DNA from: Alphaproteobacteria bacterium
GTDB taxonomy: Bacteria > Pseudomonadota > Alphaproteobacteria > DSM-16000 > Inquilinaceae
Reading direction: 5' to 3'
Assembly (NCBI GenBank): GCA_009909005.1
Contig: JAAAOG010000038.1
Location: 1 to 40,358, forward strand
Length of the DNA stretch: 40,358 nt
Below the pieces are notes generated by a model. That model had not been told where the DNA came from. It was given only the letters and a program-made list of their open reading frames with translations, and did no database searches. This document shows positions 1 through 40,358 of the stretch, in pieces. Every line of letters starts with the position of its first letter. Positions within the stretch are counted from its first letter, which is position 1. The position numbers and the translations under genes were made by a program.

Positions 1-1
1 G

Positions 2-322
2 CCGGTCGCCCGGGTCAACGACCTGACCGACGAGGGGCCCTCGGTCGAGCGGGAACTGGCGCTGATCAAGGTGCGCGGCACCGGCGAGAAGCGTATAGAG
101 TCCCTGCGCATCGCCGACATTTTCCGGGCCCGCGTCGTCGACTCGACGCCGGTCAGCTTCACCTTCGAGGTGACCGGCAAGTCCGACAAGCTGAACGCCT
201 TTATCGGGCTGATGCGGCCGCTCGGCATGGTGGATGTCAGCCGCACCGGCGTGGTAGCCATCGCCCGCGGCGAAGGCGGCCTGCTCACCCCACCCGACGA
301 AGAGGCCGCCGCGGCGGAATAA
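2..322 (+). CDS. ilvH: Acetolactate synthase small (regulatory) subunit, C-terminal part
   Basis: This is the 3' end of a gene that begins before the window. The frame is open from base 2 to the TAA at 320-322. The visible 106 residues read as the C-terminal domain of the regulatory subunit of acetohydroxyacid synthase: an ERELALIKV strand, then IFRARVVD, then VTGKSDKLNAFIGLMRPLG and a VSRTGVVAIARG end. In the family this domain follows an N-terminal ACT domain. The subunit binds valine and stimulates the catalytic subunit IlvB/IlvI in branched-chain amino acid synthesis. The usual partner ilvC does not follow, because the next genes lie on the opposite strand. The acidic AAAAE tail is ordinary for the family. 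The missing N-terminus prevents a check of the valine site. Confidence 0.93.
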   Translation, partial: PVARVNDLTDEGPSVERELALIKVRGTGEKRIESLRIADIFRARVVDSTPVSFTFEVTGKSDKLNAFIGLMRPLGMVDVSRTGVVAIARGEGGLLTPPDEEAAAAE

Positions 323-327
323 GCCGG

Positions 328-915
328 TCAGGCCGGGCCGGTTTCGTCGATGTCGAGGCCCCGGTAAAGCTCGGCCAGCGGCAGGACGAAATCCAGGCTG
401 TCCAGGCGCAGCACGCCATCGAGGCCGGCCACCTGGTCAACGACCCACGTCCCGCCGCCTCCGCGCCGCTCGACCGTGACGGCGGCGCTGTCCTGCGCGA
501 CCAGGGCGATCTCCTGCACGCTGGGGATCGTCCGATAGGCAGGGACCTTGACCCTGCGGTCCTCCGCCTCCGTCCCCGGCGAGAGCACTTCGACAATCAG
601 GATCGGCTCGGGCGCAGCCGCATGATCCAGCCTCAATGGGGTGCATGAGACCGCAATATCCGCAACGAAGTAGTTCCGGTCCTGGTTCAGCGGAACGATC
701 CCCGCCTCGTTCAGCACTTCGCAGCGGCGCGCCCCATCGAGATGATTGCCGATCCGGCGTGTGAGCCTCGCGATCATGGCGCTGTGAAAGGCCTTGCCGG
801 GCGCCATCGCGACCGGCCGGCCATCGATCAGCTGATAGCGGCTCCCATCGCCCGGCTCCCACTCAAGGAACTCGGCGACCGTCATCGGCCGATCGAGAAC
901 CGCATTCACAGCCAT
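328..915 (-). CDS. Uma2 family protein (PD-(D/E)XK nuclease fold), array copy 1
   Basis: A protein of 195 aa of the Uma2/DUF820 family, a group with a restriction-endonuclease-like fold that is usually annotated as putative endonuclease; its biological role is not established. The expected core is visible: an N-terminal MTVAEFLEWE segment, RYQLIDG near residue 30, Asp86 in YFVADIAVS, Glu109 in IVEVLSP, and Asp119 and Lys123 in EDRRVKVPAY. These are the acidic residues and lysine expected of the active site, so the protein looks intact. It is the most downstream of four paralogues read leftward. Its ATG at 915 is preceded by a short spacer from the previous copy. It ends only 5 bases from the end of ilvH, tail to tail. 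It resembles copy 3 at both ends (EWEPGD, GLDIDE) but copy 4 in the middle (IGNHL). Confidence 0.88.
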   Translation of the reverse strand: MAVNAVLDRPMTVAEFLEWEPGDGSRYQLIDGRPVAMAPGKAFHSAMIARLTRRIGNHLDGARRCEVLNEAGIVPLNQDRNYFVADIAVSCTPLRLDHAAAPEPILIVEVLSPGTEAEDRRVKVPAYRTIPSVQEIALVAQDSAAVTVERRGGGGTWVVDQVAGLDGVLRLDSLDFVLPLAELYRGLDIDETGPA

Positions 916-940
916 GGCTGCCCCTCCCGCGGGTCATCCC

Positions 941-1525
941 TCAGTCCTGACCGGTCTCATCGATGTCGAGTTCGGCATAAATCTCGGCGAAAGGCAGATC
1001 GAAATCGAGGCTGTCGAGCCGCAGGACTCCGGTGATCCCGCTCACCTCTTCAGCAAGCCACCTCGTTTCCTCGATCCGGCGCAGGACCGAGGCGGCTGGA
1101 CGATGCGCGACCAGAACGATCTCGCGTACGCTCGGCACGGTCTGATAGGCGGGCAGTTTGACCCGGCGATCCTCCGCTTCGGTCCCCGGCGACAGCACTT
1201 CTACGATCAGGATCGGCGACGGCGTGGGAGAACGCCCCCGCTTGTGCGGCACGCAGGTGACGGCGATGTCCGCAACAAAGTAACTGCGATCCTGGTTCGG
1301 CGGAATGACCCCGGCCTCGTTGACGACACGACACCGGCCGCGGCGCTTGAGGTGTTGACGAATTTCCCCGCCGATGGCTTGGACAAGCGTGCCATGCGCA
1401 TCGCTCCCGGGCGCCATGGCGACGGGATGGCCGTCGATCAGCTGATAGCGGCGACCGTCCGGCTGCTGCCAGTCGAGAAATTCGGCGACCGTCATCGGTC
1501 GATCCAGAATCGCATTCACAGCCAT
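941..1525 (-). CDS. Uma2 family protein, array copy 2
   Basis: A protein of 194 aa, second in the array from the left. All the conserved Uma2 positions are present: RYQLIDG, the Asp of YFVADIAVT, the Glu of IVEVLSP, and the Asp and Lys of EDRRVKLPAY. It pairs with copy 4 in DWQ-PDGRRYQL near residue 20, in SDAHGTL, in CRVVNEAG and in CVPHKRGR. At residues 50-60 it carries GGEIRQHL, which matches copy 3 instead. The stop is 25 bases from the start of copy 1 and its own start is 26 bases from the stop of copy 3, so the four genes probably form one transcription unit read leftward. No toxin, methylase or other partner lies beside it. Substrate and role are unknown. Confidence 0.87.
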   Translation of the reverse strand: MAVNAILDRPMTVAEFLDWQQPDGRRYQLIDGHPVAMAPGSDAHGTLVQAIGGEIRQHLKRRGRCRVVNEAGVIPPNQDRSYFVADIAVTCVPHKRGRSPTPSPILIVEVLSPGTEAEDRRVKLPAYQTVPSVREIVLVAHRPAASVLRRIEETRWLAEEVSGITGVLRLDSLDFDLPFAEIYAELDIDETGQD

Positions 1526-1551
1526 GGCTGTCCCTCCCAGCCGGTAACGGC

Positions 1552-2139
1552 CTATATCCGATCGCTTTCGTCAATGTCGAGGCCCCGGTAAAGCTCCGCC
1601 AGGGGCACCGCGAAGTCCAGGCTGTCCAGGCGCAGCACGCCATCGAGGCCGGATACCGCGTCGACGAACCAGGCCGAGCCGGAACCGCGGCGCTCGATCG
1701 TCACAGCCGGACGATCCTGCGCAATCAGGGCGATTTCCCGCACGCTCGGGATCGCCCGATAGGCGGGGACCTTGACCCGGCGGTCCTCGACCTCGGTCCC
1801 CGGCGATAAAACTTCGACGATCAGGATCGGCTCGGGCGTTGCGATCTGACCCTGAGTGTGGGGTGCGCAGGATACGGCAATGTCGGCAACGAAGTAGTTA
1901 CGGTCCCGATCGGGCGGAATGATCCCTGCGTCGGTCTCAACGATGCAACGGGGATTTGATCGCAGATGCGCACGGATTTCGCCGCCAAGCGCGATAATCA
2001 GCGATCCGTGCGCCCGGCTCCCCGGCGCCATGGCGACCGGTCGGCCATCGATCAGCTGATAGCGGCGGTCGTCGCCCGGCTCCCATTCAAGGAACTCGGC
2101 GACCGTCATCGGCCGATCGAGAACGGCGTTCACCGCCAT
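1552..2139 (-). CDS. Uma2 family protein, array copy 3
   Basis: A protein of 195 aa and the closest relative of copy 1 over much of its length: EWEPGDDRRYQLIDGRPV at the N-terminus, PEPILIVEVLSPGTE in the core, VDAVSGLDGVLRLDSLDF and LYRGLDIDE at the end. The putative active-site residues (the Asp in ADIAVSC, the Glu in VEVLSP, the Asp and Lys in EDRRVKV) are present. The stretch GGEIRAHL is shared with copy 2 rather than copy 1. It also has a private stretch, CIVETDAGIIPPDRD, where copies 1, 2 and 4 have VNEAG or LNEAG followed by NQDR. The ATG at 2139 follows copy 4 after 26 bases. There is no sign of a frameshift or decay. Confidence 0.87.
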   Translation of the reverse strand: MAVNAVLDRPMTVAEFLEWEPGDDRRYQLIDGRPVAMAPGSRAHGSLIIALGGEIRAHLRSNPRCIVETDAGIIPPDRDRNYFVADIAVSCAPHTQGQIATPEPILIVEVLSPGTEVEDRRVKVPAYRAIPSVREIALIAQDRPAVTIERRGSGSAWFVDAVSGLDGVLRLDSLDFAVPLAELYRGLDIDESDRI

Positions 2140-2165
2140 GGCTGTTCCGCCCTCCCCGCAATCAC

Positions 2166-2753
2166 CTATGTCTCACGGACGTCGTCGATGTCGAGACCCG
2201 CATAGATCTCGGCAAAGGGCAGATCGCAGTCGAGGCTTTCAAGCCGCAAGAGGCCGTCCAGCCCGCTCACCTCTTCGGCCAGCCATATCGTATCGTCAAT
2301 TTGGCGCAGGATTGTCGCAGCCGGACGGTCCTGTGCGACCAGTACGATCTCCCGCACGCTTGGCATGCTGCGATAAGCGGGCACCTTGAGCTGGCGATCC
2401 TCGGCCTCGGTTCCGGGCGAAAGCACCTCGATGATCAGGATTGGAAGCGCGGTGTGGAGCCGCCCCCGCTTATGCGGCACACAGGTGACGGCGATGTCGG
2501 CAACAAAGTAACTGCGATCCTGGTTCGGCGGGACGATCCCCGCCTCGTTGACGACGCGACACCGTCCCTGGCCCTTCAGATGATTGCCGATCTCCCGCGT
2601 CAATGCGGAGACCAGCGTCCCATGCGCATCGCTTCCCGGCGCCATGGCGACCGGCCGGCCGTCAACCAGCTGATAGCGGCGGCCGTCGGGCGGCTGCCAG
2701 TCGAGAAATTCGGCGACCGTCATCGGTCGGTCGAGGACCGCATTCACCGACAT
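2166..2753 (-). CDS. Uma2 family protein, array copy 4 (promoter-proximal)
   Basis: A protein of 195 aa and the first gene of the leftward array. It begins MSVNAVLDRPMTVAEFLDW; the other three begin MAVNA. Core motifs are conserved: RYQLVDG, YFVADIAVT, LIIEVLSPGTE and EDRQLKVPAY, where the usual RRVK has become RQLK with the lysine kept. It pairs with copy 2 in PDGRRYQL, SDAHGTL, CRVVNEAG and CVPHKRGR, but has LTREIGNHL in the middle, like copy 1. The promoter of the array should lie in the short gap 2754-2816 before the M20 gene, unless transcription reads through from that gene, which runs in the same direction. Function beyond a nuclease-like fold is unknown. Confidence 0.87.
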   Translation of the reverse strand: MSVNAVLDRPMTVAEFLDWQPPDGRRYQLVDGRPVAMAPGSDAHGTLVSALTREIGNHLKGQGRCRVVNEAGIVPPNQDRSYFVADIAVTCVPHKRGRLHTALPILIIEVLSPGTEAEDRQLKVPAYRSMPSVREIVLVAQDRPAATILRQIDDTIWLAEEVSGLDGLLRLESLDCDLPFAEIYAGLDIDDVRET

Positions 2754-2816
2754 GGCCGTTCCTCCGGCTGAACACCCGCTTGGAGAGAATACGCCGGCAT
2801 GCGTATCATTGCAATT

Positions 2817-3992
2817 CTAGCCGGCAGCCAGCCTCCGTTCCACCAGGCGGGCGAAGAAGCTGGCGCCGATCGGCAGAATGGCGTCGTTGAAATCGTAATG
2901 CGGGCTGTGCACCGAGCAGGCCGAGGGGCCGCCGGCCTGCCCGACCCAGAGATAGGCGCCCGGCTTTTCCAGCAGCATGTAGGAGAAGTCTTCCGCCCCC
3001 ATCACCGGCGTCACCTCGCGGTCGACCTTGTCGGCCCCGACGATCTCCTCGGCAATATCCGCCGCCAGGGCGGTCTGGTCCGGATGGTTGGCGGTGACCG
3101 GATAGCCGCGGCGATAGCTGGCCCGGGCCTCCGCTCCCAGCGCGGCGGCGATCCCCGAGGCCACGCGCCCCACCTCATTTTCGAGAAAATCGCGGGTCGC
3201 TGCCTCGACGGTGCGCACCGTGCCGCGCAGCAGCGCCGTCTCCGGGATGACGTTGTAGGCGGTGCCGGCATGCACCTGGGTGACGCTGACCACCGCCGGA
3301 TCGAAAGGGTCGGCCCGCCGCGACACCAGGCTCTGCAGGGCGGTGATGATGTGGGCGGCGACCAGCACCGGGTCGATGGTCTTGTGCGGCATGGCGGCAT
3401 GCCCGCCGGTGCCGGTCACGGCGATCTCGAAGACGTCGGCCGCCGCCATGATCGGCCCGGCGCGCAGGCCGATGGTGCCTACCGGCAGGTCCGGCCAGTT
3501 GTGCAGGGCATAGACCTCGTCGCAGGGAAACCGGTCGAACAGCCCGGCCTCGATCATGTGCCGGGCCCCGGCCGCGCCCTCCTCGGCCGGCTGGAAGATG
3601 AAGTGCACGGTGCCGTCGAAATTGCGGGTCTCGGCCAGATAGCGGGCGGCGCCGAGCAGCATGGTGGTGTGGCCGTCATGCCCGCAGCCATGGAAGGCGC
3701 CGGGATTGCGTGAGGCCCAGGGCAGGTCGTTGGCCTCGTCCATGGGCAGCGCGTCCATGTCGGCACGCAGGCCGATGGTCCGTGCGCTTTCCCCGCGCGC
3801 CCCGCGCAGCACCCCGACGACGCCGGTCCTGGCGATGCCGGTGTGCACCTCGACCCCCCACTCCGCCAGCTTCTGCGCGACGATGCCGGCGGTGCGCTCC
3901 TCCTGGAAGGCGATTTCCGGATGGGCATGGAAGTCGCGGCGCCAGGCAGTCATCTCGTCGGCCAGGGCAGCAAGGGAATTGATCACCGGCAT
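2817..3992 (-). CDS. M20 family amidohydrolase (hippurate hydrolase / N-acyl amino acid amidohydrolase type)
   Basis: A protein of 391 aa, the normal length for the HipO/AmhX group of M20D metallopeptidases. These two-metal cytosolic enzymes cleave N-acyl or N-benzoyl amino acids. The metal site is visible: Cys103 and His105 in FHGCGHDGH, Glu137-Glu138 in QPAEEGA, His164 in ALHNW, and a late His in HSPHYDFND. RADMDALP near residue 78 is the family signature. The lid/dimerisation domain starts around residue 180, with GTGGHAAMPH. The ATG at 3992 gives a start just before the usual first helix. It runs in the same direction as the ribokinase upstream of it but is separated from it by 86 bases. 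The exact acyl substrate cannot be read from the sequence. Confidence 0.9.
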   Translation of the reverse strand: MPVINSLAALADEMTAWRRDFHAHPEIAFQEERTAGIVAQKLAEWGVEVHTGIARTGVVGVLRGARGESARTIGLRADMDALPMDEANDLPWASRNPGAFHGCGHDGHTTMLLGAARYLAETRNFDGTVHFIFQPAEEGAAGARHMIEAGLFDRFPCDEVYALHNWPDLPVGTIGLRAGPIMAAADVFEIAVTGTGGHAAMPHKTIDPVLVAAHIITALQSLVSRRADPFDPAVVSVTQVHAGTAYNVIPETALLRGTVRTVEAATRDFLENEVGRVASGIAAALGAEARASYRRGYPVTANHPDQTALAADIAEEIVGADKVDREVTPVMGAEDFSYMLLEKPGAYLWVGQAGGPSACSVHSPHYDFNDAILPIGASFFARLVERRLAAG

Positions 3993-4078
3993 CGCGCACT
4001 CCGTGCGAAGAGCAAAATCATTTCAAGTCGAGGAGACATGGGGGCGGGGCACCGGGCGGTCAAACCACCGTCGGCCCG

Positions 4079-5008
4079 TCAGAGCGGGAGCCGCTCGGGC
4101 GGCGCGAGATCGCCCATGTGCGCGTCGATCGCCGAGGCGTCGGGAATGCTTTCCTGCGCTCCCAGGGACTGGCAGGCGAGGCCGGCGGCGACACTGGCCC
4201 GGTGCAGCGCCTGCGGCAGCGTGTAGTCGGCATCGAGGGACGCAGCCAGCACCCCGGTAAAGGAATCGCCGGCGCCGGTGGTGTCGACCGGCTCGACCGG
4301 CAGGCTGCCGACCCGCCACAGTGTGTCGCGATGCGCGGCGATCGCCCCTTCGCGGCCGAGCGTCACCACGGCGGTGCGGCCATGCGGCCCGGCGAGATGC
4401 CGCGCCAGGTTCGGCGGGTCGTCGCCCGCATAGCCGAGATCGCGGGCCATCGGCCGTGCCTCGACGGCATTCACCACGAGCACGTCGACAAGGTCGAAGA
4501 CCGGCGGCGGCACGTCGTGCGCCGGGGCGACATTCAGCATGATGCGCGCCCCCACTTCGTGGGCGTGGCGGACCAGCGCCCAGCTCTCCTCGGCCGGCAC
4601 CTCCATCTGCAGCAGGACCGTCGCCGCCCCGAAGCCGAGGCACGATTCCGGCACCTGCGCGGCCGTCAGCCCGCGGTTGGCGCCGCCGGCGACGACGATG
4701 AAGTTCTCGCCGCGATCGTCGACGCAGATATAGGCCATGCCGCTCGGCCGGTCGGTCACCCGCACGCCTTCGGTGCGGATGCCCTCGACCCGCAACACCT
4801 CGGTCAGCTGCCTGCCGAAGGGATCGTCGCCGACGCAGCCGACCATCACCACCTCCGCCCCGGCCCGGGCGGCGGCGATCGCCTGGTTGCCGCCCTTGCC
4901 GCCGGTCTTGGTGACATAGTCGGTGCACAGCACGGTCTCGCCGGGCTTGGGCAGCACCGGCACCCGCACGACCAGGTCCATGTTGAGCGACCCGAACACC
5001 AGGATCAT
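4079..5008 (-). CDS. rbsK: Ribokinase (PfkB family sugar kinase)
   Basis: A protein of 309 aa, the usual ribokinase length. It starts MILVFGSLNMDLV at an ATG at 5008. An in-frame open stretch continues further upstream but overlaps the next gene and is not conserved. The substrate signature GGKGGNQA lies at residues 36-43, and the anion-hole and catalytic motif DTTGAGDSF at 242-250, with Asp248 as the expected base. Family knowledge: ribokinase phosphorylates D-ribose to ribose 5-phosphate with ATP and Mg2+. No ribose ABC transporter adjoins it. Ribose released from nucleosides is a plausible source, given the nucleoside importer further right, but that link is inference. Other PfkB kinases cannot be fully excluded. 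Confidence 0.88.
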   Translation of the reverse strand: MILVFGSLNMDLVVRVPVLPKPGETVLCTDYVTKTGGKGGNQAIAAARAGAEVVMVGCVGDDPFGRQLTEVLRVEGIRTEGVRVTDRPSGMAYICVDDRGENFIVVAGGANRGLTAAQVPESCLGFGAATVLLQMEVPAEESWALVRHAHEVGARIMLNVAPAHDVPPPVFDLVDVLVVNAVEARPMARDLGYAGDDPPNLARHLAGPHGRTAVVTLGREGAIAAHRDTLWRVGSLPVEPVDTTGAGDSFTGVLAASLDADYTLPQALHRASVAAGLACQSLGAQESIPDASAIDAHMGDLAPPERLPL

Positions 5009-5028
5009 GGCAGCCCCGCCTCGGCGGC

Positions 5029-5859
5029 TCAGTGGGACATCAAGACCGGCACGGTCATGTGCCGCAGGATGTGCCGGGTGGCGCCGCCCATCACCAGCTC
5101 CCGCAGGCGCGGCCGGCCATAGGCGCCCATGACGATCAGGTCGACGCCCAGATCGGTGGCGCGGCTGAGCAGCGCGTCGCCCGGCTCCATGTCCGACACC
5201 TGAATGTGCGCCGCCTCGACCTCGACATTGTGGCGGGCGAGATGCAGGGAGATATCGGCGCAGGGCTCGTCGCCCAGTTCCGGTCCCGGATTGATCGCCA
5301 GCACGGTGACATGGCTGGCGGCCTCCAGCAGCGGCATGGCGTCGGCGATCGCCCGGGCGCTCTCGCGGCTGCCATTCCAGGCGACCAGCACCCGCTCGTC
5401 GATGCGGTCGGGCTTGAAGGCATAGGGCACCATCAGCACCGGCCGGCCGCAGCCCATCACCAGGTCCTCGGGGTCGATGGCGCCCATGCGCTCCTGGTCC
5501 TCGGTATCGCGCTGGCCGGCGATCACCATATCGGCATAGCGCACCAGGATCTCGGCGGCGGTTTCGGCATCGCCATGCGCCACCCGCCATTCCGAGCGGT
5601 CGAAGCGGCCATAGCGCCGCACCGTCTCCTCGAAAATCTTGTGGGCCTTCTGCGCCAGTTCTTCCAGCATCCGGGTCTGCAGACGGCGCACCTCCGGCGG
5701 GAAGGCGGCCTGGACATAGGCCGGGATCTGCGGCGGCACCTTGACATATAGGCCGGTCAGATGGGCGTCATGCTTGTCGGCCAGCGCCGCGGCATAGCCG
5801 ATGCGCTTTTCGACCGCCTTGCTGTTGTCGACGACGACCAGCAGGTTCTTCAGCGCCAT
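5029..5859 (-). CDS. Tandem-domain universal stress protein (UspA family)
   Basis: A protein of 276 aa made of two Usp domains. The first starts at MALKNLLVVVDNS. The second starts near residue 150 with DERVLVAWNGS and ends in the ATP-binding pattern MGAYGRPRLRELVMGG followed by TVPVLMSH. That G-2x-G-9x-G(S/T)-like loop is present only in the second half, so the first domain probably does not bind ATP. The start at 5859 is chosen over a longer one at 5949 because a GAGGA sequence lies just before it and the extra residues are not Usp-like. Tandem Usp proteins in proteobacteria respond to stress and energy status; the specific role is unknown. The ribokinase follows after 20 bases on the same strand, so the two may be co-transcribed. 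Confidence 0.9.
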   Translation of the reverse strand: MALKNLLVVVDNSKAVEKRIGYAAALADKHDAHLTGLYVKVPPQIPAYVQAAFPPEVRRLQTRMLEELAQKAHKIFEETVRRYGRFDRSEWRVAHGDAETAAEILVRYADMVIAGQRDTEDQERMGAIDPEDLVMGCGRPVLMVPYAFKPDRIDERVLVAWNGSRESARAIADAMPLLEAASHVTVLAINPGPELGDEPCADISLHLARHNVEVEAAHIQVSDMEPGDALLSRATDLGVDLIVMGAYGRPRLRELVMGGATRHILRHMTVPVLMSH

Positions 5860-5970
5860 AGGGACATCCTCACTGCGGGGTTCTTGCGGGCCTTTCCACA
5901 GCAGAAGGCCATTTGCCGGCAAGTGTACGCCCGACCCCCACCCTTGCACCAGACACGATCGCCACTGCCG

Positions 5971-6654
<684 letters not shown>

Positions 6655-6779
6655 GGGGCCTCCCTCAGGCTATGAGTGCGACGATGGCCCGAGCCTAACA
6701 CGGCGCCGGGCGGGTGAGTGCCGGGGCATCCTGTCTGCCGCGCTTGACAGAACCCGGCAGCGGCAGGCCAGTGTCATCC

Positions 6780-7265
6780 ATGGACAGGCTGATCCGCGCT
6801 TTTCGGGCGACCCCGCTCCCCGGCCTGGTCTGGCGGGCCCGCCAGGGCTGGCTCGGGCTGGCCCGGCCCTTCCGGCTCGGCGTCCGCATCCTGGTCACCG
6901 ACGAGGCGGGGCGTGTGCTGCTGGTGCGGCACAGCTACCGGCCCGGCTGGCACTTTCCCGGCGGCGGCGTGAAGAGATGGGAGACGCTGGCCGACGCCGC
7001 GATCCGCGAGACGGCGGAAGAGGCCGGGGTGCGCATTCGCCGGCTCGACCGGCTGGTCGGCGTCTACGCCAATTTCGCCATCGGCTATTGCGACCATGTC
7101 GCGCTGTTCACCGCCAGCGATTGGCAGGCGGAGCCCGCCGAATCATTAGAAGTATCGGAAGCCCAGTTCTTTGAATCCGACAGGATACCGTCCGACGTGT
7201 CTCCGCCCACTCGCCGCCGCCTGGATGAGGTATTTGGCGGCGCAGCAGTCGCTCTGCATTGGTAA
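6780..7265 (+). CDS. Nudix hydrolase
   Basis: A protein of 161 aa with a perfect Nudix box: G-x5-E-x7-REUXEEXGU is met by GGVKRWE, TLADAAI and RETAEEAGV. The start MDRLIRAF at 6780 is preferred. A GTG at 6714 in the same frame would add 22 residues that look unlike the family. An N-terminal helix with several Trp and Arg residues precedes the beta-rich core, which begins at LGVRILVTDEAG. The family hydrolyses nucleoside diphosphates linked to another moiety; the specific substrate is unknown. The last 40 codons are less GC-rich than the rest, for instance around ESLEVSEAQFFESD. Confidence 0.9.
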   Translation: MDRLIRAFRATPLPGLVWRARQGWLGLARPFRLGVRILVTDEAGRVLLVRHSYRPGWHFPGGGVKRWETLADAAIRETAEEAGVRIRRLDRLVGVYANFAIGYCDHVALFTASDWQAEPAESLEVSEAQFFESDRIPSDVSPPTRRRLDEVFGGAAVALHW

Positions 7266-7391
7266 TATGCGAAGGTATAGGCTCTGAGCGGCTTAAGCTT
7301 CATTTAATGCGTCGACAGCATAGTATATCATGAGGTTTTCGGCATAGAGGGGCGGCGACGATCGGGTTTCCGGAACGTACCGGTCTCTGCC

Positions 7392-7943
7392 ATGCGCGCT
7401 TCCGACCCGTCGCGGAAAGGGTTGCTTTTGAAGATGGATGAATCGCCACGCTTGGCCATCGACTTTTGTTCGTCCCAGAGTGGAAGCGAGCAGGCTCCAT
7501 CCCTGTGTTCGGACCCGCCCGACTCACGCCTGCACTGGGATGAGAGCCTGGTCACGGGGCATGCGGGCATCGACAACGACCACAGATATCTCTATCATCT
7601 AGTCGATGATTACGAAAAAGCGATCGAGACGGAGCAGGGCAATGCCGTCGCCGGCCAGGTTCTCTGCGACCTCGCGACTTATGCCGCCGGACATTTCGAA
7701 CGCGAAGAGGCGTTGATGCGCCGCATCCGCTTTCCGGAGGCGGACGCACATCGGGCCGAACATGACCGCTTTCTCGCCTCGCTCGGCGAGCTCGTTACCG
7801 CCTATGAGATCGGTTCGCCCGGCGTGCCGGGGGACATCCTCGCTTTCGTACGGTGCTGGCTGACCGATCATCTGGTGGGCTGGGACCGCCGGCTGGTCGC
7901 CTTTCTCACGGCGCACCGCCAACAAGAGCGGCAGGCCGGTTAA
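7392..7943 (+). CDS. Bacteriohemerythrin
   Basis: A protein of 183 aa whose residues 48-175 form a hemerythrin four-helix bundle. All seven diiron ligands are present with the spacing of classical hemerythrins: His64 (IDNDH), His101 and Glu105 (HFEREE), His120 and His124 (HRAEH), His160 and Asp165 (TDHLVGWD). It should therefore bind O2 reversibly at a non-haem diiron centre, acting as an oxygen carrier or sensor. The first 45 residues are not part of the fold. Translation may instead start at the ATG at 7434, since neither start has a strong ribosome site. No fused signalling domain is present. The stop overlaps by 4 bases the stop of the convergent small gene on the other strand. Confidence 0.9.
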   Translation: MRASDPSRKGLLLKMDESPRLAIDFCSSQSGSEQAPSLCSDPPDSRLHWDESLVTGHAGIDNDHRYLYHLVDDYEKAIETEQGNAVAGQVLCDLATYAAGHFEREEALMRRIRFPEADAHRAEHDRFLASLGELVTAYEIGSPGVPGDILAFVRCWLTDHLVGWDRRLVAFLTAHRQQERQAG

Positions 7944-8224
7944 CGGCGCGTGGAAATCCCGCCGATCATGCCGCCGAGACTGTCGAGGTTCTGATAGTTG
8001 AGCGGGCGGAGATTCGTGATGCCGTCGCCGCCACCCTGGGCCTTGGGAACGATCCGGTCGATCGCCCAGCCATAGGCCGAATCCGCCCGCCCGAAATCGC
8101 CATAGCGGATCGGCGTGTTGAAGGCATCGCGCCGCATATCGGCCGGATCATTGCCGGGCAGCGGCATGGCGTTGCCCCACACCACCTGCTTCAGGCTTTC
8201 CGGCGGATCGTCGAAGTCGCTCAT
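7940..8224 (-). CDS. Small protein with a degenerate HNH-like motif
   Basis: A protein of 94 aa. Its second half, YGWAIDRIVPKAQGGGD followed by NLRPLNYQN, matches the pattern of HNH endonucleases, which normally read DHI-P-GG-N-L-N. The catalytic His of the DHI motif is Arg here (AIDRIVP), so nuclease activity is doubtful. The first half (MSDFDDPPESL, then VVWGNAMPLPGNDP and DAFNTPIRYGDFG) is Pro- and Asp-rich without a recognised domain. The ATG at 8224 is preferred over a TTG at 8254 because the latter lacks a ribosome site. preT lies 76 bases upstream on the same strand. Function unknown. Confidence 0.62.
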   Translation of the reverse strand: MSDFDDPPESLKQVVWGNAMPLPGNDPADMRRDAFNTPIRYGDFGRADSAYGWAIDRIVPKAQGGGDGITNLRPLNYQNLDSLGGMIGGISTRR

Positions 8225-8300
8225 GGCATGCCTTGCGCGGAGGGTGATCCGCAACCTTCCCGGAAAAGGCGTGGATCGAGGTCACCGTTATCGTTATGCC

Positions 8301-9677
8301 TTACGCTCCCTGGTTCCGTAACCGCCGGTCGATCGCCTCGGCGGCGCGCTTGCCGTCCTCCACCGCCTGCACCGTGAGGTCGAGGCCGGGGACGCAGTCG
8401 CCGCCGGCGAAGACATCCGGCAGGCTGGTCTGGCGGTCGTCGTTCACGGCGATGCGGTCGCCGGCCATCTCCAGCATATCCGCCGTCTCCCGGCCCAGCG
8501 GCGCCGGGACGAAGACCTGGCCGACCGCCTTGAACACCTGGTCGGCGAGCAGCGTGAAGGTATCGCCGGTGCCGACCAGCCGGCCCGCCCCGTCGAGCTG
8601 GGTGTATTCGAATTCGATCTCCTTGAGCGCGGTCGTGCCGTCCGCCGCCGGCCAGCCGATCAGCCGGCGCGGCTGGGCCCAGTGCTTGATGCGCACGCCA
8701 TGGGTCTGGGTCCAGTGCTGCTCCTTCCAGGTCGCCGACATCTGGTCCGGCCCGCGGCGGTAGACGAGGGTGACGTCCTCCGCCCCCAGCAGCCGCGTCT
8801 GCGTGGCGATGTCGATGGCGGTGTTGCCGCCGCCGATCACCACCACGCGCCGGCCGACCGGCAGCGCGGCCTTGTCGGCGGCCTGGCGCAGCGCGGCGAT
8901 GGCGTCGACCGCGTCGACCACCCCGGCCATGCTTTCGCCCTCCAGCCCCAGCGCCCGCACGCCGGCCTGGCCCATGCCGAGGAACACGGCGTCATAGTCG
9001 CGGCGCAGGCCGGCCAGGGTGACGTCCCGCCCCAGCGCCTCCCCGAGCCGCAGGCCGATGCCGCCGACCTCGAGGATGAAGGCCAGCTCCTTTTGGGCGA
9101 AATCGTCGACCGTCTTGTAGGCGGCAATGCCGTATTCGTTGAGGCCGCCGGCCTTGTCCCGCGCCTCGAAGATCGCGACGTCATGGCCGAGCACCGCCAG
9201 GCGGTGGGCGCAGGCGAGGCCGGCCGGCCCGGCACCGACCACGGCAATGCGCCTGCCGGTGGCCGGGCCGCGGGTGAAGGGCTGATGGCCGAGAGCGAAG
9301 AGATGGTCGGTGGCGTAGCGCTGCAGGGCGCCGATGACCACCGGCTTGTCCTCATGCGTGTTGCGCACGCAGGCCTCTTCGCACAGCTCCTCGACCGGGC
9401 AGACCCGGGCGCACATGCCGCCCATGATATTGGCGTCGAGGATGGTGGTGGCCGCCCCTTTGACATTGCCGCTGCCGATCGAGCGGATGAAGGCGGGGAT
9501 GTCGATGCCGGTCGGGCAGGCCTCGACGCAGGGCGCGTCATAGCAGAAATAGCAGCGGCTCGCCTCGATCACCGCCGTCGCGCGGTCGAGCGGCGGGTGG
9601 GCATCGGCGAAGTTCGTCGCCAGCTGTTCGGCGCTCAGCCGGCCGGCGGCGATATCGGGTCCGGTCTCTGTCGACAT
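8301..9677 (-). CDS. preT: NAD(P)-dependent dihydropyrimidine dehydrogenase, flavin subunit PreT
   Basis: A protein of 458 aa, homologous to the small subunit of glutamate synthase and to the N-terminal half of eukaryotic dihydropyrimidine dehydrogenase. Two cysteine clusters for 4Fe-4S centres are clear: Cys42, Cys45, Cys50 and Cys54, then Cys89, Cys93, Cys99 and Cys103. A dinucleotide fold for FAD follows with VVGAGPAGLA (near residue 145), and one for NAD(P)H with VVIGGGNTAIDIA (near residue 278); a GGDCV motif closes the FAD site. PreT passes electrons from NAD(P)H to PreA, which reduces uracil and thymine. preA is not next to it, which is unusual. The beta-ureidopropionase gene lies 11 bases upstream in the same operon and supports the pyrimidine role. 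GltD-like oxidoreductases with other partners are the main alternative. Confidence 0.88.
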   Translation of the reverse strand: MSTETGPDIAAGRLSAEQLATNFADAHPPLDRATAVIEASRCYFCYDAPCVEACPTGIDIPAFIRSIGSGNVKGAATTILDANIMGGMCARVCPVEELCEEACVRNTHEDKPVVIGALQRYATDHLFALGHQPFTRGPATGRRIAVVGAGPAGLACAHRLAVLGHDVAIFEARDKAGGLNEYGIAAYKTVDDFAQKELAFILEVGGIGLRLGEALGRDVTLAGLRRDYDAVFLGMGQAGVRALGLEGESMAGVVDAVDAIAALRQAADKAALPVGRRVVVIGGGNTAIDIATQTRLLGAEDVTLVYRRGPDQMSATWKEQHWTQTHGVRIKHWAQPRRLIGWPAADGTTALKEIEFEYTQLDGAGRLVGTGDTFTLLADQVFKAVGQVFVPAPLGRETADMLEMAGDRIAVNDDRQTSLPDVFAGGDCVPGLDLTVQAVEDGKRAAEAIDRRLRNQGA

Positions 9678-9688
9678 GGGGGCGCGGC

Positions 9689-10555
9689 TCAGCGGGCTTC
9701 GGTCAGGGGGCCATAGGTCTCGGGCCGGCGGTCGCGGAAGAACTGCCAGGTGTTCCGCACCTCCCGCACCATCTCCAGGTCGATATCGGCGACCACCAGC
9801 TCGTCCTTGTCCTCGCTGGCCTGGGCGATGATCTGGCCGCGCGGGTCGACGACATAGGAGCTGCCGTAGAACTTGCCGATATTCCAGGGCGCCTCGGTGC
9901 CGACGCGGTTGATGGCCCCGACATAATAGCCGTTGGCGACGGCCGAGGCTGGCTGCTCCAGCTGCCAGAGATACTGGCTCAAGCCCGCCACCGTGGCCGA
10001 CGGATTGACCACATATTCGGCACCGTTGAGCGCAAGCGCGCGCCAGCCCTCCGGGAAATGGCGGTCATAGCAGATATAGACACCGAGCCGGCAAAAGGCG
10101 GTGTCGAAGACCGGCCAGCCGGAATTGCCCGGCTTGAAGAAGAACTTCTCCCAGAAGCCGGCGACCTGCGGGATGTGGGTCTTGCGGTATTTGCCGAGAT
10201 AGGTGCCGTCGGCGTCGATCACAGCAGCGCAATTGTAATAGACGCCGGTATAGTCCTCCTCATAGATCGGCACGACGATGACCATGCCGTGCTTTTTGGC
10301 ATAGTCCTGCATCAGCTTGGTGGTCGGGCCTTCCGGGATCTTTTCGACGGCCGCGTACCATTTCCTGTCCTGGCTCGGGCAGAAATAGGGTTGGGTGAAC
10401 ACCTCCTGGAAACAGAGCACCTGCACGCCCTTCGCTCCGGCCTCCTCGATGAAGGGGAGATGAGCCTCCAGCATCGCCGTGCGGATGTCCGCGGGCGCCA
10501 TGTCGGTGCTGCCCTTCAGGCCCATCTGGATCAGGCCCGCCCGTACCGTCGTCAT
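9689..10555 (-). CDS. Beta-ureidopropionase / nitrilase-superfamily carbon-nitrogen hydrolase
   Basis: A protein of 288 aa from the ATG at 10555. The nitrilase triad is complete: Glu51 in CFQEVF, Lys125 in YRKTHIP and Cys162 in VYICYDRHFPE. The C-terminal stretch FYGSSYVVDPRGQ and the ending VRNTWQFFRDRRPETYGPL resemble animal and bacterial beta-ureidopropionases. These hydrolyse N-carbamoyl-beta-alanine to beta-alanine, CO2 and ammonia, the third step of reductive pyrimidine degradation. Co-location with preT supports this. N-carbamoylputrescine amidase is a related alternative. A longer in-frame start at 10609 is less likely, because the added residues are Arg- and Gly-rich and not family-like. 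Confidence 0.88.
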   Translation of the reverse strand: MTTVRAGLIQMGLKGSTDMAPADIRTAMLEAHLPFIEEAGAKGVQVLCFQEVFTQPYFCPSQDRKWYAAVEKIPEGPTTKLMQDYAKKHGMVIVVPIYEEDYTGVYYNCAAVIDADGTYLGKYRKTHIPQVAGFWEKFFFKPGNSGWPVFDTAFCRLGVYICYDRHFPEGWRALALNGAEYVVNPSATVAGLSQYLWQLEQPASAVANGYYVGAINRVGTEAPWNIGKFYGSSYVVDPRGQIIAQASEDKDELVVADIDLEMVREVRNTWQFFRDRRPETYGPLTEAR

Positions 10556-10660
10556 TCTGCCTCCCGTCTGTGCAACCCGGCCGGGTCCCCGGCCCTGTCT
10601 CTTTTGCAAGCAATTCTCGTTCCGCCGCCGACAGCCCGCCCGCGGCCATGCGAGCGATGG

Positions 10661-11182
10661 TCATGCGAAGCTTGATTGGGAACCGGATGTCGCGGGCAAG
10701 TCAAGCAGGACCGGCCGTTTGAGCAGCCGGGGCAGGACGCGCCCCGGGATCGAGCCGGAGGGCACCTGTCCGACCACGGCCATCCCCATGGCCAGGTAGA
10801 ACGGCACCGCGACCGGGTCGGCGTCCGCCGCGATGGCCGTGGCACCCAGGCTGGCCGCCTCGGCCTCCAGCTTCGCCCACAATCGCCGACCGATCCCGCT
10901 TCTCTTGGCGTCCGGCTCGACGAAGAGGGCCCGGATCTCGGCAATCGTGCCGTCCAGGCGCAGCTGAAAGAATCCCTGGACCGAGCCCTCCGCCCCCTCC
11001 TCCAGCCAGGTCCCGGTTCCCGGATCATCGTCGACGCGGTAGGTGAGTTCGGCCCGGCAGGCTTCCATGAACGCTGGGTCATAGCCATTCGAGGCTTTGG
11101 ATCGGAACGCCAGCGCACTCAGCGCCGGGCCCTCCTCCGGCCTCGCCGGGCGCAGAATCCCTGCGATACCTCGCGCGATCAC
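10661..11182 (-). CDS. GNAT family N-acetyltransferase
   Basis: A protein of 173 aa starting with GTG at 11182. The GNAT fold is recognisable: an N-terminal strand ILRPARPEEGPAL, a central strand GFFQLRLDGTIAEIRALFVEP, then the acetyl-CoA loop RSGIGRRLWAKLE (R-x-x-G-I-G/A type) and a final strand with VPFYLAMGM. The family transfers acetyl groups to amines of proteins or small molecules; the acceptor is unknown. The gene starts only 3 bases after the stop of the ParA-like gene, so the two are almost certainly translated from one mRNA. That pairing suggests a shared role, which is inference. The pyrimidine gene downstream is more than 100 bases away. Confidence 0.87.
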   Translation of the reverse strand: MIARGIAGILRPARPEEGPALSALAFRSKASNGYDPAFMEACRAELTYRVDDDPGTGTWLEEGAEGSVQGFFQLRLDGTIAEIRALFVEPDAKRSGIGRRLWAKLEAEAASLGATAIAADADPVAVPFYLAMGMAVVGQVPSGSIPGRVLPRLLKRPVLLDLPATSGSQSSFA

Positions 11183-11185
11183 CGT

Positions 11186-12253
11186 TCAAGGGTCCTGGGG
11201 CATGTCCGCCGGCGAAAGCCGCGGCCCGCTCATCCCGGCTGCCAAGCCGATGCGTTCCATGAGCAGCGCGGCCAGTTCGCGGAAATCCTTGCGGGCATCC
11301 CGGACGGCTGCCGCATGACTCCCGATGGCGCCGTCAGCAACCGTCAAATCGAAAATCGGCTTGCGGGCTTCCTGCGCCATCGGCACCAGGCTCCGAAAAT
11401 GCTTGATGGTCGCCAGACAGTGCGGATCTTGTTGTGGGGTCTCCGGGAAGGGGCCTTCCGATTTTCCGAGAAGGTTTTTCGCATAGGCCTCCGGCATGCG
11501 ATTGACCCATTTGTCATAGGCACGGACCGGCCGGCTTAACCGAACGCTATGCTGCTGCACGACATAGCCGATCGGTTGCATTTGGCCATATGGGAGAGGA
11601 AATTCCGGTTCACTCCAATTATCGAGCGATTTCTTCCAGTCCTGCCGCCATCTTCTTAAAGTTGGCCCCAGATTTCGAAGACCTTGCAGGGAAAACAGGT
11701 CCGCCCCGAGAGGAACAACGACATGATTGGTTGCGATGAGCGCCGATCTGTTGATTGCCCCGAGGTTGGGTCCGACGTCCGCCAGAATAATCGAGGCATC
11801 CATCTGGGCGGCACCGGCCTGCATCACGGTCCAAAACGCTGTCAGGATGCGAAAAGGCCGATACAGATCAGCCGAGCCGCGCGCTTCCGGCCATTCGGAA
11901 GAAAGCCTGTCCTCAAACCATGACAGCGCCAGATCGCCGGGTATCAGGCCAAGCGATGGAGAGATCTTCTGGACCGCAGGCGACAATAGATCTCCAACTT
12001 TCTGAAGAGGCTCAACGCATTTGGAAATCGTCGATCCACGGGAACCATCTTCCCACAGCGCCTCCAGCTGCTCTTCGTCAAGAAATGCCGCCGTCAGATT
12101 CGCCTGAGGATCGAGATCGCAGGCAAGAACGCGATAAGGGTTGCCATCCACATCCTTCATCTGAGACAGCATCCAGGCAAGATGATAGACTAATGACGTT
12201 TTGCCGACGCCGCTCTTGTGATTGAAAAATGTCAAGACTGGCACGGCGATCAT
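11186..12253 (-). CDS. ParA-family (MinD/SIMIBI) ATPase without ParB partner
   Basis: A protein of 355 aa from the ATG at 12253. The deviant Walker A motif HKSGVGKTS lies at residues 12-20 with both the signature and the catalytic lysine. CDLDPQANLT supplies the switch I-like motif, and IILADVGPNLGAINR the Walker B-type strand. PLGADLFSLQGLRNLGPTL resembles the ParA segment before the C-terminal helices. About 100 extra C-terminal residues include QQHSVRLSRPVRAYDKW and FRSLVPMAQEARKP. ParA ATPases dimerise with ATP and pattern cargo on nucleoids. No parB, replication gene or visible parS cluster is near, so plasmid partition is unlikely here. The GNAT gene is directly downstream. Composition is less GC-rich than in the flanking catabolic genes. 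Confidence 0.85.
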   Translation of the reverse strand: MIAVPVLTFFNHKSGVGKTSLVYHLAWMLSQMKDVDGNPYRVLACDLDPQANLTAAFLDEEQLEALWEDGSRGSTISKCVEPLQKVGDLLSPAVQKISPSLGLIPGDLALSWFEDRLSSEWPEARGSADLYRPFRILTAFWTVMQAGAAQMDASIILADVGPNLGAINRSALIATNHVVVPLGADLFSLQGLRNLGPTLRRWRQDWKKSLDNWSEPEFPLPYGQMQPIGYVVQQHSVRLSRPVRAYDKWVNRMPEAYAKNLLGKSEGPFPETPQQDPHCLATIKHFRSLVPMAQEARKPIFDLTVADGAIGSHAAAVRDARKDFRELAALLMERIGLAAGMSGPRLSPADMPQDP

Positions 12254-12428
12254 GCGACCTCTTCTCTTTTGACGCTGCTTTCCTAAAATCACGATTCTAG
12301 ATCATCGGCCCGGGCAACAAGCCAACAGTAGCTACGATCATGGCCGCCTCAGGGTTTGTCTGCTCCTTCCCCAACATCAGCAGCCGCCGCGCGATCAATC
12401 ATTGACCGACCCCGACCACCATCGCCCT

Positions 12429-12457
12429 GCCCGCTCCAGCCGGCGGGGCTTTCCTTT
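12429..12457 (+). terminator. Orphan terminator-like hairpin
   Basis: An imperfect GC-rich stem (GCCCGC at 12429-12434 against GCGGGGC at 12443-12449, one bulged base) is followed by TTTCCTTTT. Read on the plus strand this looks like a Rho-independent terminator, yet no plus-strand gene ends before it. It may be left over from a gene lost when the accessory segment was acquired, or it may mark the segment edge. Nothing else is seen in 12254-12487. Confidence 0.4.
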
Positions 12458-12487
12458 TGTCGACAAGCCAATCATTTCAAAATATGC

Positions 12488-13363
12488 TTAAGAATTCGGG
12501 AGGTCATGTGCATCATCACCCACTTTTACTTTTAGTCGGTCATAATTTTCGTCCCACCATGATTTAAAACCCATTACCCAAATACGGTACCATTCCTCAA
12601 CATTATTATCATAATCACTTCTGATCCCCTGCTCAAAACGACGTTTATTAGTAATTTGAAACCATGGATACAAGGAATTATAAAACAATACAAACATGAG
12701 CTTATCATCCAAAACATCAGATTTCGTCATTTTGTGTAAATCTGAAATAAATTGACACACTTCTAAAAAGCCATCAGCAATTTTATTTTCCTGTCTTGTT
12801 GAAAAGGTGGCTCCTTCGTCAGAATAATAGCTTAAGTAAATTTTCTTTCCTTTTCCGATTCGAAAATCTTTAACATTAGAATGTAAATGATCCCAAGCAT
12901 TCGTTCTGCATTCCCTCATATGAGGGCTCGTCCACCGCTGAAGTACTTGAAACGTTGTGTCACGCTTTTCTTTATTAGTTGCCATCTCTAGCTGTTTTTT
13001 CCAACTCTCCACTTGCTCTTTCTGAGCGCGAGCGGAGGCTGTTATTTCTTTCCTGGTCGCCTGCAATTCTTGATTCTGAAGTATTAGGGTTACCAATATA
13101 GCAATCAATGAGAGAAAACCAAATATTGGATTAACAATACCACCTATAAAATCTCCAAACGCCCCGAGATTCGCAGAGCTGAAAAATAACGACAGAATCA
13201 TTCTTAGTAAGACTAGGCAAAACGGCGTAAATATAGCTAGTATTAGAACAATTGCCATTACGTGTATTAGATCATCATTTGATAATTTTTTCAATAAGTG
13301 CTTTATACGCACAAAGGAATGACTAGCCGAGCACACTTGCTCTTTTTTGTAGCGCTCGCTCAT
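12488..13363 (-). CDS. Two-TM coiled-coil protein, resembling putative phage abortive infection (putAbiC-like) proteins
   Basis: A protein of 291 aa starting MSERYKK at 13363, with an AGGAG ribosome site 8 bases upstream. A longer in-frame start at 13450 lacks such a site. Two membrane helices lie at about residues 33-60 and 72-95. A charged coiled coil at about 96-135 (QNQELQATRKEITASARA and on) follows, then a soluble domain of about 155 residues rich in aromatic amino acids. The element GAFGDFIGGIVNPIFGFLSL followed by a NQEL coiled coil is typical, from memory, of the family annotated as putative phage abortive infection protein. Codon use is wholly unlike the neighbours: two 60-base lines counted by hand gave 38% and 30% GC, against 77% for a line within preT. 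This points to recent transfer. Anti-phage activity is a hypothesis; membrane topology is the firmest part. Confidence 0.7.
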   Translation of the reverse strand: MSERYKKEQVCSASHSFVRIKHLLKKLSNDDLIHVMAIVLILAIFTPFCLVLLRMILSLFFSSANLGAFGDFIGGIVNPIFGFLSLIAILVTLILQNQELQATRKEITASARAQKEQVESWKKQLEMATNKEKRDTTFQVLQRWTSPHMRECRTNAWDHLHSNVKDFRIGKGKKIYLSYYSDEGATFSTRQENKIADGFLEVCQFISDLHKMTKSDVLDDKLMFVLFYNSLYPWFQITNKRRFEQGIRSDYDNNVEEWYRIWVMGFKSWWDENYDRLKVKVGDDAHDLPNS

Positions 13364-13990
13364 GGAAGAGCTCCTGTACCCGCACTGGGAGATAGCATCG
13401 ATATTTGAGCGAATCCACCAGATCACAACAATACCACATAGACAGCGCAAATAGCTCTGCTAAGTAAAACGTCGGACCGAATTAATAATTTTGTTGGGAA
13501 GCCCTCATTAAGTTACTTTCTACCGCAATTTGCAGGAACAGGACAACAAAGCGGGGGAGCTATTGATTGCGACCCTTCGTCGCTGTCCGCTTATGACCGC
13601 ATGCCGATGATGGGATGGTGCCGAGATCTGGCCCTAAACCGACATTCCCCGGATGACACCGAAGTGTGACCGTGATGGTAGCAGAACGGGGCCCATCGGG
13701 GAACCATGATTGGCACAAGCCGATCATCCCGTTTTGCCCGTTTTTTCGTAACCGCGAGAGATGTGAAGTTTTGCTCATCGACCTCCCCCGGTCAGAGCTA
13801 ATTGAAATTTTGATGCGTGAAGCGAATGGTTAATTAGGTGCCTAAGGTTTGACCAATGTGCCTCCGATCAAGGCCGCGCAGCCGGCGCCTTTTTGCGGTG
13901 CGGGCCGGGGCATTCCATGGCACGCTTCTCGCTTGAAAACGGGTGGGCGGACACAAGGCCGCCGGCCCAAACACAAGGGAGAGCAAAAAC
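13364..13990. other. Intergenic region between the AT-rich gene and the ABC importer operon
   Basis: No convincing gene is seen in these 627 bases. A 72-codon open frame on the minus strand (13560-13778) lacks family features and is probably chance. AT-rich sequence continues from the Abi-like gene to about 13540, then a mixed-composition stretch follows, and from about 13860 the sequence is GC-rich host DNA again. The right edge of the accessory segment therefore probably lies at 13540-13860. The promoter of the importer operon should lie within the last 150 bases. Confidence 0.5.
13834..13845. promoter_or_regulatory. Short inverted repeat upstream of the importer operon, possible operator
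   Basis: TTAGG-TG-CCTAA is an inverted repeat with a 2-base spacer, sitting in AT-rich DNA about 145 bases before the ATG of the binding-protein gene. Its place and symmetry would suit a dimeric regulator of the nucleoside-uptake operon. No regulator gene is adjacent, and the element occurs once, so this is a weak call. Confidence 0.25.
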
Positions 13991-14995
13991 ATGGCGACGA
14001 GGCGAGGATTTGTGCAGGCCGGGCTCGGGGCGGCCCTCGGGCTGGCGGCGGCGATGGGCGCGGGCGGCCCGGCGCTCGCCCAGGAGGCGGAGCCAATCGA
14101 CGTCGCGGCGATCTACACCGTGCCGGTCGAGCAGCAATGGGTCAGCCGCATCCACCTGGCCCTGCAGGCGGCCGAGGAGCGCGGCGACGTCACCTATACC
14201 TTTTCCGAGAACGTCGCCAACACCGATTATGAGCGCGTGATGCGCGAATATGCCGACCAGGGCATCGACCTGATCGTCGGCGAGGTCTTCGGGGTCGAGC
14301 GCGCCGCCCGCGAGGTCGCCGCCGACTATCCCGACACCGCCTTCCTGATGGGCTCCAGCTTCGGCCCCGCCGGCGAGAACTTCTCGGTCTTCGACAATTG
14401 GATCCACGAGCCGTCCTACCTGACCGGCATGGTCGCCGGCTCGATGACCGAGAGCAACCTCATCGGCATGGTCGGCGGCTATCCCATCCCGGAGGTCAAC
14501 CGGCTGATGCATGCCTTCATGGACGGGGCGCGCGAGGTCAACCCGGAGGTCCAATTCCTGGTCAGCTTCATCGGCAGCTGGTACGACCCCCCGGCCGCCC
14601 AGGAGGCCGCCTTCGCCATGATCGATAGCGGCGCCGACATCATGTATGCCGAGCGTTACGGGGTCTCCGACGCGGCCGAGGAGCGCGGCGTCTACGCCAT
14701 CGGCAATGTCATCGACACCCAGGAGGAATATCCCGGCACCGTGATCGCCAGCGCCCTCTGGCACATGGAGCCGACCATCGACCGCGCCATCGCCGCCGTC
14801 CGGGATGGCAGCTTCACCGCCGAGGATTACGGCCCCTACAGCTACATGGCGCATGGCGGCGGCTCGCTGGCGCCGATGAGCGCCGACATCATTCCCGGCG
14901 ACGTCCTGGACATGGTCGAGGCCAAGCGCCAGGAGATCCTCGACGGCCTGTTCCGGGTCAATGTCAACGACACCGAGCCCCGCTCGACCCGGTAA
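13991..14995 (+). CDS. BMP family ABC transporter substrate-binding protein
   Basis: A protein of 334 aa from the ATG at 13991, with GGGAGAG just upstream. The N-terminus has a Tat-like signal, TRRGFVQAGLG, followed by a hydrophobic Ala/Gly run and an ALAQEA cleavage region near residue 31. The mature part has the basic-membrane-protein (Med/TmpC/PnrA) fold: AAIYTVPVEQQWVSRIH, the hinge DLIVGEVFG, SFGPAGENFSVFDNWIHEPSYLTGMVAG and GMVGGYPIPEVNRLMHAF. Known members bind purine or pyrimidine nucleosides, though some bind other ligands. It is the first gene of a plus-strand operon with ATPase, two permeases and a codA-like gene, which favours a nucleoside or nucleobase ligand. The ATPase gene begins 6 bases after its stop. 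Confidence 0.9.
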   Translation: MATRRGFVQAGLGAALGLAAAMGAGGPALAQEAEPIDVAAIYTVPVEQQWVSRIHLALQAAEERGDVTYTFSENVANTDYERVMREYADQGIDLIVGEVFGVERAAREVAADYPDTAFLMGSSFGPAGENFSVFDNWIHEPSYLTGMVAGSMTESNLIGMVGGYPIPEVNRLMHAFMDGAREVNPEVQFLVSFIGSWYDPPAAQEAAFAMIDSGADIMYAERYGVSDAAEERGVYAIGNVIDTQEEYPGTVIASALWHMEPTIDRAIAAVRDGSFTAEDYGPYSYMAHGGGSLAPMSADIIPGDVLDMVEAKRQEILDGLFRVNVNDTEPRSTR

Positions 14996-15001
14996 GCCCC
15001 G

Positions 15002-16573
15002 ATGACCGCAAGGCCGCCGGTCCTCTGCCTCGCCGGCATCGGCAAGAGCTTCGGCGATCTGGTCGCCAATGACGCGATCGACCTGAGCCTCGGCCGCGGC
15101 GAGATCCTGGCGCTGCTGGGCGAGAACGGCGCCGGCAAGACCACCTTGATGAACATCCTGTTCGGCCATTACGTCGCCGATGAGGGGAGCATCGAGGTGG
15201 CCGGGCCGGACGGCCGGCTCGCCCCGCTGCCGCCCGGCTCGCCGCAGGCGGCGCTGGCCGCCGGCATCGGCATGGTCCACCAGCACTTTACCCTGGCCGA
15301 CAATCTGTCGGTGCTGGACAATATCGTGCTGGGGACCGAGCGCTGGTGGCAGCCCTTCCGGCGCATGGGCCGGGCCCGGCAGCTTCTGGCCGGTTTGATC
15401 GAACGCGCCGGCCTTGCCGTCGATCTCGACGTGCCGGCCGGCAGCCTGTCGGTCGGCGAGCGCCAGCGGGTCGAAATCCTGAAAGCCCTCTATCGCGAGG
15501 CGCGGATCCTGATCCTCGACGAGCCGACCGCCGTGCTGACCCCGCAGGAGACCGACGGGCTGTTCGCGGTGCTGCGGCGGCTGGCGGCGGACGGACTGGC
15601 CATCGTCTTCATCTCTCACAAGCTGGCCGAGGTCATGGCGATCAGCGAGCGGGTCATGGTGCTGCGGGCCGGGCGGGTGGTCGAGGACGTCGCGACCGCC
15701 GCCACCGACCGCGCCGCCCTGGCCGAGGCGATGGTCGGCCGGCCGATCCCAGCCATGAGCCGCGAGCCCCTGAAACCCGGCGACCCGGCGCTGGTCCTCG
15801 ACGGGGTCGATGTCGCCGGCACCGATCATCGCGGCACCATGCACGGCGTCGACCTGACGGTGAAGGCGCGGGAGATGGTCGGCATAGCCGGCGTCGCCGG
15901 CAATGGCCAGGGCGCGCTGGCGGCGCTGCTCTCCGGCCTCGCCCCGCCGGCGGCCGGCCGGGTGACGCTGTTCGGCGGCCCCTTCCGGCCCGATGCCGTC
16001 ACGCTGATCGATGCCGGGGTCGGCCGCATTCCGGAGGACCGGCACCGCGACGGCGTGGTCGGCGACATGACGCTCTGGGAGAACGCGGTGCTGGAGGATT
16101 ATCGCCGTCACCCCTTCCGCCGCGCCGGGCTGCTCGACCGGGCGGCCGCCCGGGCCCACACCGCCCGGTTGATGGCCGAGCACGATGTGCGCGGCGGCGG
16201 CCTCGGCACCCCGGCGCGGCTGCTCTCCGGCGGCAATATGCAGAAGCTGATCCTCGGCCGGGTGCTCGACCGCGAGCCCGGCCTGATCCTCGCCCACCAG
16301 CCGACGCGCGGGCTGGACATCGGCGCCGCCACGGCGGTCCAGGCGCGGCTGCTGGAGGCGCGGGGCCGGGGCGCGGCCATCGTGCTGATTTCCGAGGACC
16401 TCGACGAATTGCTGCAGCTGACCGACCGGATCGCGGTCTTCTATCGCGGCCGGCTGACGCCGCTCCTGCCGACAGAGGGGCTGAGCGCCCGGGCACTCGG
16501 CCTGATGATGGCGGGCCATGCCGCCGACGAAGCCCTGGCCGAAACCGCGGAGCGGCGGACCGATGCGGCTTGA
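15002..16573 (+). CDS. ABC transporter ATPase with two fused nucleotide-binding domains (nucleoside-type importer)
   Basis: A protein of 523 aa with two ABC domains. The first is complete: Walker A GENGAGKTT at residues 40-48, Q-loop VHQHFTL, signature LSVGERQRVEI and Walker B ILILDEPTAVLTPQE. The second, from about residue 260, has lost the Walker A lysine (GVAGNGQGAL) and has ILAHQPTRGLD in place of Walker B, while its signature LSGGNMQKLILGR is kept. This asymmetry is normal for the importer family that includes NupO/YufO. The gene sits between binding protein and permease. Its last 11 bases overlap the start of the first permease gene, which points to translational coupling. Confidence 0.93.
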   Translation: MTARPPVLCLAGIGKSFGDLVANDAIDLSLGRGEILALLGENGAGKTTLMNILFGHYVADEGSIEVAGPDGRLAPLPPGSPQAALAAGIGMVHQHFTLADNLSVLDNIVLGTERWWQPFRRMGRARQLLAGLIERAGLAVDLDVPAGSLSVGERQRVEILKALYREARILILDEPTAVLTPQETDGLFAVLRRLAADGLAIVFISHKLAEVMAISERVMVLRAGRVVEDVATAATDRAALAEAMVGRPIPAMSREPLKPGDPALVLDGVDVAGTDHRGTMHGVDLTVKAREMVGIAGVAGNGQGALAALLSGLAPPAAGRVTLFGGPFRPDAVTLIDAGVGRIPEDRHRDGVVGDMTLWENAVLEDYRRHPFRRAGLLDRAAARAHTARLMAEHDVRGGGLGTPARLLSGGNMQKLILGRVLDREPGLILAHQPTRGLDIGAATAVQARLLEARGRGAAIVLISEDLDELLQLTDRIAVFYRGRLTPLLPTEGLSARALGLMMAGHAADEALAETAERRTDAA

Positions 16574-17612
16574 ACCGCGCGCCCATGCGCCGCTCTGGCT
16601 GCAGCTGGCCGCGCCGGTCGGCGCCGCCCTGGCCGCCCTGGTCATCACCGCCGTGCCGCTCTCCTGGGCCGAGGCGCCGGTGCTCACCGCCTACGCCATG
16701 CTGGCGCAGGGGGCGCTCGGCTCCGGCTTCGCGCTGACCGAGACGCTGACCAAGGCCGCCCCCCTGATCCTCACCGGCCTGGCCGCCGCCATCGCCTTCC
16801 GCGCCCGGCTGTGGAACATCGGGGCGGAGGGCCAGCTCTATGCCGGCGCCCTGGCGGCGGTGATGATCGGCTCGGGCACCGTCGTGCTGTCGCCCTGGCT
16901 GATGGTGCCGCTGGTGCTGGTGGCCGGCGCCCTGGCCGGCGCGCTGCTGATGCTCGGGCCGACGCTGCTCAAGGTGCGGCTGGGCGTCGACGAGGTGGTG
17001 ACCACCCTGCTGCTCAACTTCATCATGCTGCTGTTCGTGCAGATGATGGTCGAAGGCCCCTTGCAGGACCCGATGAGCCTGGGCTGGCCGCAATCCATGC
17101 CGATCATCGACGAGGCCGCCCTGCCGCGTCTGGTCGAGCGCACCCGCCTGCATATCGGCCTGATCGTTGCCCTGGTCGCTGCCCTGGCCATCTGGCTGAC
17201 CGTGCAGCGCACCACCTTCGGCTTCGAGGTGCGGGCGGTCGGCGCCAATCCGCACGCCGCGCGCTTCGCCGGCATGTCGACGACCGGCGTGATGGTGCGG
17301 GTCGGCCTGCTCTCCGGCGCGCTGGCCGGGCTGGCCGGGGTGGGCGAGGTCGCCGGGCTGAAGGGCTTCCTCACCCAGGACCTGTCGCCGGGCTATGGCT
17401 ATAGCGGCATCGTCGTCGCCATGCTGGCGCAGTTGAACCCGCTCGGCGTCGTGCTGGCGGCGCTGTTCGTCGCCGGGGTGTTCGTCGGCGCCGATTCCAT
17501 GAGCCGGGCGATCGGCGTCTCGAACACCATCGCCGACCTGATCGTCGCCATCGCGCTGCTGACCATGCTGGTCGCCAGCCTGGTCATCCGCTACCGCGTG
17601 CGGTTCGGTTAG
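16563..17612 (+). CDS. ABC transporter permease 1 (BPD_transp_2 family, NupP-like)
   Basis: A protein of 349 aa beginning MRLEPRAHAPLWLQL inside the end of the ATPase gene. It has about 8 to 10 hydrophobic segments and the family's hallmark LTGLAAAIAFRARLWNIGAEGQ near residue 65. VEVVTTLLLNF-type and GANPHAARFAGMS motifs follow, the latter in the cytoplasmic loop that contacts the ATPase. The C-terminal half (LNPLGVVLAALFVAGVFVGAD) is typical. It would form half of the membrane channel for nucleosides with the second permease. A repeat element separates the two permease genes, which in most such operons overlap or nearly touch. Confidence 0.93.
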   Translation: MRLEPRAHAPLWLQLAAPVGAALAALVITAVPLSWAEAPVLTAYAMLAQGALGSGFALTETLTKAAPLILTGLAAAIAFRARLWNIGAEGQLYAGALAAVMIGSGTVVLSPWLMVPLVLVAGALAGALLMLGPTLLKVRLGVDEVVTTLLLNFIMLLFVQMMVEGPLQDPMSLGWPQSMPIIDEAALPRLVERTRLHIGLIVALVAALAIWLTVQRTTFGFEVRAVGANPHAARFAGMSTTGVMVRVGLLSGALAGLAGVGEVAGLKGFLTQDLSPGYGYSGIVVAMLAQLNPLGVVLAALFVAGVFVGADSMSRAIGVSNTIADLIVAIALLTMLVASLVIRYRVRFG

Positions 17613-17617
17613 CATAT

Positions 17618-17699
17618 GTAGGTTGGGCTGAGCCTACGAAGCCCAACATCGAGTTTGTCGAGCGCCATGTTGGGTTTCGCTGTGCTCAACCCAACCTAC
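17618..17699. repeat. REPIN-like palindromic repeat (two inverted REP hairpins)
   Basis: An 82-base imperfect palindrome lies in the 105-base gap between the permease genes. The outer arms GTAGGTTGGGCTGAGC (17618-17633) and GCTCAACCCAACCTAC (17684-17699) differ at one position. The inner arms at 17637-17649 and 17667-17679 also pair with one mismatch. Each half can fold on its own as well: GTTGGGCT with AGCCCAAC on the left, GTTGGGTT with AACCCAAC on the right. The GTAGGTTGGG/CCCAACCTAC core is, from memory, a widespread proteobacterial dispersed repeat. It may stabilise or attenuate the operon mRNA. No other copy was noticed in the window. Confidence 0.8.
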
Positions 17700-17717
17700 G
17701 AGACGGTGTCGGATTCC

Positions 17718-18665
17718 ATGCTCGAAACGCTGGACATTCTGCTGACCGCGAGCTTTTGGGCCGCCACCCTGCGCATCGCCACGCCGCTGATCTTCGGGAC
17801 GCTGGGCGAGCTGATCTGCGAGCGGGCCGGGGTGCTGAACCTGGGGATCGAGGGCATCATGGTCGCCGGCGCCCTGATCGGCTGGCTGTCGGTCTATATG
17901 GGCGCGGACCTGGTGACCGGCGTCGCGCTCGCCTTTCTGACCGGCGTTGCCTTCGGCCTGCTGCACGGGGCGCTGACCGTGCCGCTGGCCCTGTCGCAGC
18001 ATGTCAGCGGCATCGGCATCACGCTGCTGGCCACCAGCCTCAGCTATTACGCCTACCGGATCATTCTTCCCGACGTGCCGAGCCCGCCGCGCATCGAGCC
18101 CTTCCAGCCGATCGTCTGGCCGATCTTGTCGGAGATCCCGCTGATCGGCCCGTCGCTGTTCGCCGGCCAGACGGCGATGACCTGGCTGGCCCTGGCGCTG
18201 GTCGCCCTGACCGCCTGGGTGCTCTACCGCACGCCGGTCGGCCTGGCGGTGCGCGCCTGCGGCGAGAACCCGGCCGCCGCCGAGGCCCAGGGCATCGACG
18301 TCACCGCGGTGCGGATGGGCGCGGTCGCGGTCGGCAGCGGGCTGATGGCGGTGGGCGGTGCGTTCCTGACCATGTCGGCCTTCAACGCCTTCTTCTTCGA
18401 GATGATCAACGGCCGCGGCTGGATCTGCATCGCCCTGGTGGTCTTCGCTTCCTGGCGGCCGGGCAAGGCGCTGCTCGGCGCCCTGCTGTTCGGCGCCTTC
18501 GACGCCCTGCAGGTGCGCCTGCAACAGACGATCGGCGGCGACCTGCCCTACCAGCTGTTCCTCATGCTACCCTTCGTCTTGAGCATCCTGGCGCTGATCG
18601 TCATGAGCCGCCGCGCCGCCTATCCCAAGGCGCTGATGGTCCCCTACCGGAAGGGAGAGCGGTGA
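17718..18665 (+). CDS. ABC transporter permease 2 (BPD_transp_2 family, NupQ-like)
   Basis: A protein of 315 aa with the ATG at 17718 chosen. An in-frame ATG at 17655-17667 would translate the right arm of the repeat element and adds residues foreign to the family. The family motif TPLIFGTLGELICERAGVLN is near residue 25, followed by LGIEGIMVAGALIGW. ACGENPAAAEAQGIDV near residue 180 is the ATPase-contact loop. About nine membrane segments are visible. It pairs with permease 1 to form the channel. The C-terminus YPKALMVPYRKGER is basic and cytosolic. The codA-like gene starts 84 bases later, so importer and deaminase are probably one transcription unit. Confidence 0.93.
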   Translation: MLETLDILLTASFWAATLRIATPLIFGTLGELICERAGVLNLGIEGIMVAGALIGWLSVYMGADLVTGVALAFLTGVAFGLLHGALTVPLALSQHVSGIGITLLATSLSYYAYRIILPDVPSPPRIEPFQPIVWPILSEIPLIGPSLFAGQTAMTWLALALVALTAWVLYRTPVGLAVRACGENPAAAEAQGIDVTAVRMGAVAVGSGLMAVGGAFLTMSAFNAFFFEMINGRGWICIALVVFASWRPGKALLGALLFGAFDALQVRLQQTIGGDLPYQLFLMLPFVLSILALIVMSRRAAYPKALMVPYRKGER

Positions 18666-18749
18666 GATGGCCGGCTTGAATCGGCGCAGGGAGTGTCGGC
18701 GTCCCGCCGACATCGGCGGCAGGATGCCGCCGCTCCAGGAGACGAGCCC

Positions 18750-20039
18750 ATGCCTTTCGATCTGATGCTGCGCGATACGCGCCTGCCGGACGGGCGGACG
18801 GGCGTTGATATCGGCATCAAGGGCGGGAGCATCGCCGCCGTCGAGCCCGGCCTGCCGGCCGAGGGGGCCGGGCAGGTGGTCGACTGCGCCGGGGCGCTGG
18901 TCTCGCCGCCCTTCGTCGACGCGCATTTCCACATGGACGCGACGCTCAGCCTCGGCCAGCCGCGGCTCAACATCTCCGGCACGCTGCTCGAGGGCATCGC
19001 GCTGTGGGGGGAGCTGAAGCCGCACCTGACGCAGGAGGCGGTGATCGAGCGGGCGCTGCGTTATTGCGACCTGGCGGTGGCCCAGGGCATCGGCGCCATC
19101 CGCAGCCATGTCGATGTCTGCGATGACCGGCTGCTGGCGGTCGAGGCGCTGCTGGAGGTCCGCCGCCGCGTCGCGCCCTATCTGACCCTGCAGCTGGTCG
19201 CCTTTCCGCAGGACGGCCTGTATCGCGCGCCCAATGCCGAAGCGAACCTGCTGCGAGCCCTGGACATGGGCGTCGACGTGGTCGGCGGCATCCCGCATTT
19301 CGAGCGGACCATGGCGGACGGTGCGGCCTCGGTGCGGCGGCTCTGCGAGATCGCGGCCGCGCGCGGCCTGCCCGTGGATCTGCATTGCGACGAGACCGAC
19401 GACCCGCTCTCCCGCCATATCGAGACGCTGGCGGCCGAGACCCACCGGCTGGGCCTGGGCGGCCGGGTGGCGGGGTCGCACCTCACCTCCATGCACTCCA
19501 TGGACAATTACTATGTCTCGAAGCTGATCCCGCTGATTGCCGAAGCCGGTGTCGCCGCCATCGCCAACCCCTTGATCAACATCGCCATCCAGGGCCGGCA
19601 CGATACCTATCCGAAGCGCCGCGGCCTGACCCGGGTGCCGGAGCTGATGGCGGCCGGGGTGACGGTCGGCCTCGGCCATGACTGCGTCATGGACCCCTGG
19701 TATTCGCTGGGCAGCGCCGACATGCTCGACGTCGCCCATATGGCGGTGCATGTCGCCCAGATGACCGGGCTGGAGGGCATGGCCCGCTGCTTCGACGCCG
19801 TCACCGTCAATGCCGCCGCGATCCTCGGGCTGGAGGGCTATGGCCTGGCGCCCGGCTGCCGCGCCGATCTGGTGGTGCTGCAGGCGGCCGACCCGATCGA
19901 GGCCATCCGCCTGAAGGCCACCCGGCTATTCGTGCTGCGCGCCGGCCGGGTCATCGCCCGCACCCCGCCGCGCCAGACCGCGCTCTCCTTGCCGGGCCGC
20001 CCGGCCTCCATCGCGCCGGAATTCACAGCGGCGCGGTGA
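18750..20039 (+). CDS. codA: Cytosine deaminase-like amidohydrolase (CodA family)
   Basis: A protein of 429 aa aligning, from memory, over its full length with E. coli cytosine deaminase. Metal and catalytic residues sit two positions earlier than in CodA: His59 and His61 (DAHFHMD), His212 and Glu215 (LHCDETDD), His244 (AGSHLTSMHS) and Asp311 (GHDCVMDPW). NPLINIAIQGRHDTYPKRRG is the CodA signature. An AGGAGA ribosome site precedes the ATG at 18750. The residue after the metal-binding Asp is Cys312, where E. coli has Asp314, a pyrimidine-contacting position. The base deaminated could thus be cytosine, isoguanine, creatinine or another cyclic compound. Being last in a nucleoside-importer operon favours a base. 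The last 17 bases overlap the convergent DUF294 gene. Confidence 0.88.
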   Translation: MPFDLMLRDTRLPDGRTGVDIGIKGGSIAAVEPGLPAEGAGQVVDCAGALVSPPFVDAHFHMDATLSLGQPRLNISGTLLEGIALWGELKPHLTQEAVIERALRYCDLAVAQGIGAIRSHVDVCDDRLLAVEALLEVRRRVAPYLTLQLVAFPQDGLYRAPNAEANLLRALDMGVDVVGGIPHFERTMADGAASVRRLCEIAAARGLPVDLHCDETDDPLSRHIETLAAETHRLGLGGRVAGSHLTSMHSMDNYYVSKLIPLIAEAGVAAIANPLINIAIQGRHDTYPKRRGLTRVPELMAAGVTVGLGHDCVMDPWYSLGSADMLDVAHMAVHVAQMTGLEGMARCFDAVTVNAAAILGLEGYGLAPGCRADLVVLQAADPIEAIRLKATRLFVLRAGRVIARTPPRQTALSLPGRPASIAPEFTAAR

Positions 20040-21477
20040 AGTCGCCGCGGACGCGGTCGCGGTAGCGGCGGATGGCGGCGAGCGCGTCGGTCAGCTCGCC
20101 GCGCTGCCGGCGGGTCAGCGTATTGGGATCGACGAAATTGCTCACCGCCTCCCCCGCCTTGGCGTCGGCCAGCTGGCGCTGCAGCAGCACCAGCGTGATC
20201 TGCCCGAAGGCGGCTTGCAGGGCATCGAACTCGTCGAAGTCGATCTCCCCCTTGTCGTAGAGGCCGGCCAGGCGGTCGAGCGTGGAGGTAGCGGCGACCC
20301 CGGCCTTCAGCGCTGCCAGCCGCACCGTCTCGACCAGCGGCACCGTGCCCATGTATTTCAGGTTGATGTGGCCGCGATGGCTGAGGTCTTCCTTTTCGGT
20401 GACGAAGCGGCCCAGCCGGTCGACCGCGACGGCATGGCCGGCGGTGTTCTCGTACATGGCGGCCAGGAAGGGGTGATTGTCCTTCAGCCGCTCGGTCACG
20501 AAATCGCGCAGCGCGTCGGCCCGCGCCGGGTCGCCCTGTACCGGGCGGAAGTCGAAAAAGATGTCGCACAGCCGCACGGTGATGGCGTTGCGGGTGCGCA
20601 GCCAGGCATTCACCTGGCGCTGCCATTGCGTCAGCGTCTTGCGCCACACCGGGTTGGTCGCCATGACATTGCCGCGGCAGAGCGGAAAGCCGACCCGGTC
20701 GAGCGTCTGCGTCACCCGCTCGGCCAGTTCGATGAAGAACGGGTCGATGGCGTTGTGGCGGGCATCGTCATAATCGTCGAGAATGAAGCCGTTGTCCTGG
20801 TCGGGGCCGAGATAGTTCTCCCCCCGTCCGCCCGAGCCCATGATGATCATGGTCAGGCCCACCGGCGGCGCGCCCCAGCCGGCGATCGCCATCTCCTCCA
20901 GCTCGGCCTCGACGATGCGGCGATGCAGGTCGTTGTTGATCTCGGTCAGCACCGCCTGGATGGCCGGCGCCGACCCGCCCTCCGCCATCAGCATGTCGAC
21001 GAGGTCGCGCTGGGCCGCCTTGACCGCCTGCAGGCTGGTCGGCGAGCCGTCCTGGACGAAGCGGCCGACCAGATCGGGCAGCGGGTGCGAGAGCAGCGCC
21101 AGGGCGTCGGCGAGGTCGAGCAGCCCGGCCGGCCGGACATCGCGGTCGACCACCAGGAGCCGGCGCGCACCGGTGCGGTGCAGCCGCCCGACCGCCTGGG
21201 CCAGCGGCTCGTCCGGGCGGGCGAGTGCCGCCGGCTTTGCCGCGAGGGACGAGAGCGGGGTGTCGGGCGCGGTGCCGCCGGCCAGCCGGCGGGTCAAATC
21301 CGCGCCGGCGATCAGGCCGGCCAGGATGCCCGAAGCGTCGACCAGCACCACCTCGGCCGCCGGGGCGCGGACCAGGACGGCCGCCAGGTCCCGCCAGGCG
21401 GCCGTCGCCGGCACGGCCGGCGGCGGCGGGCGCATGGCCTCCCGCACCCTGATCCCCAGCTGGCCTGCCGTCAGCAT
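20023..21477 (-). CDS. CBS-domain putative nucleotidyltransferase (DUF294 family)
   Basis: A protein of 484 aa. Two CBS motifs fill about residues 10-130 (VVLVDASGILAGLIAGADL, then LLVVDRDVRPAGLLDLADAL). A DUF294 nucleotidyltransferase-like domain follows, with GSGGRGE at 214-220 and Asp226 and Asp228 in GPDQDNGFIL, which fit the G-S-x-D-x-D pattern of metal-dependent nucleotidyl transfer. The C-terminal DUF294_C helical domain contains NLKYMGTVPLVETVRL. The architecture recalls the uridylyltransferase-like PII modification enzymes, but the target is not known. CBS domains usually sense adenine nucleotides. The cyclic-nucleotide domain that often precedes this architecture is absent. It ends tail to tail inside codA, with a 17-base overlap. 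Confidence 0.88.
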   Translation of the reverse strand: MLTAGQLGIRVREAMRPPPPAVPATAAWRDLAAVLVRAPAAEVVLVDASGILAGLIAGADLTRRLAGGTAPDTPLSSLAAKPAALARPDEPLAQAVGRLHRTGARRLLVVDRDVRPAGLLDLADALALLSHPLPDLVGRFVQDGSPTSLQAVKAAQRDLVDMLMAEGGSAPAIQAVLTEINNDLHRRIVEAELEEMAIAGWGAPPVGLTMIIMGSGGRGENYLGPDQDNGFILDDYDDARHNAIDPFFIELAERVTQTLDRVGFPLCRGNVMATNPVWRKTLTQWQRQVNAWLRTRNAITVRLCDIFFDFRPVQGDPARADALRDFVTERLKDNHPFLAAMYENTAGHAVAVDRLGRFVTEKEDLSHRGHINLKYMGTVPLVETVRLAALKAGVAATSTLDRLAGLYDKGEIDFDEFDALQAAFGQITLVLLQRQLADAKAGEAVSNFVDPNTLTRRQRGELTDALAAIRRYRDRVRGDFTAPL

Positions 21478-21819
21478 CTCCGCCCCCTCTTCAACCCTGC
21501 CCGGATCTGACCCGGGTCTCAGACTATCATTTTGCAGTCACCCTGAAAGCCATGTGTGCATGCAGAACATGTCGCTCTCGCGGATCGTTTTTGCCAATGG
21601 AGGCACAGCAGAATCAGATACTTGGACAATCCTTTCACCACCTCTGAAAACAAGAATTAACCTTAAGCACCCATTAGCATTAATAAAAAATACTTTATTA
21701 CTGATGGTTTCTCGGGTATGTCTCAAATTTTATACGCAAGTTAATTGTTTTGAAACTGCCTGAAGACAAGATCACTCACGACACCGAATTCACCCACACG
21801 CGAAACGGAGCGCAGCACG
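21478..21819. other. AT-rich intergenic region between divergent genes
   Basis: These 342 bases separate the divergent DUF294 and patatin-like genes and must carry both promoters. GACCCGGGTC at 21509-21518 is a perfect 10-base palindrome close to the DUF294 side. From about 21600 the composition turns AT-rich (33% GC in a hand-counted 60-base line at 21661-21720), which matches the start of the patatin-like gene rather than the host background. The open frames here are short and carry no family features. I see no RNA gene. Confidence 0.5.
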
Positions 21820-23238
21820 ATGAAAAGAGCGATTGTCCTGGCAGGCGGAGGTCCCGCAATTGGTCTGAGCATCGGCGCCCTAAAGCGCCTTGAAGAAGAA
21901 TCCGACATCACCTTCGATATTGCCTCAACAGCATGCATCGGCGCCTGGCTGGCCGCCACCTATTACCAAGCCCCTAAGAGCGAGAGACTGGCCACGACGG
22001 AGCGCTTTTTCCGTAAGGTCTTTCGCCCAGAGACCGTTTACTCCCGCTTTCCCATTGCGGCGTGCTTCGCACCAAACATCTCGAAGATGATTCATAACAC
22101 CGCGGCCTTCGCGCTAAACCCGGACACCTACCGGAACCTCGTCGTGCCGGAAATCATCCGGGACGCAACCGAAGACTTGCTGCGCTTTGCCAGCGATCCG
22201 CGGCAATGGACAGAGGCCAATGCCAATACCCTTATGCTCAACAGCGTCCTGGCAGCGAACCCTCTGACCCGGTTCTTCACCAGCATGGCGTTTCTGACAA
22301 AACACACCGGTTTAGCCCAGATTTTCTATCCGGACAGCCCGCTTTTAGACCAGATCGACTTCAATGCCCTGAGCGGCCCAGACACACCCATCATCTATCA
22401 TAACGCATTTAACCTGACGCATAATCGCATGGATCTGTTCTGCAACAAGCCTGAGCTTGGTTTGCCGCCGATTTCCGGGCAGTCCCTGTGCGGTGGATCT
22501 GCGCTGCCGTTCCTGGCGGATAAGGTGGAAATCGATGGTCAAGTCTTCTGCGAAGGCGCGACAGTCGAACCAGTCAATTTCCGCGGTCTCTTGGAAAACC
22601 ACCCCGACCTTGACGAAATCTGGGTCAGCCGCATCCTTGATCGCAGCCAAATTCGTGAACCGGAAAACCTTTACGAGGCTCTTAACAATCTTGTCACAAT
22701 TTTAGCAGCCAGCAAAAGTCAGGACAACGTGACGCTTTTCAAACACGAGTTGGAGCGAAGCGGCAGGAACGTCAAGTTAATCGAAATTCCCGTCGCATCA
22801 GACATCGAGTATCATTGGACCCATGAGAATCTCGATCGCGGTATAGAGCTGGGTTATGCGGCGACATCGCAGACGATCGCCGAATACCGGGCCGACATCC
22901 GCCGGGCCGAGGAGGAACCGCACCGCAGCCCGCGCCTTGCCCTCGTCAAGTCCGGCGACATCGAGACGGCGGCCCCGACCCCGATCCCTCACCCGATCGC
23001 CGGGCCATTGCTGCCCGCACGCGCCGCGTCGGGGCGTCCCGGCCAAGCCCGCAGCGTTCCGGCTCATGCCGCTCCGGGTCACACCGCCCCGGCCCGCAGC
23101 ATCCCGCCGCTGCCGCAACCGGCCGCACTTCCGCCGCGCCGCGCGGTCTCGGGCGCGCGCGGTGCGGGCCGCGGCCCCCTCCGCCGCGTGACAAGACCGG
23201 TTCGACGCACGGGCCGCCTGTCGCGCCACGTCGCCTGA
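21820..23238 (+). CDS. Patatin-like protein with Cys/Glu in place of the Ser/Asp dyad and a basic C-terminal tail
   Basis: A protein of 472 aa. The N-terminus MKRAIVLAGGGPAIGLSIGALKRLEE is the patatin oxyanion-hole region. The nucleophile elbow, normally G-x-S-x-G, reads T-A-C-I-G at residues 37-41, which puts Cys39 at the catalytic place. The second catalytic motif, normally D-G-G/A, reads E-G-A at 245-247 (VFCEGATVEPVNF). The conserved body (YSRFPI, FYPDSPLLDQIDF, HPDLDEIWVSRI) suggests a coherent subfamily and not a decayed gene. From about residue 357 the protein becomes a Pro/Ala/Arg/Gly-rich, probably disordered tail of about 115 residues ending in RRTGRLSRHVA, and the DNA turns GC-rich at the same point. 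Lipid hydrolysis is therefore uncertain. The start has CGGAG upstream. Confidence 0.8.
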   Translation: MKRAIVLAGGGPAIGLSIGALKRLEEESDITFDIASTACIGAWLAATYYQAPKSERLATTERFFRKVFRPETVYSRFPIAACFAPNISKMIHNTAAFALNPDTYRNLVVPEIIRDATEDLLRFASDPRQWTEANANTLMLNSVLAANPLTRFFTSMAFLTKHTGLAQIFYPDSPLLDQIDFNALSGPDTPIIYHNAFNLTHNRMDLFCNKPELGLPPISGQSLCGGSALPFLADKVEIDGQVFCEGATVEPVNFRGLLENHPDLDEIWVSRILDRSQIREPENLYEALNNLVTILAASKSQDNVTLFKHELERSGRNVKLIEIPVASDIEYHWTHENLDRGIELGYAATSQTIAEYRADIRRAEEEPHRSPRLALVKSGDIETAAPTPIPHPIAGPLLPARAASGRPGQARSVPAHAAPGHTAPARSIPPLPQPAALPPRRAVSGARGAGRGPLRRVTRPVRRTGRLSRHVA

Positions 23239-23556
23239 GCATCGCCACCCGATCAAATCCTCAACCAACGGGAACGGGACGCACCGCAGGCCGGCGCGTC
23301 CCGGTCGGCGCTGGAGGCCGGCCGCGGTCCGGCCCTGTGCTGCCGGGGCATCACCCGAAACATGTTGCGGCTATCCGTACCGACCGGCTTGACCCCGAAG
23401 CGGCTTTCTCTCATTGTGCGGTGCACCTAGGGCTTTGCCTTGCGCCGCCCTGCCCTGCCGGCCGACGCCTCCGGTCCTGTCGGGGCCGGTCACCCTCCCG
23501 GCGTCCGAAGCCTCCCGCCCACCGCCGCTCCGGCCAGACGCATATCGGGTCTCCCC
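23239..23556. other. Leader region of the alpha-glucan gene cluster
   Basis: No gene is seen in these 318 bases. A hairpin with arms GGGACGC and GCGTCCC near 23277-23302 follows the patatin-like gene and may end its transcript, although it lacks a T run. The last 160 bases precede the glycogen synthase ATG at 23557. An in-frame ATG or GTG at 23440 would add 39 Pro/Arg-rich residues that are not part of the GT5 fold, so the region is taken as untranslated. Confidence 0.45.
23389..23417 (+). promoter_or_regulatory. Possible sigma-70 promoter for the glucan cluster
   Basis: TTGACC (23389-23394), a 17-base spacer and CATTGT (23412-23417) fit a weak housekeeping promoter about 140 bases upstream of the glycogen synthase start. 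The -35 box is good and the -10 box poor. The call is by eye only. Confidence 0.25.
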
Positions 23557-25029
23557 ATGTATATCGTGCAGGTCTCTTCCGAACTCGCCCCAGTCGCCAA
23601 AGTCGGCGGCCTTGCCGACGTCGTCTACGGGCTCAGCCGCGAACTGGAAGTGCGGGGCCATGCGGTGGAACTCATTCTGCCGAAATACGACAATCTCTGG
23701 TATGACCAGATCTGGGGACTCCACAATGTCTTCCCCGACCTCTGGGTGCCCTGGGGCAACGGCGCCGTCCACTGCCATGTCTATTTCGGCTTCGTGCACG
23801 GCCGCAAGACCTTCTTCATCGAATCCCATAGTCCCGACAATTTCTTTCATCGCGGACATTTTTACGGGTCCAACGATGACAATATGCGTTTCGCTTTTTT
23901 CTGCAAGGCGGCGATGGAGTTCCTGCTGAAGTCCGGCAAGCGACCGGACATCATTCATTGCCATGACTGGCAGACCGGTCTCATCCCGGTTCTTCTCTAT
24001 GAAGTCTACCAGAACTTCGGCATGAGCAACAGCCGCGTCTGTTACACCATTCACAATTTCCGTCACCAGGGCCTGGCCGGCGAAAACATCCTTTGGACCA
24101 CCATGCTCGGCCGGCCGGAATATTATTTCCACCACGACCGCCTGCAGGACAATTTCAACAAGACGGCAATCAATTTCATGAAGGCCGGTATCGTCTATTC
24201 CAATTTCGTCACTACCGTTTCGCCGCACCACGCCCACGAGGCGCAGACGACCGATCAGGGGTTCGGCCTCCAGGACACTTTGCACCGGCATGGCTACAAA
24301 TATGGCGGCGTGCTGAACGGCGTCGATTACGATGTGTGGAACACCGAAAAAGACCCGATGATCCCGCATCATTACAACATCGAAACGCTGGACACGAAGT
24401 ATGCCAACAAGGATGCCCTGCGCGACCGGCTGCTGATGCGCAAGACCTGGACGCCGGTCATTGCCTATGTCGGCCGGCTTGACTCGCAAAAGGGCGTTCA
24501 CCTGATCCGCCATGCGCTTTTCTGGGCGCTGAACAACGGCGCCCAATTCGTTCTTTTGGGATCGAGCCCCGACCGCTCGACCAACGACCATTTCTGGCAC
24601 CTGAAGCATATGCTCAACAACAATGAGGACTGCCACCTTGAGCTCGGCTTCAGCGAACAGCTGGCGCACCTGATCTATGCCGGCGCCGACATGATCCTGG
24701 TGCCAAGCATGTACGAACCCTGCGGCCTGACCCAGATGATCGGCCTGCGCTACGGCACCGTGCCGATCGTCCGCTCCGTCGGCGGCCTCAGCGACACGGT
24801 TTTCGACCGCAATTTCGATTCGGGACCGCTGGAACGGCGCAACGGCTTCGTCTTCCACAATGCCGACCATCCGGGGGTCGAATCGGCTCTGGAACGCGCC
24901 GTCGGGCTCTGGTACTGTTTCCCGGATGACTTCCGCAATCTGATGATCAACGGAATGCGGATGGACTTCTCCTGGAACATCCCCGGGCACCACTATTCCA
25001 ACATTTTCGAGTACATCCGGCACAAATAG
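23557..25029 (+). CDS. glgA: Glycogen/starch synthase-type glycosyltransferase (GT5)
   Basis: A protein of 490 aa, the standard GlgA length. The substrate loop KVGGLADVV lies at residues 15-23. DIIHCHDWQTGLIPVLL near residue 132 and YTIHNFRHQG near 167 are GT5 signatures. Inter-domain AYVGRLDSQKGVHLI begins the second Rossmann domain, and Glu387 in PSMYEPCGLTQM is the donor-site glutamate, followed by YGTVPIVRSVGGLSDTV. The enzyme would extend alpha-1,4-glucan from a nucleotide-glucose. ADP-glucose pyrophosphorylase (glgC) and branching enzyme (glgB) are absent from the window; a GH57 and a GH13 gene follow instead. That context suggests a specialised alpha-glucan or oligosaccharide, so glgA is used as a family label. 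Confidence 0.86.
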   Translation: MYIVQVSSELAPVAKVGGLADVVYGLSRELEVRGHAVELILPKYDNLWYDQIWGLHNVFPDLWVPWGNGAVHCHVYFGFVHGRKTFFIESHSPDNFFHRGHFYGSNDDNMRFAFFCKAAMEFLLKSGKRPDIIHCHDWQTGLIPVLLYEVYQNFGMSNSRVCYTIHNFRHQGLAGENILWTTMLGRPEYYFHHDRLQDNFNKTAINFMKAGIVYSNFVTTVSPHHAHEAQTTDQGFGLQDTLHRHGYKYGGVLNGVDYDVWNTEKDPMIPHHYNIETLDTKYANKDALRDRLLMRKTWTPVIAYVGRLDSQKGVHLIRHALFWALNNGAQFVLLGSSPDRSTNDHFWHLKHMLNNNEDCHLELGFSEQLAHLIYAGADMILVPSMYEPCGLTQMIGLRYGTVPIVRSVGGLSDTVFDRNFDSGPLERRNGFVFHNADHPGVESALERAVGLWYCFPDDFRNLMINGMRMDFSWNIPGHHYSNIFEYIRHK

Positions 25030-25038
25030 GGCTTGCAG

Positions 25039-25059
25039 ACCGGCGCCTCCTGCGCCGGT
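25039..25059 (+). promoter_or_regulatory. Perfect hairpin downstream of the glycogen synthase gene
   Basis: The arms ACCGGCGC and GCGCCGGT, with a 5-base loop, sit 10 bases after the stop of the GT5 gene. No T run follows, so it is more likely an mRNA-stabilising or attenuating hairpin than a terminator. It may set the ratio between the GT5 and GH57 products. Confidence 0.45.
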
Positions 25060-25217
25060 TCAGCCCCTGCCGAAGAGCGGATGCACGACCACGGCCCGCC
25101 CGCATGCGCCCGGCTTGCGGTGTCTCGATCATACCCCCCTGACGGAGAGGATGGAGACGGCCGTCCGCACGCGGGCGGCCCTTGCCACGCAAACAGAGCG
25201 GACAGGATCGACCCCCC

Positions 25218-26681
25218 ATGAGCGAACTTCCGGAATATGTCGACGGCCTTCCCAATATCAGCGGCGCCGAGCCCCTGATCGAGGAAACGATGAAAAAGGC
25301 GGCCGACAAGACCCTCTATCTCGACCGGACCAATATCGACTTCGACCGCATCAAGAGCGCCTGCGCGATCGCGCTGCATATGCACCAGCCGCTGATCCCG
25401 GCCGGCGGCCACGACCTGCACACGGCCGAGATCATCAGCAATCTTCGTTACATGATGGAGCACCCGGATATCGGCGACAATCACAACGCCGGGACCATGG
25501 CCTGGTGCTACAAGCGCATCGGCGAATTCGTGCCGCAGCTGATCAATGAGGGCAAGCAGCCCCGCGTCATGCTGGAATATTCCGGCACGCTTTTCCACGG
25601 CCTGCGCCAGATGGGCCAGAACGACGTCATCGACACGCTGAAGGGCGTCACCTGCAATCCCAGCTTCCAGCATGCCGTGGAATGGCTGGGCTGCCCCTGG
25701 GGCCATGCCGTCGCGCCCTCGACCCCGGTCCAGGACTTCAAGCTGCATGTCGAGGCCTGGCTGCATCATTTCGGCGCCATTTTCGGACTGGAGGCGCTCG
25801 GCCGGGTGCGCGGCTTCTCGCCATCGGAAATGGCCCTGCCCAACCATCCGGACGTCGCCTACACCTTCGTCAAGACCCTGCGCGATCTCGGCTTCCAATG
25901 GGTGCTGGTGCAGGAGCATACGGTCGAGCGGCCGGACAACGGCCACGGGGTCGAGCAGAAGCACCTGCCCCACCGGCTGGTCTGCCGCAATTCCGAGGGC
26001 GAGACGGCGGAGATCATCGCCATCATCAAGACCCAGGGCAGCGACACCAAGCTGGTCGCCCAGATGCAGCCCTATTACGAGGCCATGAGCCTGCAGCGCT
26101 GGGAGCTGGCCGGCCAGTCGGTGCCGCCGATCGTCACCCAGATCGCCGACGGCGAGAATGGCGGCGTGATGATGAACGAATTCCCGCCGAAGTTCATGGA
26201 TGCCGTGCACCAGTCGAGCGGCTCCGAGACCCCGATGATGAACGTCACCGAGTATCTCGAGCACCTCTTCGCCAAAGGCATCAAGTGGTCGGACCTGCAG
26301 CCGGTGCAGCCCATGCACCAGAACAAGATCTGGGAGAAGATCAAGCCCGGCGACGGGCCCGATGCGCTGGCCAAGGCGATCAAGGAGTGCAAGGACGAGG
26401 ATCACCGCTTCCATATGGACGGCGGCAGCTGGACCAACGACATCTCCTGGGTCCAGGGCTATGAGAACGTCCTTGGCCCGATGGAGAAGGTCAGCTCGCT
26501 GTTCAACGAAAAGATCCTTGCCAAGCACCTGCCGAGCAACGACCCCCGCTATCGCAACGCCCTGTTCTATCTCCTCTCCTCGCAGACCAGCTGCTATCGC
26601 TATTGGGGCCAGGGCATCTGGACGGATTACGGGCAGGAACTCTGCCGCCGCGCCGAGAGCATCATCCAGCACGATCTGTAA
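25218..26681 (+). CDS. Glycoside hydrolase family 57 protein
   Basis: A protein of 487 aa. Motif 1, HMHQP, lies at residues 54-58. The expected nucleophile is Glu204 in FSPSEMALPNHPD, and the expected acid is Asp311 in ADGENGG. These are the GH57 conserved regions 1, 3 and 4. Further conserved stretches are EYSGTLFHGL and LGCPWGHAV. GH57 includes alpha-amylases, 4-alpha-glucanotransferases, amylopullulanases and branching enzymes, and this sequence alone does not decide among them. A GH57 branching enzyme would explain the absence of glgB beside the glycogen synthase gene. The ATG at 25218 is used; there is no strong ribosome site and an in-frame ATG exists 12 codons earlier. No signal peptide is present, so the enzyme is cytosolic. 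Confidence 0.85.
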   Translation: MSELPEYVDGLPNISGAEPLIEETMKKAADKTLYLDRTNIDFDRIKSACAIALHMHQPLIPAGGHDLHTAEIISNLRYMMEHPDIGDNHNAGTMAWCYKRIGEFVPQLINEGKQPRVMLEYSGTLFHGLRQMGQNDVIDTLKGVTCNPSFQHAVEWLGCPWGHAVAPSTPVQDFKLHVEAWLHHFGAIFGLEALGRVRGFSPSEMALPNHPDVAYTFVKTLRDLGFQWVLVQEHTVERPDNGHGVEQKHLPHRLVCRNSEGETAEIIAIIKTQGSDTKLVAQMQPYYEAMSLQRWELAGQSVPPIVTQIADGENGGVMMNEFPPKFMDAVHQSSGSETPMMNVTEYLEHLFAKGIKWSDLQPVQPMHQNKIWEKIKPGDGPDALAKAIKECKDEDHRFHMDGGSWTNDISWVQGYENVLGPMEKVSSLFNEKILAKHLPSNDPRYRNALFYLLSSQTSCYRYWGQGIWTDYGQELCRRAESIIQHDL

Positions 26682-26884
26682 GGCGCGGGGCCCCTCATCT
26701 TTCCGGGGCTGAGAGCGTTCGTTTCACTTGCACAGGCCGGGGCCGGTGACCGATACAGGGTGCCGGCCCTCGCGCCCCCGCAGCTCCCGCCGGTCCGGCC
26801 CCGATGTCGGGGTGCGCCGCGCCAGGGTCCGTTGCGTGTCCCCGTCTTCTGTCCTGTCTCCCAACCAAGCAAGGAACCAATGCG

Positions 26885-28210
26885 ATGCAGACGGCGCCCA
26901 GGATCTACAACCTGTTTCCCTTGCTGGCCGGCCCGGTCACCAAATGGAAGGACCACCTGCCCCGCATCGCCGATATGGGCTTCAACTGGATCTATGTGAA
27001 TCCCTTCCATTACCCTGGGTTCTCCGGAAGCCTGTACGCGATCAAGGACTTCAAGCGCCTGCACCCGCGGCTGCAGGGCACCTCCAAGAAGGATCAGGCG
27101 AGCCTGATCGAGGGGTTCTGCAATGCAGCCGAAAAGTACAACATCATGGTCATGCTCGACCTGGTGATCAATCACACCGCCAAGGACGCGCTGCTGGTCG
27201 ATGAGCACCCGAAATGGTACCTGCGCGAGCCGGATGGCTCGGTGCGCAGTCCTCGCACCGTCGACCCGCTGAACGCCGACAATATCACCGTCTGGGGCGA
27301 CCTGGGCGAGATCGACTATGATGGCTCCGGCGCGAAGAAGGAGATGCTCGACTACTGGCAGGACCTGGTCGACTACTATATCGCCATGGGCTGCCGCGGC
27401 TTCCGCTGCGATGCCGCCTATCAGGTGCCGAACGACGTCTGGAAGCCGCTGATCGAAACGGCGCGAAAGAAGGCGCCGGAATGCTTCTTTGCCGCGGAGA
27501 CCCTGGGCTGCCGGGTCGACCAGACCATGGCGCTGAAGGGTGCCGGATTCGACTATCTGTTCAACAGCTCGAAATGGTGGGATTTCCACCAGAACTGGGT
27601 GCTCGATCAGTACGAGATGTTCCGCCAGGTCGGTCCGACCATCGCCTTTCCGGAAAGCCACGACACCGACCGGCTGATCAACGAGCTGGGCACGCGCGAG
27701 CCGCCGGAAGTCGAACGGCAGTACAAGTTCTGGTACCTGTTCTCGTCGATCTTTTCGGCCGGCGTCATGACCACCATGGGTTTCGAGTACGGCTTCGACA
27801 AGCGCCTGCACGTGGTGCACACCCAGGCGAACGAATGGGACGAGCAGTACGAGCGGCGCCTGATCGACATCACCGAGTTCATCGCCGGGGTCAACAAGAT
27901 GAAGGCCGAGACGCCGACGCTGAATGTCGAAGGCCATCAGCGGCTGGTCTACGGCCATGACGGTCCGGTCGTCTCCCTGGTCCGTTTCGATGCGCCCGAC
28001 GCGCACAACGCCAAGGCGGCGACGGTCAGCGTCATCAACCCGGACATCTGGCAGACCCATACCATGCATGGCGGGCTGGTCACCAATGGCGACCCCGGCC
28101 GCTTCGCTCCGTTCAAGGAGATCACCCCAAGCGACGAGAACGAGACGCTTGAGGGCGGCCGCGACATCCGTGTCGACCGCCGGGCGCTGCGGATTTTCAA
28201 CTCAAAGTGA
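26885..28210 (+). CDS. Alpha-amylase family (GH13) enzyme
   Basis: A protein of 441 aa with a GH13 (beta/alpha)8 barrel. DLVINHTAKD at residues 92-101 is region I. GFRCDAAYQVP carries nucleophile Asp176, FAAETLG carries acid/base Glu205, and ESHDTDR carries Asp260. The segment DALLVDEHPKWY after region I recalls maltosyltransferases such as GlgE and related intracellular amylases, but the sequence is shorter than GlgE and lacks its N-terminal domain. A small C-terminal beta domain ends the protein. The ATG at 26885 follows AAGGA; the longer in-frame open stretch crosses a CCCCGA-TG-TCGGGG hairpin at 26799-26812 and is not family-like. No signal peptide is seen. It is the last gene of the glucan cluster, before a strong terminator. 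Confidence 0.86.
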   Translation: MQTAPRIYNLFPLLAGPVTKWKDHLPRIADMGFNWIYVNPFHYPGFSGSLYAIKDFKRLHPRLQGTSKKDQASLIEGFCNAAEKYNIMVMLDLVINHTAKDALLVDEHPKWYLREPDGSVRSPRTVDPLNADNITVWGDLGEIDYDGSGAKKEMLDYWQDLVDYYIAMGCRGFRCDAAYQVPNDVWKPLIETARKKAPECFFAAETLGCRVDQTMALKGAGFDYLFNSSKWWDFHQNWVLDQYEMFRQVGPTIAFPESHDTDRLINELGTREPPEVERQYKFWYLFSSIFSAGVMTTMGFEYGFDKRLHVVHTQANEWDEQYERRLIDITEFIAGVNKMKAETPTLNVEGHQRLVYGHDGPVVSLVRFDAPDAHNAKAATVSVINPDIWQTHTMHGGLVTNGDPGRFAPFKEITPSDENETLEGGRDIRVDRRALRIFNSK

Positions 28211-28268
28211 TCGTAGGGGTCGGCCTGGGGGAGCGCGGCCCCAGATCGGCCTCGGCAAGCAGCGACAA

Positions 28269-28302
28269 AAAATCCCCGTCTCGGGCGCGAGGCGGGGATT
28301 TT
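28269..28302. terminator. Bidirectional Rho-independent terminator
   Basis: A perfect 10-base stem, AAAATCCCCG (28269-28278) with CGGGGATTTT (28293-28302), is topped by a CTCG/CGAG mini-stem. It gives a T-rich tail on both strands. It lies between the convergent GH13 gene (plus) and rplQ (minus) and can stop both transcripts, including the end of the ribosomal superoperon. Confidence 0.85.
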
Positions 28303-28304
28303 CT

Positions 28305-28334
28305 TTTGTCCGGCTTTGTCCGGCTTTGTCCGGC
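28305..28334. repeat. Three tandem copies of a 10-base unit
   Basis: TTTGTCCGGC occurs three times without mismatch, directly beside the bidirectional terminator and 12 bases before the rplQ stop codon. The repeat probably grew by slippage, and copy number may differ among strains. No function is evident. Confidence 0.8.
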
Positions 28335-28346
28335 CCGGCGGCGGCG

Positions 28347-28772
28347 CTATTCCTCGTCCTGCGGCTCGGCTTCGGCGGCCGCGCGCTCCCGATCCTCCTT
28401 GCCCTTGGCTTCGGGATCGCGATCGACCAGCTCGATCACCGCCATCGGCGCGGCATCGCCATAGCGGAAGCCGGCCTTCAGCACCCGCGTATAGCCGCCG
28501 GGGCGGCTGCGATAGCGCTCGGCCAGCGGGCCGAACAGCTTGGCCACCATCGCCTCGTCGCGCAGCCGGGCAATGGCCAGGCGCCGGTTGTGGAGCCCGC
28601 CCTTTTTGCCGAGCGTGATCAGCCGGTCGACCACGCTGCGCAGGTCCTTCGCCTTCGGAAGGGTGGTCTTGATCTGCTCGTGCCGGATCAGCGCGGCGGC
28701 CATGTTGGCGAACATGGCGGTGCGATGGCTGGTGGTGCGGTTGAGCTTCCGCCCGCGGACCGCGTGACGCAT
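28347..28772 (-). CDS. rplQ: 50S ribosomal protein L17
   Basis: A protein of 141 aa with the L17 core complete: [20 protein letters not shown] at the start, then [21 protein letters not shown] and a [22 protein letters not shown] end. A charged tail of about 20 residues ([21 protein letters not shown]) is longer than in E. coli, as is common in alphaproteobacteria. L17 binds 23S rRNA near the peptide exit tunnel. It is the last gene of the alpha operon. A 145-base gap separates it from rpoA and contains a GACCGG/CCGGTC hairpin at 28877-28894. Confidence 0.97.
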
Positions 28773-28917
28773 TCTATCCCTCCTTCGGCTATGGGCCCCA
28801 TTCGCGCGGCCCGGATAGATGGACCCCGCCGCTCTATCGCCTCTGCGGCGACGACACGGGCGGGGGGACCGGTCAGTCCCGGTCTGAAAGTGCTTGAGAG
28901 CCTGGTGTTGAAAGCCG

Positions 28918-29934
28918 TCAGTACGGCTCTTCCAGCTTCTTGACGAGGTCCTCGATGTTTTCCGGCGGCCAGTTCGGGATCTCCATGCCGAGGTGCAGGC
29001 CCATCTGCGACAGGACCTCCTTGATCTCGTTCAGGGATTTCCGGCCGAAATTCGGCGTCCGGAGCATCTCGGCCTCGGTCTTCTGAACGAGATCGCCGAT
29101 ATAGACGATGTTGTCGTTCTTCAGGCAGTTGGCCGAGCGGACCGACAGTTCCAGCTCGTCGACCTTGCGCAGCAGGTTCTTGTTGAACGGCATCTCCTCG
29201 CTGATTTCGTCGCGGCGCTCGAGATGCGGTTCCTCGAAATTCACAAAGAGCTGCAGCTGGTCCTGGAGGATGCGGGCGGCGAGCGCCAGCGCGTCCTCGG
29301 GCGAGACCGTGGCATTGGTCTCGACGCTCATCGACAGCTTGTCATAGTCGGTAACCTGGCCGACGCGGGCGTTCTCGACATTGTACGAGACCTTGCGCAC
29401 CGGGCTGTAAAGCGCATCGACCGGGATCAGGCCGATCGGCGCGTCCTCCGGCCGGTTCTGAACCGCCGGGACATAGCCTTTCCCGGTATTGACCGTCATC
29501 TCCATGTTCAGCCGGGCGCCATGGTCCAGCGTGCAGATCACCAGGTCGGGGTCCATGACCTCGATATCGGCACCGGTGATGATCTGGGAGGCGGTGACCG
29601 GTCCCGGCCCCTCGGCATGCAGGCGCATCCGCCGGGGTCCTTCGGCATGCATCCGCAGGGAGAGCGTCTTGACATTGAGAACGATGTCGGTCACATCCTC
29701 TCGCACGCCCTGCAGCGACGAGAATTCGTGCAGAACACCGTCGATCTGGATCGACGTCACCGCCGCACCCTGAAGCGACGACAACAGGATGCGCCGCAGG
29801 GCATTGCCGAGTGTCAGGCCGAAGCCCCGCTCCAACGGCTGGGCGATGATCGTCGCCTTGCGCCGCGGGTCGTCGCCCGTCTGGATGTCGAGCGAGGCGG
29901 GCTTGATCAGTTCCTGCCAATTCTTTTGAATCAA
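28918..29934 (-). CDS. rpoA: RNA polymerase alpha subunit (TTG start)
   Basis: A protein of 338 aa, the normal alpha length. The N-terminal assembly domain (residues 1-230) has the family stretches [21 protein letters not shown] and [10 protein letters not shown]. The C-terminal domain (from about 250) binds UP-element DNA and activators through [13 protein letters not shown] and [17 protein letters not shown]-type helices. The start codon at 29932-29934 is TTG, read as [12 protein letters not shown], the conserved alphaproteobacterial beginning. No in-frame ATG exists nearby, and GGAAGG lies about 10 bases upstream. A 159-base gap to rpsK leaves room for a separate promoter. Confidence 0.97.
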
Positions 29935-30093
29935 GGCTGATCACCTTCCGTTCGGCGGCGGGCTGTGCGAGGCGGGCGCCTGATGAAACCAGTCGCTGCC
30001 ACCTGATTGCCGCCGTCCTCTTTCTGTCGATAAGGTTGGTCTCCCGCCCGGGCGGCCGGGGCGGAGCTGCCGCCACGCCGTCACGACACCGGA

Positions 30094-30495
30094 TCAGACC
30101 CGGCGCTTCTTGCGAGGCCGCACGCCATTGTGGGGAATGGGCGTCACGTCGCGGATCGAGCTGATCTGAAAGCCGATCGCCTGCAACGCTCTGAGAGCGG
30201 ACTCCCGGCCCGAGCCGGGGCCTTTGACATTGATGTCGAGGGTCCGCATGCCGTGCTCCTGCGCCTTCCGCCCGGCATCCTCGGCCGCCATCTGTGCGGC
30301 ATAGGGAGTCGACTTGCGGCTGCCCTTGAAGCCCATCATCCCGGCGCTTGACCAGGAGATCGCGTTCCCCTGGGCGTCGGTGATGGTGATCATGGTGTTA
30401 TTGAAGCTGGCGGCGACATGCGCGACGCCGGAGGTGATGTTCTTGCGCTCGCGCCGCCTGAGACGCTGCGCAGCCGCTGCTGGAGCCTTGGCCAT
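30094..30495 (-). CDS. rpsK: 30S ribosomal protein S11
   Basis: A protein of 133 aa. The N-terminal basic stretch [15 protein letters not shown] is followed by the S11 core [16 protein letters not shown] and [20 protein letters not shown], and by the conserved end [19 protein letters not shown]11 sits on the 30S platform, close to the Shine-Dalgarno helix and S18. Length and motifs are standard. It follows rpsM after 48 bases within the alpha operon. Confidence 0.98.
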
Positions 30496-30543
30496 CTGTT
30501 ACCCGCTTATTGTCGTGTCCTGCCCCCGGCGGGGATGTTGCTG

Positions 30544-30912
30544 TTATTTCTTCTTGCCGGCGATCGGCTTTGCGGGACCCTTGCGGGTTCGCGCATTGGT
30601 GTGGGTCCGCTGACCGCGGACCGGCAGACTCTTGCGGTGGCGCAGGCCGCGATAGCAGGCCATGTCCATCAGCCGCTTGATGTTCATCGCAGTCTCGCGG
30701 CGGAGGTCGCCCTCCACCGTGTAGGCGGAGTCGATGGCCTCACGGATCCGGACGATCTCGTCCTCGGTGAGCTGGTTCACCCGCCGTTCCGGGGGAATGG
30801 CAAGTTTGGCACAGACCTGGCTTGCCGTCGTCCGCCCGATGCCGTGAATATAGGTGAGAGCAATACTGACCGGCTTGCCCGTCGGGATATTCACGCCAGA
30901 AATACGCGCCAA
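30544..30912 (-). CDS. rpsM: 30S ribosomal protein S13 (TTG start)
   Basis: A protein of 122 aa with standard S13 features: [14 protein letters not shown], the helix-hairpin-helix [10 protein letters not shown], and the basic tail [18 protein letters not shown] that contacts the A- and P-site tRNAs. The only start that gives the conserved N-terminus is TTG at 30910-30912, with GGGAG about 8 bases upstream. The frame stays open for about 80 codons further upstream, but that stretch is not S13-like, and no ATG lies close to the true start. adk, normally between secY and rpsM in this class, is missing. Confidence 0.96.
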
Positions 30913-31157
30913 AGCTCGTCTCCCACTGCTTGTTGACCCGGCCTGAAGGGTCCCTTGTGCCAAAACACGTGAAGCGCGTTCCGCCGCTCCCGGAAGCGCC
31001 TCAACACCCGCGATCATGCACCGCGCCCCATATAGGGTCGCCCAGCCTTGACAAGAAGACCCGGATTGATAGGCGAACCGCCAGCGCGGGTCAAGCCGCC
31101 GAAGCGCCCCGACCTTGCCCCGCCCCGTCTGTACGCGCCGGACACGACCGCGCGGCA
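30913..31157. promoter_or_regulatory. Gap between secY and rpsM, in place of adk; probable leader of the alpha operon
   Basis: Most alphaproteobacteria carry adk here; this genome has about 275 noncoding bases in all. TTGTCA lies on the minus strand at 31049-31054, with TATA-like sequence near 31030, but the spacing (13-14 bases) is too short for a standard promoter. I see no small gene. The region probably carries the leader where S4-type feedback would act on the alpha operon, but the structure could not be verified by eye. Confidence 0.35.
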
Positions 31158-31189
31158 CGTACGCGCGACGGCGCGGCGTACGCGTACGC
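31158..31189. repeat. CGTACG-rich palindromic cluster at the end of secY
   Basis: GCGTACGCGTACGC at 31176-31189 is a perfect 14-base palindrome whose last base is the first base of the secY stop codon complement. A third CGTACG lies at 31158-31163 and can pair with it across a GC-rich loop. On the minus-strand mRNA this gives a strong hairpin directly after secY, which may end or pause transcription before the alpha operon. No T run follows. Confidence 0.6.
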
Positions 31190-32520
31190 TACCCTTTTCG
31201 TCCGCGCAGCTTCGCCTTTTTGATCAGCCCCTCATATTGGTGGGCGAGCAAGTGCGAGTGGATCTGCGCCACGGTGTCCATCGTGACCGTCACGACGATC
31301 AGCAGGCTGGTGCCGCCGAAATAGAACGGCACGGCATATTGCGAGATCAGGATTTCCGGCAGCAGGCAAACCGCCCCCAGATAGGCTGCACCCACGGCCG
31401 TCAGCCTGGTCAGGACATAGTCCAGATAATCGGCGGTATTCTTGCCGGGCCGAATGCCGGGGATGAACCCGCCATATTTCTTGAGGTTGTCGGCCGTTTC
31501 CTGCGGGTTGAAGACGATCGCCGTGTAGAAGAAGCAAAAGAACACGATCAGCCCGACGTACAGCGCCATATAGAGCGGCTGGCCATGCCCGATATAGGCC
31601 GCCAGGGTGGCCAGGATGCCGGTTCCCTCCTGCCCGGAAAAGCCGATCAGCGTCGTCGGCAGCAGCAGCAGCGAGGAGGCGAAGATCGGCGGGATGACGC
31701 CCGCGGTGTTCAGCTTCAGCGGCAGGTGCGACGATTCGCCGCCGAACATGCGCTGCCCGACCTGTCGCTTCGGGTACTGCACGATCAACCGGCGCTGCGC
31801 CCGCTCCATGAAGACGATGAAGGTGATCACCGCCACCGCCATGATCAGCATCACCACGATGGTGAAGGTGGCCAGTGCGCCCGTGCGCCCGAGCTCCAGG
31901 GTCTGGACCAGCGCACTGGGCAGCTCGGCGACGATGCCGGCGAAGATGATCAGCGAAATGCCGTTGCCGACGCCGCGGGCGGTGATCTGCTCGCCCAGCC
32001 ACATCAGGAAGATGGTGCCGCCGACAATGGTGATGACCGTCGAGATGCGGAAGAACATTCCGGGTTCGATAACCGCGCCATCAAGCCCCTCAAGCCCGAC
32101 AGCCAGCCCGTACGCTTGAACCGTTGCGAGCAGTACGGTGCCGTACCGCGTGTATTGATTGATTTTCTTCCGGCCGGTCTCGCCCTCCTTCTTCAGCTGC
32201 TCCAGAGTCGGCGAGACTGCCGTCATCAGCTGCATGATGATGGAGGCCGAGATATACGGCATGATGTTGAGGGCGAAGATGGTCATCCGGCTGAGCGCGC
32301 CGCCGGCGAACAGGTCCAGCATGCCGAGCATGCCGCCGCCCTGGCCCTCGAAAAACCGTGCCAGGGCATCCGGATCGATTCCGGGGACGGGGATATAGGT
32401 GCCGATCCGGTAGATGATCAGCGCCCCGAGGGTGAACAGAATCCGTTTTTTCAGCTCCGTCGCCTTGGCGAAGGAGCCGAAGTTGAAGTTCGCAGCGAGC
32501 TGTTCGGCGGCGGATGCCAT
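31189..32520 (-). CDS. secY: Preprotein translocase channel subunit SecY
   Basis: A protein of 443 aa with ten membrane segments. Hallmarks are IIYRIGTYIPVPGIDP in TM1, MPYISASIIMQLMTAVSPTLEQLKKEGE with its cytoplasmic loop, ARGVGNGISLIIFAGIVA, and the C5 loop ending in YGGFIPGIRPGKNTADYL that contacts SecA and the ribosome. The ATG at 32520, with GAGG upstream, is preferred to a start 10 codons earlier. SecY is the protein-conducting pore of the inner membrane. It lies in its normal place after rplO, but adk does not follow it. Confidence 0.97.
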   Translation of the reverse strand: MASAAEQLAANFNFGSFAKATELKKRILFTLGALIIYRIGTYIPVPGIDPDALARFFEGQGGGMLGMLDLFAGGALSRMTIFALNIMPYISASIIMQLMTAVSPTLEQLKKEGETGRKKINQYTRYGTVLLATVQAYGLAVGLEGLDGAVIEPGMFFRISTVITIVGGTIFLMWLGEQITARGVGNGISLIIFAGIVAELPSALVQTLELGRTGALATFTIVVMLIMAVAVITFIVFMERAQRRLIVQYPKRQVGQRMFGGESSHLPLKLNTAGVIPPIFASSLLLLPTTLIGFSGQEGTGILATLAAYIGHGQPLYMALYVGLIVFFCFFYTAIVFNPQETADNLKKYGGFIPGIRPGKNTADYLDYVLTRLTAVGAAYLGAVCLLPEILISQYAVPFYFGGTSLLIVVTVTMDTVAQIHSHLLAHQYEGLIKKAKLRGRKG

Positions 32521-32591
32521 CGCGACCTCGATTGCCGGCGCACCCGCCACCGGGCTCGGGCCCGGAAGGCGGGGATCGGGATAAGGTTTAC

Positions 32592-33092
32592 TTAGGCAGC
32601 GCCCTCGGACTCCGCAGTCACAGCTGCACCGGGGCCGGTCACGGTTACTTGACCGCCGGCCTGTTCGACCAGGGTCAGGGCCGCGCGCGAGGCGCCGGCG
32701 ACGCTGATGGCGATCCGGCTCGTCAGCGCGCCCTTGGCCAGCAGGCGGATGCCGTGGCGCCCGGCTTCGACCAGGCCCGCCCCTTCCAGGACGGCCGTAT
32801 CGATCGGCTGTTCGGGATCGATCTTGCCAGCATCGATCGCCTTCTGGATACGGCCGAGATTGACGATGCCATAGTCCTTGCGGAACAGGGCATTGTTAAA
32901 GCCGCGCTTCGGCAGCCGCCGGTAAAGCGGCATCTGGCCGCCTTCGAAGCCCTGCAGGGCGACGCCGGTACGGCTGGTCTGGCCCTTGACGCCGCGGCCG
33001 GCGGTCTTCCCCTTGCCGGAGCCGATGCCGCGTCCCACCCGCATGCGCCGCTTGCGCGCGCCGGGATTGTCTCGGAGTTCGTTCAGCTTCAT
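32592..33092 (-). CDS. rplO: 50S ribosomal protein L15
   Basis: A protein of 166 aa starting [14 protein letters not shown]. The Gly-rich basic N-terminus [17 protein letters not shown] threads into 23S rRNA, and [17 protein letters not shown] is the L15 signature. The globular part ends in [11 protein letters not shown], followed by about 15 extra Ala/Gly residues. L15 joins early in 50S assembly. A start 5 codons earlier (33107) is possible but not conserved. secY follows after 71 bases. Confidence 0.97.
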
Positions 33093-33122
33093 GGTCGCGG
33101 TTCCCAAGCCCCTGCCGGCGGT

Positions 33123-33371
33123 TCAGTCGTCGACCGGCTCGACCTTGATCAGGTGCCGGACGCCATCGATCATCCCGCGAACCGCCGGCGTGTCCGGCAG
33201 GACGCGGCTGCGGTGCATCTTGTTGAGCCCCAGGCCGACCAGGGTCGCCCGCTGATAGGCCTTGCGGCCGATCGGGCTGCCGGTCTGGGTCACCCGAACC
33301 CGCTTTTCCGCGCCGGCGGCCGGATCATCCCCGGCATGCGCGGTCGCCGCGGTTCCACCATGCTCAGCCAT
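33123..33371 (-). CDS. rpmD: 50S ribosomal protein L30 with N-terminal extension
   Basis: A protein of 82 aa, whereas L30 is usually about 60. The family core begins at residue 23 with [19 protein letters not shown] and ends LIKVEPVDD. The first 22 residues ([16 protein letters not shown] and on) are Ala/Gly/Asp-rich. No Met or other good start lies nearer the core, so the extension is probably real. The ATG overlaps the last 8 bases of rpsE, which couples their translation. L30 is a non-essential 50S protein near helix 38. Confidence 0.95.
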
Positions 33372-33945
33372 GCGAGGCCTCCCGCTGCTCCGGCGGGGCC
33401 TCGACCACGCCCGGCGTGTCGCGGCGCCCGATCAACTCGCTGACCCGCTTGCCCCGCCGCTGCGCGACCAGGCGCGGCCCTTCGATCCGTTTCAGCCCAT
33501 CAAAGGCGGCCTTGACCATATTGTGCGGGTTGGCGGTGCCCACGGACTTGGCCACCACATCCGCCACGCCCAGCGCCTCGAAGATCGCCCGCATCGGACC
33601 GCCCGCGATGATGCCGGTGCCGATCGGCGCGGCCCGCAGGATCACCCGGCCGGCGCCGAAATGACCGGCGATGTCATGGTGCAGGGTCCGCCCTTCGCGA
33701 AGCGGCACGCGGATCATGGTGCGCTTGGCCTGATCGGTCGCCTTGCGGATCGCCTCCGGCACCTCGCGCGCCTTGCCGGTGCCGAATCCGACCCGGCCAC
33801 GGCCATCGCCGGCCACGACCAGAGCCGCAAAGCCGAAGCGCCGGCCGCCTTTTACCACCTTCGCGACGCGGTTGATGCTGACGAGCTTTTCGACCAGCTC
33901 GCTTTCTTCCCGCGATCCACGTTCTTCCTTCGGGCCCCGTGCCAT
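33364..33945 (-). CDS. rpsE: 30S ribosomal protein S5
   Basis: A protein of 193 aa. The double-stranded-RNA-binding domain starts at [20 protein letters not shown], and [13 protein letters not shown] and IPVREGRT-type motifs follow, here as [13 protein letters not shown]. The second domain contains [23 protein letters not shown] charged N-terminal extension ([13 protein letters not shown]) and a C-terminal tail past SELIGRR are typical of the class. S5 affects decoding fidelity and 30S assembly. The stop overlaps the start of rpmD. Confidence 0.98.
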
Positions 33946-33964
33946 GCTCTTCGACCTCTACCGT

Positions 33965-34327
33965 CTAAAAGTCCAGTCCGCTTTCCCGGGCCGCATCGGC
34001 CAGGGCCTTGATGCGGCCGTGATACAGATACTGGCCACGATCGAACACAACCTGCTTGACGCCGGCCGCCAGCGCCCGTTCGGCCAACAGCTTGCCGACG
34101 GCCTTGGCCCCCTCGGTCGTCGACCCGTTCTTCAGCGTCTCCCGCAAATCCTTGTCCAGGGTCGAGGCCGCGGCAAGCGTATGGCCGTGCGCATCATCGA
34201 TGACCTGGGCATAGATCTGCTTGTTCGAGCGAAACACCGACAGCCTCGAGCGCCCGGCAGCCAGCCGGCGCAGCTTGCTGCGGTTACGCATCTGCCGGCG
34301 CTGGCGCAATGCATCTCGTTTCAGCAT
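33965..34327 (-). CDS. rplR: 50S ribosomal protein L18
   Basis: A protein of 120 aa with the L18 pattern: basic N-terminus [11 protein letters not shown], then [18 protein letters not shown], then [13 protein letters not shown] and the conserved end [24 protein letters not shown]18 binds 5S rRNA and carries it to the central protuberance with L5. It lies between rplF (3 bases upstream) and rpsE (19 bases downstream). Confidence 0.98.
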
Positions 34328-34330
34328 GGC

Positions 34331-34864
34331 CTACTTCTTCTTGCCTTCTTTGCGCAGGATGGTTTCGCCTTCGTACTTGATGCCCTTGCCCTTGTAAGGC
34401 TCGGGCGGCCGCAGACCGCGGATCTTGGCAGCGATCTGTCCGACTTCCTGCTTGTCGTAACCGCTGATGGCGATCAGCGTCGGCCTTTCGCATTTCATCG
34501 TCACACCCGGCGGAATGGGATAGCGGATCGGGTGGCTGTAGCCCAGCTGCAGCACCAGCTCCTGCCCCTCCACCGCCGCCCGATAGCCGACGCCGTTGAC
34601 CTCCAGCACCCGGGTGAACCCCTTGCTGACGCCCAGAACCATATTGTTGATCCGGGTGCGCGTGGTCGCCCACATATTCCGCGAGAACTTGTTGTCGTAA
34701 CGCGGCTTGACGGTGATGCGACTGTCTTCCATCGACACGTCGACCTGGTCGACCACCGTCATCGCCAGCTCGCCGAGCTTGCCTTTGACCGAAATATCCC
34801 GCCCCTCCAGGTTCACCTGGACGTCTTTCGGAATCTCGATCGGATGCTTGCCAATCCGCGACAT
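34331..34864 (-). CDS. rplF: 50S ribosomal protein L6
   Basis: A protein of 177 aa of standard length. [17 protein letters not shown] starts the first of two related L6 domains, and [19 protein letters not shown] joins them. The signature [28 protein letters not shown] lies in the second domain near residue 135, and the Lys-rich end LRKEGKKK follows. L6 contacts 23S rRNA near the sarcin-ricin loop. rplR follows after 3 bases, which suggests coupling. Confidence 0.98.
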
Positions 34865-34921
34865 GGACGCCGCCCCGCTCTCGTTCTCGCCGCAGCCGCC
34901 CGCCCGGGCGGCGCCGCTTTC

Positions 34922-35320
34922 CTAGAAAACCTCACAGAGGATCTCGCCGCCGACATTGGCGGCCCGCGCCTCCGCATCCGACATGACGCCGCGCGGCGTC
35001 GACAGGATCTTGATGCCCAGCCCGTTGTAATAGCGCGGCAGGTCCTTGATCTTCGAGTAGACCCGCCGGCCCGGGGTCGAGACCCGGTCGATGCGCCGGA
35101 TGACCGGCTGGCCGTCATGGTATTTCAACTCCACCCGCAGGCCGCGCACGCCCGGCCGCTCCTCGAACGTCTCATAGCCACGAATGAAACCCTCGCGCTT
35201 CAGGACTTCAAGGACATTCGAGCGCAGCTTCGAGGCGGGGCTGACGACCGACACCTTCCCGGCACGCTGTCCATTCCGGATCCGCGACAGCAAATCCCCC
35301 AACGGGTCGCTCAGGGACAT
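34922..35320 (-). CDS. rpsH: 30S ribosomal protein S8
   Basis: A protein of 132 aa. It begins [18 protein letters not shown], the S8 start, and has [12 protein letters not shown] and the C-terminal signature [27 protein letters not shown]8 binds helix 21 of 16S rRNA. In enterobacteria it also represses the spc operon at the rplE start; a matching mRNA structure was not verified here. The start lies 15 bases from rpsN. Confidence 0.98.
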
Positions 35321-35335
35321 CGTTTCCCGTCTCCT

Positions 35336-35641
35336 TTACCAGCTCGATTTTGTCAGGCCGGGAATCTGGCCTCGCGAGCCCAGTTCACGCAACGCCACGC
35401 GACTGAGCTTGAAGCGGCGGTAGAAGCCGCGCGGCCGTCCGCTCAGTTCGCACCGGTTGCGCAGGCGCGTCTTGGATGAGTTTCTCGGCATTTCCGCCAG
35501 CTTCAACCGGGCCGCAAAGCGCTCTTCGGCCGGCAAATGCCGGTCCTCCGCCATCGCCTTCAGCCGGTTGCGTTTCGCCGCCTTGCGCGCCACCATGCGC
35601 GCCCGCCGGTCATTGTTCTCGATCGTGCCTTTCTTGGCCAT
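35336..35641 (-). CDS. rpsN: 30S ribosomal protein S14 (zinc-free form)
   Basis: A protein of 101 aa from the ATG at 35641. An upstream in-frame open stretch overlaps rplE and is not S14-like. This is the long form without the Cys-x2-Cys zinc motif: [21 protein letters not shown] has a single Cys. The end [17 protein letters not shown] is invariant in the family. S14 sits in the 30S head and is needed for tRNA binding. Confidence 0.98.
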
Positions 35642-35663
35642 AATCGCATCTCCTCCCGGCAGT

Positions 35664-36203
35664 CTAGGTGACGAACGGGATATCGAAGCCGCGCAGGAGC
35701 GCCTTTGCTTCCGCATCGGTTTTCGCGGTGGTCACCAGGATGATGTCCAAGCCCCGGATTTCGTCGATCTTGTCGTATTCGATTTCCGGAAAGATGATCT
35801 GCTCTTTCACGCCCATCGAAAAATTGCCCCGACCATCGAAGCTCTTGCTCGAAACGCCGCGAAAATCGCGGATTCGGGGAAGCGCAATGGTGACCAGCCG
35901 ATCGAGAAACTCGTACATCCGCTCCCGCCTCAGCGTCACCTTGACGCCGATCGGCATGCCCTGGCGCAGCTTGTAGGTCGCGATCGCCCGCTTCGCCCGG
36001 GTGATGATCGGTTTCTGGCCGGCGATCACCGCCATTTCCTGCGCCGCCGTGCTCACCTTCTTGGAGTCGGCCACCCCTTCACCCACGCCCATATTGAGCA
36101 CGATCTTGTCCAGCCGCGGCACCTGCAAGGCATTGCGGTAGCCGAACTGTTCCATCAGCGCCGGGCGGATCTTGTCCTCGAATTGCGTCTTCAGCCTTGG
36201 CAT
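35664..36203 (-). CDS. rplE: 50S ribosomal protein L5
   Basis: A protein of 179 aa from the ATG at 36203, preceded by GAGGG. The pattern is complete: [50 protein letters not shown] and the end FDIPFV. L5 binds 5S rRNA with L18 and touches P-site tRNA. The alternative start at 36215 would overlap rplX and adds 4 residues. The gene starts 8 bases from the rplX stop. Confidence 0.98.
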
Positions 36204-36211
36204 TGCCGCCC

Positions 36212-36562
36212 TCACCGATCGATGATCTCGCCGGAGCGCTTGGCCACGCGCACTTTGCGGCCATCCTCCAGCGTCTTGTAGCCGACCCGGGTCGGCCGGT
36301 CGCTGGCCGGGTCGATATGGGCCACGTTCGAGACGTGGATCGGCGCCTCTTTCTCGACGATACCGCCGCTGCCGGCCTGCGAGGGCCGGGTATGGCGCTT
36401 GACGATGTTGACGCCCTGCACGATGACCCGGCTTTCCATGGGCATGACCTTCAGCACGTCGCCGCGCTTGCCGCGGTCGCGCCCGGTCAGCACCTCGACC
36501 CGATCGCCCTTCTTGATCCGGAGCTTCGGCCGGACCCGCTTTTCCGGGGTCTTGGTCGCCAT
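36212..36562 (-). CDS. rplX: 50S ribosomal protein L24
   Basis: A protein of 116 aa. The KOW motif lies at [22 protein letters not shown], then [30 protein letters not shown]. The first 13 residues are an extra basic stretch; L24 is usually about 105 aa. The ATG overlaps the TGA of rplN in an ATGA junction, which gives translational coupling. L24 starts 50S assembly at the 5' end of 23S rRNA. Confidence 0.98.
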
Positions 36563-36930
36563 CACAGCACCTCCGGCGCCAGGCTGATGATCTTCATGTA
36601 CCGCTTGGCCCGCAGTTCGCGGGTCACCGGCCCGAAAATCCGAGTGCCGATCGGCTCGCCCTGCTTGTTGATGAGCACCGCCGCGTTCTTGTCGAAGCGG
36701 ATGGCGGTGCCGTCGAGCCGGCGGATCTCCTTCGCGGTCCGCACGATCACCGCCCGCAGCACATCGCCCTTTTTGACGCGGCCGCGCGGGATGGCGTCCT
36801 TGACCGAGACGACGATCACGTCGCCGACCCCGGCCACCTTGCGCCCCGAGCCGCCGAGCACCTTGATGCACTGCACGCGCCGCGCCCCGGAATTGTCGGC
36901 CACGTCCAGATTGGTCTGCATTTGGATCAT
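36562..36930 (-). CDS. rplN: 50S ribosomal protein L14
   Basis: A protein of 122 aa, the exact family length. [28 protein letters not shown] and [22 protein letters not shown] are the L14 signatures, and the end [19 protein letters not shown] is conserved. L14 forms an intersubunit bridge with 16S rRNA. Both ends overlap neighbours in ATGA junctions (rpsQ upstream, rplX downstream). Confidence 0.99.
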
Positions 36931-37247
36931 GCCGACTCTCCTGCCTGGGCGGTGGCCTCGCCCTCGCCGCTGCCGCCGCCGGTCGCGAAACCGGCCATCG
37001 CGTCGCCGCCCGGGACCTGCTCCTTCAGCACTTCCCAGCGTTTGCGCTTCGAATAGGGCCGCGATTCGATGATCTGCACGAGGTCGCCGGTCTTGAACCG
37101 GTTTTCCGCGTCATGCGCCAGGAACCGCTTCGTTCGCTTGATGAATTTCTTGTAGACGGGATCCATGATCTGGCGCTCGACAAGCACGGTCACCGTCTTG
37201 TCCGTCTTGTCCGAGACTACCCGTCCCGTCAGTATCCGGCGCGGCAT
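36927..37247 (-). CDS. rpsQ: 30S ribosomal protein S17 with C-terminal extension
   Basis: A protein of 106 aa, where S17 is usually near 80. The core [22 protein letters not shown], then [22 protein letters not shown] and [18 protein letters not shown] is complete. The remaining 30 residues ([19 protein letters not shown] and on) are Gly/Ala/Glu-rich and probably disordered. S17 binds 16S rRNA early in assembly. The stop overlaps the rplN start. Confidence 0.97.
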
Positions 37248-37268
37248 GACTTTCGCCCTTCCCTCGTC

Positions 37269-37478
37269 TTATGCCTGGGCGGCGGCCGCAGACCGGCGCC
37301 GCTCCGTCATCACGGTCTTGATGCGGGCGATATCGCGCCGGACTTCCCGGACCCGCGCAGTGTTCTCCAGCTGGCCGCTCGCCTTCTGGAAGCGGAGGTT
37401 GAAGCGCTCCTTGCGCAGGCGGATCAGTTCCTCGCCCAGCTCGTCCTCGCTCTTGGCCCGCAATTCCTCGGCTGTCAT
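37269..37478 (-). CDS. rpmC: 50S ribosomal protein L29
   Basis: A protein of 69 aa. [24 protein letters not shown] starts a two-helix hairpin, and [31 protein letters not shown] is the L29 signature. The ATG overlaps the TGA of rplP (ATGA). An open stretch upstream in the same frame belongs to no L29. L29 lies at the tunnel exit beside L23, where trigger factor and SRP dock. Confidence 0.97.
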
Positions 37479-37900
37479 CCCTGCACCTCCTCCGCCATCC
37501 GGGTGACGAAGCGCGTCTCCAGCGGCAGCTTGGCGGCAGCGAGCTCGAAGGCCCGCTTGGCCAAGTCCGGCGGCACGCCGTCCAGCTCGAACATGATCCG
37601 TCCCGGCTTCACCCGGCATACCCAGTATTCCGGCGATCCCTTGCCCTTGCCCATGCGCACCTCGGCCGGCTTGGTCGAGACCGGCACATCGGGGAAGATG
37701 CGGATCCAGACCCGGCCCTGGCGGCGGATATGGCGGGTGATGGCACGCCGCGCCGCCTCGATCTGCCGGGCCGTCACCCGCGCCGGAGCCTGCGCCTTCA
37801 GCCCATAGGCGCCGAAATTCAACGCCGTCCCGCCCTTGGCGGCACCGTGAATTCGGCCCTTATGCTGCTTGCGGAATTTCGTGCGTTTCGGACTCAGCAT
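37475..37900 (-). CDS. rplP: 50S ribosomal protein L16
   Basis: A protein of 141 aa. [19 protein letters not shown] starts the family pattern. [27 protein letters not shown] and the loop [28 protein letters not shown], which reaches towards the A-site tRNA elbow, are conserved. The conserved loop Arg (RMGKGKG) is a site of hydroxylation in E. coli; whether that occurs here is unknown. rpmC starts inside the stop. Confidence 0.98.
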
Positions 37901-37941
37901 CGCTCACATTCCCAACCGCCACTCGACCGGCCTGCCGCCTG

Positions 37942-38649
37942 TCACTGCCCGCCGCGCCCACCGCCGCCGCCGCCGCCACCGCCGCCCTGCTCCGACAGCC
38001 GCTTGTCCTGGGCCATCGGGTCGTGCGCCATGATCTCGCCCTTGAACACCCAGACCTTGACGCCGCAGGTGCCATAGGTGGTCTTCGCCGCCGCCGTGCC
38101 GTAATCGATATCGCCGCGGAGCGTGTGCAGCGGCACCCGCCCCTCGCGGTACCATTCCGTCCGGGCGATCTCCGCCCCGCCGAGCCGGCCGGCGCAGTTG
38201 ATCCGGATGCCCTGGGCGCCGAGGCGCATGGCATTCTGCACCGCGCGCTTCATGGCGCGCCGGAAGGCCACCCGCCGCTCCAGCTGGTTGGCGATATTCT
38301 CGGCCACCAGCCGGGCGTCGATCTCGGGCTTGCGGATCTCGACGATATTCAGGCTGACTTCGCCGCCGGTCATCTTGGCGAGTTCGGCGCGAAGCTTTTC
38401 GATATCGGCGCCCTTCTTGCCGATCACAACACCCGGCCGCGCGGTATGTATGGTGACCCGCGCCCGCTTGGCCGGCCGTTCGATGACGATGCGGCTGATC
38501 CCGGCCTGGGCCAGCCGCTTGTGCAGGAAGGCCCGGATCCGCAAATCCTCATGCAGCTGGTCGGCATAGTCCTTGCCGGCGAACCAGCGGGAATCCCAGG
38601 TGCGGTTGATGCCGACCCGGAACCCGATCGGGTTGATCTTGTGACCCAT
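37942..38649 (-). CDS. rpsC: 30S ribosomal protein S3 with poly-glycine tail
   Basis: A protein of 235 aa. [23 protein letters not shown] starts it. The KH domain has the GXXG loop in [14 protein letters not shown] near residue 77, and the C-terminal domain has [35 protein letters not shown]3 lines the mRNA entry and takes part in helicase activity. The last 15 residues are a run of glycines ended by RGGQ, encoded by a GCC-type triplet repeat (37945-37985). Such tails vary in the family and may expand by slippage. Confidence 0.97.
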
Positions 38650-38653
38650 GGCT

Positions 38654-39034
38654 TCAGTCCATCTCCGCCCGTTCCCGCACGATCACCGTCAGGTTCGACC
38701 ACGGTTTCTGCAAACGCCCCACCCGGCCGCGCGCCCGCGCCCGGAACCGCTTCATCACCAGACTCTTGCCGACAAAGGCCTCGGCGACATACAGGCTGTC
38801 GACATCCATCTGATGGTTGTTCTCGGCATTGGCGATGGCCGACTGCAGCACCTTTTTGACGTCGCCGGCCACCCGCCGCGGCGAGAAACTCAGCTCCGCC
38901 AGCGCCGCGGTCGCGCTCTTACCGCGAATGGCCTGCGCCAAGAGATTGAGCTTGCGCGGGCTGGAGCGGATCAGCCGGCCGAAGGCCATGGCCTCATCTT
39001 CCGCCAGGCGCGGTTCCGCCTTGGGCTTGCCCAT
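38654..39034 (-). CDS. rplV: 50S ribosomal protein L22
   Basis: A protein of 126 aa. [25 protein letters not shown] begins the core, [30 protein letters not shown] carries the hairpin base, and the tunnel loop [22 protein letters not shown] carries the residues known for macrolide effects in other species. It has a short N-terminal extension [13 protein letters not shown]. rpsC follows after 4 bases. Confidence 0.98.
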
Positions 39035-39039
39035 CGGGC

Positions 39040-39318
39040 TTATCTCCTCTTCGCCTTCTTGTCGGCGGCGTGGCCGTAATAGGTGCGGGTCGGCGCGAAC
39101 TCGCCGAATTTGTGGCCGACCATGTTCTCGGTCACCAGCACGGGCAGGAACTTGTGCCCGTTATGGACGCCGAAGGTCAGGCCGACGAATTGCGGCAGAA
39201 TGGTCGAGCGCCGCGACCACGTCTTGATCACCTCGTTGCGCCCGGAATTCCGGGCGTTTTCGGCCTTCTTGAGAAGGAAGCCGTCGACGAACGGCCCTTT
39301 CCAGACTGAACGTGCCAT
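39040..39318 (-). CDS. rpsS: 30S ribosomal protein S19
   Basis: A protein of 92 aa. [17 protein letters not shown], then [50 protein letters not shown]-type sequence is full S19. It forms a complex with S13 in the 30S head and contacts the A-site tRNA. rplV follows after 5 bases. Confidence 0.98.
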
Positions 39319-39333
39319 AATCGCTCTTCCGCC

Positions 39334-40164
39334 TCAGGATCGCTTCTGGCGCCGGCGCAGGATCAACCGATCGCTCGGCTTCTTCCCGCGCGTCTTGCGC
39401 CCCTTGGTCGGCTTGCCCCAGGGGGTCACCGGATTACGGCCGCCCGAGGTCCGCCCCTCGCCGCCGCCATGCGGGTGGTCGATCGGGTTCATCGCCACGC
39501 CGCGCACCGACGGGCGCTTGCCGTCCCAGCGCGTCCGCCCCGCCTTGCCAAGACTGATATTCGCCTGGTCGGGGTTGGAGACCGCACCGATGCTGGCCAT
39601 GCAGTCGGCCCGCACCATGCGCACCTCGCCCGAGGAGAGCTTCAGCTGGGCATAACCGACCGCCCGGCCGACCAGCTGGGCATAGGTGCCGGCCGATCGC
39701 GCAATCTGGCCGCCGCGGCCCGGCTTCAGCTCGATATTGTGGACAATGGTGCCCACCGGGATCGACTGCAGCGGCATGGCGTTGCCGGGCTTGATATCCG
39801 CCCGCTGGCCCGAGATCACCTTGTCGCCGACCCCCAGCCGCTGCGGCGCCAGAACGTAGGACAGTTCCCCGTCCTCATACCGGATCAGTGCGATGAAGGC
39901 GGTACGGTTCGGATCGTATTCCAGCCGCTCGACCGTGGCGGGCATATCGAACTTCCGCCGCTTGAAATCAACCAGGCGGTAGCGCCGCTTATGACCGCCG
40001 CCGATTCGCCGCGCGGTGATCCGCCCGGTATTGTTGCGCCCGCCTTTCTTCGTCAGGCCCTCGGTCAGCGCCTTGACCGGCTTGCCCTTGTGCAGCGCCG
40101 ACCGGTCGGTCAGCACCAGCTGGCGCGTGCCAGGCGTGCGCGGATTGTACTGCTTGAGGGGCAT
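39334..40164 (-). CDS. rplB: 50S ribosomal protein L2
   Basis: A protein of 276 aa. Conserved stretches are [38 protein letters not shown], the SH3-like middle, and [31 protein letters not shown] near residue 225, whose His lies close to the peptidyl transferase centre. L2 is needed for subunit joining. The order rplW-rplB-rpsS is that of the S10 operon. Confidence 0.99.
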
Positions 40165-40182
40165 GTCCCTTGGTCCCTCTTG

Positions 40183-40358
40183 TCAGATGCCCGAGGTGAC
40201 GTCGATCTGCGAGCCTTCGGCCAGCGTCACGATCGCCTTCTTGCGATCGGATCGCCGGCCAGGGCGTCCCCGAAAGCGCTTGGTCTTGCCTTTCAGGCGC
40301 AGGGTGTTCACCGCCTCGACCTTGACCGAGAACAGCTTTTCGATCGCCGTCTTGATCT
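40183..40358 (-). CDS. rplW: 50S ribosomal protein L23, C-terminal part
   Basis: The frame is open from the window end to a TGA at 40183-40185 and gives 58 residues: [20 protein letters not shown], then [24 protein letters not shown] and an end VTSGI. This is the L23 C-terminal two-thirds; the N-terminus lies outside the window. L23 forms the docking site for trigger factor and SRP at the tunnel exit. rplB starts 18 bases downstream. Confidence 0.95.

Follow-up and report, generated by a model that had tools for sequence, protein, structure and literature searches.

An AT-rich gene of foreign composition encodes a putative membrane-anchored phage-defence protein related to putAbiC-type proteins through its N-terminus

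Results

A compositionally foreign gene between two metabolic clusters

We analyzed a stretch of 40,358 nt (the window), whose minus strand carries at 12488..13363 the gene of a 291-aa membrane-anchored protein, hereafter P0001. The frame runs from ATG to stop over 291 codons without internal stops. The open frame would also allow a TTG start at 13450 (320 aa), and we consider the ATG at 13363 the better start because a ribosome-binding-like AGGAG lies 7 bases upstream of it. The gene is isolated between two metabolic clusters, the 627 bp upstream of it hold no recognised gene, and none of its neighbours in the window was recognised as a known defence gene. On the same strand follow a ParA-like ATPase gene (11186..12292, probable start ATG 12253) at a distance of 234 bp from its likely start and, 3 bp after the end of the latter, a GNAT acetyltransferase gene (10661-11182).

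The first-pass annotation had described the gene as strongly AT-rich from hand counts of 38% and 30% GC in two 60-base lines. Our recount gave 38% at 12540 and 30% at both 12660 and 12840, and the whole gene has a GC of 37.2% and a GC3 of 34.6%, compared to 65.2% GC for the window. Windows of 876 nt across the stretch had a mean GC of 65.2% (sd 6.0%), with 51.7% as the lowest value outside 11700-14200, and the preT gene overall reached 71.5%. The codon-usage distance was 1.15 for the P0001 gene and 0.11-0.19 for six neighbouring genes, so that its distance from the neighbouring metabolic genes is at least about six-fold that of these genes from their own mean. As for distribution, the gene was present in one of the 17 genomes of its family (the order search returned the same 17), and any relative at E ≤0.001 was present in 7 of the 385 class genomes, a count that includes its own genome. 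At the DNA level, positions 12200-14000 had no counterpart among plasmid or phage records. Taken together, the foreign composition and codon usage and the patchy distribution support the horizontal acquisition that had been proposed. The gene is real and foreign, and it is probably functional, the intact frame and the ribosome-binding site suggesting that it is still used.

Elsewhere in the window, a patatin-like phospholipase gene (21820-23238, plus strand) was somewhat atypical in codon usage (distance 0.48), with a GC dip at 21501-22500.

P0001 shares a two-helix GDFxGG module with putAbiC-type proteins

Hydropathy, AlphaFold2 and homology delimit an N-terminal module (residues 30-145; 12929..13276, minus strand) made of two hydrophobic helices, a GDFIGG turn and a coiled coil, followed by a nearly orphan, soluble C-terminal domain (residues 146-291; 12491..12928, minus strand). 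The hydropathy peaks lie at residues 35-53 and 76-94, and AlphaFold2, run on 18 aligned sequences, modelled helices at 29-60 and 64-144, the second of which continues into the coil, with the GDFIGG motif at the turn into this second helix. Block-mean pLDDT was 68-96 across the module; confidence was good at about 70-140 and low beyond 160, with a mean pLDDT of 69 and a pTM of 0.41 for the full model. The architecture foreseen from the sequence, namely two transmembrane helices, a coiled coil and a soluble C-terminal domain, was therefore recovered by hydropathy and modelling, at low confidence for the soluble part. The net charge is +3 N-terminal to helix 1, -1 at the turn and +3 over residues 95-145, a pattern that suggests that both ends face the inside of the cell. 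A Foldseek search of the full model against a viral library and the PDB gave no match at E ≤0.001, the VIA rows had Z ≤5.1 (EDS1-PAD4 and others), a range common for helical models, and a sequence search of solved structures returned only two DnaA entries (E 0.044). A Pfam match to Colicin_V (E 0.0008, 19.9 bits against a cut-off of 29.3) was taken as a hydrophobic-helix artefact. No SLATT model (2TM effectors) was among the Pfam matches; SLATT_5 was encoded by one neighbour gene of a P0001 relative.

The first-pass annotation had also linked the GDFIGGIVNPIFGFLSL segment to the putative abortive-infection family, and this resemblance stood for one end of the protein. The segment sits inside the two-helix module, and hhalign aligned the module (query, a three-row P0001 alignment) with 20 aligned putAbiC-type proteins at E 7.2e-20, the alignment ending with the module. 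Against the full-length putAbiC-type profile, P0001 scored 73.5 bits over residues 33-137. P0001 thus possesses the two-helix GDFxGG module, which lies outside the Pfam model, and this module is homologous to the N-termini of putAbiC proteins. By contrast, the proposed HMM check failed: P0001 had no match to PF16872 even at E ≤1, and it is not a member of putAbiC as defined by that model. PF16872 spans only the C-terminal 80 residues of putAbiC proteins, where P0001 differs or is highly diverged, which accounts for the missing match. Genome searches with PF16872 (1 and 190 genomes) gave no hit, and control genomes likewise gave none, so that this negative carries little weight. P0001 matched no PADLOC model and no NCBIfam family above cut-off; for AbiC (PDLC02343) and AbiP (PDLC02351) this held up to E ≤1.

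Relatives of P0001 were found at 15 genome-contig loci and 8 viral-contig loci, in 4 plasmid records and in 6 other genomes of the class; among phages, the two records found belong to one phage, the temperate Leptospira phage LE1. Most relatives match within residues 20-168 only, which corresponds to the two helices and the coil. PF16872 was carried by 6 of 10 module-sharing relatives scanned, always in about the C-terminal third, and 5 of 9 relatives scanned matched PADLOC AbiC and/or AbiP, weakly.

Relatives carrying the module often lie beside defence genes

As proposed in the first-pass annotation, we checked whether the relatives have known defence genes as neighbours, and several do. At least 6 of the 15 genome loci have a PADLOC defence gene (E ≤1e-8) near or beside the relative; this is a lower bound obtained from ten neighbours hand-picked as likely defence genes, 7 of which matched, so that 7/10 is not to be read as a rate. 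Several of these neighbours are at operon spacing. PtuA (Septu) lies two genes upstream of the relative at L002, AbiU lies 1.7 kb away at L013, and a bSEFIR gene lies 28 bp upstream at L015. In Sunxiuqinia (L006, 7998-12798), the relative is followed by GajA and GajB with a 9-bp gap to the GajA frame. In two Bacteroidota (L012:7869-11481 and L016:7833-11400), an NsnA/GmrSD-like gene starts one base past the stop of the relative. We observed in passing that the two-helix GDFIGG protein of Sunxiuqinia could represent a third gene in a Gabija operon, and that the two-helix gene with a GmrSD/NsnA-like gene forms a repeated two-gene arrangement in the two Bacteroidota. On a Cupriavidus plasmid (L017), a relative annotated 'putative phage abortive infection protein' adjoins DUF3375, DUF4194 and SbcC/MukB-like genes, which we take to be Wadjet components.

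We also pooled Pfam counts over the neighbours at the 15 genome loci, 49 ORFs of the viral loci being left out. Of 131 neighbour ORFs, 106 were scanned (omitted were 22 more distant ORFs and 3 that belonged to the relative), and GmrSD_N came on top with 3 of 106 among the best 25 of 263 families. The control from the same genomes comprised 114 ORFs from 11 stretches (114 of 117 scanned, three very long or cut ones, and thereby all of stretch L096, being dropped); its hits, pooled across loci, showed one methyltransferase and generic families among the best 25 of 67. As most of the relatives with these neighbourhoods have PF16872, the inference to P0001 runs by way of the shared N-terminal module.

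The C-terminal domain is nearly orphan

The C-terminal domain of P0001 gave no above-cut-off match in Pfam, PADLOC or NCBIfam, and its model (mean pLDDT 54.7) was too poor for a structure search. Searched alone, it was found in no other genome among 398 and matched no plasmid at E ≤1; a search of viral contigs with an alignment of the domain yielded no relative. Two candidates were rejected. First, a diverged PF16872 domain was considered on the likeness of FYNSLYP in P0001 to FYNGLFP in L019, and the putAbiC profile score of the P0001 C-terminus was indistinct from controls: 19 of 500 shuffled sequences and 78 of 1000 chimeras scored at least as high. Second, the C-terminus (W-SP-MRE-R, then a helical stretch) resembled DUF4760 (PF15956) by eye; hmmscan gave no match and hhalign against four members gave E 0.29, and P0001 and L044 share only the short stretch W-x-x-P-x-M-R-E-x-R.

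The single clear C-terminal relative in the class genomes was L031 (P0001 residues 45-257, E 1e-8), and two weaker ones, L048 and L049, were found only by a P0001+L031 profile. From our reading of the translations, L031 neighbours a transporter, a GST-like protein and an acyltransferase-like protein, while L048 and L049, from two species, lie between HAD hydrolase and peroxiredoxin/cytochrome bd genes. These housekeeping-type surroundings of the three genes offered no defence context. They would fit a non-defence membrane protein, in which the module is a general anchor and P0001 groups with these apparently stable chromosomal genes, perhaps related to stress; the GC of L048 and L049 (58-59%, surroundings 59-60%) agrees with this. 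However, the P0001 gene has a foreign composition and is missing in 16 of the 17 family genomes, and its GDFIGG motif places it with the putAbiC group, whereas L048 and L049 carry GAMFGA at that position. We therefore regard a non-defence role as unlikely.

No mobile-element border detected around the gene

No mobile-element border was found around the P0001 gene, the repeats there being short, two-copy and of a kind often due to chance, and no att-like repeat was found. The preT-side genes were not beside the BMP gene in 10 stretches of the family, and an empty site was not definable. Alternatively, the P0001 gene may be a chance survivor of a decayed foreign element, originally belonging to a phage or plasmid and encoding, for instance, a superinfection-exclusion protein. 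The occurrence of the module at the viral-contig loci and in phage LE1, and the intact but isolated position of the frame, are consistent with this origin. However, in addition to the missing att-like repeat, no phage or integrase family (Pfam) was found among ten window proteins scanned, and the frame and its ribosome-binding site suggest a gene still in use. Overall, this origin appears improbable.

Relatives of the neighbouring ParA-like ATPase pair with other partners

The ParA-like ATPase (AAA_31, E 3.7e-20; phrog_164, E 3.4e-38) is also encoded by a compositionally foreign gene (GC 57.0%, GC3 62.1%, codon distance 0.63), and the GNAT acetyltransferase gene is mildly atypical (codon distance 0.37). 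Relatives of the ATPase in other class members have 45-52% identity. Ten partner genes, chosen by hand, were scanned: a SLFN_AlbA_2/HATPase_c_4 gene directly upstream overlaps the start of the relatives within the class (3 of 3 scanned), and the end of more distant relatives is overlapped by a SIR2_2 gene (6 of 6) or, in one case, by a HEPN gene (1 of 1). A PADLOC scan of ten proteins of these loci gave the ATPase no full-length model, its only match being to the P-loop part of PDC-M28B. Other relatives were found in the immunity region of Salmonella phage ST160 and in prophage Pf1. No homologue of the GNAT acetyltransferase was found near 19 other ParA-like loci. A literature search on ParA with SIR2 or defence listed no title on such a pair among its matches. 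The family looks like two-gene defence or toxin modules, of which we found no description, and the ATPase may be a better lead than P0001. Between the two genes, a terminator-like hairpin with a T-run lies at 12430-12449 on the plus strand; no plus-strand gene was recognised ahead of it, and such sites are no more frequent in the region than expected by chance.

The least probable reading makes P0001 and the ATPase, which share a strand and a foreign codon usage, a two-gene system with the ATPase as sensor or regulator and P0001 in the place of the SIR2, HEPN or Schlafen-AlbA_2 effector: the genes are separated by 234 bp here and overlap elsewhere, they differ by 20 GC points, no ParA-like gene was near the examined P0001 relatives, and, since none of the 19 ParA-like loci had a P0001-like gene, the pair is possible but unsupported.

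Discussion

The first-pass annotation had proposed a membrane-anchored anti-phage effector. The two-helix anchor and the defence neighbours of the relatives argue for this reading; the absent PF16872 and PADLOC matches and the non-defence surroundings of the C-terminal relatives argue against it. We favour, with moderate confidence, a horizontally acquired, single-gene, membrane-anchored effector of the AbiC/AbiP kind with an exchanged C-terminal domain. A role of P0001 in phage defence, with a mode of action similar to that of Abi membrane proteins, is plausible; we infer its anti-phage activity from the company of its relatives.

As such an effector, P0001 would be held in the inner membrane by its N-terminal helix pair with both ends inside, and the GDFIGG turn would lie at the outer face or at the start of helix 2. 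The coiled coil may bring about oligomerisation, and the cytosolic C-terminal domain could sense a phage product or nucleic acid. Once activated, P0001 might disturb the membrane or block phage replication, which would leave the infected cell with a low yield of phages. As described in PMC10127798, AbiP and PdpSau are anchored in the membrane, their C-terminus being DNA-binding or OB-fold-like, and in infected cells PdpSau alters the potential and permeability of the membrane. By analogy with these two proteins, a membrane-held protein whose cytosolic recognition domain responds to infection would be the most likely form.

A broader proposal, which we consider quite unlikely, is that the GDFxGG module serves as an interchangeable membrane unit for output or sensing in Gabija, Septu, GmrSD, SEFIR and Wadjet operons with varying C-termini, P0001 having acquired a new recognition domain that is possibly controlled by the ParA-like ATPase. 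If the reading of P0001 as an anti-phage effector is true, the putAbiC membrane module would be common to proteins missed by database models, because Pfam models the putAbiC C-terminus only. Searches with the GDFxGG module would then reveal overlooked defence proteins, including accessory genes attached to Gabija and GmrSD-like operons.

Among known systems, putAbiC (PF16872) proteins, on which our literature search found no paper, resemble P0001 in the N-terminal two-helix, GDFxGG and coiled-coil module and in a size near 300 aa, but differ by their C-terminal 80-residue PF16872 domain, undetected in P0001. The function-unknown profile phrog_8999 matches residues 34-116 (E 4.5e-16), and P0001 covers only the N-terminal third of its 270 positions. 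L031, L048 and L049 are the only proteins found with a C-terminal domain similar to that of P0001, but they have non-defence neighbours and an altered GDFIGG motif, and L048 and L049 are GC-typical. The lactococcal AbiC and AbiP matched P0001 in neither PADLOC model at E ≤1, yet they share with it a membrane anchor and a cytosolic C-terminal domain (for AbiP, as described in PMC10127798). Finally, PdpSau of Staphylococcus prophages, compared by description only from PMC10127798, has one N-terminal helix where P0001 has two and a reported OB-fold-like C-terminus, but it resembles P0001 as a 278-aa protein with an N-terminal membrane anchor and a cytosolic C-terminus, and it acts in abortive infection.
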